DNA of 45,616 bases from an uncultured Sphingopyxis sp. (GTDB taxonomy: Bacteria > Pseudomonadota > Alphaproteobacteria > Sphingomonadales > Sphingomonadaceae). This document shows positions 1-45,616 of the stretch, in pieces (the stretch's first letter is position 1; the number at the start of each line of letters is the position of its first letter). The notes beneath the pieces were generated by a model. That model was not told the origin of the DNA. It saw only the letters and a list, made by a program, of their open reading frames with translations, and searched no databases. Location: NCBI GenBank assembly GCA_937873425.1, contig CALMYE010000209.1, positions 1 to 45,616 of the forward strand, in the 5' to 3' direction. The position numbers and the translations under genes were made by a program.

Positions 1-1907
1 ACACCGCGACGCCGATCATCGACGCGCAGCTCGGCGCGCAGAGCGACCGCGCGCTGGTCGCGCGCGATACGCTGCTGATCGCGCTGATCGGGACCGGTGA
101 AGGCGCGCGCGCGCAGCAGCTGGCGGGCGAATTGCTCGCGGTCCGCGACGAACGCCTGCCCGATGGACATCGCGACCGTGCCAATGCGCGCGACAATCTC
201 GCCAAGGCGGCCTTCGCCAATGGCGACTGGGCCACGGCGGCGGCGGCGGCGCGCGAGGCGGCCGCGCTGCGCGGCCGGCTGCTGCCCGCCGATCATCCCG
301 ACCTGCTGCTCGCCCGGGCGCAATTGCTGCGTGCCGAGGATCGCGGCGACGCGCGCCCGGCGGTCGAGCTGATCGCCGAGGCGCGCACGCTGTTCGCGGC
401 GCTGACGCTGAACGCCAATCTCGCGCGCGGCTCGGCGCAGGCCGAGCGCCAGCGCCCGGCCTATGGCTGGCTCGCCGAGATTTTCGCGCGGCGCGGCGCG
501 GTCGAGGATGCGTTCCAGGCGCAGCAATGGGCGGCGCGCAGCGGCCTCGACGACGCGCTCGCCATCGCGGAGAGCGAGCGCGCGGCGGCGGCCGATTCGG
601 CCTTTGCCGCGATCGTCGCAGAGCGGCGCCGGCTGCTCGCCGCGCGGCAGGGGCTGGAGGCGCGGATCGACGCCAATCTCGCGCGTCCCGATACGGGCTT
701 CGACCTCGCCGCCGTGACCGGCGAGCTCGACGCCAACCGGCACGCTATCGCCGCGCTCGACGCGTCGCTCGATCCAGCCGAGCGCGAGCGGCTGGTCTTC
801 GCGCCCTCGGGCCTCGCCGATCTCGAACGGGCGAGCCCGGCGTCGAGCGCGACCGTCATGGTCACCCATATCGGCGGCCCCTGGCTGGTCACCGCGTCGC
901 GCGGCGGGCGGACGCAGCAATATCTGATCCCCGCCGACGCGCCGGTCGATGCGCTGGTCGCGCGGCTGCGCGCCGCGATCGACGGCGGCGAGGAGACCGC
1001 GTTCGACCGCGCCGCCGCCGCCGATCTCCACGCCCTGCTCTTTCCCGGCGAGGCGGCGGCGCTGCTGCGCCCGGCGAAACGGCTGGCGGTGATCGCCAAC
1101 GGCTCGCTCGGCGCTTTGCCCTTCGGCCTGCTCGTCCCCGACGCGCGCGGCGACGCCTATCTGATCGACCGGATGGCGGTCGGCCGGCTGGTGCGCGCGC
1201 CGCGCGCGGCCGATGGGGACCGCGCCGCGGCCGGCGGTGACGCGCTGGTCGGGCTCGGCGGGGTCGAGGGGCGCAAGGCGGGCGAACGGATGGCGATGCG
1301 CTCGGCCGGCACGGCGCGCGCGATCGACGCGCTGCCCGACCTGCCCGGCGCGCGGCGCGAGCTAGCCGCGCTGGCTGCTGCTATCGGTGCCGATACGCCG
1401 CAGCTGCTGATCGGCGAGCAGGCGACCGAGGCGGGGCTGCGCGCGATAGAGGTGCCGCCGGGCGCGGTGCTCGCCTTCGCGACGCACGGCCTGCTTTCGG
1501 GCGAGCTCGACGGGCTCGACGAACCGGCGCTGCTGCTCACCCCGGCGGACGATGACGACGGGCTGCTCAAGCCAAGCGAGATCGGCCGGCTCAGCCTGCC
1601 GGCGCGGCTCGTGATCCTCTCCGCCTGCAACAGCGCGGGCGCGGCGGGGCGCGACCGGCCGCAGCTTTCGGGGCTGGCGCAGGGCTTCTTTCTGGCGGGG
1701 GCCGACCGGGTGATGGCGAGCCACTGGCCGGTGCGCGACGACATTGCGCGGCGGCTGTCGGTCGGCACGGTTGGCGGCATGCGCGGCGGCGCGGACCCCG
1801 CGAGCGCGCTGCGCGATGCGATCCGCGCGGTGCGCAGTGGCCGCGACGGTGAGGCGAAAGCGCCGCATCCCGCGCTCTGGGCGCCGTTCGAGCTGTTCGC
1901 GCGCTGA
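1..1907 (+). CDS. CHAT-domain protein, 5' end outside window
   Basis: The reading frame is open from base 3, so this is the C-terminal 634 residues of a longer protein. The N-terminal visible half is Ala/Arg-rich and helical, consistent with tetratricopeptide-type repeats, although the repeats are degenerate. The last ~300 residues look like a CHAT domain, a caspase-like cysteine protease fold: a segment reading VIANGSLGALPFGLL, then the catalytic-type His in FATHGLLSGEL (His codon 1485-1487) and the Cys in LVILSACNSAG (Cys codon 1626-1628), followed by GLAQGFFLAGADRVMASHWP. Both dyad residues are present, so it may be active. No signal peptide can be judged because the start is missing. Stop is TGA at 1905-1907. 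CHAT-TPR proteins occur in signalling and some defence systems, but the substrate here cannot be told from sequence. The family call is fairly sure, the role is not. Confidence 0.8.
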   Translation, partial: TATPIIDAQLGAQSDRALVARDTLLIALIGTGEGARAQQLAGELLAVRDERLPDGHRDRANARDNLAKAAFANGDWATAAAAAREAAALRGRLLPADHPDLLLARAQLLRAEDRGDARPAVELIAEARTLFAALTLNANLARGSAQAERQRPAYGWLAEIFARRGAVEDAFQAQQWAARSGLDDALAIAESERAAAADSAFAAIVAERRRLLAARQGLEARIDANLARPDTGFDLAAVTGELDANRHAIAALDASLDPAERERLVFAPSGLADLERASPASSATVMVTHIGGPWLVTASRGGRTQQYLIPADAPVDALVARLRAAIDGGEETAFDRAAAADLHALLFPGEAAALLRPAKRLAVIANGSLGALPFGLLVPDARGDAYLIDRMAVGRLVRAPRAADGDRAAAGGDALVGLGGVEGRKAGERMAMRSAGTARAIDALPDLPGARRELAALAAAIGADTPQLLIGEQATEAGLRAIEVPPGAVLAFATHGLLSGELDGLDEPALLLTPADDDDGLLKPSEIGRLSLPARLVILSACNSAGAAGRDRPQLSGLAQGFFLAGADRVMASHWPVRDDIARRLSVGTVGGMRGGADPASALRDAIRAVRSGRDGEAKAPHPALWAPFELFAR

Positions 1908-1921
1908 GGGGCGATATTGAA

Positions 1922-1988
1922 CCGTAGCCCTGAGCCTGTCGAAGGGCGCTTATCCGAGAAGCGCCCTTCGACAGGCTCAGGGCTACGG
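1922..1988. repeat. Long inverted repeat (GTCGAAGGGC family) between convergent genes
   Basis: Perfect 30-bp arms (1922-1951 and 1959-1988) flank a 7-base loop; the arm core is CCTGAGCCTGTCGAAGGGC. The element fills the space between the stops of the CHAT gene (+) and the CapA-family gene (-), where it could end transcription from both sides. Related copies lie at 35843-35909 and, diverged, at 33309-33398. Confidence 0.85.
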
Positions 1989-2023
1989 TGATTCAATCCG
2001 AACAGGGCGCACCCAGCACGATG

Positions 2024-4036
2024 CTATTCGCCCGCTTCGGCGTGCGACCGGCCGGGCGGCGTTTCGCCCTCCGGGCCTTCGGCTTCCCAGGCGATGAAGG
2101 CGATGTCGTCGAGCATCACCTCCTTCGCGTCGCGGATGCGCAGCAGCGGGCGCAGCGGCAGCGCCGCCGCATCGGTGCCGAGTTCGAGATCGAAGCGGAA
2201 GGGTTGCCAGCCCATGCCGGACAGCCTTGTGCTGCCGAAGCCGCGCGCCGGCGCGGTTTCGAGCGCGCGCAGGCGGTTGCTGCCCTTCGGCTGCTGCTGC
2301 ACCAGCGCCTCGATCTCCGCCTTGTCGCCGGTGCGGACCCAGCCCGAAAGCGTGTAGCGCCGCGCCCCGGTCGCGCGGAAGAAGGTCTTGGGCGCCAGCA
2401 CCATCGACGCGCCGTCGGCGCGCAGCCGCAGCGCCTGCCGCCCGCCATGCCCGGGCGCGATCAGGTCGGCGTTCGCGCCGAGGATCGCCCAGCTGCGGTC
2501 GCTCGCGTCGCCGTGGCGCATCGCCTCGAAATCGCCGCGCATCAGCAGGTCGCGGCCCGCCGGCCCCGCTCCCGCGGCGGCGCAGGGGGCCGACGGGGCA
2601 TGGAGATCGTAGCGATAGATCGCCAGACGCGACCCCGCCGTCGCCGGGCAAAGCCGCGGCGCGGTTGCCGGCGCCCCCGGCACGATCACGCCATGTCCGC
2701 CGACGATGCCGATCGCCGTGCCGCGCTCGGCCGACAGGTCGATGATCCGCCGCAGCGCCGCCTGCCGCATGTCGCCGACCGCCGGGACGGGGCGATAGTC
2801 GAGGATCTGGATCGGCACGATCTCGGCGCGGAACAGCGTGTCGCCGTCCATCCAGACCTTGAGCGCGAAGGCTGCGTGGGTTTCGGGAAAATATTGGTCG
2901 AACAGATAATTGCCGAGCGAATAGGCGATCAGCCGCCCCTTGTGGAGTTCGAGCCCGTGCGCGACATGCGGATGGTGCGAGACGACGAGCGCGGCGCCCC
3001 TGTCGATCGCGAGCTTCATCCGCCGCTCGCTGATCGCGGTGGGGCGGGCGCTATATTCGCTGCTGCCGTGATATTGCACGATCGGCGCGTGGCCCGCCTT
3101 CGCCTCGCGCGCGACGGCGGCGGCGATATTCTCGTCGCTGCCGAAGGCCGCGCCGCCCTTCTTCGCCTCGGCGACCTGGTTCGGCTGGGCGGTGCCCTTC
3201 CAGCCGACGAAGCCGAGCATCGCATAAAGGTTGCCGCCGACCGCGATCCGCGCGGCCTTCAGCGCCTCGGCCTCGTTCGGCCCGGCGCCCGACCAGGCGA
3301 TCTTCGCGCGGTCGAGCGCGGCGGTGGTCGCCGCGAGCCCCGGTTCGACATAGTCGTAGACATGATTGTTGCCGAGGCTGACATAGTCGATGCCGGCGTC
3401 CGCAAGCGCCTGCGCTGCGTCGCTATGCGTGTGGAAGACGACCGACTTGTCGGGCGCATTGGCAAGCTCGCCCGCCGCGAGCACGGTTTCGAGGTTGAGC
3501 GAGGCGAGGTCGGACCCGGCGAAATAGGGGCGCATCGGCGCGATCAGCGCTGCCATGTCGGCGGCGCGGCTTTCGGGCCGGATCAGCGCGCGCTCGCCCC
3601 AGATCGGCTCCTCGAAGCGGCGGCCGAGCATCGTGTCGCCGCCGAAGAACATCTCGACCCGCCCCGGCGCCCGCGCGACCAGCTCGACCGGCGGCAGCGC
3701 ATGAGCGCCGCCCGGTCGCGCCACTTCGGCGGCGCCGAAGGTGAAGACCGCGTCGAAGATGCCGGGTCCCGTGATACTGAGCTGATACTGATCGGCGTCG
3801 GGGACGGTCGCGACGATCGTCCCGTCGGCGGCGATGCTGGCGGGCGCGCCGTTGATGCGCGCATCGAGCGTCGCGGGATCGACGGTGCCGCCGACGACGG
3901 CGAGGCGGCCGGTGACCGTCTGCGATGCCGCTTCGGCGGCAACTGTCGTCGCGGCGAAGGGGGCGCATTGTGCCGCGCCGAAAGTCAGCGCGAGCGCCGC
4001 TGCGGTCGATCCGAAAACCTTGCCGCCGTGCCGCAT
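2024..4036 (-). CDS. CapA-family (poly-gamma-glutamate capsule type) metallophosphoesterase-like exported protein
   Basis: 670 residues from the ATG at 4036, chosen because AGGAGA lies about 9 bases upstream; the longer open frame would run into the VOC gene. A hydrophobic N-terminus (about 1-30) ending in Ala-rich sequence suggests export. Residues ~35-120 look like a small beta-sandwich. The CapA/PgsA domain (~128-400) follows, with FFGGDTMLG (130-138), NLET (181-184), LGNNH (221-225) and SHHPHVAHG (353-361). From ~480 there is an extra region ending in MLDDIAFIAWE that resembles a galactose-binding-like beta-sandwich. CapA proteins are tied to poly-gamma-glutamate capsules in Bacillus, where a GGT-type enzyme (CapD) is the partner. 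Here it is the last gene of an operon with two gamma-glutamyltransferases and no capB/capC synthesis genes, so a degradative or handling role is inferred. The CapA assignment is firm; the activity is unknown. Confidence 0.87.
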   Translation of the reverse strand: MRHGGKVFGSTAAALALTFGAAQCAPFAATTVAAEAASQTVTGRLAVVGGTVDPATLDARINGAPASIAADGTIVATVPDADQYQLSITGPGIFDAVFTFGAAEVARPGGAHALPPVELVARAPGRVEMFFGGDTMLGRRFEEPIWGERALIRPESRAADMAALIAPMRPYFAGSDLASLNLETVLAAGELANAPDKSVVFHTHSDAAQALADAGIDYVSLGNNHVYDYVEPGLAATTAALDRAKIAWSGAGPNEAEALKAARIAVGGNLYAMLGFVGWKGTAQPNQVAEAKKGGAAFGSDENIAAAVAREAKAGHAPIVQYHGSSEYSARPTAISERRMKLAIDRGAALVVSHHPHVAHGLELHKGRLIAYSLGNYLFDQYFPETHAAFALKVWMDGDTLFRAEIVPIQILDYRPVPAVGDMRQAALRRIIDLSAERGTAIGIVGGHGVIVPGAPATAPRLCPATAGSRLAIYRYDLHAPSAPCAAAGAGPAGRDLLMRGDFEAMRHGDASDRSWAILGANADLIAPGHGGRQALRLRADGASMVLAPKTFFRATGARRYTLSGWVRTGDKAEIEALVQQQPKGSNRLRALETAPARGFGSTRLSGMGWQPFRFDLELGTDAAALPLRPLLRIRDAKEVMLDDIAFIAWEAEGPEGETPPGRSHAEAGE

Positions 4037-4047
4037 CGCCTGCTCTC

Positions 4048-4470
4048 CTATTTCGCGAAGAGCTGGCCGACGTCGGCGAAGGCCTTGAACTCCAGCGCAT
4101 TGCCCGACGGGTCGTGGAAGAACATCGTCGACTGCTCGCCCGGCTCGCCTGCGAAGCGCGTATAGGGTTCGATCACGAACTCGACGCCCTGCGCGGTCAG
4201 CCGCTCGGCGAGCGCCTTCCACTCGGCGGGCGGCAGGACGACGCCGAAATGCGGCACCGGCACGGCATGGCCGTCGACCGGATTATGGCCCGCGACCGCG
4301 TCGCGCGGCCCGACGCGGTGCGCGACGATCTGGTGGCCATAGAGGTTGAAATCGATCCAGTCGCTATCGCTGCGCCCTTCGGGGCAGCCCATGACGCTGC
4401 CGTAGAAATGGCGCGCGGCGTCCAGATCGTGGACCGGAAAGGCGACGTGAAAGGGGGCAAGCTCGGGCAT
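4048..4470 (-). CDS. VOC-superfamily protein, extradiol-dioxygenase-like
   Basis: 140 residues from the ATG at 4470, one base after the stop of the upstream hydrolase gene. The sequence begins [17 protein letters not shown] and continues with [33 protein letters not shown] and [14 protein letters not shown] near the end. This is one vicinal-oxygen-chelate (glyoxalase/dioxygenase fold) unit, closest in pattern to the small 'predicted extradiol dioxygenase' proteins. Candidate metal ligands are the His in PFHVAF, the His in YGHQIVAH and the Glu in NALEFK. Substrate unknown. It sits 11 bases upstream of the CapA-family gene and is probably co-translated within the operon. It may be a metal-dependent isomerase, lyase or dioxygenase; nothing in the sequence decides which. 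Confidence 0.85.
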
Positions 4471-4471
4471 G

Positions 4472-5323
4472 TCAGCGCTCCTTGAGGGTCTCGGCGAGGA
4501 AGGCAAGCACGTCTTTCTCGGTCGCCGCCTTGGCGTCGGCATTGGCCCTGACCGACTGGCGGCTCTGGATCGGCGTGTCGTAGCTGTGCGTGGCGCCCTT
4601 GAAGCTGGTCAGCCTTATGTCGCCGCCCTTGCTGCGGCTCTTCGCGACCAGGCGCTCGCAGGTGGCGGGCGACACCTCCTCGTCGGCGGTGCCCATATAG
4701 ACGCGCACCGGATGATAGGGCTTGTAGCCCAGCTTGTCGAAGCGGCGCTTGAGCCCGCAGCCGGGATAGATGGAAATGCCCGCGCGGAATCCGATCGCGC
4801 GCATGTCGCCGGGCTTGTCGTCGGCCAGCGCGGCGAGCGCCGCGCTGCCGCCGTTCGACCAGCCGAGCAGCGCCACCCGCTGTCCGTCCACGTCGCCGCG
4901 CTCCTGCAGATAGCGCAGCGCGCCATAGGCGTGCAGCGGGCGGTTGGACACTTCGTCGACCTCGGGTGGGCGTTCGGCATAGGTGCCGGCGCGGAAGCCG
5001 CCGGGGTAACCGAGCGGCCCGAAATCATCGACCATCAGCGCGATATAGCCGCTGCGCGCGAGCAGCCGGCCCCACGCCTTGTGCCGCGCCGCCAGCGTGT
5101 CGGCGTCATATTTGCCGTCGCTGCGCGTCGAATAGGCGCCCGACCGGCCGTGCATCATCACCACGGCGGGAGCGCCGTCGGGCGTGCCCGCGGCCTTGAA
5201 GACATAGCCGTTGACCTGCGTCTTGCCGTCGCGGCTCTGGAACTGCACCGCTTCGACCGCGACGCTTTGCGCAGCGGCGGGCGGCGACAGGGCGAGCGCG
5301 GCGGCGAGGATGAGGGCGCGCAT
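4472..5323 (-). CDS. Dienelactone-hydrolase-family alpha/beta hydrolase, exported
   Basis: 283 residues. I take the ATG at 5323 (preceded by GGGAG) rather than a TTG two codons earlier; it lies 2 bases after the stop of the upstream gamma-glutamyltransferase. A cleavable signal peptide is visible ([20 protein letters not shown]). The alpha/beta-hydrolase fold follows: VVMMHGRSG (oxyanion region), nucleophile elbow [10 protein letters not shown], the Asp in [10 protein letters not shown] and the His in GATHSYD, so the catalytic triad is complete, though with Ser rather than the Cys of true dienelactone hydrolases. It acts in the periplasm. Its place between the gamma-glutamyltransferases and the CapA-family gene suggests hydrolysis of an ester or amide in the compound handled by the operon, but the substrate is unknown. 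Confidence 0.85.
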
Positions 5324-5325
5324 GA

Positions 5326-7026
5326 TCAATTCTCCCGGGGCAGGTTAACGGTGACCGCGATGCCGTCGCGGCGCGGGTCGGCGCCGCCGTCGAAGCGGCC
5401 GCCGCGGATGAGGACGCCGTGGAGCCCCGAATCCTCGCCCGATCCGGAGCGCACCTCGACCCCGCGCTTCGCCATTTCGGCGCGGAAATCATCGGGGAAG
5501 CGGCTGGCCTCGCCCGCGAAATTGCCGCCGCGCGCGACGAGGTTGGGCAGGGCGATCGCGCGGTCCATCGGCAGCTGCCAGTCGATCGCGCCGATCAGCG
5601 CCTTCGACACATAGGCGAGGATCGCGTTGCCGCCGGGCGATCCTATCGCGCCCGCGAGGCTGTGGTCGGGGTTCAGGATGATCACCGGCGTCATCGACGA
5701 GCGCGGGCGCTTGCCCGGCGCGATGGCGTTGGGGCCGGTCGGCCGGAAAGAAAAATCGGTCATCTGGTTGTTGAGGAAGAAGCCGTCGACCATCCGCCCC
5801 GACCCGAAGAAGCTTTCGATCGTGGTGGTCATCGACACCGCATTGCCGTCGCCGTCGATGACGACGAAATGCGAGGTGCCGGGGACTTCGGCGGTGGCGT
5901 CGGTGCCCGCCGACAGGCTGGCGGGCGGCGAGCCTGCGGTCGGTGCTTCGCCTGCGCTGTCGCCGATCAGCGTCGCGCGCGCCGAGACATAGGCGGGGTC
6001 GAGCAGGCCCGCGACGGGGACGTCCGTGACATCGCCGACAAAGGCGTCGCGGTCGGCATACATCAGCCGGCTCGCCTCGGCATATTTGACCCAGGCGACG
6101 GGGTCGGCGGGGCCGCGCTCGGCGATGTCGGTGCGCTCGACCAGCGCCATCAGCTGCAACAGCCCGACGCCGCTCGACGGCGGCGGCGGCACGCAGAGAA
6201 TATAGACGCGATAGGGATTGCACACCGCCTGCCGCACCACGGGCTTGTAGGCGGCAAGATCGGCTTCGGTGAGGCTGCCGTGCAGTTCGCCCTGCCGCAC
6301 GCGCGCGACGATGCGCTTCGCCGTCTCGCCGCGATAGAGCGCGTCGGGGCCTTCGTCGGCGAGGCGGCGGACGAAGGCGGCATAGGCGGGATTGCGCAGC
6401 CGGTCGCCGGCGCGCAGCTTGCCGCCCTTGCCGTTGCCGAAATAGCGTTCGACGTCGGGTGCCTTGGCCTGCGCATGGGGGCCGTGGATGAAGCGTTCGA
6501 GCCGCGGCGTAACGATGAAGCCCTCGCGCGCGACGCGTTCGCTTTCGGTGAAGAGGCTGTTCCATGCGAGCTTGCCGCGATCCTTGTGCGCCTGGGCGAG
6601 CATCGCCACCGCGCCCGGAACCCCGGTCGCGCGCCCGCTCACCACGACGGTGCGAAACGGCAGCGGGTCGCCGCCCTTATCGAGGAACATGCCGGGCGTC
6701 GCGCCCGCCGGGGCCGTCTCGCGCCCGTCATAGACGGCGATCGTCCGCGTCGCCGCGTCATAATGGACGAGGAAGGCGCCGCCGCCGAGTCCCGAGCTTT
6801 GCGGTTCGACGAGGCTCAGCATCGCCTGGATCGCGACGGCGGCGTCGATGGCGTTGCCGCCGCGACGCAGCACGTCGCGACCCGCCTCGACCGCCAGTGG
6901 ATGGGCAGCGGCGAGGAAGGCCCGGCGTTCGGCTGCCTCGGTCGCGGGCGCTGCTTCGCGCGCCGTCGCGACAGGCGCGCTTGCGGCGAGCAGCGCCGCC
7001 GCGCAGAGGAAGAAACGGCGCTTCAC
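5326..7026 (-). CDS. ggt: Gamma-glutamyltransferase (second of the pair), periplasmic
   Basis: 566 residues from a GTG start at 7026 that overlaps the TGA of the preceding ggt by four bases. Signal peptide MKRRFFLCAAALLAASAPVATA. The family is an Ntn hydrolase that cuts itself to expose a Thr nucleophile: here the PGTSHFVVIDGDGNAVS segment in mid-protein supplies that Thr, followed by SFFGSGRMVDGFFLNNQM and the oxyanion/glycine motif GSPGGNAIL. The N-terminal GGNAIDAAVAIQAMLSLVEP and GLGGGAFLVH blocks are also typical. It cleaves gamma-glutamyl bonds in glutathione, gamma-glutamyl peptides or poly-gamma-glutamate, releasing glutamate in the periplasm. Its length is normal for the family. The adjacent paralogue is clearly different in sequence, so the two may differ in substrate (small peptide versus polymer) or in endo/exo action. 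Confidence 0.95.
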   Translation of the reverse strand: MKRRFFLCAAALLAASAPVATAREAAPATEAAERRAFLAAAHPLAVEAGRDVLRRGGNAIDAAVAIQAMLSLVEPQSSGLGGGAFLVHYDAATRTIAVYDGRETAPAGATPGMFLDKGGDPLPFRTVVVSGRATGVPGAVAMLAQAHKDRGKLAWNSLFTESERVAREGFIVTPRLERFIHGPHAQAKAPDVERYFGNGKGGKLRAGDRLRNPAYAAFVRRLADEGPDALYRGETAKRIVARVRQGELHGSLTEADLAAYKPVVRQAVCNPYRVYILCVPPPPSSGVGLLQLMALVERTDIAERGPADPVAWVKYAEASRLMYADRDAFVGDVTDVPVAGLLDPAYVSARATLIGDSAGEAPTAGSPPASLSAGTDATAEVPGTSHFVVIDGDGNAVSMTTTIESFFGSGRMVDGFFLNNQMTDFSFRPTGPNAIAPGKRPRSSMTPVIILNPDHSLAGAIGSPGGNAILAYVSKALIGAIDWQLPMDRAIALPNLVARGGNFAGEASRFPDDFRAEMAKRGVEVRSGSGEDSGLHGVLIRGGRFDGGADPRRDGIAVTVNLPREN

Positions 7027-8756
7027 GGCTCGACTGCGAGTGCGCCCGGCCGGCGCGGGTCGGCGGCGCCGAGGAACAGGCCCTTTTCGATCATGATCGA
7101 CTGGGCGCTGCCCATCGTCTCGTCGCTGGTGATGGGATGGCCCATCGCCTTCAGCGCGGCGACCGTGTCGGGATTGAAATTGGGCTCGACGCGCAGCGCA
7201 TCGACGCTGCCCTGATAGATGCGCGGCTGGTGCGTCGCCTCGGCGACGTTCATGCCATGGTCGATCACATTGACGATGACCTGCACGACCGAAGTGATAA
7301 TCGTGCTGCCGCCGGGCGTGCCGGTGACGAGCCACGGTTTTCCGTCCTTCATCACGATTGTCGGCATCATCGTCGACAGCATGCGCTTGCCCGGTGCCAG
7401 CGCGTTGAGCGGCGGCGGTGTGCCGTCGCGCTGCGCCTCCCACGCCTGTTCGTGGCTGTAATTGTTCATCTGGTTGTTGAGCAGGATGCCGGTGCCCGCG
7501 ATCATCACCCCCGATCCGAAGTCGGACCCCAGCGTATAGGTGGTCGACACGACATTGCCGTCCTTGTCGGCGACCGAATAATGGGTGGTGGAGGGACTTT
7601 CGTGGGCGAGCGGATCGCCGAAGGGCATCTCGCGCATCGGCTTCGCGCGCGCGGGGTCGATCAGCTTCGCCCGCTCGGCGGCATAATCCTTGGAGATGAA
7701 GCCCTTGACCGGCGCGGTGACGAAGGCCGGGTCGCCCAGCACGCGATAGCGATCGACATAGCCGAGCTTCATCGCCTCGGCCATGATGTGCAGCGAGGCG
7801 GCGCTGTTGGCGCCCATCGCCCGGATGTCGAAATGCTCGATCTGGTTGAGGATGTTGAGCAAAGTCGCGCCGCCCGCGCTCGCCGGCGGGGTGGTGTAGA
7901 TGGTGTAGCCGCGATAGCTGCCGATCAGCGGATCGCGCTCGACCGGGCGATAGGCGGCAAGGTCGGCGGTGGTGATCAGCCCGCCGTTCGCCGCCATGTC
8001 GGCGGCGATGCGCCGCGCGACCTCGCCCTTGTAGAAGCCGTCGGCGCGGTGCGTGGCGATCTCTCCCAGCGTCCAGGCGAGGTCGGGCTGTTTCAGCAAC
8101 TCGTCCTTGGCATAGAGGGCGCCGCCGGCCTTGTAGAAGGTCGCCCGGCCCGACGCGCTCTTCGCCAGCCGGTCCTTGCCCCAGTGAAAGACGAAGGCCT
8201 CGTCGGCGGTCAGCTTCACTCCGTCGCGGGCAAGCGCGATGGCGGGGGCGACCAGCTTTTCCCACGGCAGCCTGCCCCATTTGCGGTGCGCCATGTCGAG
8301 CCCCGCGACGGTGCCCGGCACGGCGGGGGCGAGATAGCCGTAATTGGCGATGTCGCGCTCCTTGCCGCGATTGTCGACGAACATCGCCGGGGTCGCGGCG
8401 GCGGGGGCGACGCTGCGGAAATCGAGCACATGGACCTTGCCCGACGCGGCGTCATAGACGGTCATGAAGCCGTCGCCGCCGATATTGCCCGCGCGCGGCA
8501 GCGTCACCGCGAGCGCGAAACCGACCGCGATGGCCGCATCGACCGCATTGCCGCCGTCGCGCAATATCTGCGCGCCGACCTCGCTGGCGATCGCATTCTG
8601 GCTGACCACCATGCCGCGCGTGCCGACCGTCGGCGAATGGACCGACGGATATTCGAGCAGGTGCCGGCTCTGCGCCGCGAGCGGAGCGGGCAGGACCAGC
8701 GCGGCGCACAGTGTCGCGGCGAGCAGGCGGCGGAAGAGCATCGGGCGGGCCTTCAT
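7023..8756 (-). CDS. ggt: Gamma-glutamyltransferase (first of the pair), periplasmic
   Basis: 577 residues. The ATG at 8756 overlaps the symporter's TGA by four bases (ATGA), implying translational coupling; a second ATG five codons on (8741) is possible. Signal peptide MLFRRLLAATLCAALVLPAPLAAQS. Family blocks: MVVSQNAIASEVG, GGNAVDAAIAVGFALAVTLP, GNIGGDGFMTVYD, the catalytic Thr in SPSTTHYSVADKDGNVVS, GSDFGSGVMIAGTGILLNNQM, and GTPGGSTIITSV. Substrate carboxylate-binding and autoprocessing residues therefore look intact. It is expected to release glutamate from gamma-glutamyl donors in the periplasm, supplying the glutamate-type symporter encoded just upstream. Sequence differs throughout from the second ggt, so this is not a recent duplication. 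Confidence 0.95.
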   Translation of the reverse strand: MKARPMLFRRLLAATLCAALVLPAPLAAQSRHLLEYPSVHSPTVGTRGMVVSQNAIASEVGAQILRDGGNAVDAAIAVGFALAVTLPRAGNIGGDGFMTVYDAASGKVHVLDFRSVAPAAATPAMFVDNRGKERDIANYGYLAPAVPGTVAGLDMAHRKWGRLPWEKLVAPAIALARDGVKLTADEAFVFHWGKDRLAKSASGRATFYKAGGALYAKDELLKQPDLAWTLGEIATHRADGFYKGEVARRIAADMAANGGLITTADLAAYRPVERDPLIGSYRGYTIYTTPPASAGGATLLNILNQIEHFDIRAMGANSAASLHIMAEAMKLGYVDRYRVLGDPAFVTAPVKGFISKDYAAERAKLIDPARAKPMREMPFGDPLAHESPSTTHYSVADKDGNVVSTTYTLGSDFGSGVMIAGTGILLNNQMNNYSHEQAWEAQRDGTPPPLNALAPGKRMLSTMMPTIVMKDGKPWLVTGTPGGSTIITSVVQVIVNVIDHGMNVAEATHQPRIYQGSVDALRVEPNFNPDTVAALKAMGHPITSDETMGSAQSIMIEKGLFLGAADPRRPGALAVEP

Positions 8757-10075
8757 ATATCGTCGGAGGACAGATATTCGGCGACGTCCATCTCGCCCTC
8801 CCAGCGCGCGATCGCGGTCGCGATCGACAGGTCGGAGGTGACGTTGGGGACGGTGCGGATCATGTCGAGGATGCGGTCGAAGGGCAGGACGAAGCCGACG
8901 ACGATCGCCGTTTGCTCGGGGGTGATGCCGATCGCGTTGAGCACCGCGGCGAGCACGAACAGCGATCCCGACGGCACCGGCGCGACGCCCATCGCGACGA
9001 TGGTGGTGGTCCCGGCGATCACCAGATAGTCGGCCAGCGTCAGCTGCACGCCGAACGCCTGCGCCGCGAACAGCGTCAGCATCGCGACATACATGGCCGC
9101 GCCGTCCATGCCGATCGTCGCGCCCAAGGGCAGCACGGTCGAGGCGATGGGCGGCGAGACGCCGAGATTGCGCTCGGCGACGCGGATCGCGACGGGCAGC
9201 GTCGCGCTCGACGACGAGGTGGAAAAGCCCACCATGATCGCGTCGGCGATGCCGCGGAAGAAGGGCAGCGGCGGCAGCCAGGCGAGCAGCCGGACGACGA
9301 TGCCGCCGTGGATCACCAGCGTCACGATGATCGACCCGACCAGCACGCACAGGCCGAGCTTGAGGATCGCGAGGAAGCTCGCCAGCCCGCTCGTCCCCAT
9401 CACCACCGCGATCAGCGCGAAGACGCCGAAGGGGGCGGTTTCCATGACGAAGCCGACGATGCGCAGCATCACCTCCGACCCGCTGGCGAGCAGGCGGCGG
9501 ACCGGTTCGGCCTCCTTGCCCGCCGCGATCACGCCTGCGCCGATCAGCACGGCGAAGAAGATCACCGACAGCGTCGCGCCGTTCGCCATCGCGCCGATCG
9601 GATTGTCGGGGATGATCTCGATGAACATGCGCGCCGGGTCCTGCGGCGTCGCCACCGCGCGCGGCACCGCGTCGGCGAAGCTCGCCCCGGCACCGGGCGC
9701 GATCAGCGTCGCGACGATCAGCCCGGTGGTCACCGCGAGCGCGGTGGTGAAGACATACATGCCCAGCGTCTTCACGCCGATGCTGCCGAGCCGTTTGGGA
9801 TCGGCAAGCGCCGCGACCCCCGACGCGATGGTCAGGAAGATCAGCGGGACGACGAGCATGCGGATCAGCCGCACGAACAGCTCGCCGATCCAGCCGATCG
9901 CCGTCGCCCCCTCACCCCAAGCATAGCCCACCGCCGCGCCGAGCACGAGCGCGCCGAGGATGCGTTTCCAGAGGGCGATGCCGAACCACAGCCCCAGCGC
10001 GCGGCGCAGCGCGCCGGGCGTCTCCGGCGTGGTTTCGGGCGGCATCCCGGGCGACGGGGCGGCGTCGGTGGTCAT
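8753..10075 (-). CDS. DAACS-family Na+/H+:glutamate/aspartate-type symporter
   Basis: 440 residues. Two ATGs, at 10081 and 10075, are in frame; AGAGG ends directly at the first and stands six bases before the second, so 10075 is preferred. Hydrophobic segments run throughout. Diagnostic motifs are the serine-rich hairpin GFSTSSSSATLP, TIGMDGAAMYV where most relatives have NMDGT, and near the C-terminus LPFDRILDMIRTVPNVTSD. In the archaeal homologue GltPh the Asp of a D-x-x-R pattern holds the substrate amino group and the Arg its side-chain carboxylate; both are present here (LDMIR). That predicts an acidic amino acid, most likely glutamate or aspartate, as substrate. This fits an inner-membrane importer for glutamate released by the two downstream gamma-glutamyltransferases. 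The specificity is inference from motif comparison. Confidence 0.92.
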   Translation of the reverse strand: MTTDAAPSPGMPPETTPETPGALRRALGLWFGIALWKRILGALVLGAAVGYAWGEGATAIGWIGELFVRLIRMLVVPLIFLTIASGVAALADPKRLGSIGVKTLGMYVFTTALAVTTGLIVATLIAPGAGASFADAVPRAVATPQDPARMFIEIIPDNPIGAMANGATLSVIFFAVLIGAGVIAAGKEAEPVRRLLASGSEVMLRIVGFVMETAPFGVFALIAVVMGTSGLASFLAILKLGLCVLVGSIIVTLVIHGGIVVRLLAWLPPLPFFRGIADAIMVGFSTSSSSATLPVAIRVAERNLGVSPPIASTVLPLGATIGMDGAAMYVAMLTLFAAQAFGVQLTLADYLVIAGTTTIVAMGVAPVPSGSLFVLAAVLNAIGITPEQTAIVVGFVLPFDRILDMIRTVPNVTSDLSIATAIARWEGEMDVAEYLSSDDI

Positions 10076-10100
10076 GGTCATCCTCTAACGGTTCCGCGCG

Positions 10101-13100
10101 TCAGAAACGCTTGCTGACGGAGGCATAGAATTGGCGGCCCCGGTTGTTGTAGAGCTCGCCGAAATATCCCGTATTCTGGTCGGCGAGCGGCGCCAGCCGG
10201 TTGAAGACGTTGCGCGCGCCGATGCGGAAGCGCGTACCGTCCAGCCATCCCGATTCGGGCGTGTACTGGATATAGACGCTGTGCGACATGAAATCCTTGA
10301 CGCGCCAGCGGGTGCCGTCGGCCAGCGAGGCCGAGGTATCGGTGACCGGGCCGACATAGCTGCCGTACCAGCCCGCGCCGAACGCGCCCAGCCTCCAGCT
10401 CAGGCTCGCCGAACCGCGCCATTTCGGGCGGCCATTCTCCTCGATCAGGTTCGCCGCGCCGACGATATTGATCGTCTGGTTGATCTCGCCCGCTTCCTGC
10501 GCGTCGAGCAGCTGCTGCTGCAAGGGGCCGGGAACCTGATAGAATTCGAGCAGCCGTGCGGCGTTCACGCGCAGGTTGAAGTCGCCGATGCCGGTGTCGC
10601 GGACATTGTAATAGAGTCCGAAGTCGAGCCCGCGCACCTTGCGCGGCGTCAGGTTGGTGTAATTGTCGATCACCTGGATGACGTTGCCGACCGGGTCGAG
10701 GCCGGTGCCCGCGAAATCGAGGATCTGCTGCGCCGTCGGATCGACGCGCTCGACCAGCGGGTTCGACGATCCCTGCTGGCGCAGGAAATAGTCGAGGATC
10801 AGCGCATTGGTGTCGCCGAACAGGCCGATGACGTCCTTTTGCCGGATTTCCCAATAGTCGGTGGTGAAGGTCAGCCGGCCCGCCGAACCCAGGTTGAGCT
10901 GGAAGGTGCCGCCGATCGACAGATTTTCCGCCTTTTCGGGGCGCAGCTCCTGGCTGCCCGACCGGTTGCTGACGATCCCCTGGCTGCGCGTGCAGGCGGC
11001 GAAATTGGTGATGCGCCCGGCGCGCAGGTCGGCCTCGCAGCGAATCCAGTCGGTGCGGGTGTTCGACCGCTGGATGCCGTTTTCGAACAATTGCGGCAGG
11101 TTCGGCGCCCGGAAGCTCTGCGACCAGCTGCCGCGCAGCTGGAAGTTGGGCACCGGATACCAGGACAGCGCGATCTTGGGCTTCGCGACCGAGCCGAAAC
11201 CCTGATAGGCCTCGCCGCGGCCCGCGAGCTGCAGGTCGAGCGAGTGGATCAGCGGCACGTTCATGTCGGGCGACACGAGCGGCACCGCGAATTCCAGAAA
11301 GCCCGAAAAGACGTCGCGCGACCCCTGGCTGTCGGGGGTCGGGCTGGCGCCCATCGTGTCGCTGCCGTTGGTCGTTCCGGCGAGGGTGGTGAAGAAGATC
11401 GTGCCGTCGAGCCGGTCGTCGCGGTCGTCCTTGAACGTCTCGTGCCGGAACTCGACCCCCGCCGCCATGCCGACGCGGCCGGCGGGCAGGGTGAACAGGT
11501 CGTTCTTGCTCAGCTTGAAATCGGCGAGCGCGAGCTCGGTCGTGCTGACGCGGCCGATGTCGACCATGAAGCTGTCGATCACGCTCTGCGGATTGGGGGT
11601 CGAATCGAGCCGGCCGGGGTTGAGCGGGTCGCCGCCGTTGAACGGGTTGTAGGCGGTGGGGTCGGTGCGCGACAGCGCCTCCTGGAACAGGGTCAGCGAG
11701 ATCGTCCGCATGCTGTCGCTGGTGCGCGCCCTGGAATAGAGCGCGGCGGTGTCGAAATCGAAGCCCAGCAGCTTGCCGCGGAAGCCGGCGAGGAAGCGCG
11801 TCGTATCATTCTTGACGTCGATGATCAGCGGACCCGCGTCGACCGGGCGATAGTCGATGATCTCGATCGGCACGCCGGTGGTCGCGACGCCGCCGAGGCC
11901 CGGAATGCGGTTGGGACTGCCGACGGGGCCGAAGGGGTTCCAGTAACCGTCCACCGGAACGATGATCCGCTGGTTGGCGAGCGGCGTGTCCTGTTCGCGA
12001 TAGGAGCGGAACTTGGAGTGATACCAGCCGGCCTCGGCATAGAATTCGAGCCCCGAATCGAATTCATGGTTGAAGAAGCTGAACAGGTTGAGCCGCTGGT
12101 TGCGCCCCATGAGCGAGCGGACGTCGTTGATGTCATATTTGAGGTTGTTGTCGGTCGAGGCGGTCGACAGCGAGCTGTTGTCCCAGCAGGTGCCGGCATA
12201 GGGGGTCGGCGCGATGCAGCCCTCGTTGGTGTCGGGCTGGATGTGGAAGATACCGTTGGTGGTCAGCGCGACGCCGTTGATGTTCGACGCGGTGGTCGAG
12301 GGCGCGAAGCTGAGCGTCAGCCGCTGGAACTCGCCCCAGGTGGTGTCGACCGAAGTGTTGTCGAAATTGGCGCTGCCCTCGAACGGGGTGCCGACGACCA
12401 GCGGACGCAGGTCGGCCGAGCGCGAGTTGCGCCGTTCGCGCGCGAACAGCGGGTCGCGGTGGTTGAACGATCCGAACAGCGAGATGTTGGTCTTGCCGTC
12501 ATTGAACGTGTGCCCCGCCTCGAAGGCGACCTGATATTCCTGCTGGTCCGAATTGTCGGTCAGGCCGACCTCGCCGGTGACGCGGACGCCCCTGAAATTA
12601 TCCTTCAGCACCGTGTTGATCACGCCCGCGACCGCGTCCGAGCCATAGATGGCGGCGGCGCCGTCGAGCAGCACCTCGACGCGGCGGACGCCGAGCACGG
12701 GGATGGCGTTGGTGTTGACGCTCTGCACCGGCACCAGATTTTCCGACTGGGTGCCGGGGTGGAGCACCATGCGGCGGCCGTTGAGCAGCACCAGCGTGTT
12801 GCCGGTGCCCAGCGCGCGCAGGTTGATCGACGCGACGTCGCCGCGCGCGTCGTTGATCCCGCCCGCGTCGCGGCTTTCGTTGAAGGCGACGTCGCCCGCC
12901 TGCGGAATCGCGCGGAACAGGTCGTCGCCGCTGGTTGCGGCGATCGCGTCGATGTCGCGCTCGTCGAGCAGGGTGACGGGCAGCGATCCGGCGACGTCGG
13001 CGCCCTTGATCTGCGACCCGATAACGACGATTTCCTCCTGCGGATTGCCGTCGGCGGCATCCTGCGCCATGGCGGCGGTCGTGGTGGCGATGAGCGAAAT

Positions 13101-13142
13101 GCCGCCCATCAGGCTGAAGATACGAAGTCCCCTATTCATCAT
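10101..13142 (-). CDS. TonB-dependent outer-membrane receptor
   Basis: 1013 residues from the first of two ATGs at 13142 (GGGAAGGG upstream). Signal peptide ending TTAAMAQ. A TonB-box-like EEIVVIG follows at ~35, then the plug: LRALGTGNTLVLLNGRRMV and VEVLLDGAAAIYGSDAVAGVIN. The remainder is a beta-barrel closing with the typical C-terminal aromatic strand RQFYASVSKRF. There is no N-terminal secretin/STN domain, so no sigma/anti-sigma signalling is expected. It lies between dadA and the acidic-amino-acid symporter, 42 and 25 bases away, so it is presumably the outer-membrane entry point for the operon's substrate, which must be too large for porins. Ligand not deducible from sequence alone. 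Confidence 0.95.
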   Translation of the reverse strand: MMNRGLRIFSLMGGISLIATTTAAMAQDAADGNPQEEIVVIGSQIKGADVAGSLPVTLLDERDIDAIAATSGDDLFRAIPQAGDVAFNESRDAGGINDARGDVASINLRALGTGNTLVLLNGRRMVLHPGTQSENLVPVQSVNTNAIPVLGVRRVEVLLDGAAAIYGSDAVAGVINTVLKDNFRGVRVTGEVGLTDNSDQQEYQVAFEAGHTFNDGKTNISLFGSFNHRDPLFARERRNSRSADLRPLVVGTPFEGSANFDNTSVDTTWGEFQRLTLSFAPSTTASNINGVALTTNGIFHIQPDTNEGCIAPTPYAGTCWDNSSLSTASTDNNLKYDINDVRSLMGRNQRLNLFSFFNHEFDSGLEFYAEAGWYHSKFRSYREQDTPLANQRIIVPVDGYWNPFGPVGSPNRIPGLGGVATTGVPIEIIDYRPVDAGPLIIDVKNDTTRFLAGFRGKLLGFDFDTAALYSRARTSDSMRTISLTLFQEALSRTDPTAYNPFNGGDPLNPGRLDSTPNPQSVIDSFMVDIGRVSTTELALADFKLSKNDLFTLPAGRVGMAAGVEFRHETFKDDRDDRLDGTIFFTTLAGTTNGSDTMGASPTPDSQGSRDVFSGFLEFAVPLVSPDMNVPLIHSLDLQLAGRGEAYQGFGSVAKPKIALSWYPVPNFQLRGSWSQSFRAPNLPQLFENGIQRSNTRTDWIRCEADLRAGRITNFAACTRSQGIVSNRSGSQELRPEKAENLSIGGTFQLNLGSAGRLTFTTDYWEIRQKDVIGLFGDTNALILDYFLRQQGSSNPLVERVDPTAQQILDFAGTGLDPVGNVIQVIDNYTNLTPRKVRGLDFGLYYNVRDTGIGDFNLRVNAARLLEFYQVPGPLQQQLLDAQEAGEINQTINIVGAANLIEENGRPKWRGSASLSWRLGAFGAGWYGSYVGPVTDTSASLADGTRWRVKDFMSHSVYIQYTPESGWLDGTRFRIGARNVFNRLAPLADQNTGYFGELYNNRGRQFYASVSKRF

Positions 13143-13184
13143 TTTGCCCTTCCCTGGGTTGAAACCAAAAATCGACGGAGCCTG

Positions 13185-14438
13185 TCAGCTCTCTCCCTCC
13201 ACGATGGCGGCGACGCGTTCGGCCGAACCGGCGGCATAGGTCCAGCCCAGCGCGCCATGCCCGGTGTTGGCGATCACCCCGGGGGCGATCGTCCGCGTGA
13301 TCGGCAGCGAATCGGGGGTCATCGGCCGGAGGCCGGCCCAGCTCGATTCGATCGCGTCATAGTCGGCGGCGTCGGGCAGCGCGGCGCGCGCGCTGCCTAC
13401 CAGCGCCGCGAGGCGGGCCGGCTCGACATTCGTATCGCCGCGGCCGAGATCGGCAAGCCCGGCGATGCGCATCCGGCCGCCGAGCCGCGCGAAGACGACG
13501 CGGCCCGCGGCGTCGGTGACGCTGACCGTCGGCGCGGCGCTGCCCGGCGGCGCGGTGACCGAATAGCCCTTCATCGGCTGGATCGGCAGGCGGGCGCCGA
13601 TCCCGCGCGCGAGGCCGACCGAGCCGAGGCCCGCGCACAGGATGATGCGGTCGGCGGGCAGGCGTGTGCCGCGCGCGGTGACGATCGCCGGGCGCTCGCC
13701 GCCGGTGTCGATCCGCTCGATCTCGATGCCGCAGCGCATCCGCGCCCCGCTTGCGGCGAGCGCCGCCTGCGCGCCGGTGCAGAAGAGATAGGGATCGCCG
13801 ACTTCCTCGCCCGGTGTGTGTATCGCGCCGGCGATTTCCCCGCGGATCGCGGCGAGCGTCGGCTCGACCGCGACCGCGCCGTCGGCGTCGAGGACGATCT
13901 GCTCGGCGCCGCCCGCCGCCTTGTCGGCGGCGATCGCCCGCGCCGCGGCGAAGCTCGCGGCCGAGCGATAGAGGATGATCTTGCCCGGGGTTTCGTGCGC
14001 GAAGTCGATGCGGTGCCGCCGCGCGAGCGCGTGGAGCGCGCGCCGCGACTGGAGCGCGAGCGCGAGGCCCGCGAGCGTGTTGCGGCGAAAGCGGCCGGCG
14101 CTGCCGTTCTTCAGAAAGGCCAGGCCCCAGCGCAGGAAATCGGGATCGAGGCTGGGGTGGAAGCGGAAGGCGGGATCGCGGGCGAGCCACAGGCGGGGGA
14201 ATTGGGCGAGCGTCGCCGGGCTCGCGAGCGCATCGGTATAGGCATAGCTCAATTGCGCGCCATTGGCGAAGGAGGTGCCGCGGCCCGCCTCTTCGGCGCC
14301 GTCGACGACGGTGACGCGGTGGCCGCGGTCGGCGAGCGTGAGCGCGGTCGCCATGCCGACGACGCCGGCGCCGATCACGATCAGCTCCTGCGGCCGCGCC
14401 GCCGTCACCGCTTCGCCAAGGCGTAGTTCTGCCCGCAT
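13185..14438 (-). CDS. dadA: DadA-family D-amino-acid dehydrogenase (FAD)
   Basis: 417 residues from the ATG at 14438; an upstream ATG at 14546 would add 36 low-complexity residues before the fold and lacks a Shine-Dalgarno. The N-terminus holds the FAD-binding Rossmann motif IVIGAGVVGMATALTLADRG with VTVVDG, then GTSFANGAQLSYAYTDALASP. Later blocks are PMKGYSVTAPP and the C-terminal GHGALGWTYAAGSAERVAAIV, which are characteristic of the small subunit DadA and of related D-amino-acid dehydrogenases. It oxidatively deaminates D-amino acids to 2-oxo acids, passing electrons to the respiratory chain at the inner membrane. As first gene of an operon with gamma-glutamyltransferases and a glutamate-type carrier, D-glutamate is a possible substrate. 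A related glycine/sarcosine or hydroxyproline oxidase role is not excluded. Confidence 0.88.
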   Translation of the reverse strand: MRAELRLGEAVTAARPQELIVIGAGVVGMATALTLADRGHRVTVVDGAEEAGRGTSFANGAQLSYAYTDALASPATLAQFPRLWLARDPAFRFHPSLDPDFLRWGLAFLKNGSAGRFRRNTLAGLALALQSRRALHALARRHRIDFAHETPGKIILYRSAASFAAARAIAADKAAGGAEQIVLDADGAVAVEPTLAAIRGEIAGAIHTPGEEVGDPYLFCTGAQAALAASGARMRCGIEIERIDTGGERPAIVTARGTRLPADRIILCAGLGSVGLARGIGARLPIQPMKGYSVTAPPGSAAPTVSVTDAAGRVVFARLGGRMRIAGLADLGRGDTNVEPARLAALVGSARAALPDAADYDAIESSWAGLRPMTPDSLPITRTIAPGVIANTGHGALGWTYAAGSAERVAAIVEGES

Positions 14439-14606
14439 ATGTCGACCCGATCCCCCAGAGGTCGGACCCGGGGTCTTGGTGCCGGTATCCTCCTCTTTGG
14501 CGGCAAGATTATCGAGCCGTCCCGGCCCGCAAAGCCGCAATTTCATCGGAGCGCTATAGCCTTGGGTTATGGGGTGCGGGCCGCGTGCCGGCGTGCCGGC
14601 GGACGA

Positions 14607-15017
14607 TCAGTCCGCGGCGATGCGCCGCGCGGTGTCCTTCACCAGCGCGATCATGTTGGGGACGCCCTGCGTCCGGTTCGACGACAGCTGGCGCGTCAGC
14701 TCGAAGGGAGCGAGCGCGGCGGCGATGTCCATGTCCGCGACCTCGGCCGCCGGCTTGTCCTGCACCGCGCTCAGCACCAGCGCGACGATGCCCTTGGTGA
14801 TCGCGGCATTGCTGTCGGCAAGGAAGTGGAGGCGCCCGTCGTCCCGCGGCACCGGATAGACCCAGACGCTCGCCGAGCAGCCGCGCACAAGCGTCGCGTC
14901 GGTCTTGAGCGCGCCGGGCATCGGTTCCAGTTCGCGCCCGAGCTCGATCAGCAGGCGATAGCGGTCGTCGCCGTCGAGGAAATCATATTCTTCGAAAATG
15001 TCGGAGAGGCTGCGCAT
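14607..15017 (-). CDS. sufE: SufE-family cysteine-desulfurase activator
   Basis: 136 residues from the ATG at 15017 (MRSLSDIFEEYDFLDGDDRY), the length normal for SufE. An upstream ATG at 15131 would add 38 residues that start inside an inverted repeat, so I reject it. The Cys in LVRGCSASVWVYP matches the SufE active-site cysteine that accepts the persulfide sulfur from SufS, and the C-terminal GLxxxLSxxRxxGxPNM-type block appears as LTRQLSSNRTQGVPNM. It should act in cytosolic Fe-S cluster assembly. No other suf gene is in the window. It is separated from the small psp-cluster genes by a 27-bp inverted repeat, so it probably has its own transcript. No strong Shine-Dalgarno is visible. Confidence 0.9.
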   Translation of the reverse strand: MRSLSDIFEEYDFLDGDDRYRLLIELGRELEPMPGALKTDATLVRGCSASVWVYPVPRDDGRLHFLADSNAAITKGIVALVLSAVQDKPAAEVADMDIAAALAPFELTRQLSSNRTQGVPNMIALVKDTARRIAAD

Positions 15018-15073
15018 GGGGTGCGCCAGTGGCAGATTTGCGGGGCGGTGGGAAGGGGGCGTTCCAGAGAATT

Positions 15074-15182
15074 CCGCATCCCCGAGCGAAGACGAGGGGC
15101 TCGTTCGAGCGAAGCGAGAACCGCTTGTCAAACCGCCTCGCCTTCGCTCGGCATGGCCCCTCGTCTTCGCTCGGGGATGCGG
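15074..15182. repeat. Inverted repeat (CGAGCGAAGACGAGG family)
   Basis: Perfect 27-bp arms at 15074-15100 and 15156-15182 face each other across 55 bases; the core is CCCCGAGCGAAGACGAGGGGC. The spacer itself contains TTCGAGCGAAGCGAGAA, a part copy of the same motif. It follows the last gene of the expanded psp operon and could form its 3' end. The arms also produce false short frames running into sufE. Confidence 0.8.
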
Positions 15183-15198
15183 GAGTGTTGGATACCCG

Positions 15199-15450
15199 TT
15201 ACAGATCGACGCCCGCCGCGATCGCTTCCAGCTTGCGCAGCCGTTCCTTGAGGTCGGCGATCTCGATGCGCGAGCCCGCGTGCGGGACGTGCGCGTCGTG
15301 CCCTGCGGCGACCGCGGCCTGGCCGGCGGCGAGTTCGTCGCGCTTGAGCTGTATCCAGTCGCGCCAGCCGCGCAGCGCGACCAGGCTGACGATGGTCAGC
15401 GCGCTCAATGCGACCGCGGCGGCGGTGAGGTCGGGAGTGAGGAAGGCCAT
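15199..15450 (-). CDS. Small membrane/coiled-coil protein, last of psp cluster (PB5)
   Basis: 83 residues from the ATG at 15450, preceded by AAAGGAG. One transmembrane helix (about 7-27, TAAAVALSALTIVSLVALRG), then a charged segment and a short predicted coiled coil ending IEIADLKERLRKLEAIAAGVDL. The topology, an N-terminal membrane anchor with a cytosolic helix, is that of PspB. The C-terminal LKERLRKLEAI resembles the start of the module shared by its four neighbours, but the EI-x-x-LR ending is lost. It stands 23 bases from the next gene upstream. Function unknown; a PspB-like partner of PspA or PspC is inferred from context. Possibly a decayed or diverged member of the set. Confidence 0.75.
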   Translation of the reverse strand: MAFLTPDLTAAAVALSALTIVSLVALRGWRDWIQLKRDELAAGQAAVAAGHDAHVPHAGSRIEIADLKERLRKLEAIAAGVDL

Positions 15451-15473
15451 GAGCGTTGCTCCTTTGCCGGCGT

Positions 15474-15734
15474 TCAGATCTTGCTGCGGTCGCGCAGGCT
15501 TTCGATCTCCTGATCGAGGCTGACCGCGCGGTTGTTGTCGGTGGCGATGCGTTCGAGCACCTGGATGCGCTCCTTGAGCGCGCGGATCTCGGTCTGCAGC
15601 GCCTTGGTCTCGGCGTCGTTGCCGGCGACATAGTCATGGCCGTGAGCGTCGCGGCGAATCCCGTGCTTGGCGCGGATAATGCTGCCGATCGTCACGATGA
15701 GGACGATGCCGATGACCATTTCAAACGGGCCCAT
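15474..15734 (-). CDS. PspB-like small membrane/coiled-coil protein (PB4)
   Basis: 86 residues, ATG at 15734 with AAAGGAT upstream. Transmembrane helix at about 4-20 (FEMVIGIVLIVTIGSII), followed at once by RAKHG, a motif also seen after the membrane helix of PB1 and PB2. The cytosolic part ends in the shared module: LKERIQVLERIATD, then EIESLR before a short tail. PspB in other bacteria is a one-helix inner-membrane protein with a cytosolic coiled coil that works with PspC to recruit PspA. A similar role is inferred for this one; no catalytic features. Gaps to neighbours are 36 and 23 bases. Confidence 0.82.
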   Translation of the reverse strand: MGPFEMVIGIVLIVTIGSIIRAKHGIRRDAHGHDYVAGNDAETKALQTEIRALKERIQVLERIATDNNRAVSLDQEIESLRDRSKI

Positions 15735-15770
15735 GGGGAAGATCCTTTCTGCGTGTCTCTTGTCGTTCGT

Positions 15771-16034
15771 TCAGTTGAGCGGCGCGTCGCGCAGCTTTTC
15801 GATCTCGTCGGCGACGTCGATGCCCTTGTCGGTCACGATGCGTTCGAGGACGCGCACGCGCTGTTCGAGCCGTTCGGTGTGCGCCGCATATTGCGCCGCC
15901 TTCTCGGCCGTTTCGTTGGTGATCGCCTTGAGCTGCCGTTCCTTGAACTTCAGGTGGCGCTCATAGGCGGCGTAGCCGATGCCGAGGATGATCGGCAGCC
16001 CGACCACGATGAAGACGATCAGGGTTGCGCTCAT
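15771..16034 (-). CDS. PspB-like small membrane/coiled-coil protein (PB3)
   Basis: 87 residues from the ATG at 16034 (AAGGGA upstream). Transmembrane helix ~4-22 (TLIVFIVVGLPIILGIGYA), basic stretch ERHLKFKERQLKA, an alanine-rich helix, and the module LEQRVRVLERIVTDKG followed by DEIEKLR. Of the extra genes this one most resembles ordinary PspB in layout. It lies 13 bases after the next gene upstream, so the transcript is shared. The name PspB would be tempting, but the gene directly after pspA is a better positional pspB. Confidence 0.84.
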   Translation of the reverse strand: MSATLIVFIVVGLPIILGIGYAAYERHLKFKERQLKAITNETAEKAAQYAAHTERLEQRVRVLERIVTDKGIDVADEIEKLRDAPLN

Positions 16035-16047
16035 GCTCTTCGTCCCT

Positions 16048-16365
16048 TCAGTTCGCCGGGCGCCGCAGCGCCTCGATCTCGTGGCTCAGCCGGTGGCCCT
16101 CGTCGGTGACGATGCGTTCGATCACCGCGAGCCGGTCCTTGACCGAGCCGAGCTCGGCGCGCAGCTGGGCGTTTTCCTGGCTGATCAGCTTGACGCGCTC
16201 CATCGCCTCGTCGCTGGTCTTCGGATAGATCGCCTTGCCCCAGCTGTTTTCCAGCGGATAGCCGTGCTTGATGCGCAGCCAGGTGGTGAAGACCCAGCCG
16301 GCGACACCGAAGATGCCGATGATCGCTGCGGTGGGAGCGAGGGCCTGCAGGACGTCGAGATTCAT
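16048..16365 (-). CDS. PspB-like small membrane/coiled-coil protein (PB2)
   Basis: 105 residues, ATG at 16365. Transmembrane helix ~10-30, then FTTWLRIKHGYPLENSWGKA, matching PB1 closely (FTTWIRAKHGYPVENEWGGT). A heptad-like region with Gln/Glu/Leu follows and ends in KDRLAVIERIVTDEGH with EIEALR close to the C-terminus. PB1 and PB2 therefore form a closer pair, probably from duplication, with a conserved segment right at the membrane face. Role inferred as for PspB. No known enzymatic residues. Confidence 0.83.
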   Translation of the reverse strand: MNLDVLQALAPTAAIIGIFGVAGWVFTTWLRIKHGYPLENSWGKAIYPKTSDEAMERVKLISQENAQLRAELGSVKDRLAVIERIVTDEGHRLSHEIEALRRPAN

Positions 16366-16394
16366 TGTCTTTATCCTATGTTCGTTCGATCGGC

Positions 16395-16694
16395 TCAGCG
16401 CAGCTGGTCGATCTGGTCGGCGAGCTGCGCGGCCTGGCCGTGGTTTTCGGTGGCGATGCGCTCGAGCACCGCGATCCGCTCCTCCAGCCGGCCGATCTGG
16501 CCCGCGAGCTTGGCATTGTCGCCTTCGAGCAGCTTGATTTTTCGATCAGCGTCGGGGTCGGTTCGATGAACCGTGCCGCCCCATTCATTCTCCACCGGAT
16601 AGCCGTGCTTGGCGCGAATCCAGGTGGTGAACATCCAGCCCATCACCGACAGGGCGATGATGGCGATGACGAAGTTCGGACCGGCGAAGTTCAT
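16395..16694 (-). CDS. PspB-like small membrane/coiled-coil protein (PB1)
   Basis: 99 residues from the ATG at 16694, with AGGGAG placed 7 bases upstream; the longer open frame from 17057 only shadows pspC. Transmembrane helix ~5-22 (GPNFVIAIIALSVMGWMF), then TTWIRAKHGYPVENEWGG, then a coiled coil (IKLLEGDNAKLAGQIGRLEE) ending in RIAVLERIATENHG and DQIDQLR at the very C-terminus. It follows pspC by 29 bases. The closest relative in the window is PB2. A membrane-bound adaptor in the Psp response is the simplest reading. Confidence 0.84.
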   Translation of the reverse strand: MNFAGPNFVIAIIALSVMGWMFTTWIRAKHGYPVENEWGGTVHRTDPDADRKIKLLEGDNAKLAGQIGRLEERIAVLERIATENHGQAAQLADQIDQLR

Positions 16695-16723
16695 GTGGCG
16701 TCTCCCTGTTGCCGAAAGCCCGT

Positions 16724-17104
16724 TCAGCGCAGCGCGTCGATCTCGTCGGCGAGCCGGCGGTTGTGGCTGGTGTAATATTGCTCGATGTCGGCGAGCCGGC
16801 GGTCGATGTCGCGGAAGCGCGAGCGGATGTCGCGGGTCGAGGCGCTGGGGTTCGACCGCACACCCTGCCAGAATTTCGCCTCCTCGTTCGAGCCGTAGAG
16901 CGCGAAGGGCTTGGGCGTTCCCATCCAGGCGACCAGCCAATAGGCGATCAGCGTCCAGGGAAAGCCGCCCATCAGCGTGATCAGCACCGCGCCGACGCGG
17001 ACCCACAGGACGTCGACGCCGGTATAATCCGCGATTCCCGCGCACACGCCGCTCCATTTGGCGTTCTGCTTGTCGAGGTAGAATTTGGTGCGGGTGGCAG
17101 ACAT
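16724..17104 (-). CDS. pspC: Phage shock protein C, with C-terminal coiled-coil module
   Basis: 126 residues, ATG at 17104 one base after the pspB stop. The PspC domain occupies ~5-65: KFYLDKQNAKWSGVCAGIADYTGVD and VLWVRVGAVLITLMGG followed by a membrane segment around WTLIAYWLVAWMG. The last ~45 residues are a helical extension, STRDIRSRFRDIDRRLADIE, closing with DEIDALR, the same ending as in the small PspB-like genes downstream. PspC is the inner-membrane sensor that, with PspB, relieves PspA's inhibition of PspF on envelope stress. The shared C-terminal module suggests that PspC and the PspB-like proteins pair with one another, or all bind PspA, through it. Confidence 0.93.
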   Translation of the reverse strand: MSATRTKFYLDKQNAKWSGVCAGIADYTGVDVLWVRVGAVLITLMGGFPWTLIAYWLVAWMGTPKPFALYGSNEEAKFWQGVRSNPSASTRDIRSRFRDIDRRLADIEQYYTSHNRRLADEIDALR

Positions 17105-17105
17105 C

Positions 17106-17384
17106 TCAGTTCCTCCGGTTTTTCATGTTTTCAAGCTGCGCCAGCTCTTCATCGCTGCGAACCGCGGGGCGGAAGTCGGGATGGTCGGCGCTGATGATGC
17201 GTTCGACGGTGTGGAGCCGGTTTTCGAGCCGGCGGGCGGTGTCGTAGAGTTCGTCGAGCAGCTGCTCATCCTCTCCGGTCAGCGTCTTGGCCTGTTTCCA
17301 CTTGGTGACATAGTGGAGGATCAGCCAGGGCAGACCGAGGAAGAGGGTGCCGATGACGATCGGGACAATGATGATCTCTTCCAT
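17106..17384 (-). CDS. pspB: Phage shock protein B
   Basis: 92 residues from the ATG at 17384, 12 bases after pspA. N-terminal transmembrane helix (EEIIIVPIVIGTLFLGLPWLI), then HYVTKWKQAKTLTGEDEQLL, then the coiled-coil LYDTARRLENRLHTVERII. This is the usual PspB design and position. The stretch LENRLHTVERIIS is a weaker form of the module found in the five downstream proteins, after which the C-terminus diverges (DEELAQLENMKNRRN). With PspC it transmits envelope damage to PspA. Confidence 0.9.
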   Translation of the reverse strand: MEEIIIVPIVIGTLFLGLPWLILHYVTKWKQAKTLTGEDEQLLDELYDTARRLENRLHTVERIISADHPDFRPAVRSDEELAQLENMKNRRN

Positions 17385-17396
17385 CGGTCCGGCTCC

Positions 17397-18059
17397 TTAT
17401 TTCTTGGCCTGCGCGGCCTTCAGCGTGGCGAGTTCCTCGGCGACCTTGTCGGCGGCCTGCAGCTCGGCGAACTCTTCGTCGAGCGACTTCTTGTAGCCCA
17501 GGCCCGCGGCTTCGGCACGGCCTTCGGCCTCGTCGACGCGGCGTTCGAGGATTTCGAAGCGCGAGAAAGCGTCCTCGACGCGGTCGCCGTTGGTCATTTC
17601 GCGCAGCTTGAAGCGGTTCTCGGCGCTTTCGAGGCGGTTGACGACGCTCGACTGGCGCGCGCGCGCTTCGCTGAGCTTCTTCTGCAGCTTGGCGATGTCG
17701 GCCTCATAGCCCTTCAGCGCATCGTCGAGCGTCGCGATCTCGGCCTTCAGCCGTTCGGCCATGTCGCCGGCCTTCTGCTTTTCGACGAGCGCGGCGGTGG
17801 CGAGGTCCTCGCGGTCCTTCGACAGCGCGAGCTCGGCCTTTTCCTTCCAGCTGTCCTGCAGCCCTTCGAGCTTGGCGATGTGGCGGCGCATTTCCTTCTG
17901 GTCCGCGATGGTGCGGGCGGCCGACGCGCGAACCTCGACCAGCGTCTCGTTCATCTCGAAGATGATCTGGCGGATCATCTTTTCGGGATCTTCGGCCCGG
18001 TCGAGCAGGTCGGTGACGTTGGCGGCGATGATGTCGCGGGTGCGTGAAAAGATACCCAT
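17397..18059 (-). CDS. pspA: Phage shock protein A (PspA/IM30/ESCRT-III-like)
   Basis: 220 residues, ATG at 18059, with CAGGAG nine bases upstream. The start MGIFSRTRDIIAANVTDLLD is the amphipathic membrane-binding helix; the rest is alpha-helical coiled coil with family blocks EDPEKMIRQIIFEMNETLVEVR and KAELALSKDREDLATAALVEK. Length is normal. PspA binds stressed inner membrane as oligomers and, in unstressed cells, inhibits the activator PspF. It is the second gene of a nine-gene operon, after a 57-aa small ORF, with a hairpin between. Confidence 0.96.
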   Translation of the reverse strand: MGIFSRTRDIIAANVTDLLDRAEDPEKMIRQIIFEMNETLVEVRASAARTIADQKEMRRHIAKLEGLQDSWKEKAELALSKDREDLATAALVEKQKAGDMAERLKAEIATLDDALKGYEADIAKLQKKLSEARARQSSVVNRLESAENRFKLREMTNGDRVEDAFSRFEILERRVDEAEGRAEAAGLGYKKSLDEEFAELQAADKVAEELATLKAAQAKK

Positions 18060-18098
18060 TTGACTAAACTCCTGACGAAAACTCGGGGCTTGAAAATG

Positions 18099-18142
18099 CT
18101 GGTGCCGGGGCGGGGCAAGGGGGGAGAGTGCCCCGGCACCAG
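18099..18142 (-). terminator. Hairpin between the 57-aa ORF and pspA (attenuator- or processing-type)
   Basis: Perfect 13-bp stem CTGGTGCCGGGGC (18099-18111) with GCCCCGGCACCAG (18130-18142), loop 18 bases. Read on the - strand, the stem begins 6 bases after the small ORF's stop and is followed by CATTTTCAAG, a short T run. It may be a partial terminator or a stem that protects one side of a processed mRNA; the weak T run argues against full termination. Confidence 0.55.
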
Positions 18143-18148
18143 TGCCGG

Positions 18149-18322
18149 TCAGACCATCGGGCCGACCGCCGGGGTGTTCGCAGCGGCCGCCAGCGCCATG
18201 CCGCCCGGGGAAGCGGCGATGTCGAAGGCGATCTTGGGCTGGTCGATCACGCCGACGAGGATCGCCAGAGCGCCGGCCGCGCTGAGCGCGAAGGTCGTGG
18301 CCTGGGCAAATATCGTCTTCAT
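18149..18322 (-). CDS. 57-aa small membrane-type protein, first gene of psp operon
   Basis: The frame reads ATG at 18322 to TGA at 18149-18151. It begins MKTIFAQATTFALSAAGALA, continues ILVGVIDQPKIAFDIAASPG and ends NTPAVGPMV. A strong Shine-Dalgarno (GGAAGGA, 6-7 bases before ATG) and the position about 47 bases downstream of the predicted sigma-54 start site support real translation. Residues ~5-25 form a hydrophobic helix (membrane anchor or uncleaved signal), and the remainder is Ala/Pro-rich. No recognised family. It would be made whenever the psp operon is induced, so a stress-linked membrane peptide is inferred. Confidence 0.68.
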   Translation of the reverse strand: MKTIFAQATTFALSAAGALAILVGVIDQPKIAFDIAASPGGMALAAAANTPAVGPMV

Positions 18323-18378
18323 GATCGTCCTTCCCTTTTCGCTGCACCGGTGCGTGATGCGCCGGTTCGCATGATGCT

Positions 18379-18396
18379 ATGCAGGGGGCGTGCCAA
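18379..18396 (-). promoter_or_regulatory. Sigma-54 promoter of the psp operon
   Basis: On the - strand the sequence reads TTGGCACGCCCCCTGCAT, a near-exact match to TGGCACG-N4-TTGCA/T, with GG and GC separated by exactly ten bases. Transcription should start about 12 bases past the GC, near 18369, giving a leader of ~47 bases before the 57-aa ORF. PspF-type activators require such promoters, and pspF is the divergent neighbour. Confidence 0.88.
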
Positions 18397-18459
18397 TTGC
18401 TCCGAAGCGCGGAAATCGGCCTAACTTCACGCGCGATTCGCCTTTTATGCCGAAAGCGC

Positions 18460-18496
18460 TTGCCAATCAGCGGGAAATTTTGCCAATGATTGGGAA
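18460..18496. promoter_or_regulatory. Tandem candidate PspF-binding sites
   Basis: Two 17-bp repeats, TTGCCAATCAGCGGGAA (18460-18476) and TTGCCAATGATTGGGAA (18480-18496), stand 20 bp apart, i.e. near two helical turns. The second is an almost perfect palindrome (TTGCCAAT / ATTGGGAA). They lie about 90-130 bases upstream of the predicted psp start, the usual enhancer distance, and the second reaches the pspF start codon, so binding could also repress pspF. Confidence 0.7.
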
Positions 18497-19518
18497 TGGA
18501 GCGCGAAACGCAGTTCATCGGCCAGTCGGCGGCCTTTCAGGATGCGGTCGAGCGCACCAGCCTGGCGGCGGCGCTCGACCGCCCCGTGCTGGTGATCGGC
18601 GAGCGCGGCACCGGCAAGGAGCTGATCGCCGAGCGCCTGCACCGGCTGTCGGCGCGCTGGGACCGGCCCTATGTGATCATGAACTGCGCCGCCATGCCCG
18701 AGACGCTGATCGAGAGCGAATTGTTCGGGCACGAGGCGGGCGCCTTCACCGGCGCGACGCGCAGCCGCGCGGGCCGCTTCGAGGAGGCCGATGGCGGCAC
18801 ATTGTTCCTCGACGAACTGGCGACGATGTCGATGGGCGCGCAGGAGCGGCTGCTGCGCGCGGTCGAATATGGCGAGATCACCCGCGTCGGCGCGTCGCGC
18901 CCGATCCGCGTCGACGTGCGCATCGTCGCGGCGACCAACGAGCATCTGCCCGCGCTGGTCGACGACAATCGCTTTCGCGCGGACCTGCTCGACCGGCTGT
19001 CGTTCGAGGTCATCACCCTGCCCCCGCTGCGCGCGCGCGAGGGCGATATCGAGGTGCTCGCCGAATATTTCGGACAGCGCATGGCGGCGGTGCTCGGCTG
19101 GGACGAATGGCCCGGCTTCGGCCCGCGCGCGCTCGCGGCGATGGAGGGCCACCAATGGCCGGGCAACGTCCGCGAACTCAGGAACGTCATCGAGCGCGCC
19201 ATCTATCGCTGGGCCGACCCCGAAAAGCCGGTCGATGCGCTGACCTTCGACCCCTTCGCCAGCCCCTGGCAGCCGGCGGTGCGGGCGGGCGCGCCGAAGA
19301 TCGATGCCGCCCCGCCGGCCGCGTCCGACCCCGCCCCGGCCGCGCCGCCGTCCGGCCCGGTCGCCGACCTGCGCGCCGCAGTCGACGCCTATGAGCGGCA
19401 GATATTGTCCGACACCATGGCGCGCTGCCGCTACAACCAGAAGATCGCGGCCGAGGCGCTCGGCCTCAGCTACGACCAGATCCGCCACGCGCTGAAGAAG
19501 CACGGGCTCAACCAGTAG
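18496..19518 (+). CDS. pspF: Psp operon transcriptional activator PspF
   Basis: 340 residues from the ATG at 18496; a TTG two codons earlier is possible and no good Shine-Dalgarno marks either. No receiver domain: the AAA+ domain starts directly (Walker A GERGTGKE at ~35-42), includes the sigma-54-contacting loop GAFTGA (82-87), Walker B GGTLFLDEL, arginine-finger region FRADLLDRLSF and WPGNVRELRNVIERA. A Pro/Ala linker leads to the C-terminal Fis-type helix-turn-helix (YNQKIAAEALGLSYDQIRHA). It activates sigma-54 RNA polymerase at the divergent psp promoter and is held inactive by PspA in unstressed cells. Start overlaps the second tandem site, suggesting autoregulation. Confidence 0.95.
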   Translation: MERETQFIGQSAAFQDAVERTSLAAALDRPVLVIGERGTGKELIAERLHRLSARWDRPYVIMNCAAMPETLIESELFGHEAGAFTGATRSRAGRFEEADGGTLFLDELATMSMGAQERLLRAVEYGEITRVGASRPIRVDVRIVAATNEHLPALVDDNRFRADLLDRLSFEVITLPPLRAREGDIEVLAEYFGQRMAAVLGWDEWPGFGPRALAAMEGHQWPGNVRELRNVIERAIYRWADPEKPVDALTFDPFASPWQPAVRAGAPKIDAAPPAASDPAPAAPPSGPVADLRAAVDAYERQILSDTMARCRYNQKIAAEALGLSYDQIRHALKKHGLNQ

Positions 19519-19528
19519 CCGGCGCGCG

Positions 19529-20479
19529 CTAGGTCTGGCCCGCGCGGCTCGCGGCGAGCACTTCCTCCAGCGTGCGCAGGAACTGGCGTGCGACCTTCGA
19601 CGGCTGGCGGTCCTCGAGCGTGACCCACGAGATGGTGAAGCCGAGCGGCGGGTCGGTGCGCAGCCAGGTGAAATCCGGCGACTGCCAGGCGCGCGCGGTG
19701 AATTCGTCGACGACGGTGACCCCGCCCTCGAGTTGCGCCAGGCGGGCGGCGATGAAGAAGGTCTGCACCGACACCGCCTCGCGATAGGCGATGCCGCGCT
19801 CGCGCGCCGCGCGGGTCAGCACGTCGCCGATCGGGCCGGTTGCGGCGACGCCGATCAGGTCGCGGTCGGCGAGCCGGTCCAGCGGCAGCCGCCCCTCGAC
19901 CTTGCCGAAGCTGCCCTCGGGACAGAAGACGACCAGCTCGCCCTCGGTCAGCAGCGCGCGCGTTAACCGCGGGTGCGGCGGCGGCGTATAGGCGATGGCG
20001 ATGTCGGTCTCGCGCTCGATCAGCGAGCGGACGAGGTCGTCGTGATGGTGGGTATGGACCTCGAAGGTCACGCGCGGCCAGTCGCGGCGGAACTGCGCCA
20101 TCGCCTGCGGCACGACGTCGAGCGCGAGGCTGGGGACGATGCCGAGTCGGATATGCCCGCCGCCCGCCTGCGACAGGTTGCGCGCGGTCTGTTGCAGCGA
20201 GGCGAGCCGGTCGAAGACGTCGCCGGCCTCGCGGATCAGCGCATGCGCCTCGTCGGTCGGGACGAGCCGCCCGCGCGCGAGCTGGAACAGCGCAAAGCCC
20301 AGGCTGTCCTCGGCATGGCGCAATGTCTTCGACACCGACGGCTGCGACACGCCGAGCGCGCGCGCGGCGGCGCTGATCGACCCGTGGGTATAGACGGCGT
20401 GAAAGACCTCGATCTGGCGAAAGCGCATCACGCGTCTGTAGCCCCGCAGCAGCCGGGGGCCAACGCTGTTTGCGGTCAT
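19529..20479 (-). CDS. LysR-family transcriptional regulator
   Basis: 316 residues. ATG at 20479 overlaps the TGA of the RidA-like gene by four bases (ATGA), supporting this start; an ATG at 20428 giving 299 residues is the alternative. Winged helix-turn-helix at the N-terminus: RFRQIEVFHAVYTHGSISAA then ALGVSQPSVSKTLRHAED. The rest is the two-lobed periplasmic-binding-like effector domain (IRLGIVPSLALDVVPQ, DIAIAYTPPPHP, GVAATGPIGDVL). No effector can be read from sequence. Translational coupling to a RidA-like imine deaminase suggests that the ligand is an amino acid or derived imine. Its stop lies 10 bases from that of pspF, in a tail-to-tail arrangement. Confidence 0.92.
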   Translation of the reverse strand: MTANSVGPRLLRGYRRVMRFRQIEVFHAVYTHGSISAAARALGVSQPSVSKTLRHAEDSLGFALFQLARGRLVPTDEAHALIREAGDVFDRLASLQQTARNLSQAGGGHIRLGIVPSLALDVVPQAMAQFRRDWPRVTFEVHTHHHDDLVRSLIERETDIAIAYTPPPHPRLTRALLTEGELVVFCPEGSFGKVEGRLPLDRLADRDLIGVAATGPIGDVLTRAARERGIAYREAVSVQTFFIAARLAQLEGGVTVVDEFTARAWQSPDFTWLRTDPPLGFTISWVTLEDRQPSKVARQFLRTLEEVLAASRAGQT

Positions 20480-20820
20480 CGGCGCAGCGCGACCGCCTCG
20501 ACCTCGATCAGTGCGCCGGGCGCGAGCAGCGCCGACACGACGGTCGAACGCGCGGGAAAGGGCTCGCCGAAGACGCGGGCATAGGCGGCGTTGAAGGCAG
20601 CGCCGAAGCCCGCATCGGTCAGCCAGGCGGTGACCTTCACCACGTCGGCGGGGGTGCAGCCGGCGTCGGCGAGCACGGCGACCAGATTGGCGAGGCAGCG
20701 TTCCGCCTGCGCCTCGATGCCGCCCGCGACGATCGCCCCGTCGCCGCCGCGCGCGAGTTGGCCCGATGTGAAGACAAGGTCGCCCGCGATGCGGAACGGC
20801 GAGAGCGGCGGTCTGGACAT
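20476..20820 (-). CDS. RidA/YjgF-family enamine/imine deaminase
   Basis: 114 residues from the ATG at 20820, with GGGGAA seven bases upstream. In-frame starts further up (20835, 20946) run into an intergenic repeat and are unlikely. Pattern of the family: FRIAGDLVFTSGQLAR near the start, then RCLANLVAVLADAGCTPADV with VVKVTAWLTDAG and the C-terminal FPARSTVVSALLAPGALIEVEAVA, in which the Arg of PAR-S-T is the conserved carboxylate-binding residue of RidA proteins. These enzymes hydrolyse reactive imines released by PLP enzymes and amino-acid oxidases. It could work with an amino-acid dehydrogenase such as the dadA product at 13185, but no direct linkage is visible. Confidence 0.9.
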   Translation of the reverse strand: MSRPPLSPFRIAGDLVFTSGQLARGGDGAIVAGGIEAQAERCLANLVAVLADAGCTPADVVKVTAWLTDAGFGAAFNAAYARVFGEPFPARSTVVSALLAPGALIEVEAVALRR

Positions 20821-20864
20821 GATCTTCCCCTGCATTCGTGATCCTGTTCTAAAAAACCCCATGT

Positions 20865-20943
20865 GTCCCCGCGAAGGCGGGGACCCATCTCCGGCCGGTT
20901 CGAGATGGAGCCGACCGGAGATGGGCCCCTGCCTTCGCAGGGG
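20865..20943. repeat. Triple-hairpin intergenic repeat
   Basis: Three adjacent hairpins: GTCCCCGC/GCGGGGAC (20865-20884), CCCATCTCCGG.../...CCGGAGATGGG (20884-20925) and CCCCTGC/GCAGGGG (20926-20943). It lies between ridA-like and dctD genes, both on -, and could form the 3' end of the dctBD transcript. No second copy is in the window, but the composition is that of a dispersed element. Confidence 0.7.
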
Positions 20944-21023
20944 CACGAACAGGCTTGCCGCCGGGATAGGTGGATCGGCCAGGGGCGCCCACCGTCTTTT
21001 GGAAAGCGCCCCATAGGTTGGGG

Positions 21024-22367
21024 TTATGTGCCGCCCCGGAAATCCCTCGGATTGATCCCGTGCCGCGCGAGCTTGTCGTAGAGCGTCTTGCGCGGCAGGC
21101 CGAGACCCGCCATCGCCCGCGCAATGTCGCCGCCGGTGGCCTCCAGCGTGTCGCGCAGGATCGTCGCCTCGAAGCGCGCGACGCGCTCGGCGAGCGTCAG
21201 GTCGGGCGACAGCGGCGTGTGGCCCGGATCGGACGGCAGGCCGAGGATGATGCTGTAGGCGAAATTCTTGAGCTCGCGGACATTGCCCGGCCAGTCATGC
21301 TCGACCAGATGGCGGCGCACCGCGTCGTCGATGCGAAAGTCCTCGACGCCCATCTTCGCCGCCGCCTCGTCGAGGAACCAGGCGAAGGTCTGCGGAATGT
21401 CCGACCGCCGCTCGCGCAGCGGCGGGATGCGCAGCTTCACGACGTGGAGGCGGTAATAGAGATCCTCGCGGAAATCGCCCGCGCGCACCGCGTCCATCAG
21501 GTCGGTCTTGGTCGCGGCGACGACGCGCAGGTCGACGGGTTCGGGCGCCGCGGCGCCGACCGGCTGCACCTCGCGCTCCTCGATCACGCGCAAGAGCTTC
21601 GCCTGCACCGCGGCGTGCATCGTGTCGATCTCGTCGAGGAACAAGGTGCCGCGATGCGCGGCGCGGATGCGGCCCGCCTGCCCCAGCTTGCCGGTCGCGC
21701 GGTCGATCAGGTCGCTGCCGAACAGTTCGGCCTCGGCAAGGTCGTGCGGCAGCGCGGCGCAGTTGACCGCGACGAGCGCCGCGCCGCTGCGCCGGCTCTG
21801 GCGGTGGAGCATATGCGCGACCAGTTCCTTGCCGGTCCCCGTCTCGCCCTCGATCAGCACGTCGATGTCGGCCTGCGCCAGCTGCGCGATCGTCTCGCGC
21901 AGCCGCACCATCGCCGCGCTCTCGCCGATCAGCGGGCTGTCCACCGCGGCGGCGGCCGCGACAAGGCGGCGGTTGTCGAGAACGAGCGCGCGATAGTCGA
22001 GCGCGCGCCGCGCGGCGCTCACCAGATGGTCGGACGCGAAGGGCTTGGCGAGGAAGTCGAAGGCGCCGTCCTTCAGCGCGCGCACCGCCATCGCGACATC
22101 GGCGTGGCCGGTGATCAGGATGACCGGGATGTCGGGGTCGATCGCGTGGATCGCGGCGCGCAGCTCGAGCCCGTCCATGCCGGGCATGCGGATATCGGTG
22201 ACGACCGCGCCCGAAAAATCGGGTGCGATGCGCGCGAGTGCCGACGGCGCGTCGGCCAGCGCCTCCACCGACAGGCCGGCGAGGTCGAGCGTCTGGACAT
22301 TGGCGTCGCGCAGCGCAGTATCGTCGTCGACGAAGAGGATCGTCTGGTCGGCGGTGAAGAAGCTCAT
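21024..22367 (-). CDS. dctD: DctD-type NtrC-family response regulator lacking the GAFTGA loop
   Basis: 447 residues; ATG at 22367 overlaps the dctB TGA (ATGA). Receiver domain 8-125 with acidic pocket VDDDT, phospho-acceptor Asp in VVTDIRMPGMDG (~58) and the KPF lysine (~108). AAA+ domain: Walker A GETGTGKE (~174-181), Walker B GTLFLDEID (~240-248), FREDLYYRL, WPGNVRELKNF. C-terminal Fis-like helix-turn-helix ends LPRKTLYDKLARHGINPRDF, as in rhizobial DctD. Where DctD has GAFTGA after ELFG, this protein reads SDLIDRATGK, so the sigma-54-contact motif is absent while the ATPase looks intact. TyrR and HupR are known members that lack it and work without sigma-54. Likely regulates dctA; whether through sigma-54 is doubtful. 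Confidence 0.92.
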   Translation of the reverse strand: MSFFTADQTILFVDDDTALRDANVQTLDLAGLSVEALADAPSALARIAPDFSGAVVTDIRMPGMDGLELRAAIHAIDPDIPVILITGHADVAMAVRALKDGAFDFLAKPFASDHLVSAARRALDYRALVLDNRRLVAAAAAVDSPLIGESAAMVRLRETIAQLAQADIDVLIEGETGTGKELVAHMLHRQSRRSGAALVAVNCAALPHDLAEAELFGSDLIDRATGKLGQAGRIRAAHRGTLFLDEIDTMHAAVQAKLLRVIEEREVQPVGAAAPEPVDLRVVAATKTDLMDAVRAGDFREDLYYRLHVVKLRIPPLRERRSDIPQTFAWFLDEAAAKMGVEDFRIDDAVRRHLVEHDWPGNVRELKNFAYSIILGLPSDPGHTPLSPDLTLAERVARFEATILRDTLEATGGDIARAMAGLGLPRKTLYDKLARHGINPRDFRGGT

Positions 22368-24136
22368 GCCGGCCTCAGCGTCAGGCGGAAACCCGCACCG
22401 CCGAGCGGCGATTCGATCAGCGTCAGCGTGCCGCCGAACTCGGCCATGATGTCGCTGGCGATCGCGAGGCCGAGGCCGAGCCCGTCGGGGCGGCCGGTGA
22501 CGAAGGGGGTGAAGAGCTGGGGGCGCAACTCGGCGGGAACGCCCGGCCCATTGTCGCATATGTCGACGAACACCGGGTCGGCGCCGTGCGCGCGCAGCGT
22601 GATGCGCGGATCGGGCGCGCCCTGCACCGCCTCGGCGGCGTTCTGGAGCAGGTTGACGAGCACCTGTTCGAGCCGGACGCGGTCGGCGTGGACCGTCCGC
22701 TCGGGATCATCGAGCGTCACGTCGAGCGCGATGCCCTGCGCGCGCAGCCGGTCGCCGACCAGCAGCAGCGTGCCGTCGATCGCCGATTGCAGCGCGACCG
22801 GGCCGAGCGCGGCGGGCCTGCGGCGCGCGAAATTGCGAAGCTCGCCGGTGATCGCGCCGACGCGCGCGGTCAGCTCGACGATATGGTTCAGATTGCCCTC
22901 CACCTTATCGGGCTGCTCGCGGTTCAGATAGGCGAGGCCGTTCTCCGCGAAGCTGCGGATCGCGGCGACCGGCTGGTTGATCTCGTGCGCGACGCCCGCG
23001 GTGATCTGCCCGATCGACCCCAGCCGGCTCGCCTGCGCCAGTTCCTCGCGCGCGGCGCGATAGCGGCGGTCGGCCTCCGCCTGCCGCTCGGCCGCCGCTT
23101 GCAGCTCTTCATTGGCGTCGCGAAGGTCGCGGGTGCGCGCCGCGACCTCGCGTTCGAGCGCGTCGTGCGCCGCCCGGCGCATCGCCTGCCGCTCGACGAG
23201 GCGGAGCAGCGCGAGGATGGCGGCGCCGACGAGGATGAGCAGGATCAGGAAGGCGACGCGCGCGGTTCCGTTGGCGGCGTCGCGCGCGCCCCGCGCGGGC
23301 TGGAGCAGGCGCAGCGCGCTGCCGGGAAGCGAGATGGTCTCGCTCGCCTCGCGCCAGTCGCGGTCGCGGCGGACGGGCAGCGGCGCGAGCGACCCCTCGC
23401 CATAGCTTTTGGTCGCGAGCAGCCGCTGCCGCTCGGCCGCCGTCACCGGCCGGAAGGCGCGGAAGCGCCAGCCCGGTTCGCTGGTCATGATCACGATCCC
23501 GGCGGCGTCGGTGACCAGCGTTGTCGCGGGCGAATCGGCCCATTTGGCTTCCAGCTTGTCGAACTCGACCTTGACGACGATGACGCCGAGCGCGCGGCCG
23601 CCGGCATCGACGCGGCGCGCGAGGAACAGGCCGGGGCGGCCGCTGACCGTGCCGAGCGCGAACAGCTCGGCCTCGCCCTTTTCCATCGCGCCGCGGAAAT
23701 AGGGGCGGAAGCGGTAATTCTGCCCGACGAAGCTCGTCGGCTCGCGCCAGTTGCTCGCCGCGATCGTCGTGCCGCCGGCATCGACGACATATATCACCGC
23801 GGCGTCGGTGCGCGCCGCCAGCTGCTCCAGCTCGCGGTCGAGCCGGCGCGACGCGGCGTCGCTGCCGTCGGCGAGCGCCGAGCGGACGTCGGGAAATTCC
23901 GTGAGCACGCGCGGCAGCAGACGGAATTTCTGCAGCTCGCTTTCGAGCAGGCTCGCATGCGCGCGGGCGTTCTGCCGCGCCTCGGCATCGGCCTGCGACC
24001 GGGCATGGCCGGCCGCCCATTGCGACAGGCCGACCGCGGCGGCGAGCAGGATCAGCGCCCCCGCGACCGCCGCGACGAGCAGCCGGCGCCGGTCGGCGCG
24101 CGGGGCGGCATGCAGCGAATCGACTGGCGAGGTCAT
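22364..24136 (-). CDS. dctB: DctB-type C4-dicarboxylate sensor histidine kinase
   Basis: 590 residues from the ATG at 24136; an in-frame ATG at 24184 would place codons across palindromic operator DNA, so I prefer the shorter form. First transmembrane helix near LLVAAVAGALILLAAAVGL, a periplasmic double-Cache domain with the DctB signature TSFVGQNYRFRPYFRGAMEK and LGTVSGRPGLFLARRV, second transmembrane helix ARVAFLILLILVGAAILALL, a coiled coil, then the phospho-acceptor box GVAHEINQPVAAIRSFAENG and ATP-binding boxes NLLQNAAEAV, DNGPGVP, GLGLGLAIASDIM. It senses periplasmic C4-dicarboxylates and phosphorylates DctD. It overlaps dctD by four bases and is divergent from dctA. Confidence 0.94.
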   Translation of the reverse strand: MTSPVDSLHAAPRADRRRLLVAAVAGALILLAAAVGLSQWAAGHARSQADAEARQNARAHASLLESELQKFRLLPRVLTEFPDVRSALADGSDAASRRLDRELEQLAARTDAAVIYVVDAGGTTIAASNWREPTSFVGQNYRFRPYFRGAMEKGEAELFALGTVSGRPGLFLARRVDAGGRALGVIVVKVEFDKLEAKWADSPATTLVTDAAGIVIMTSEPGWRFRAFRPVTAAERQRLLATKSYGEGSLAPLPVRRDRDWREASETISLPGSALRLLQPARGARDAANGTARVAFLILLILVGAAILALLRLVERQAMRRAAHDALEREVAARTRDLRDANEELQAAAERQAEADRRYRAAREELAQASRLGSIGQITAGVAHEINQPVAAIRSFAENGLAYLNREQPDKVEGNLNHIVELTARVGAITGELRNFARRRPAALGPVALQSAIDGTLLLVGDRLRAQGIALDVTLDDPERTVHADRVRLEQVLVNLLQNAAEAVQGAPDPRITLRAHGADPVFVDICDNGPGVPAELRPQLFTPFVTGRPDGLGLGLAIASDIMAEFGGTLTLIESPLGGAGFRLTLRPA

Positions 24137-24190
24137 GTGCGGGATATCGCACATATTGCCCGATATGTATGCGAAAATCCGCACATATCG
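24135..24190. promoter_or_regulatory. Paired palindromic operator sites between dctB and dctA
   Basis: Site 1 (24135-24154): ATGTGCG-GGATAT-CGCACAT, perfect 7-bp arms. Site 2 (24170-24188): TGCG-AAAATC-CGCA followed by CATAT, inside a wider inverted repeat CGATATGT (24161-24168) / ACATATCG (24183-24190). Both share TGCG-N6-CGCACATAT and are 32 bp apart, about three helical turns. They are the best candidates for DctD binding. Site 1 overlaps the dctB start codon, suggesting autoregulation. No sigma-54 GG-N10-GC promoter was found before dctA. Confidence 0.65.
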
Positions 24191-24356
24191 AAGCGCGAGC
24201 GCAAGTGACCAGGCATCATAACAACGTCATATCAATAGCTTGATGAAATATCCGTGCCGGTTTGACCCCGATTCCCCCGCGCCCTTATTCTTGCCGAAAG
24301 ACCGGGTCACGGCCCGCATCGCCCCCTTGCGAGGGCGCAGGACAAGGGAGAGGCCG

Positions 24357-25694
24357 GTGGCCGTAGCGATCGATCTGACCAGGGCGCCCGAGCCCGCGCG
24401 GCCGCGCCGCTGGTATGGCCAGCTCTATGTCCAGGTGCTCGCGGCGATCGTCGCGGGCGTCCTGCTCGGCCATTTCCATCCCGAGACCGGCGCCGCGCTG
24501 CGCCCGCTCGGCGACGGCTTCATCAAGCTCGTCAAGATGATCATCGCGCCGGTGATCTTCCTGACCGTGTCGATCGGCATCGCCTCGGTCGGCGAGGCGA
24601 AGGCGCTCGGCCGCGTCGCGGGCAAGACCTTCGCCTATTTCCTCTTCTTCTCGACCCTCGCGCTGATCGTTGGGCTGGTGATCGCCAATGTGGTTCAGCC
24701 GGGCGCGGGGATGAACATCGACCCCGCGACGCTCGATGCCGGTGCGGTCGCGCAATACAAGCAGGCGGCGCACGACGCGTCGCTGACCGCCTTCCTGCTC
24801 GACATCATCCCGACGACGTTCGTGTCGGCGCTGACCTCGGGTTCGATCCTGCAGGCGCTGTTCGTCGCCATCGTCTTCGGCCTCGCGCTGTCGCACACCG
24901 GCGAGGCGGGGCAGCAGGTGCTCGGGATGATGGAGAAGGTGTCGACCGTCTTCTTCCACCTCGTCGGCATGCTGATGCGCTTCGCGCCGATCGGGGCGTT
25001 CGGCGCGATGGCCTTCACCATCGGCAAATATGGCGTCGAATCGCTCGCCAATCTGGGCCTGCTGATCGCGACCTTCTACCTCACCTCGCTCTTCTTCGTG
25101 ATCGGCATCCTCGGCGCGGTCGCGCGGGCATGCGGCTTCTCGATCTTCGGCCTGATCGCCTATCTCAAGGCCGAACTGCTGCTCGTCCTCGGCACCTCCT
25201 CGTCGGAGGCGGCGCTGCCCAGCCTGATGGAGAAGATGGAACAGGCGGGCTGCGCCAGGCCGATCGTCGGCATGGTCGTGCCCACGGGCTACAGCTTCAA
25301 CCTCGACGGCACCAACATCTATATGACGCTCGCGGCGCTGTTCATCGCGCAGGCGGTCGGCGTCGACCTCAGCCTGACCGACCAGATCGCGCTGCTGCTC
25401 GTCGCGATGGTGAGTTCCAAGGGTGCGGCGGGGGTCACCGGCGCGGGCTTCATCACGCTCGCCGCGACGCTGTCGATCGTGCCGTCGGTGCCGGTCGCCG
25501 GCCTCGCGCTGATCCTCGGCATCGACCGTTTCATGAGCGAGTGCCGCGCGCTCACCAATTTCATCGGCAACGCCGTCGCCACCGTGGTCATCGCCAAGTG
25601 GGAAGGCGCGCTCGACCGCGGCGCGCTGGGCCGCGCGCTCGGCGGCGAGCCGGGGCCGCTCGCGGCGCCGCCGGTCGAGACCGATTCGGATTGA
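24357..25694 (+). CDS. dctA: C4-dicarboxylate:cation symporter DctA
   Basis: 445 residues from a GTG at 24357, preceded by AGGGAGAGG; the longer open frame upstream is low-complexity and lacks a Shine-Dalgarno. Opens with [20 protein letters not shown] and continues through hydrophobic segments; typical DctA motifs are [54 protein letters not shown] and [17 protein letters not shown]. In the last motif the Arg that binds a substrate carboxylate is kept, but the position that is Asp in amino-acid carriers is Ser (MSECR versus LDMIR in the symporter at 8753). That matches dicarboxylates such as succinate, fumarate and malate rather than glutamate. Divergent from dctBD. Confidence 0.95.
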
Positions 25695-25751
25695 GGCCGG
25701 ACAGGCCCGAACAACGACAATGCCCGAACAACGACAATGATGGGGAGAGCC

Positions 25752-28700
25752 ATGATGATTTCGTCCAAAGCCCGCTGGGTCCGCCACAGCAGCCACGCCG
25801 CCTTGATCCTCGCCGGCTTCGCCGCGCTGCCCGCCGCCGCGCAGGAGGCGCCCGGCGACGGTGCGGCCGAAGAACCCGCCAGCGAGGCGATCGTCGTCAC
25901 CGGCAGCCGCATCGCGCGCGAGAGTTTCGACACCGCCGCGCCGACGATCGGCGTCACCAGCGAGGATCTGCTCGAATCGGGCGACTCCGAGCTCAGCGAG
26001 ACGCTCGCCGACCTGCCGCAGCTCACTTCACCCAACAATGACGCGACGGTGACCGGCAGCACCCAGAATTCGGGCCTGTCGTCGATCCAGCTGCGCGGGC
26101 TCGGCACCAACCGCACTTTGGTGCTGATCGACGGGCGGCGCACCGTGTCCAACTCGGGGATCAGCAACCTCGTCAGCCTGTCGACCATCCCCAGCGATTT
26201 CGTCGACCGGGTCGAGATCGTCACCGGCGGCACCTCGTCCATCTATGGGTCGGACGCGGTCGCGGGCGTGGTCAACATCATCACCGAAAGCCGCGAGCGC
26301 GGGCTGAAGCTGCGCGCGCGCACCGGCATCACCGCGCGCGGCGACGGGCGCGAACTGACGCTGGGCGCGACCTGGGGCGCGCGCTTCGCCGACCGGCGCG
26401 GCTATGTGCTGATCAGCGGCACCTATGACCGCGACTGGGGCATCCGCGCGACCGACCGCGAATGGGCGGTCCGGCCCGTCTCCTACCGCTATAATTTCGC
26501 GACCGGCGTCAACGAGATCGAGACCGTCTATCTCAACAACGGCGTGCCGACGAGCGGCTTCCGGCCCGCCTCGACCTTCCCGCCCAATGTCGCGAGCGAC
26601 CTCAGCACCTTCATTCCCGGCGGGCGCTTCTTCGGCGCGAGTTCCGCGCGCACCCGCTTCTATCGCGACGGCGAACTGGTGCCGCTTGGCCCCGATCCGG
26701 TCACCGGTCTGCCGATTAGCGGCACCGGCGCGGCGCTCAACAGCCCCGGCAACAGCGGCTATTTCCTCGCGAACCGCGACGGCTACAACCAGCGCACGGG
26801 GCGTTCGCTGATCCTGGGGCGGACGCGCTATCTGGGCGCGGCCAAGCTGAACTTTGAATTTTCCGACGCGCTGGAGGGCTTCGCACAGGTGCAATATTCG
26901 CGCATCGTCTCGGGCGAGACGCGCGAGGCCGTCGGCATCGGCTGGGATACGTCCTTCCCCGTCACCGACCCGGTGACCGGGGCGACGGTCGAGGAGACCT
27001 ATGGCAAGATCCCCTGCCTCCGCGCCCCCGCGCCCTGCAACCCCTTCGTCCCGCCCGAGCTTCGCGGGTCCGAAGTCCCCTCGACCGGCGTCGGCCTCGG
27101 CTGGGGCCGCCGCTTCGACGAGGTCGGCGGCCAGATCACCGAGAACAAGCGCGAGACGGTGCGCAGCTGGGCGGGGCTGCGCGGCAAGATCGCGGAAAAC
27201 TGGAACTGGGAGGCGAGCTTCGGCTTCGGTCAATATGTGCAGGACCAGTGGCGCCGGAACGAGATCAACGCCGGCAATCTGATCCAGGGCCTCAACGCCG
27301 AGATCGGCCCCGACGGCAACCCGCGCTGCGTCGATGCCGCCGCGCGCGCGGCGGGTTGCGTCCCCGTCAATCTGTTCGGCGAAGGGTCGATCACCCCGGC
27401 CGCGGCGGCATGGATTCGCGCCGACCTGCACCAGGACCTGACCATCCGCCAATATACCGGCCAGGCCTTCGTCACCGGCGAATTGTTCCAGCTCCCCGCC
27501 GGGCCGGTGGGCGTCGCTTTCGGCATCGATTATCGCAGGGACAGCCAGCAGCTGCGCGGCGACATCCTCTCGCAGTCGGGCGGGACGACCGGCAATGCGG
27601 TGCCCAATTTCGGCGGCTCGATCAGCGCGATCGAGGGCTATGGCGAGGTCAGCGTGCCGCTGCTCGCCGACGTGCCGGGCGCGCATCTGCTCAGCGTCGA
27701 TGCTTCGGCGCGCGTCGCCCATTACGACATCGAGCGCGTCGGCACGGTGTTCAGCTGGCGCGGCGGCGTGCAATATGCGCCGATCCGCGACCTGCGCTTC
27801 CGCGCGCAATATGCCCGCGCCCAGCGCGCACCCGACATCGCCGAGCTCTATTCGCCGCCGCGCGGCAATTTCGAGGTGGTGGCCGACGAATGCAGCGGCG
27901 TGACGCCGACGACGGCTGGGCGCCTCGCGGCCAACTGCCGCCTCGACCCCGGCATCCAGGCTTTGTTCGCGGCGCAGGCGGAGGCGGGGCAGACGCAGCG
28001 CTTCACCCAGTCGGGCAACAGCCTCTACAGCCCCAATGGCGGCAATCTCGATCTGAAGGAGGAGACCGCCGACACGCTGACGCTGGGGGCGGTGTTCGCG
28101 CCGCGCTTCATCCCCGGCCTGACCCTGTCGGTCGACTATTATGATATCCGCATCCGCGATGCGATCGACGCCAACACCAACCGCGATATCCAGCTGCAAT
28201 GCTATGACACCGACGTCCCGCGCGCCGAAAACCCCTTCTGCGCCGACATCACGCGCAATCCGGTGAACGGCCAGATCGCGCAGCTGGTACAGCGGCAGGT
28301 CAATCTCGCGCGCTTCGACACGCGGGGGATCGACGTCGCGCTCGCCTATCGCTTCCGCCTCGACGATGCGCTCGGCATCCCCGGCCGCTTCGACCTGCGC
28401 TACGACGGCACCCATGTGCTGAAGCAGAAGGTCGAGTTCCAGGGCCTCGACGGCCTTGTCGTCAACGACCTCGCCGGCGACCTTGCGGAGGGCAGCTTCA
28501 AATATCGCGCGCGCGGTTCGCTCGGCTGGCGGCTCGGCGATTTCCGCATCCGCTGGTCGACGACCTATTATGGGAAGATCAACGACAGCAACATCCTGCG
28601 CGACCAGTATCGCGCGCTGCTCGCCACCAATCCCAATGCGGAGGTGCCGATGTTCCTCAACATCGGCGACGTGTGGGAGCACGACCTGTTCCTGTCGTTC

Positions 28701-28874
28701 GACGTGAAGGATGGCGGCAAGGAGTTCCGTCTCTACGGCGGGGTCAAGAATCTCTTCGATTCGACCAGCCCCTTCCTGCCTTCGGGCACCAACAGCGGGC
28801 GCCTGACCAACCAGAATGGCGTGTATGACATTGCCGGCCGGCGCTTCTATGCCGGGGCGACGGTGAAATTCTGA
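25752..28874 (+). CDS. TonB-dependent outer-membrane receptor downstream of dctA
   Basis: 1040 residues. Start taken at the ATG at 25752 because GGGGAGAG precedes it; ATG 25737 upstream lacks one, and 25755 is also possible. Signal peptide ending LPAAAQ, TonB-box-like EAIVVTGSRIA, plug motifs LRGLGTNRTLVLIDGRRTV and VEIVTGGTSSIYGSDAVAGV, then a long barrel ending GRRFYAGATVKF. No STN domain. It follows dctA by 57 bases and shares one base with the next gene (TGATG), so receptor and hydrolase are translationally linked. Ligand unknown; the context (DctA, exported hydrolase) suggests a compound that yields a dicarboxylate. Confidence 0.95.
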   Translation: MMISSKARWVRHSSHAALILAGFAALPAAAQEAPGDGAAEEPASEAIVVTGSRIARESFDTAAPTIGVTSEDLLESGDSELSETLADLPQLTSPNNDATVTGSTQNSGLSSIQLRGLGTNRTLVLIDGRRTVSNSGISNLVSLSTIPSDFVDRVEIVTGGTSSIYGSDAVAGVVNIITESRERGLKLRARTGITARGDGRELTLGATWGARFADRRGYVLISGTYDRDWGIRATDREWAVRPVSYRYNFATGVNEIETVYLNNGVPTSGFRPASTFPPNVASDLSTFIPGGRFFGASSARTRFYRDGELVPLGPDPVTGLPISGTGAALNSPGNSGYFLANRDGYNQRTGRSLILGRTRYLGAAKLNFEFSDALEGFAQVQYSRIVSGETREAVGIGWDTSFPVTDPVTGATVEETYGKIPCLRAPAPCNPFVPPELRGSEVPSTGVGLGWGRRFDEVGGQITENKRETVRSWAGLRGKIAENWNWEASFGFGQYVQDQWRRNEINAGNLIQGLNAEIGPDGNPRCVDAAARAAGCVPVNLFGEGSITPAAAAWIRADLHQDLTIRQYTGQAFVTGELFQLPAGPVGVAFGIDYRRDSQQLRGDILSQSGGTTGNAVPNFGGSISAIEGYGEVSVPLLADVPGAHLLSVDASARVAHYDIERVGTVFSWRGGVQYAPIRDLRFRAQYARAQRAPDIAELYSPPRGNFEVVADECSGVTPTTAGRLAANCRLDPGIQALFAAQAEAGQTQRFTQSGNSLYSPNGGNLDLKEETADTLTLGAVFAPRFIPGLTLSVDYYDIRIRDAIDANTNRDIQLQCYDTDVPRAENPFCADITRNPVNGQIAQLVQRQVNLARFDTRGIDVALAYRFRLDDALGIPGRFDLRYDGTHVLKQKVEFQGLDGLVVNDLAGDLAEGSFKYRARGSLGWRLGDFRIRWSTTYYGKINDSNILRDQYRALLATNPNAEVPMFLNIGDVWEHDLFLSFDVKDGGKEFRLYGGVKNLFDSTSPFLPSGTNSGRLTNQNGVYDIAGRRFYAGATVKF

Positions 28875-29866
28875 TGCGCGAATCGACACATCGAGCTTTG
28901 CGGGCTTCGTCCACTGGACCCGCAAAGGCCATTGCGGCGGCGGTGCTGCTGGCGCTGGCAGGGTGCGCGCCCGCCGCCGCGCTGGCCAGCACCGCCCCGC
29001 ATGGCGAAAGCGCGCTACAGAAAAAATTGTTCGCCGAAGGGGTGCAGCGTTTCACCTTCGACGGCTGGGCCGGCCCCGCCTTTCCGGTGTGGACCTTCCG
29101 TTCGGTGGACACGCCCGCCGATGCGCCGGTGCTGTTCGTCTTTCACGGCGTTCAGCGCGACGCCGACAAATATATCGGTGAATGGGTCGAGCTGGCGCGC
29201 CGGCACAAGATCGTGCTGATCGCGCCCGAATATAGCCAGGCGGCTTTCCCCGGCGTCGAAGCCTATAGCCACGGCTGGTTCACCGAAAAGGACGGCACTC
29301 CGCGTCCGCCCGAGCTATGGTCCTTCGCCACGGTCGAGCCGGTCTTCGCCGCGGTGAAGGCGCGCGAGGGGCTGACCGCGCCGACCTATTCCATCTACGG
29401 CCATTCGGGCGGCGCACAGTTCGCGCATCGCTATGTGCTCGCGGGCGGCGGCCCGCATCTCGCGCGCGCGATATCGGCCAATGCCGGTTCATATGCCACG
29501 ACCGACGCGGTGCCATGGCCGTTCGGCCTGTCCGGACTGCCCAAGGGGGTATGGAACGCCGAAAAGGCCTTCGCCCTGCCGATGACGGTGCTGCTCGGCA
29601 CCGCCGACAACGACCCCAAACACCGCAGCCTGCCGCGCCAGCCCGAGGCGCAGGCGCAGGGTCCGCACCGCCTCGCGCGCGGGCAGACCTTCTATGCGCG
29701 CGCCCGCGCGCGGGCGGCGGTCTACAAGACCGGTTTCAACTGGAGCTGCGTCCTCGTCCCGCGCGTCGAGCATGACAATGCCGGCATGGCGCCGGTCGCG
29801 GTGCGCATATTGTTCGGCGACGCGAAGCCCGAGGCGGGCGCGGATTGCAAGGCGCTGCCGCGCTGA
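28874..29866 (+). CDS. Predicted lipoprotein serine hydrolase (alpha/beta)
   Basis: 330 residues; the ATG at 28874 shares its A with the TGA of the TonB receptor gene. The N-terminus, after basic residues, has a hydrophobic stretch ending LLALAGC, a good lipobox, so the mature protein would be a periplasmic or outer-membrane lipoprotein. Alpha/beta-hydrolase features: VLFVFHGVQRDADKYI (oxyanion region), nucleophile elbow YGHSGGAQFAHRY, a likely acid in LLGTADND and a His near VEHDNAG. It is related in form to polyhydroxyalkanoate-depolymerase or feruloyl-esterase-like exported hydrolases. Presumably it cuts an ester of the compound taken up by the coupled receptor. Substrate unknown. Confidence 0.85.
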   Translation: MRESTHRALRASSTGPAKAIAAAVLLALAGCAPAAALASTAPHGESALQKKLFAEGVQRFTFDGWAGPAFPVWTFRSVDTPADAPVLFVFHGVQRDADKYIGEWVELARRHKIVLIAPEYSQAAFPGVEAYSHGWFTEKDGTPRPPELWSFATVEPVFAAVKAREGLTAPTYSIYGHSGGAQFAHRYVLAGGGPHLARAISANAGSYATTDAVPWPFGLSGLPKGVWNAEKAFALPMTVLLGTADNDPKHRSLPRQPEAQAQGPHRLARGQTFYARARARAAVYKTGFNWSCVLVPRVEHDNAGMAPVAVRILFGDAKPEAGADCKALPR

Positions 29867-29874
29867 CATCAAAG

Positions 29875-30001
29875 CCCCTCCCCTTCAGGGGAGGGGTTGG
29901 GGTGGGGCCTCGCGAGGTAGCGCGAGGCCGATGGACCCCACCCCGCTGCGACTAGGGAGCAAGCTCCCAAGTCTCGCTGCCCCTCCCCTGAAGGGGAGGG
30001 G
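29875..30001. repeat. 127-bp composite inverted element, copy 1
   Basis: 22-bp ends: CCCCTCCCCTTCAG... (29875-29896) and ...CTGAAGGGGAGGGG (29980-30001), inverted to each other and each self-complementary. Inside are GGGGTGGGG facing CCCCACCCC and a stem GGGAGC-AA-GCTCCC. Copy 2 is at 34004-34129. It lies between two + strand genes and may end the upstream transcript. Confidence 0.85.
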
Positions 30002-30049
30002 TTGGAGCGGGCTTGGGCTTCCCCGCGCGCTATGCTAGGCGCCGCGCCC

Positions 30050-31936
30050 ATGCTGACGATCAACAGCCTCACCGTGCGCCTGGGCGGGCGCACCATCCTC
30101 GACCGCGCGAGTGCGAGCCTGCCGGCGAAGAGCCGCACCGGGCTGATCGGCCGCAACGGCGCGGGCAAGTCGACGCTGATGAAGGCGATGATCGGCAGCC
30201 TCGAGGCCGATGAGGGCGGCATCGAAATGCCGCGCAAGACGCGCATCGGCTATATCGCGCAGGACGCGCCGAGCGGGATCGCGACGCCGTTCGAAACCGT
30301 GCTCGCCGCCGACACCGAGCGCGCGGACCTGCTCCGCCAGTCGGAGACGGTGACCGACCCCGACCGGCTGGGCGACATTCACGAGCGGCTGATCGCGATC
30401 GACGCCTATGCCGCGCCCGCGCGCGCTGCGCGCATCCTGATCGGCCTCGGCTTCGACGAGGACATGCAGGGCCGGCCGCTCGACAGCTTCTCCGGCGGAT
30501 GGAAGATGCGCGTCGCATTGGCGGCGCTGCTGTTCTCGAACCCCGATCTGCTGCTGCTCGACGAACCGTCGAACCACCTCGACCTCGAAGCGACGATGTG
30601 GCTCGAAAGCTTTTTGCGGAGCTATCCGGGCCAGCTCGTGGTGATCAGCCACGAGCGCGACCTGCTCAACAATGTCGTCGACCATATCCTGCATCTGGAG
30701 GGCGGGAAGGTGACGCTCTATCCGGGCGGCTATGACGCGTTCGAGCGCCAGCGCGCCGAGCGCGCGGCGCAGCTCGCGGCGGCGAAGGCCGCGCAGGACG
30801 CGCAGCGCGCGAAACTGCAGGACTATATCGCCCGCAACAGCGCGCGCGCCTCGACCGCGAAACAGGCGCAGTCGCGCGCCAAGCAGCTCGCGCGGATGCA
30901 GCCGATCGCTGCGATCGCCGACGATCCCTCGCTGGTGTTCGATTTCCCGAGTCCCGCCGACGAATTGAAGCCGCCGCTGATCACGCTCGATCTTGCGAGC
31001 GTCGGCTATGCGCCGGGCGCGCCGGTGCTGTCGCGCCTCAACCTGCGCATCGACCCCGACGACCGCATCGCGCTGCTCGGCCGCAACGGCAATGGCAAGA
31101 CGACGCTCGCGCGGCTGCTCGCGGCGCAATTGAAGCCGGAGGACGGCGCGATGGCGTCGTCGGCGAAGATGCGCGTCGGCTATTTCACCCAATATCAGGT
31201 CGAGGAACTCGACGGCGCCGACACGCCGCTGGGGCATATGACGCGCGTGATGGCGGGCAAGACGCCGGGCGCGGTGCGCGCGCAGCTCGGTCGCTTCGGC
31301 TTCGCCGGCAACAAGGCGACGACCGAGGTCGGCAAGCTGTCGGGCGGCGAACGCGCGCGGCTCGCGCTCGCGCTGATCACGCGCGAGGCGCCGCACCTGC
31401 TGATCCTCGACGAGCCGACCAACCACCTCGACGTCGATGCGCGCGAGGCGCTGGTGCAGGCGCTGAACGGTTTCGACGGCGCGGTGCTGATCGTCAGCCA
31501 TGACCGCCATATGCTGGAGCTGAGCGCCGACCGGCTGGTGCTGGTCGACGGCGGCACGGCGCGCGATTTCGACGGCAGCATGGACGATTATGTCGCCTTC
31601 ATCCTGGGCAAGAGCGCGGCGAACGACGATGCGAAGGCGGCGCCCGCCAGGCCGAAGGACGCGAAACTCGCGCGGCAGGAGGCGGCGAAGGCGCGCGAGG
31701 CGCAGGCGGCGCTGCGCAAGTCGGCGAAGGATCACGAAGCGCGCGCGGCGAGGCTGGCGCAGCAGATCAGCGCCATCGACCGCGCGATGTTCGATCCCGC
31801 CGGCGCCGACCCCGCGCTCGCGAAGCTGACGATGGGCGATCTCGCGCAGCGGCGCGGCAAGCTCGCGGCGGAGCTGGAGAGTGTCGAGGCGGCTTGGATG
31901 GAGATGCTGGAGGCGATCGAAGCGGCTGCTGCCTGA
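30050..31936 (+). CDS. ABC-F family ATPase (translation factor type)
   Basis: 628 residues from the ATG at 30050 (MLTINSLTVRLGGRTILDRA), where the ABC fold begins; the frame is open from 30002 but the added residues are not conserved in form. Two ABC domains without membrane segments: Walker A GRNGAGKST and GRNGNGKTT, signatures SFSGGWKMR and KLSGGERAR, Walker B LLLLDEPSNHLD and LLILDEPTNHLD. Between them is the charged linker (FERQRAERAAQLAAAKAAQD) typical of ABC-F proteins, and a ~90-residue Ala/Lys/Glu coiled coil closes the protein, as in Uup- or YheS-like members. ABC-F proteins bind the ribosomal E site and relieve stalled translation. Which subfamily is uncertain. No clear Shine-Dalgarno. 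Confidence 0.93.
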   Translation: MLTINSLTVRLGGRTILDRASASLPAKSRTGLIGRNGAGKSTLMKAMIGSLEADEGGIEMPRKTRIGYIAQDAPSGIATPFETVLAADTERADLLRQSETVTDPDRLGDIHERLIAIDAYAAPARAARILIGLGFDEDMQGRPLDSFSGGWKMRVALAALLFSNPDLLLLDEPSNHLDLEATMWLESFLRSYPGQLVVISHERDLLNNVVDHILHLEGGKVTLYPGGYDAFERQRAERAAQLAAAKAAQDAQRAKLQDYIARNSARASTAKQAQSRAKQLARMQPIAAIADDPSLVFDFPSPADELKPPLITLDLASVGYAPGAPVLSRLNLRIDPDDRIALLGRNGNGKTTLARLLAAQLKPEDGAMASSAKMRVGYFTQYQVEELDGADTPLGHMTRVMAGKTPGAVRAQLGRFGFAGNKATTEVGKLSGGERARLALALITREAPHLLILDEPTNHLDVDAREALVQALNGFDGAVLIVSHDRHMLELSADRLVLVDGGTARDFDGSMDDYVAFILGKSAANDDAKAAPARPKDAKLARQEAAKAREAQAALRKSAKDHEARAARLAQQISAIDRAMFDPAGADPALAKLTMGDLAQRRGKLAAELESVEAAWMEMLEAIEAAAA

Positions 31937-32007
31937 TAGCCCCGATCGGGGGGGCGCTGTTTGCCGCATGCGGTGACGTCGTTTGAAAAGCGGGGCGTGA
32001 TTTTGTT

Positions 32008-32093
32008 TTCTTCGTCACCCCGGACTTGATCCGGGGTCCCGCTCTGCACCGCCTGAAAGCGGGACCCCGGATCAAGTCCGGGGTGACGAAGAA
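32008..32093. repeat. Inverted repeat (GGACTTGATCCGGGGTC family)
   Basis: Perfect 36-bp arms at 32008-32043 and 32058-32093 around a 14-base loop; core CCGGACTTGATCCGGGGTCC. It stands between the ABC-F gene and the hppD promoter and could act as the terminator of the former. Similar sequences are common in alphaproteobacterial genomes. Confidence 0.88.
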
Positions 32094-32148
32094 GGGGCAA
32101 TCGAACCGAACACTATTAACTACGTCATTGCCTTGCCGCGCTCGCGCA

Positions 32149-32192
32149 TTGACTCTCTCGCCCTGATCTATCATAATAGTTTCAATTGAAAC
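32149..32192 (+). promoter_or_regulatory. hppD promoter with palindromic operator
   Basis: A sigma-70-type promoter is readable: TTGACT (32149-32154), 17-base spacer, CATAAT (32172-32177). The start site should fall near 32184, inside the perfect 14-bp palindrome GTTTCAATTGAAAC (32179-32192). A repressor bound there would block initiation. MarR- or Lrp/AsnC-type regulators of tyrosine breakdown are plausible binders; none is encoded in the window. Confidence 0.75.
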
Positions 32193-32211
32193 CATTTTGG
32201 GGAATGCAGCC

Positions 32212-33297
32212 ATGGCCGATCTGTTCGAAAACCCGCTGGGCCTCGACGGCTTCGAGTTCGTCGAGTTTTCGGCGCCCGAAAAGGGCATGCTCGAACCGGT
32301 GTTCAAGCGCATGGGCTTCACCATGATCGCGCGCCATCGGTCGAAGGACGTCCAACTGTGGCGCCAGGGCGGCATCAACCTGATCGCCAATTACGAACCC
32401 CGATCGCCCGCCGCCTATTTCGCCGCCGAGCATGGCCCGTCGGCCTGCGGCATGGGCTGGCGCTGCCGCGACGCGGCGAAAGCCTATGCGGAAGCGATCG
32501 CGCGCGGCGCCGAGCCCGTCGATGTGAAGGCGGGGCCGATGGAATTGCAGCTCCCCGCGATCCGCGGCATCGGCGGCTCGATCATCTATCTGATCGACCG
32601 TTACGGCGACGAGCTGTCGATCTATGACATCGATTTCGTCTATGAGGAGGGTGTCGATCGCCACCCGGTCGGGGCGGGCCTGAAGATCATCGATCACCTG
32701 ACGCACAATGTCTACGGCGGCCGCATGGCGCATTGGGCCGCCTTCTACGAGCGGATCGCGGGCTTCCGCGAGATCCGCTATTTCGACATCAAGGGCGAAT
32801 ATACCGGCCTGACGTCGAAGGCGATGACCGCCCCCGACGGCAAGATCCGCATCCCGCTCAACGAAGAGGGCGCGGGCGGCGGCGGCCAGATCGAGGAATA
32901 TCTGCGCGCCTATAACGGCGAGGGCATCCAGCATATCGCCTTTTCCTGCGACGATCTTTACGACTCGTGGGACAGGCTGAAGGCGCTCGGCAATCCCTTC
33001 GCGCCCGCGCCGCCCGAAACCTATTATGAGCTGCTCGCCGAGCGCCTGCCCGGGCACGGCGAGCCTGTCGGGGAACTGAAGTCGCGCGGCATATTGCTCG
33101 ACGGCTCGACCGCCGAGGGCGACCCGCGCCTGCTCCTCCAGATCTTCGGCCAGACGGTGATCGGCCCCGTCTTCTTCGAATTCATCCAGCGCAAGAAGGA
33201 CGAAGGCTTCGGCGAGGGCAATTTCACCGCGCTGTTCAAGTCGATGGAACTCGACCAGATCCGCCGCGGCGCGCTCGAAGTGAAAGAGACCGCCTGA
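32212..33297 (+). CDS. hppD: 4-hydroxyphenylpyruvate dioxygenase
   Basis: 361 residues; ATG at 32212 with GGGGAA nine bases upstream (a TTG five codons earlier is less likely). Two-domain VOC fold. The iron-binding triad is complete: His162 in DHLTHNV, His241 in [10 protein letters not shown] and Glu323 in VFFEFIQRK. Other markers are [15 protein letters not shown] and [13 protein letters not shown]. It converts 4-hydroxyphenylpyruvate and O2 to homogentisate and CO2 in tyrosine catabolism. The later genes of the pathway (hmgA, fah) are not in the window; the next gene is another VOC protein. Probably repressed through the operator at 32179-32192. Confidence 0.97.
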
Positions 33298-33308
33298 TTC
33301 ACTCCCCC

Positions 33309-33398
33309 CCGTTCGTGCTGAGCTTGTCGAAGCACCGTCCTTCTTCTTGTGGCGCCAGAGAAGGAAGAACGGCCCTTCGACAAGCTCAGGGCGAACGG
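33309..33398. repeat. Imperfect inverted repeat (GTCGAAG family, diverged)
   Basis: Arms 33309-33345 and 33361-33398, with cores CTGAGCTTGTCGAAG and CTTCGACAAGCTCAG, match imperfectly. It is a variant of the element at 1922-1988. Following it, GCTCAGCACGAACGGAGTCGGG shows a further scrap of the same arm before the next gene. Confidence 0.75.
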
Positions 33399-33446
33399 AG
33401 TAGGGTAGGCTCAGCACGAACGGAGTCGGGTAAGGAGTCGGGTAAA

Positions 33447-33998
33447 ATGACCAGCCAATCGCCGATCAAACTCGGCGGCGTCCACCACGCCGCCTATCGC
33501 TGCAAGGATGCGAAGGAGACGGTCGAATGGTACGAGCGCATGCTCGGCATGACCTACACCACCGCCTTTGCAGAGGATCATGTGCCGTCGACCGGCGAAT
33601 ATGACCCCTATATGCACGTCTTCCTCGACGCGGGCGGCGGCAATGTCCTCGCCTTCTTCGAACTGCCGAACCAGCCCGACATGGGGCGCGATGCGAACAC
33701 GCCTTTATGGGTGCAGCACCTCGCGTTCAAGGTCGGCAGCTATGATGAACTGGTCGCGGCGAAGGCGCATTTGGAGGCGAATGGCGTCGACGTGCTCGGG
33801 CCGACGCATCACGGCATCTTCCAGTCGATCTATTTCTTCGATCCCAACGGCCATCGCGTCGAACTGGCGTGCGACATCGGCACCGACGAACAATATGCCG
33901 AACTGCGCCGCGTCGCGCCGCTGATGCTGGAGGAATGGAGCCGGACCAAGAAGGCCCCGCGCCACGCGGATTGGCTGCATCAGGCGGCGAACGAGTGA
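33447..33998 (+). CDS. VOC-superfamily protein next to hppD
   Basis: 183 residues from the ATG at 33447, with AAGGAG nine bases upstream; the longer open frame is repeat sequence. One glyoxalase/dioxygenase-fold module pair: LGGVHHAAYRCKDAKETVEW with YERMLGM, then WVQHLAFKVGSYDELVAAKA and FFDPNGHRVELACDIG. Candidate ligands are the His of GVHHAAY, the His of VQHLAFK and the Glu of RVELAC, a complete 2-His-1-Glu set. It could be a metal-dependent dioxygenase, lyase or isomerase of aromatic breakdown. Cotranscription with hppD is likely (150 bases, same strand), though the repeat between might separate them. Substrate unknown. Confidence 0.88.
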   Translation: MTSQSPIKLGGVHHAAYRCKDAKETVEWYERMLGMTYTTAFAEDHVPSTGEYDPYMHVFLDAGGGNVLAFFELPNQPDMGRDANTPLWVQHLAFKVGSYDELVAAKAHLEANGVDVLGPTHHGIFQSIYFFDPNGHRVELACDIGTDEQYAELRRVAPLMLEEWSRTKKAPRHADWLHQAANE

Positions 33999-34003
33999 GA
34001 AAG

Positions 34004-34129
34004 CCCCTCCCCTTCAGGGGAGGGGTTGGGGTGGGGCTGTCGGGCTGGCGCAAAGGCTGCCTGGCCCACCCCGCTGCGACTAGGGAACAAGTTCCCAAGT
34101 CTCGCTGCCCCTCCCCTGAAGGGGAGGGG
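34004..34129. repeat. 126-bp composite inverted element, copy 2
   Basis: Same 22-bp ends (34004-34025 and 34108-34129) and same inner stem position as the copy at 29875, but the stem here is GGGAAC-AA-GTTCCC: one G:C pair has become A:T on both sides. The middle differs. It sits between convergent genes (VOC + and purH -), where it may terminate both. Confidence 0.85.
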
Positions 34130-34142
34130 TGAGCGCTATGTC

Positions 34143-35735
34143 TCAATGCCGGAAGTGGCGCATCCCGGCGAAGACCATCGCCAGCCCCGCTTCGTTCGCC
34201 GCCGCGATCACCTCGTCGTCGCGGATCGAACCGCCGGGCTGGATGACGCAGGTCGCGCCTGCCTCGACCGCCGCGAGCAGGCCGTCGGCGAATGGGAAGA
34301 AGGCGTCGCTCGCGACCGCGCTGCCGACCGTGCGCGGTTCCGCCCAGCCGTGGCTTTCGGCGGCCTGGCGCGCCTTCGCGGCGGCGATGCGCGCGCTGTC
34401 GCGGCGGTTCATCTGGCCCGCGCCGATGCCCGCGGTCGCGCCGCCTCTGGCATAGACGATCGCGTTGGACTTCACATGCTTGGCGACGGTCCAGGCGAAC
34501 AGCGCGTCGGTCAATTCCTCCTCGGTCGGCGCGCGGTCGGTGACGACTTTCAGGTCATCGCGGGTGATGCGGCCGTTGTCACGGGCTTGCGCGAGCCAGC
34601 CGCCGGCGATGGTCTTCATCGTCAGCCCGCCGCGCGCCGGATCGGGCAGTTCGCCGGTTAGCAGCAGGCGGAGATTCTTCTTCTTCGCGAACACGGCGCG
34701 CGCGTCGGCGTCGGCGTCGGGGGCGCAGACGACTTCGGTGAAGATGGCGCTGATCGCCTCCGCCGTCGGACCGTCGAGCGGACGGTTGACCGCGATGATG
34801 CCGCCGAACGCCGACACGTCGTCGCATTTCAGCGCTGCGTCATAGGCCTCGGTCAGGCTTGCGGCGCTGGCCACGCCGCAGGGGTTGGCGTGCTTGACGA
34901 TGACGCAGGTCGGGTCCGCATCGCGAAACTCCGCGACCAGTTCGAGCGCGGCGTCGGCGTCGTTGATATTGTTGTAGGAGAGTTCCTTGCCCTGAATCTG
35001 CTCCGCCTGCGCGATGCCGCGCGCGGCGGGGCCGGCGGGGAGGTACAGCGCCGCTTTCTGGTGCGGATTCTCGCCATAGCGCAGCTCGTTGGCGAGTTTT
35101 GCCGTCAGCGGCAGCGTGTCGGGGAAGAAGCTGCCCTGATCGGCAAAGGCGAACCAGCTTGCGATCATCCCGTCATAGGTCGCGGTGTGGGCAAAGGCGG
35201 TCGCGGCGAGCCGCTTGCGCAGCGCGAACGTGGTCGCGCCGTCGTTGGCGTCCATTTCGGCGATGACCGCCGCATAATCCTCCGGCTCGGTGACGATGCC
35301 GACGAAGGCGTGGTTCTTGGCCGACGAGCGCACCATCGCCGGGCCGCCGATGTCGATATTTTCGATGATCTCGTCGCGCGCCGCGCCCTTGGCGACGGTG
35401 GCGGCGAAGGGGTAGAGGTTGACGACGACCAGGTCGATCGCGCCGATGCCATGTTCCTCCATCGAGGCGACATGCGCGGCATCGTCGCGGACGGCGAGGA
35501 TGCCGCCATGGACGGTCGGGTGCAACGTCTTGACGCGGCCGTCCATCATTTCGGGAAAGCCGGTCAGGTCGGCGACGTCGCGCACCGCATGCCCGGCATC
35601 GCGCAGCGCCTTCGCGGTGCCGCCGGTCGAGACCAGTTCGACCCTGTGGCGGACGAGCGCGGCGGCAAGGTCGGCGAGCCCCGCCTTGTCGCTGACGGAC
35701 AGGAGCGCGCGGCGGACGGGAATCAGGTCGGTCAT
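34143..35735 (-). CDS. purH: Bifunctional AICAR formyltransferase/IMP cyclohydrolase
   Basis: 530 residues, ATG at 35735. N-terminal methylglyoxal-synthase-like (IMP cyclohydrolase) domain: [78 protein letters not shown]-terminal transformylase domain: [43 protein letters not shown] (catalytic Lys-His), [27 protein letters not shown]. Full length with all markers. It performs the last two steps of IMP synthesis. In many alphaproteobacteria purH follows a heparinase-like gene directly; here a phosphatase/TonB-receptor pair lies between. Confidence 0.98.
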
Positions 35736-35842
35736 GGAAAGGACGGCCTTTGCAGGATGGGAAAGACGCGGACCCCGTAGGCGCGCGCTGCCCTGATCGC
35801 AAGCATCGACCGTCCCTTGGACTCGTCCTGTCTAAACTGAAT

Positions 35843-35909
35843 CGTAGCCTTGAGCCTGTCGAAGGGCGCTCATCGGCGATAGACGCCCTTCGACAGGCTC
35901 AGGGCTACG
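35843..35909. repeat. Inverted repeat (GTCGAAGGGC family), second copy
   Basis: Arms from 35843 and up to 35909 share the CCTGTCGAAGGGCG core with the element at 1922-1988; one base in the left arm differs (CCTTGAGCC against CCCTGAGCC). It lies between the phosphatase gene's stop and purH's start, both on -, so it may end the phosphatase transcript. Confidence 0.8.
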
Positions 35910-35942
35910 GTGATGAGCGATGCCGCCCCGAACAGGACAAAC

Positions 35943-37421
35943 TCATTTCCCCGTCGCGACGCAGGCGCCGCCGTCGGGGCCGACCTCGCCCCAACAGCGC
36001 CGCGTCGCAACGGTCGGTTCCTTCGTATCGGTCAATATCTTGCTGCCGTCGGCGCGCCGTTCGAGTTCGAACCCGTCATAGAGCGCGCCCGACGCCGTAT
36101 AGGTGCGGAATTTGATCCGCTTCGGCTCGACATCGACGATCTGATAAAGCTCGGTCGCCTCGGCGACCTTGTCGGGCTGCCACGGCGTGCGGTCGTTGAG
36201 CGCATACATCTTCGATCCGGTGACCGAGACCAGATAGACCGGCCCCTGCACCGCGCCGTCGGCGCGCGCTTTCGCGCTCGCCTCGCGGCCTGCTTCGGCG
36301 GTCAGGCGGCTGTAGCAATGGTCGTGGCCCTGCAGCACCAGATCGACGTTTCGTGCCTCGAACACCGGCTTCCATGCCGCCTTGATCGCGGGCGTATCCT
36401 TGGGCCGGGCACAGGTGAAGACCGGCTGGTGGAACAGCACGACGTTCCAGTCCGCCTTGCTCGACGCCAGCGTCTTGTCGAGCCAGTCGGTCTGCTGCTG
36501 CATCGACCCCAGGTCGATCGCTGCGGTGCCGTCGAGGATGATGAAGCGCACCCCTTGATAATCGACATAATAGGTCGTCGCCCTGACCGGATCGACGCCG
36601 TTCGCGGGCAGCGCGAACTGCGCGGGCCAATAGGGGCCGAGCCTGCGGCTTTCGGTGCCGTCGGGCAGGATGTGATCGACATATTCATGGTTGCCGGTCG
36701 CCGGCACCTGCGGGACGATGGCATAATTATAGCCGCCGGCCTGGTTCCACTCGCCCCATTCGTCGTCATGGTCGAGGTCGTCGCGCTGGCCGACGAGGTC
36801 GCCCGCATGGACGACAAGGCGGATGTCGCCATTGGCGTGAAAGGCCTGGCGGATGACGCGGCTGGCATAGGTCAATATGCCGTTCTGGATATCGCCGAGA
36901 TAGAGGAAGCGAAAGGGCTTCGCCTCGGCGGCGGCGGTGCGAAACTGATACCATTCGCTCCAGCCCGCGGCGCCCTTTACCCGGTAATTATAGACGGTGT
37001 CCGGTTCCAGCCCGGTGAAGCGGACCTGATGATAGAAGGCGCGGCCGTAGCTGCTGTCGAGCGGCATGGAAAAACCGGTAACAAGCCGTGCCTTTTCCTC
37101 GATGGTGGGCCCATCGACCGACACCGCGATCTGGGCCTGGGACTCGGCCTGCGCGGTGTCGGTGCGAAAGGCGACCGCCATCTCGCGCGCCGGGTCGGCC
37201 CCGGGCGAAAGGACGATGCGGTCGGCAAGGTTCTTGGGTGCATAGGGAAGGCCTGCCGAGCGGGGGATGGGGTCGCCATCCTCGGTCTGCGTGACGATGT
37301 CGAAGCCGGTGGTCGGCGCCGTCGGTTCGGCGGCGGCCGGCAGCGATCCCGCCGAAACCAGCGTCGCCGCCAGCAGCGACAGCCCGAACGTCCGCTTTCT
37401 CATCATCTTGTCCATCCCCAT
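35943..37421 (-). CDS. Purple-acid-phosphatase-like exported metallophosphoesterase
   Basis: 492 residues from the ATG at 37421 (AGGG close upstream); further ATGs at 37415, 37406 and 37403 are in frame, and GGGGAT precedes the last pair well. Signal peptide RTFGLSLLAATLVSAGSLPAAA. An N-terminal fibronectin-like domain (~55-150; EMAVAFRTDTAQ, VRFTGLEPDTVYNYRVKG) precedes the metallophosphoesterase core: YLGDIQNG, VVHAGDLVGQ, ATGNHEYVD, LFHQPVFTC and LVLQGHDHCYSR, supplying the expected metal ligands. The arrangement is that of purple acid phosphatases. It should release phosphate from organic phosphates in the periplasm. It stands 10 bases after a TonB receptor gene, probably its uptake partner. 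Confidence 0.92.
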   Translation of the reverse strand: MGMDKMMRKRTFGLSLLAATLVSAGSLPAAAEPTAPTTGFDIVTQTEDGDPIPRSAGLPYAPKNLADRIVLSPGADPAREMAVAFRTDTAQAESQAQIAVSVDGPTIEEKARLVTGFSMPLDSSYGRAFYHQVRFTGLEPDTVYNYRVKGAAGWSEWYQFRTAAAEAKPFRFLYLGDIQNGILTYASRVIRQAFHANGDIRLVVHAGDLVGQRDDLDHDDEWGEWNQAGGYNYAIVPQVPATGNHEYVDHILPDGTESRRLGPYWPAQFALPANGVDPVRATTYYVDYQGVRFIILDGTAAIDLGSMQQQTDWLDKTLASSKADWNVVLFHQPVFTCARPKDTPAIKAAWKPVFEARNVDLVLQGHDHCYSRLTAEAGREASAKARADGAVQGPVYLVSVTGSKMYALNDRTPWQPDKVAEATELYQIVDVEPKRIKFRTYTASGALYDGFELERRADGSKILTDTKEPTVATRRCWGEVGPDGGACVATGK

Positions 37422-37431
37422 GTCCCTGTCG

Positions 37432-40248
37432 TCAGAAATTGGCCGTAACGCCGAACTTGGCGGTCCAGCTGTAATCCTCATATTGCAGCAGGCGGCGGCG
37501 GCCTTCGAAATTCTGATAGGCGAAATAGGGCGCATTGTTGACGTTCACCCATTCGGCGAACAGGCGCACGCCGGGCAGGATGCGATATTTCGCCGACAGG
37601 TCGAGCTTGAACTGGCTGGCGACGAGGCGGTCCTCTTCCGCCTCGTCACCCAGCTCGTCGAGATATTTGTCGCGATAGGTGCCCGCCGCGCGGAACGAGA
37701 AGGGACCCTTCTCATAGCCCAGCACCGCGTTGAGCGTGTGCTTCGACGCCGACGGCAGCCTGATCCGGCGCGTATCGGCGATGTCGCCGTCGGTCAGCAC
37801 CGTGCCCCTGGCGTCGGTATAGGTATAGTTGAACTGGGCCAGCAGGCCGTCGAAGGGCGCAGGCAGGAAATCGAACGCCTGGCTGTAGCTGAACTCGAAG
37901 CCCTTGATCTTCGCCTTCTCGCCGTTGATCGCGGTGGTCGCTTCGTCAAGCAGGATGCCGTTATACTCTACGTCCTCGATGGTCACATCGACGATGTAAT
38001 CCTTGATATCCTTCCAGAAGACGCCCGCCGAGACGGCGGCGTTGCGGCCGAAATAATATTCGGCGGACAGGTCGACGTTCCAGGCGCGATAGGGTTTCAG
38101 GTCGGGGTTGCCGAATTCGCCCTCGTCATCCTCGATCACCGCGCGCGGCGCCAGTTTCGACAGCTTGGGCCGCACCAGGCTCTTGTAGGCGCCCGCGCGC
38201 AGGACGACGTTCCGCACCGGTTCGTAGCGGACGGTGAGGCTGGGCAGCCAGTCGGTATAGCTGCGGCGGAAGGTCTGCGCGGCGATCAGCACGTCTTCCT
38301 CCTGGACGACCTCGCCCTCGTCATCCTCCTCTTCGGGAATGAAGGTCAGGATATTGCCGGTGATGCGGTTCTTCGTGCGCTCCATGCGTAGCCCGGCGAT
38401 GACGCGCAGCGTGTCGCTGTCCCAGCGGCCGAGCAGATAGGCGGCGGTCACATCCTCGTCGACGCTGTAATCCTCCTCCGCCGAGGCCGCCTTGGTGTCG
38501 AGCGGGTCGAGCTCGAAGCCGGCGAGGTTGCTATTGAAGAAGGGGCGGAACGATTTCTTCCCGGGCGTCGGCTCGATATTGGCGAGGTCGTAATCCTGAT
38601 TGCCGAGGAAATCGGCCAGGGTCAGGTCGCCGTCGAACCCATCATAGATGTCGATCTGCGCGTTGTAGGATTTTTTCCGCCAGCGCTGCTTGCCGCCTAT
38701 CTGGATGGTGACGTCGCCGCCCGTCATAGCGAAGGTGCGCGCGATGTCGGCCTTCAGCGCCCATTCCCTGTCTTTCGAATCGGACAGGGTGGTGCGTTCC
38801 AGCTCGTCGAATTCATATTCCGACGGATCGAAGAAGGCGGCGGCGCCCGAGGTGATGGTGTAGGGTGCCCGCTTGCTGCGCGAATAGTCGAAGGTGACGC
38901 CGAAATCCTCATCCTCGAACTGGCGCTCGAAGACGACGGGGTCGATCGAGCCACTCTCGCGCTCGCTCGATTTCGCCCAGCTCCCCGAATATTTGAGTTT
39001 CCACGGGCCGGTTTCCGTTTCGCCGCCGAGGACGAGGCTGCGGATGCGCTGGCGCTCGAAGCGGTCCTTGAGATCGCGCTGCACGCTGATCTCGCCGTCG
39101 TCCGCGTCGAAGCTCGCCGAATCGGCGGTGCCGCTCGACGGGCTTTCGTCCATCTCGAAGATCAGGCGGCGGCGATATTCATGGTCGTCGAACTGGCTGT
39201 AGAGGCCGCGGGCATAGAGGGTCGTCGACGAACCGACGCGGAAGTCGAAGGAGAGCGAGGCGCTGATGCGTTCGCGCTCGACGTCATAGTCGCGATATTC
39301 GACGGTGTCGGCATAGAGGATGCCGTCGTCCTCGTCCCAGCCGTCGACCTCCAGATTGTTGGTCGCGAACTTGCGGCGGTAATAGCTGATGCCGCCCGCG
39401 ACGCCGACATTGTCGCCGAGCTTCTTCGAGAAATCGAAGCTGCCCTTGGGTGACAGGCTGTCGGTCAGGTCGTTGTAGCTGCCCTCGGCCTTGACGACGA
39501 GCAGGTCCTTCTTGCGGTCGAAGGCGCTGGTCGTGGTGATCTCGATCGAGGCGCCGATGGTATCGGCGTCCATGTCGGGGGTCAGCGATTTCTTGACCTC
39601 GATCGATTCGATGATGTCGGAGCTGATGACGTCGAGCGCGACCGAGCGGACGTCGCTTTCGGGCGCGGGCAGGCGCACGCCGTTGATCGACGCCGCGTTG
39701 AGCTCGGGGTCGAGGCCGCGCACCGAGACGAAGCGGCCCTCGCCCTGGTCATCGAGGATGTTGATGCCGGGCAGGCGGCGCAGCGATTCGGCGACATTCT
39801 GGTCGGGAAACTGGCCGATGCCGTCGCGGGTCAGCACGCTTTCGATGCCGTCGGCGGCGCGCTGGCGCGACAGGCTGCTCGACAGGTTGGCGGCCTGGCC
39901 GATGACGAGGATCGAGCCATCGGTGCCGAGCACGATATTCGCGGTCAGCGTGCCGGTGTCGGGAACGGTGATCGTCTGGGTGCGCGATTCGGCGCCGACA
40001 TAGCGCGTTTCCAGCGTGTAGGTGCCGCCGGGAATGTCGGTGAAGCGGAAGCTGCCGTCGCGGCCGGCCTCGGCCACGCGGCCGAGTTCGACGATGCGAA
40101 GCTGGGCGCCCTGCAGCGCGCGGGTGTCGCTGGCGTCGGTGACCGTGCCGACGACGTCGGAGGCGAAAGCGGCGGCGGGCAGCGCGGCCGCCAGCGAGAG
40201 GCAGGTGCCGATCAGGATGCGCGAACGGACGGTGTGAAGCTTGTGCAT
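37432..40248 (-). CDS. TonB-dependent receptor with carboxypeptidase-like N-terminal domain
   Basis: 938 residues from the ATG at 40248. Signal peptide ending AALPAAAFA, then a ~80-residue carboxypeptidase-regulatory-like beta-sandwich (VVGTVTDASDTRALQGAQLR, GSFRFTDIPGGTYTLETRYVG), then plug (NVAESLRRLPGINI, VSVRGLDPELNAASINGVRL, IEVKKSLTPDMDADTIGASI) and barrel ending YSWTAKFGVTANF. The plug pattern is that of the large Xanthomonas/Caulobacter TonB receptor family. Acidic loops (EEEDDEGEVVQEED) stand out and may bind cations. Its partner is the phosphatase 10 bases downstream, so a phosphorylated ligand is inferred. Confidence 0.94.
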   Translation of the reverse strand: MHKLHTVRSRILIGTCLSLAAALPAAAFASDVVGTVTDASDTRALQGAQLRIVELGRVAEAGRDGSFRFTDIPGGTYTLETRYVGAESRTQTITVPDTGTLTANIVLGTDGSILVIGQAANLSSSLSRQRAADGIESVLTRDGIGQFPDQNVAESLRRLPGINILDDQGEGRFVSVRGLDPELNAASINGVRLPAPESDVRSVALDVISSDIIESIEVKKSLTPDMDADTIGASIEITTTSAFDRKKDLLVVKAEGSYNDLTDSLSPKGSFDFSKKLGDNVGVAGGISYYRRKFATNNLEVDGWDEDDGILYADTVEYRDYDVERERISASLSFDFRVGSSTTLYARGLYSQFDDHEYRRRLIFEMDESPSSGTADSASFDADDGEISVQRDLKDRFERQRIRSLVLGGETETGPWKLKYSGSWAKSSERESGSIDPVVFERQFEDEDFGVTFDYSRSKRAPYTITSGAAAFFDPSEYEFDELERTTLSDSKDREWALKADIARTFAMTGGDVTIQIGGKQRWRKKSYNAQIDIYDGFDGDLTLADFLGNQDYDLANIEPTPGKKSFRPFFNSNLAGFELDPLDTKAASAEEDYSVDEDVTAAYLLGRWDSDTLRVIAGLRMERTKNRITGNILTFIPEEEDDEGEVVQEEDVLIAAQTFRRSYTDWLPSLTVRYEPVRNVVLRAGAYKSLVRPKLSKLAPRAVIEDDEGEFGNPDLKPYRAWNVDLSAEYYFGRNAAVSAGVFWKDIKDYIVDVTIEDVEYNGILLDEATTAINGEKAKIKGFEFSYSQAFDFLPAPFDGLLAQFNYTYTDARGTVLTDGDIADTRRIRLPSASKHTLNAVLGYEKGPFSFRAAGTYRDKYLDELGDEAEEDRLVASQFKLDLSAKYRILPGVRLFAEWVNVNNAPYFAYQNFEGRRRLLQYEDYSWTAKFGVTANF

Positions 40249-40313
40249 AAGTCCCCCGGAGAGAGCGAGAAGCTCGCCGGGGCCTTGCTGACCCTCGGCG
40301 ATTCGAGGGGGCA

Positions 40314-40353
40314 GTGACAGCGCTCCATGACCGCTGTGTTACGCGGCTGTCAC
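40314..40353. promoter_or_regulatory. Inverted repeat GTGACAGC/GCTGTCAC upstream of the TonB receptor
   Basis: Perfect 8-bp arms at 40314-40321 and 40346-40353 in the 187-base gap between the heparinase-like gene and the TonB receptor, about 65-105 bases before the receptor start. CTGTCAC resembles half of a Pho box, and CTGTGTT (40334-40340) precedes it, but the repeat spacing is 13 and not the usual 11. Nothing else in this gap is recognisable. Confidence 0.4.
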
Positions 40354-40435
40354 ACGAACGAAACAGAAGGGGCCAAGCGCAGGGGATCGCGCCGAAACCC
40401 GTGGTCCGGAAAATTCTCGACCGGCGGCTGCGGGC

Positions 40436-42199
40436 TCAGCCGATATGCTTGAAGATCCAGCCGAGGCTCGCGCCGCCCGCGGGTGCGGCGGCGGTGACGA
40501 CGAGCTGTTCGGTCGGGTGCGGGCGGCCCTCGCCGTCGACCCACAGGCTCTCCTCGATCGCGAGCGCGCCTTCGGAGGTGCGGAACTGCCACAGCGGGCC
40601 GCCGGCGATGCGCAGCAGTGCGCCCAGCCCGTCGGCGGTCAGGCTCGCCGAGAGCGAGGGGCCGAGGTGGAAGCGCAGGGTGAAGGGCCGCTCGCCCTTG
40701 CGGCGGCTGCGCGGGGCGGGGAGCAGCATGTCCTCGCCGCGCAGCTCGCGCCCGTTGGGCGACAGGATCAGGAGGCGGCGGTGGATCAGCCCGTGGCGGC
40801 GGGCATAGCCGTCGTGGCTCATCTCCAGCCGGCTGCCCTGCTGGGTCTCGCGCCGGTCGAGCTCGACCTCGGTCACCCCCTTGCCGAGCGCGCCGCTGGG
40901 CAGGATCGCGGTCGAATTGCTGTCGGCGATGGTGAGCGTCGAATGGGCGGCGGTGGTGCGCAGCCCGCGCGCCAGATCGCCGGGGATAGTCGCGCCGGTC
41001 AGCGCCGCGCCGCCGCAATTGACGACGATGCGGTCGGCCCCGTCGCTGAGTTCGAAGGCGAGGGTCGATGCGCAGCCCGCCTCGGTCACCCGCGCGATCG
41101 GTGGCGGCGCCGCGTCGGCGAGCAGCACCACCTTGTTCGCGACGAGCCGCTGATAGCCCCAGTCGCGCGCCTGCTTGAGCGGGCGGGTGCGCACGCCGCT
41201 CGCGGCGACGATCGCCTCGATCGTGCCGGGCGGCGTCGCGCCGCTGCCCTGCCAATTGCCCATGCCGCCGTCGCTGTGGATCAGGCCGAGCAGCGCGGGG
41301 ACGGCGCGGGTCAGCACCTCCTGGACGAAGGGCGGCACCTCGATCCGGCGCATGTCATAGATGCGCGCGAGCATCGACAGCGCCATGATCGCGTCGAGCT
41401 GCGCCTGCGGCGAGCGCGAGATATTGCCGCCGTCGGCGTAGAAGCTCGTCTCCAGCACTTTCCTTAACCCCGCCTCGCCGAACACCTGCCGCGGCTCGCC
41501 GCCGGGCATCAGCAGCGAGGCGGCGACGATGCCGGTCCAGGCGACGAGTTGGCCGATGCCGGGGCGCGTCTTGTCGGCGACGCGGTCGAGATGGCGGGCC
41601 GTGCGCGCGAGATGGTTGAGCACCGCCGAGCGGTAGACGAGGTCGCTCGACGACAGGATCAGCGGCGCGTGGCACGCCCAGAACAGGATGCGCCAGCCGC
41701 TGTTGTCGGCCTTCCACGCCGGCTCGCTGACCGTGTCGCCGTGCGCGGCGAGCCATTTGCGCCCCACCGCCTCGGCGATCGGCGCGCCGTCGGCGCGGGT
41801 GCCGGTCGCCGCGAGGTCGCGCAGCCAGGCGAAGCCGTGCAGATAGTCGGCGAAGGCCGGCGCGACGCTCAGCGCCGCGAAATCGAGTTCGGCGAGCGGC
41901 AGCTTCAGCCCGCGGTGCAGGAAATGGCCGGCGCGGATCGCGGTGCCCGCGCGCGTGTCGCCTGGCACCGGGTCGGCGGGCACCCCGAGCAGCTTGAGCG
42001 GGAAACGCCCCTTCAGCCGAAAGGCATGCAGCGGCGTGCGCCAGGTCAGGCGGGTGATATGGTTGGCGATGCGGTCGCCGAGCGACAGCCCCTTGTCGGG
42101 GGGCAGGCGGATCAGCCTTTTGCCCGGCTCGATCGTGTCGTCGATCGCCGGCGCATCGCTTCCGGCGTCGGGAGTCGGATCGGCCGGAGTGGAGGTCAA
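40436..42199 (-). CDS. Heparinase II/III-family protein
   Basis: 587 residues if translation starts at TTG 42199, which has GGAGGGG six bases upstream; a GTG at 42214 (592 residues) lies before that ribosome site and has none of its own. No signal peptide. Alpha/alpha-toroid region (~40-340) with FAWLRDLAATG, WKADNSGWRILFWACHAPLI and IHSDGGMGNWQGSG, then the C-terminal beta-sandwich with AHSTLTIADSNST, VELDRRETQQGSRLEMSHDGYARRHGLIHRR (read as two adjacent blocks) and FHLGPSLSASL. Polysaccharide lyase fold; in alphaproteobacteria a copy beside purH is common and its substrate is unknown. Follows rpe by 18 bases. Confidence 0.88.
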   Translation of the reverse strand: MTSTPADPTPDAGSDAPAIDDTIEPGKRLIRLPPDKGLSLGDRIANHITRLTWRTPLHAFRLKGRFPLKLLGVPADPVPGDTRAGTAIRAGHFLHRGLKLPLAELDFAALSVAPAFADYLHGFAWLRDLAATGTRADGAPIAEAVGRKWLAAHGDTVSEPAWKADNSGWRILFWACHAPLILSSSDLVYRSAVLNHLARTARHLDRVADKTRPGIGQLVAWTGIVAASLLMPGGEPRQVFGEAGLRKVLETSFYADGGNISRSPQAQLDAIMALSMLARIYDMRRIEVPPFVQEVLTRAVPALLGLIHSDGGMGNWQGSGATPPGTIEAIVAASGVRTRPLKQARDWGYQRLVANKVVLLADAAPPPIARVTEAGCASTLAFELSDGADRIVVNCGGAALTGATIPGDLARGLRTTAAHSTLTIADSNSTAILPSGALGKGVTEVELDRRETQQGSRLEMSHDGYARRHGLIHRRLLILSPNGRELRGEDMLLPAPRSRRKGERPFTLRFHLGPSLSASLTADGLGALLRIAGGPLWQFRTSEGALAIEESLWVDGEGRPHPTEQLVVTAAAPAGGASLGWIFKHIG

Positions 42200-42217
42200 A
42201 GGTCGCCCCTCCACGGT

Positions 42218-42901
42218 TCAGGCACCGCCGCGCAGGCGACGGATATTGTCGGCATAGGCGTCCGGGCCGCCCTTGAAGGTCGCGGTGCCGGCGACGAGCA
42301 CGTCGGCGCCCGCCGCGATGGCGAGCGGCGCGGTGTTCGCATCGATGCCGCCGTCGACCTCCAGCCTGATGTCGCGGCCCGACTTGTCGATCATCTTCCT
42401 GACCGCCTCGATCTTGCGCAGCTGGCTGGAAATGAAGCTCTGGCCGCCGAAGCCGGGGTTGACGCTCATGATCAGCACCAGGTCGATGTCGTCGATCAGA
42501 TAGTCGAGCATCTTCGCCGGGGTCGCGGGGTTGAGCGACACGCCCGCCTGCTTGCCGAGCGACTTGATCAGCTGCACCGTGCGGTGGACGTGCGGCCCGG
42601 CCTCCGGGTGGACGGTGATGATGTCGGCTCCGGCCTCCGCAAAGGCTTCGATGAAGGGATCGACCGGGCTGATCATCAGGTGGACGTCGAAGGGCAGGGC
42701 GCTGTGCGGGCGCAGCGCCTTCACCACCATCGGACCGATCGTCAGGTTCGGCACATAATGGCCGTCCATCACGTCGATATGCACCCAGTCGGCGCCCGCG
42801 TTTTCGATGGCGCGCACCTCTTCGCCCAGCTTGGCGAAGTCGGCGCTGAGGATCGAAGGGGCGATGCGGACGGGGGGGGCGGCGGGCGTTTCGGCGGTCA
42901 T
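42218..42901 (-). CDS. rpe: Ribulose-phosphate 3-epimerase
   Basis: 227 residues from the ATG at 42901 (AAGGGCGG upstream). TIM-barrel enzyme with all active-site blocks: [35 protein letters not shown] (metal His and Asp), [54 protein letters not shown]. It interconverts ribulose-5-phosphate and xylulose-5-phosphate in the pentose phosphate pathway. It heads a short operon with the heparinase-like gene. Length is normal. Confidence 0.98.
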
Positions 42902-42980
42902 GCGACCGCCCTTAACCCTCAAGCCGATGGGGGGCAAGGCGGAGGGCGCAGCGCACGCTGCCGTGAGACGAATCCACATA

Positions 42981-43007
42981 AGCCCCTCCCCTTCAGGGGA
43001 GGGGCTT
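42981..43007 (-). terminator. Hairpin terminator-like, part copy of the composite element
   Basis: AGCCCCTCCCCTTCAGGGGA, continuing to CTT at 43007, is a 12-bp stem with a two-base loop, equal to one end of the 126-127 bp elements at 29875 and 34004. It follows the 97-residue gene (-) by 25 bases and precedes rpe; on the - strand it is trailed by TT only, so termination may be modest. Confidence 0.6.
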
Positions 43008-43032
43008 TGATTCCATGACTCCGGGCGACGCC

Positions 43033-43326
43033 CTATTTCCGCCGCCCCCGCCGCGGTTGCCGCTTTTCTTCCGCGCGGCTGCCCCAGCGCCAGTGCCAGC
43101 CGCCCTCGGTGCGCGCGCGGTAGAGCGGCAGCGGTGCCAGCGCGGCGAAACTGACGGCGATGGTCAGCAGGACCGGTTGGTTGCGCAGCAGCACGGTCAG
43201 GCCGGCGATCAGCGCGATATGCAGGGACAGCATGACCCAGCCCTGCCAGGCGATCGGCAGGCCGGTGCCATAGCCGTGGCTCTTGGCGCGGAACCAGGGG
43301 CGGTCGTCGAGGAACAGGTGCAGCAT
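43033..43326 (-). CDS. 97-aa membrane protein of unknown function
   Basis: ATG at 43326, with AGGAAAGG upstream, 10 bases after the serine hydrolase gene. Begins [20 protein letters not shown], with two transmembrane helices (about 28-46, [19 protein letters not shown], and 50-66, [17 protein letters not shown]), then [20 protein letters not shown], very basic at the end. The second half resembles no family I recognise with confidence. Likely last gene of the SPFH operon. Cytosolic basic tail may touch lipid head groups or nucleic acid; this is only a guess. Confidence 0.72.
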
Positions 43327-43336
43327 GGCCTTTCCT

Positions 43337-44311
43337 TCAGTCTTGCGGCGAGAGGATGAACGCCGCGATACCGTCGACCAGCGCCGGGTCGATCGGCAGC
43401 GCGGGGTTGCTGTAGGTCGCGAGATTGGCGGCACGGCCTTCGCCCGTGACCTGTTTCAGCGTGTGCGTCATGCCGTCGATCAGCAGCAGCTTCGCGCGCG
43501 GCTGCGCCGCCGCCAGCGCCTCGGCGTCGGCGCGCGCGACCTGGATGTCGGCGAGGCCGAGCGCGATCAGCACCGGCTTGTCGGTCGCGGCGATCAGCGG
43601 CGCCGGGTCGCGGGCGAACAGGTCGATCAGATAATCCTGCACCGACGGGTTGAACAGGCCCTGCGCCAGCGCCGGATGCATGCCGGTCACATCGACATGC
43701 CCGCCCGCCGCCAGCGCGTCGATCGCGCGGTTGGCGTCGTCCAGCAGCGGCGCATTGGCGGGGTTGGCGGCAAGTTGTTCGCGCATCACGACGTCGAGCG
43801 GGCGCCCGGCGGTGGCGATGAGGACGAGGCCGCATATCCCGGGACCATCGGCGGCGGTCAGCGCGATCAGCCCGCCTTCGCTATGCCCGGCCAGCCAGAT
43901 GCAGTCGCGTGCCGTCCTGTCCCTGAGCGCTTTCACCCATTGCGCGGTGTCGGCGGCATAATCGTCGGTCGTGACCTTGTTGGAGTTGGCAACCGCTCCC
44001 TTGCTGGCGGCGATGCCGCGCTTGTCGATGCGCGCGCTCGAAACGCCGCGTTCGGCGAGCGCCTCGGCGAGCAGGCGATAGCTGGCGGCCGAGAGGCCCG
44101 CCGGGCTGTTGCCGTCGCGGTCGGTCGGACCTGATCCGGGCAGGATCAGCACGACCGGCGCATCGGCGGGTTCGGCGAGCAGCAGGGTGCCGGCGAGCGG
44201 TCCGTCGGGGCCGCGCACCGCCATCTCGATCGCGCGCGGCGCGGCGGCGGCATGCTGCGCCGTCAGCGCCAGCGCGGCGGTCGCGGCCAGGGTCGTCAAG
44301 CTTCGCATCAT
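43337..44311 (-). CDS. Exported alpha/beta serine hydrolase
   Basis: 324 residues. The ATG at 44311 overlaps the TGA of the ribbon-helix-helix gene by four bases. Signal peptide RSLTTLAATAALALTAQHAAAA. Core features: PVVLILPGSGPTDRDGNSP, nucleophile elbow WLAGHSEGGLIAL, the Asp in IALGLADIQVA and the His in IDGMTHTLKQV, a full triad. It resembles the serine-aminopeptidase-type (S33) or YqiA/prolyl-oligopeptidase-related hydrolases often annotated as alpha/beta hydrolase. It should act in the periplasm. Position after an SPFH membrane protein and a DNA-binding protein suggests an envelope maintenance role; substrate unknown. Confidence 0.88.
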   Translation of the reverse strand: MMRSLTTLAATAALALTAQHAAAAPRAIEMAVRGPDGPLAGTLLLAEPADAPVVLILPGSGPTDRDGNSPAGLSAASYRLLAEALAERGVSSARIDKRGIAASKGAVANSNKVTTDDYAADTAQWVKALRDRTARDCIWLAGHSEGGLIALTAADGPGICGLVLIATAGRPLDVVMREQLAANPANAPLLDDANRAIDALAAGGHVDVTGMHPALAQGLFNPSVQDYLIDLFARDPAPLIAATDKPVLIALGLADIQVARADAEALAAAQPRAKLLLIDGMTHTLKQVTGEGRAANLATYSNPALPIDPALVDGIAAFILSPQD

Positions 44312-44514
44312 ATGCTGTCCTTTCGCGCGGGGCGTCCGCGCTTCACCGGCTCGGGCGGCTTCACCGTCACGCCGCGCCGCGCCAGCGCCTCGCGGAGCAG
44401 GATTTCGATCTCGGCGTTGGCGCTGCGCAGTTCGGCCGCCGCCATCCGCTCGACCGCCGCATAGAGTGCGGGGTCGAGGCGGAGGGCAAAGGCCTTTTTG
44501 GCGGGCGTCGGCAT
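44308..44514 (-). CDS. Ribbon-helix-helix (Arc-like) DNA-binding protein
   Basis: 68 residues, ATG at 44514, 21 bases after the SPFH gene. KKAFALRLDPALYAAVERMA forms a beta strand and first helix, AELRSANAEIEILLREALAR the second helix, the usual ribbon-helix-helix layout with a NAEIE-type helix as in Arc-like proteins; a basic tail (VKRGRPARKDS) follows. Such proteins bind DNA as dimers and often control their own operon. No toxin gene partner is visible, so a toxin-antitoxin label is not justified. A candidate target is the palindrome upstream of the SPFH gene. Confidence 0.84.
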   Translation of the reverse strand: MPTPAKKAFALRLDPALYAAVERMAAAELRSANAEIEILLREALARRGVTVKPPEPVKRGRPARKDSI

Positions 44515-44535
44515 GGCTCGTCTCGGCGGGGACGC

Positions 44536-45438
44536 TCAGTAGAGCGAGCCCGCGTTGACCACCGGCTGCGTGTCGCGTTCGCCGCACAGCACGACCATCA
44601 GGTTCGACACCATCGCCGCGCGGCGCTCGTCGTCGAGTTCGACCACATCCTTTTCTGACAATTGGGTCAGCGCCATCTCGACCATCGTCACCGCGCCCTC
44701 GACCAGCTTGGCGCGCGCGGCGACGACCGCCTCGGCCTGCTGGCGGCGCAGCATCGCGCCGGCGATCTCGGGGGCATAGGCGAGGTGGGTCAGGCCGCAT
44801 TCGTCGACCGTGATCCCCGCGACGTCGAGCCGCTCGATCAGCGCCTTCCTGAGCTCGACGCCGACCTCCTCATGGTTGCCGCGCAGCGTCACGTCATGAT
44901 GCTCATGGTCGTCATAGGGGTAGCGCGATCCGATCGCGCGCACCGCGGCCTCGATCTGCGCCAGCACGAATTCCTTGTAATCGTCGACGTCGAACAGCGC
45001 CTGCGCGGTGTCGGTGACGCGCCACACGACCTGCGCCGCCATCTCGATCGGATTGCCGCGCGCGTCGTTGACCTTGATCTTTTCGGAAATGACGTTGTTC
45101 GCGCGCACCGCGATCTTCTTGCGCGTCAGCCAGGGCAGCACCCAGCGCAGCCCCGTCTCGCGGTCGGTCCCCTTGTAGCTGCCGAACAGCTGGATCGCCG
45201 CCGCCTCGTTGGGGTTGATCAGGTAGAAGCCGCACAGGATCAGCGTGCCGACGACCGCCGAAACGGCCACGACGATCCACTTCCACGCGACCATGACGTC
45301 GGCATTGGCATTGTCGATCGCCAGCCAGACGGCGACGACCAGCAGCGCCAGCCAGATGAACAGCATCAGATAACCGCTCTGCGTCGCGGCGCGGCCTTCG
45401 CGGCTGCGGTTCAGCGCCGGTGCTCCCGTATCGACCAT
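44536..45438 (-). CDS. SPFH/Band-7-domain membrane protein
   Basis: 300 residues from the ATG at 45438, with GGAGGG four bases before; a longer frame would start inside the operator. Two N-terminal transmembrane helices (~24-41 and ~50-70: [36 protein letters not shown]), then [28 protein letters not shown] and the SPFH domain, with [20 protein letters not shown], and a helical tail with [20 protein letters not shown], typical of the prohibitin/stomatin/flotillin superfamily. It would form large membrane-bound rings that organise lipid and protein. Possibly related to the QmcA/HflC group; exact subfamily unclear. Lead gene of a four-gene operon. Confidence 0.93.
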
Positions 45439-45454
45439 CTTTCCCTCCGAATCG

Positions 45455-45488
45455 TTCGATATAAAGATGATATCATATTTATATCGAA
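45455..45488. promoter_or_regulatory. 34-bp near-perfect palindromic operator upstream of SPFH operon
   Basis: Arms TTCGATATAAA (45455-45465) and TTTATATCGAA (45478-45488) enclose ATGATATCAT (45467-45476), itself a perfect palindrome; all centre on one point and only the pair 45466/45477 fails. AT-rich in a GC-rich region. On the - strand a TTGACC (45498-45503) lies just before it, so any -10 box is inside the palindrome and a bound protein would repress. Confidence 0.8.
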
Positions 45489-45505
45489 TCGCGCGGAGGT
45501 CAACC

Positions 45506-45535
45506 AAAAAAAAGGGGGCCGAAACGACCCCCTTT
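45506..45535 (-). terminator. Rho-independent terminator of the gene entering from the right
   Basis: On the - strand: AAAGGGGG, loop TCGTTTCGG, then CCCCC followed by eight T's; stem 5 G:C pairs plus three A:T pairs. It begins 26 bases after the stop of the partial gene at 45562. This is the clearest intrinsic terminator in the window and also shields the SPFH promoter from read-through. Confidence 0.9.
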
Positions 45536-45561
45536 GCCTCCCCGGTTACGGTGATCCGCGA

Positions 45562-45616
45562 TTATTCGGTCGGGAAGCCACGCTTCGCGAGCAGCGCCCT
45601 CACGTCGGGGTCGCGG
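45562..45616 (-). CDS. 3' end of an unidentified gene
   Basis: Only the last 18 codons are present: the frame ends DPDVRALLAKRGFPTE with TAA at 45562-45564. The frame and following terminator support a real gene continuing beyond the right edge. Too short to assign a family. Confidence 0.6.
   Translation of the reverse strand, partial: RDPDVRALLAKRGFPTE

What the first reader, a model, noticed from the sequence alone, without database searches (positions are those of the whole stretch)
15199..18059. Expanded Psp operon: five extra PspB-like genes, four of them sharing a C-terminal module with PspC
After pspA-pspB-pspC come five more small genes, all with one N-terminal membrane helix and a cytosolic coiled coil. 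PB1-PB4 end in a module of the form L-x-x-R-hydrophobic-x-V-hydrophobic-E-R-I-x-T-(D/E), then a variable gap, then (D/E)-(E/Q)-I-(D/E)-x-L-R (for example VLERIVTDKG and DEIEKLR in PB3). PspC carries the same ending (DEIDALR) on an extension that ordinary PspC need not have, and PspB has a weaker form. PB1, PB2 and, in part, PB4 also share RAKHG or FTTW-x-R-x-KHGYP next to the membrane. The repeated ending suggests a common docking surface, for instance a set of interchangeable PspC/PspA adaptors tuned to different envelope stresses.
Basis: partly seen in the sequence, partly recalled or inferred. Interest (0 to 1): 0.82.

Follow-up and report, generated by a model that had tools for sequence, protein, structure and literature searches.

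The report
Expanded phage-shock operon of sphingomonads
Sphingomonad bacteria carry, in their membrane-damage (phage shock) operon, a set of extra small membrane proteins that look like hybrids of two known sensor proteins, PspB and PspC, which suggests that this bacterial family has enlarged the membrane docking complex of the response.

Summary
The five extra genes are real. They lie with 13-36 nt gaps behind pspA-pspB-pspC in a Sphingopyxis-like genome. The arrangement is a trait of the family: all 82 psp loci that I read from it (36 genera) have 1-8 such genes, and 75 of 76 scorable loci keep the order PB1-PB2-PB4-PB5. None were found in 16 loci of five sister families; 3 of 3 loci of a sixth carry a PB4-like gene. 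The PB1-PB4 tail is not generic coiled coil: it joins a PspB-type coil to a PspC-type tail, clearest in PB2 and PB3, and module matches cluster at psp loci. PB5 lacks the module. One sigma-54 site precedes pspA in 72 of 82 loci, none lies inside the operons, so co-expression is likely. A short membrane ORF sits between that site and pspA in 60 of 69 loci. Best mechanism: PB1-PB4 are membrane tethers that join PspB/PspC and present PspC-type tails to PspA. Co-loss with pspA and survival of PB genes after pspB loss fit this; binding is untested. PspB duplicates in psp operons were already noted in print (2024). New variant of a known kind.

The parts
18490..19518 (+). pspF, sigma-54 enhancer-binding activator, divergent from the operon (ORF from TTG 18490; ATG at 18496)
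   Evidence: TIGR02974 E 4.5e-140, 466.6 bits, above cut-off 443.55
18380..18396 (-). sigma-54 type -24/-12 element TTGGCACG-N4-CTGCA, single site for the operon
   Evidence: only match in the window at <=1 mismatch, 0.12 expected; a site of this kind upstream of pspA in 72 of 82 family loci, one per locus; 2 matches in 1.02 Mb background, both beyond the operons
18149..18322 (-). 57-aa ORF with one hydrophobic segment, between the sigma-54 site and pspA
   Evidence: no family match; an ATG-ORF with a hydrophobic segment in 60 of 69 family loci with a leader of at least 120 nt, 3 of 69 on the reverse strand
17397..18059 (-). pspA
   Evidence: TIGR02977 270.3 bits, above cut-off 242.95
17106..17384 (-). 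pspB
   Evidence: TIGR02976 91.4 bits and Pfam PspB 97.6 bits, above cut-offs
16724..17104 (-). pspC, canonical length with ordinary C-terminal tail
   Evidence: TIGR02978 121.6 bits, model positions 2-121 of 121
16395..16694 (-). PB1, single-TM protein with PspB-type coil; module about 16401-16508; shares juxtamembrane motif with PB2
   Evidence: class found in 53 of 82 family loci
16048..16365 (-). PB2, single-TM protein with PspC-type tail; module 16066-16164
   Evidence: 29 of 34 homologues match the PspC model; module match; in 69 of 82 family loci
15771..16034 (-). PB3, single-TM protein, PspB-like coil plus PspC-like tail; module 15792-15890
   Evidence: 25 of 30 homologues match PspB and 23 of 30 match PspC models; second-best PspB match of the whole genome, below the cut-off; class in 71 of 82 family loci
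15474..15734 (-). PB4, single-TM PspB-like protein; module about 15495-15599
   Evidence: TIGR02976 E 6.8e-5, below cut-off; 7 of 29 homologues match PspB, 4 of 29 PspC; in 76 of 82 family loci
15199..15450 (-). PB5, single-TM protein with its own conserved coil (RIEIADLKERLRKLEAIAAGVDL), not module-bearing; last gene of the array
   Evidence: in 74 of 82 family loci and last in all 74; no PspB/PspC similarity
15074..15190 (.). long palindromic dispersed repeat just behind PB5; whether it ends the transcript is unknown
   Evidence: window 15070-15200 folds at -92 kcal/mol, z -10.3; matches at ten places in the genome, this one included

Best explanation
PB1-PB4 are paralogous inner-membrane adaptors of the Psp response that arose in or near the Sphingomonadaceae lineage from PspB/PspC-type parts. 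Each has one N-terminal membrane helix, a coil like that of PspB and, clearest in PB2 and PB3, a C-terminal tail like that of PspC, facing the cytoplasm. All are made from the one PspF/sigma-54 promoter together with pspA, pspB and pspC. Proposed working: after stress-induced transcription the PB proteins pack with PspB and PspC through the shared coil, and their PspC-type tails add docking sites for PspA. This pulls PspA off PspF (positive feedback) and anchors PspA assemblies on the membrane. Shown here: homology of the modules, family-wide conservation, tight gene spacing with one promoter-like site, co-loss with pspA, retention when pspB is lost. [quoted passage not shown] Inferred: topology, co-transcription, membership in the PspBC complex, PspA binding by PB tails. 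PB5 belongs to the same array but is a different protein whose role I cannot assign beyond a membrane partner.
For: Module homology beyond coiled coil: outgroup-built PspB/PspC profiles against PB proteins and heptad-block shuffles. NCBIfam: PspC matched by 29 of 34 PB2; PspB by 25 of 30 and PspC by 23 of 30 PB3. A PB2 profile searched over 386 class genomes picked up, outside the family, an ordinary PspC tail in a psp operon (G326). Spacing: 549 gaps, median 23 nt, 496 at most 60 nt, 13 above 150 nt. Promoter-like site upstream of pspA in 61 of 82 loci at the stricter score within 450 bp, none in 230 kb of operon body on the same strand; 72 of 82 at the looser score within 900 bp, one per locus, none inside an operon. 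Family trait: 82 of 82 loci read; 91 of 99 evenly drawn family genomes have a module match. Co-loss: of the 8 genomes without a match, 6 lack pspA and pspC, 1 (G718) has psp at a contig edge, 1 (G695) is a real exception; 9 of the 10 one-match genomes were tested and all 9 have pspA. One of these 9, G710, proved to have PB5 but none of PB1-PB4; Fisher p on the 17 tested is 0.002 with it counted as a module carrier and 0.007 without. No PspB above the cut-off exists in G173, G133 and G288, while pspC and 3 to 6 PB genes remain. The PspC last helix has the PB-like form E-I-x-x-L-R in 81 of 82. Literature model: PMC5596341, passages.
Against: The window's PB proteins stay far below the curated PspB/PspC cut-offs (best 24.1 against 90 and 23.1 against 51.7 bits). 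PB1 and PB4 tails match PspC weakly (median 4.4 and 7.6 bits, 13 of 56 and 20 of 81 at >=10; PB4 4 of 29). The shuffle control is imperfect: it keeps the first 30 residues and whole 7-residue blocks, so shuffled PspB still scores. G695 keeps pspABC with no PB gene, and G710 has PB5 alone, so PB1-PB4 are dispensable there. The module also occurs on a soluble zinc-ribbon protein and on PB4-like proteins away from pspA. The PspC tail change is probably one or two ancestral events, and the one outgroup PspC that has it (f3) comes from a locus without PB genes. Loss of pspB is seen in one genus only.
Confidence: 0.5

Rival explanations
1. PB1-PB4 act as PspB-like silencers: their coils cap the PspC cytoplasmic tail in the off state and give negative feedback after induction, rather than recruiting PspA.
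For: PB3 and PB4 align to PspB over most of its length, TM segment included; PB1, PB3 and PB4 score better to PspB than to PspC (medians 11.6/4.4, 14.9/8.6, 9.4/7.6); the title of a 2016 paper in the reference list of PMC5596341 states that PspB-PspC cytoplasmic contacts silence the response (title seen only); pspB can be lost when PB genes are present.
Against: PB2, the most conserved class (53% mean column identity against 39% for PB4 and 45% for PB3), matches PspC in 29 of 34 and PspB is not among its matched families; a silencer would not need a PspC-type tail.
Confidence: 0.25
2. The PB proteins are effectors of their own (membrane stabilisers or partners of other envelope machines) that merely use a Psp-type coil to homo-oligomerise; co-transcription with pspA only gives them the same trigger.
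For: Fixed orthologous classes with different N-terminal halves; the module occurs on a zinc-ribbon protein and on PB4-like proteins not next to pspA; PspB and PspC themselves have effector roles in Yersinia (PMC5596341, passages).
Against: Sequence match to the PspC tail in particular; clustering at psp loci; co-loss with pspA.
Confidence: 0.2
3. The shared ending is generic coiled coil with no special relation to Psp.
For: Three of six weak profile hits outside the family look like chance coils or wrong-frame ORFs (G547, G541, G667, judged by eye); PDB hits of the PB2 profile are unrelated coils; the window's PB1 also weakly matches other coils in Pfam.
Against: Shuffled controls, NCBIfam counts and genome-wide clustering.
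Confidence: 0.05

Closest known systems
PspB (TIGR02976 / Pfam PF06667)
   Same: Size, N-terminal membrane helix, position in the psp operon, coil R-(I/L)-x-x-(L/V)-E-R-I shared with PB1, PB3, PB4
   Different: The window's PB proteins fall below the curated PspB cut-offs; PB1-PB4 carry a further C-terminal E-I-x-x-L-R helix that PspB lacks; PB1/PB2 have a juxtamembrane KHGYP element
PspC C-terminal cytoplasmic tail (TIGR02978 positions about 73-121)
   Same: PB2 and PB3 of the window align to the last position of the PspC model; same R-x-x-x-x-E-x-x-x-T-(S/D) then L-x-x-E-(I/L)-x-x-L pattern
   Different: No PspC membrane domain (PF04024) was matched in PB1-PB5
PspB duplicates and PspC fused to a divergent C-terminal PspB in psp operons (Ravi et al. 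2024, PMC11237479, section 17 read)
   Same: Same idea: extra PspB copies in the operon and a PspB-like PspC tail
   Different: Section 17 gives one example accession for each and no family-wide array, orthologous classes, shared PB/PspC tail, promoter or leader ORF; the string 'sphingo' does not occur in the main text; its figures, web tables and supplements were not seen, and the organism of the example accession was not checked
E. coli pspD/pspE/pspG accessory genes
   Same: Small accessory genes of the psp regulon (pspG passages; the rest recalled)
   Different: No PspD, PspE or PspG family was among the matches of PB1-PB5

Membership tests
PspB family | score above the curated cut-off of TIGR02976 (51.7) or PF06667 (25.6) | tested here: not met
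   window proteins: PB3 20.2 and 18.6 bits, PB4 23.1 and 12.6 bits, PB1 14.2 (TIGR02976 only), PB2 and PB5 no listed match
PspB family | single N-terminal TM helix followed by a cytoplasmic coil | tested here: met
   hydropathy and charge pattern like PspB; topology itself inferred
PspB family | encoded in a pspF-pspA operon | tested here: met
   by position and spacing, transcript not measured
PspC family | PspC membrane domain PF04024 | tested here: not met
   no PF04024 match in PB1-PB5
PspC family | C-terminal cytoplasmic tail of TIGR02978 | tested here: met
   met for PB2 (29 of 34) and PB3 (23 of 30) at E<=0.01, below the family cut-off; weak for PB4 (4 of 29) and PB1 (13 of 56 at >=10 bits); not met for PB5
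PspF/sigma-54 regulon | -24/-12 promoter next to pspF | tested here: met
   18380-18396 in the window; 72 of 82 loci; by sequence only
Psp regulatory complex | physical interaction with PspA, PspB or PspC | not testable with these tools
   needs two-hybrid or co-purification; structure prediction off

The most novel reading that the evidence does not exclude
Sphingomonadaceae replaced the two-protein PspB/PspC switch by a multi-subunit inner-membrane assembly. Several ancient, separately conserved PspB/PspC hybrids plus PB5 and a short leader membrane peptide form one hetero-oligomeric platform; the PspC tail has been re-matched to it, pspB itself has become dispensable in some lineages, and different PB subunits receive different stress inputs.
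Probability: 0.25. Interest if true: 0.75.

Novelty: new variant of a known kind. Interest (0 to 1): 0.55.

Why it matters
How PspB and PspC read membrane damage and hand PspA over is an open question studied mainly in enterobacteria. A whole family that keeps up to eight natural PspB/PspC-like variants in one operon is a ready-made set of domain swaps: it shows which parts are kept together (coil plus PspC tail), which can be lost (pspB in three genomes), and gives orthologous subunits whose single deletions could separate sensing from PspA docking. It also gives a context to a set of unnamed small genes in sphingomonads.

Tried and rejected
Rejected: (1) that the PspC tail is an unusual extension (outgroup PspC). 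(2) That the module is generic coiled coil. (3) That PB5 carries the module: its similarity to either outgroup profile is near shuffle level; it scores a median 9.1 bits to the module profile, best match on positions 3-19 only. (4) That PB genes are recent lineage-specific tandem copies: PB1 (22 of 22), PB2 (34 of 34) and PB5 (33 of 33) each make one bipartition (support 0.70, 0.89, 0.997), PB3 33 of 49 and PB4 35 of 40; the PB3 class probably holds more than one ancient type. The classes were assigned by profile before the tree, so this is not an independent test.

Led nowhere: structure prediction (switched off); PDB sequence search (no PspB/PspC relative among the matches); Rfam (0 matches at 14500-18700); sigma-70 and terminator scans (at chance); literature on psp expression in sphingomonads (listings and abstract starts only, nothing relevant seen). 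The profile part returned only zeros, probably because of clashing program options; done again. The codon-position test of the leader ORF was weak: 2735, 2378 and 3284 differences at positions 1, 2, 3 among 17 loci.

Sampling limits: the 100 fetched psp loci were my choice from the hit lists (297 genomes), not a random draw; 25 were placed by PB2 hits and 75 by pspA hits, and I chose several because PB2 was weak or absent. The evenly drawn figures are 91 of 99 and 228 of 297. Eight of the 387 PB calls in the 82 loci score below 60 bits, the lowest 39. Outgroup profiles left out one second PspB-like ORF (L097) and four low-scoring PspC-like ORFs. Leader-ORF counts leave out 3 loci with leaders under 120 nt and 10 without a site. 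Co-loss was tested on 17 of the 99 genomes (all 8 without a match and 9 of the 10 with one match). The 150 module matches are the best listed, not all; the weaker unlisted ones were not placed, and 21 of the 74 genomes have a single listed match.
Full report
What is there. On the minus strand, behind a divergent pspF, the window holds a 57-aa ORF, pspA, pspB, pspC and five further small genes PB1-PB5, with 13-36 nt between the genes behind pspC. PspF, PspA, PspB and PspC all pass curated cut-offs. The family (f1 below) also holds Novosphingobium and Sphingomonas records by the same match of contig lengths (G137, G259, G277); I call it Sphingomonadaceae, a name that is my inference. Of 16 same-genus loci 13 have the same five-gene array, 2 lack PB4 and 1 has an extra PB3. 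Each PB protein has one N-terminal hydrophobic segment with K/R only behind it, as in PspB, so a cytoplasmic C-terminus is inferred.

Is the shared ending real? In NCBIfam, PB3 of the window matches PspB (3.4e-5) and the PspC tail (2.8e-4), PB4 matches PspB (6.8e-5), PB2 the PspC tail (0.0063), PB1 PspB weakly (0.041) and PB5 nothing. Over homologues, 29 of 34 PB2 match PspC; 25 of 30 PB3 match PspB and 23 of 30 PspC; 7 of 29 PB4 match PspB and 4 of 29 PspC. Profiles built only from 19 PspB and 19 PspC proteins of other families, with shuffles of 7-residue blocks behind residue 30 as control, gave these numbers at >=10 bits. To PspB: PB1 42 of 56 (14 of 168 shuffles), PB2 7 of 72 (5 of 216), PB3 91 of 104 (27 of 312), PB4 34 of 81 (11 of 243), PB5 0 of 74 (0 of 222). 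To PspC: PB1 13 of 56 (0 of 168), PB2 59 of 72 (1 of 216), PB3 25 of 104 (1 of 312), PB4 20 of 81 (1 of 243), PB5 0 of 74 (1 of 222). So the ending is a PspB-type coil followed by a PspC-type tail, with PB2 leaning to PspC and PB1, PB3 and PB4 to PspB. None of the window's PB proteins reaches a curated PspB or PspC cut-off, so they are not filed as members of either family.

Correction of the finding. PspC of the window aligns from position 2 to 121 of the 121-position PspC model, and the 19 outgroup PspC proteins carry the tail (by eye). The tail is ordinary. What is special is its last helix: E-I-x-x-L-R in 81 of 82 PspC of the family, E-L/F in 18 of 19 outgroup. Family PspC tails score higher to a PB1-PB4 module profile than those of the other families without f8 (medians 7.8 and 0.1 bits), while PspB shows the reverse (11.8 and 15.2). 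These are counts of sequences, not of events; the one outgroup PspC with E-I comes from a family without PB genes (f3).

How widespread. PB2 is found in 228 of 297 genomes of the order; the 14 matched genomes of other families stand at 3.4e-5 or weaker, while matches in the window's family reach 7e-67. I read 101 psp loci (window included). All 82 loci of the family, from 36 genera, have 1-8 PB genes after pspC: PB1 in 53, PB2 69, PB3 71, PB4 76, PB5 74; all of PB1-PB4 in 41; at least one of them in 81. None of 16 loci from five other families (f2, f3, f5, f6, f7) has one, though L097 (f5) has a second PspB-like ORF and L100 (f2) a PspC-like fragment; 3 of 3 from f8 have a PB4-like and an extra PspC-like gene. 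Order PB1-PB2-PB4-PB5 holds in 75 of 76 scorable loci, and PB5 is last in 74 of 74. PB1, PB2 and PB5 each form one clade of all their sampled members. The classes are thus probably old and kept apart.

Does the module mark psp loci? A 33-position profile of the module matched 91 of 99 evenly drawn family genomes at E<=0.01. The best 150 matches come from 74 genomes; in the 53 with more than one listed match they form one cluster, and all 71 in the 31 genomes whose psp locus I had mapped lie in it. In the window's own genome the four matches of the PB2 profile are PB1-PB4. The PB2 profile in 386 class genomes gave six matched genomes outside the family: one match is an ordinary PspC tail in a psp operon, two are PB4-like proteins near dut- and coaBC-like genes with pspA about 80 kb away, and three look like chance coils or wrong-frame ORFs (by eye). 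Inside the family one exception appeared: a zinc-ribbon protein (DUF6487 22.5 bits, cut-off 24) ending in the module, in 4 of 99 genomes.

Co-loss and substitution. Of the 8 family genomes without a module match, 6 have neither pspA nor pspC, G718 has psp at a contig edge, and G695 has pspABC followed directly by the next conserved gene, so PB genes were lost or never present there. Nine of the 10 one-match genomes were tested and all nine have pspA; one of them, G710, has PB5 but none of PB1-PB4, so its weak match (0.0028) is not a true module. Fisher p on the 17 tested genomes is 0.002, or 0.007 with G710 moved. G253, the one family genome without pspA, also has no PB2 or PspB match. Three genomes of one genus have no PspB above the cut-off anywhere and no room for it between pspA and pspC, yet keep pspC and 3 to 6 PB genes.

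Regulation. A -24/-12 element lies at 18380-18396, the only one in the window (0.12 expected). In the family it is found upstream of pspA in 61 of 82 loci at a strict score within 450 bp, with none in 230 kb of operon body on the same strand, and in 72 of 82 at a looser score within 900 bp, one per locus, against 2 matches in 1.02 Mb of background, both beyond the operons. Gaps between the genes have a median of 23 nt, 496 of 549 at most 60 nt. Co-transcription is therefore likely, though no transcript was measured.

Mechanism. In Yersinia, PspB and PspC form an inner-membrane complex; [quoted passage not shown] In E. coli the PspC zipper region is needed for PspA contact (PMC3068692, passages read); that paper places this region in the periplasm or in two topologies, unlike the Yersinia work. 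PB2 and PB3 carry that kind of tail on a single-TM body, PB1 and PB4 a weaker form. The simplest working is that they join PspB/PspC oligomers and multiply PspA docking sites. The chief rival is PspB-like silencing of PspC. The data do not decide between them; I give 0.5 and 0.25.

Prior knowledge. Ravi et al. 2024 (PMC11237479; section 17 read, other passages by term) state that PspB duplicates occur in psp operons and that some PspC carry a divergent C-terminal PspB. In the listings of my searches of the held library I saw no description of the sphingomonad array; subscription papers are not held and supplements were not seen, so this is a limited negative. The array is best called a new variant of a known kind.

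Noticed in passing
window 18149-18322 (-): 57-aa ORF with one hydrophobic segment between the sigma-54 site and pspA. ATG-ORFs with a hydrophobic segment occur there in 60 of 69 family loci with a leader of at least 120 nt (3 of 69 on the reverse strand); 17 loci share a type ending mostly in V-E-L-A, most with purine-rich stretches before the ATG. Possibly an overlooked first gene of the psp operon.
   Followed up: partly
window 15074-15190: Near-perfect long palindrome behind PB5 (-92 kcal/mol, z -10.3); matches at ten places in the genome, this one included, so a REP/MITE-like dispersed element.
   Followed up: partly
L143 2728-3117 (G030 C6) and loci L144-L147: Soluble zinc-ribbon protein (DUF6487-like, just below the cut-off) ending in the PB-type module, away from the psp locus, in 4 of 99 family genomes.
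   Followed up: partly
L138 and L140 (hit ORFs 2793-3023 and 2837-3076 on the reverse-complemented loci): PB4-like single-TM protein followed by a second small TM-coil ORF near dut- and coaBC-like genes (by eye) in two genomes of another alphaproteobacterial family; pspA lies about 80 kb away.
   Followed up: partly
L052, L055, L059, L114, L115, L117 (gap before PB4): A further ORF of 40-54 aa with one hydrophobic segment and an R-D-R-P-type motif before PB4 in genus g2.
   Followed up: no
L080, L082, L120: psp operons without pspB in one genus; no PspB above the cut-off elsewhere in those genomes.
   Followed up: yes
window 14607-15131 (-) and L235: A SufE-like gene (recognised by eye) follows the array in the window, and a like gene directly follows pspC in G695, which has no PB genes.
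   Followed up: no
G000 contig C281 1068-1232: A second PspC-domain match (model positions 4-59, below the cut-off) elsewhere in the same genome.
   Followed up: no
family genomes G685, G692, G702, G708, G713, G715: Six family genomes have no pspA and no pspC match at all: the whole Psp system appears lost or unsequenced there.
   Followed up: partly
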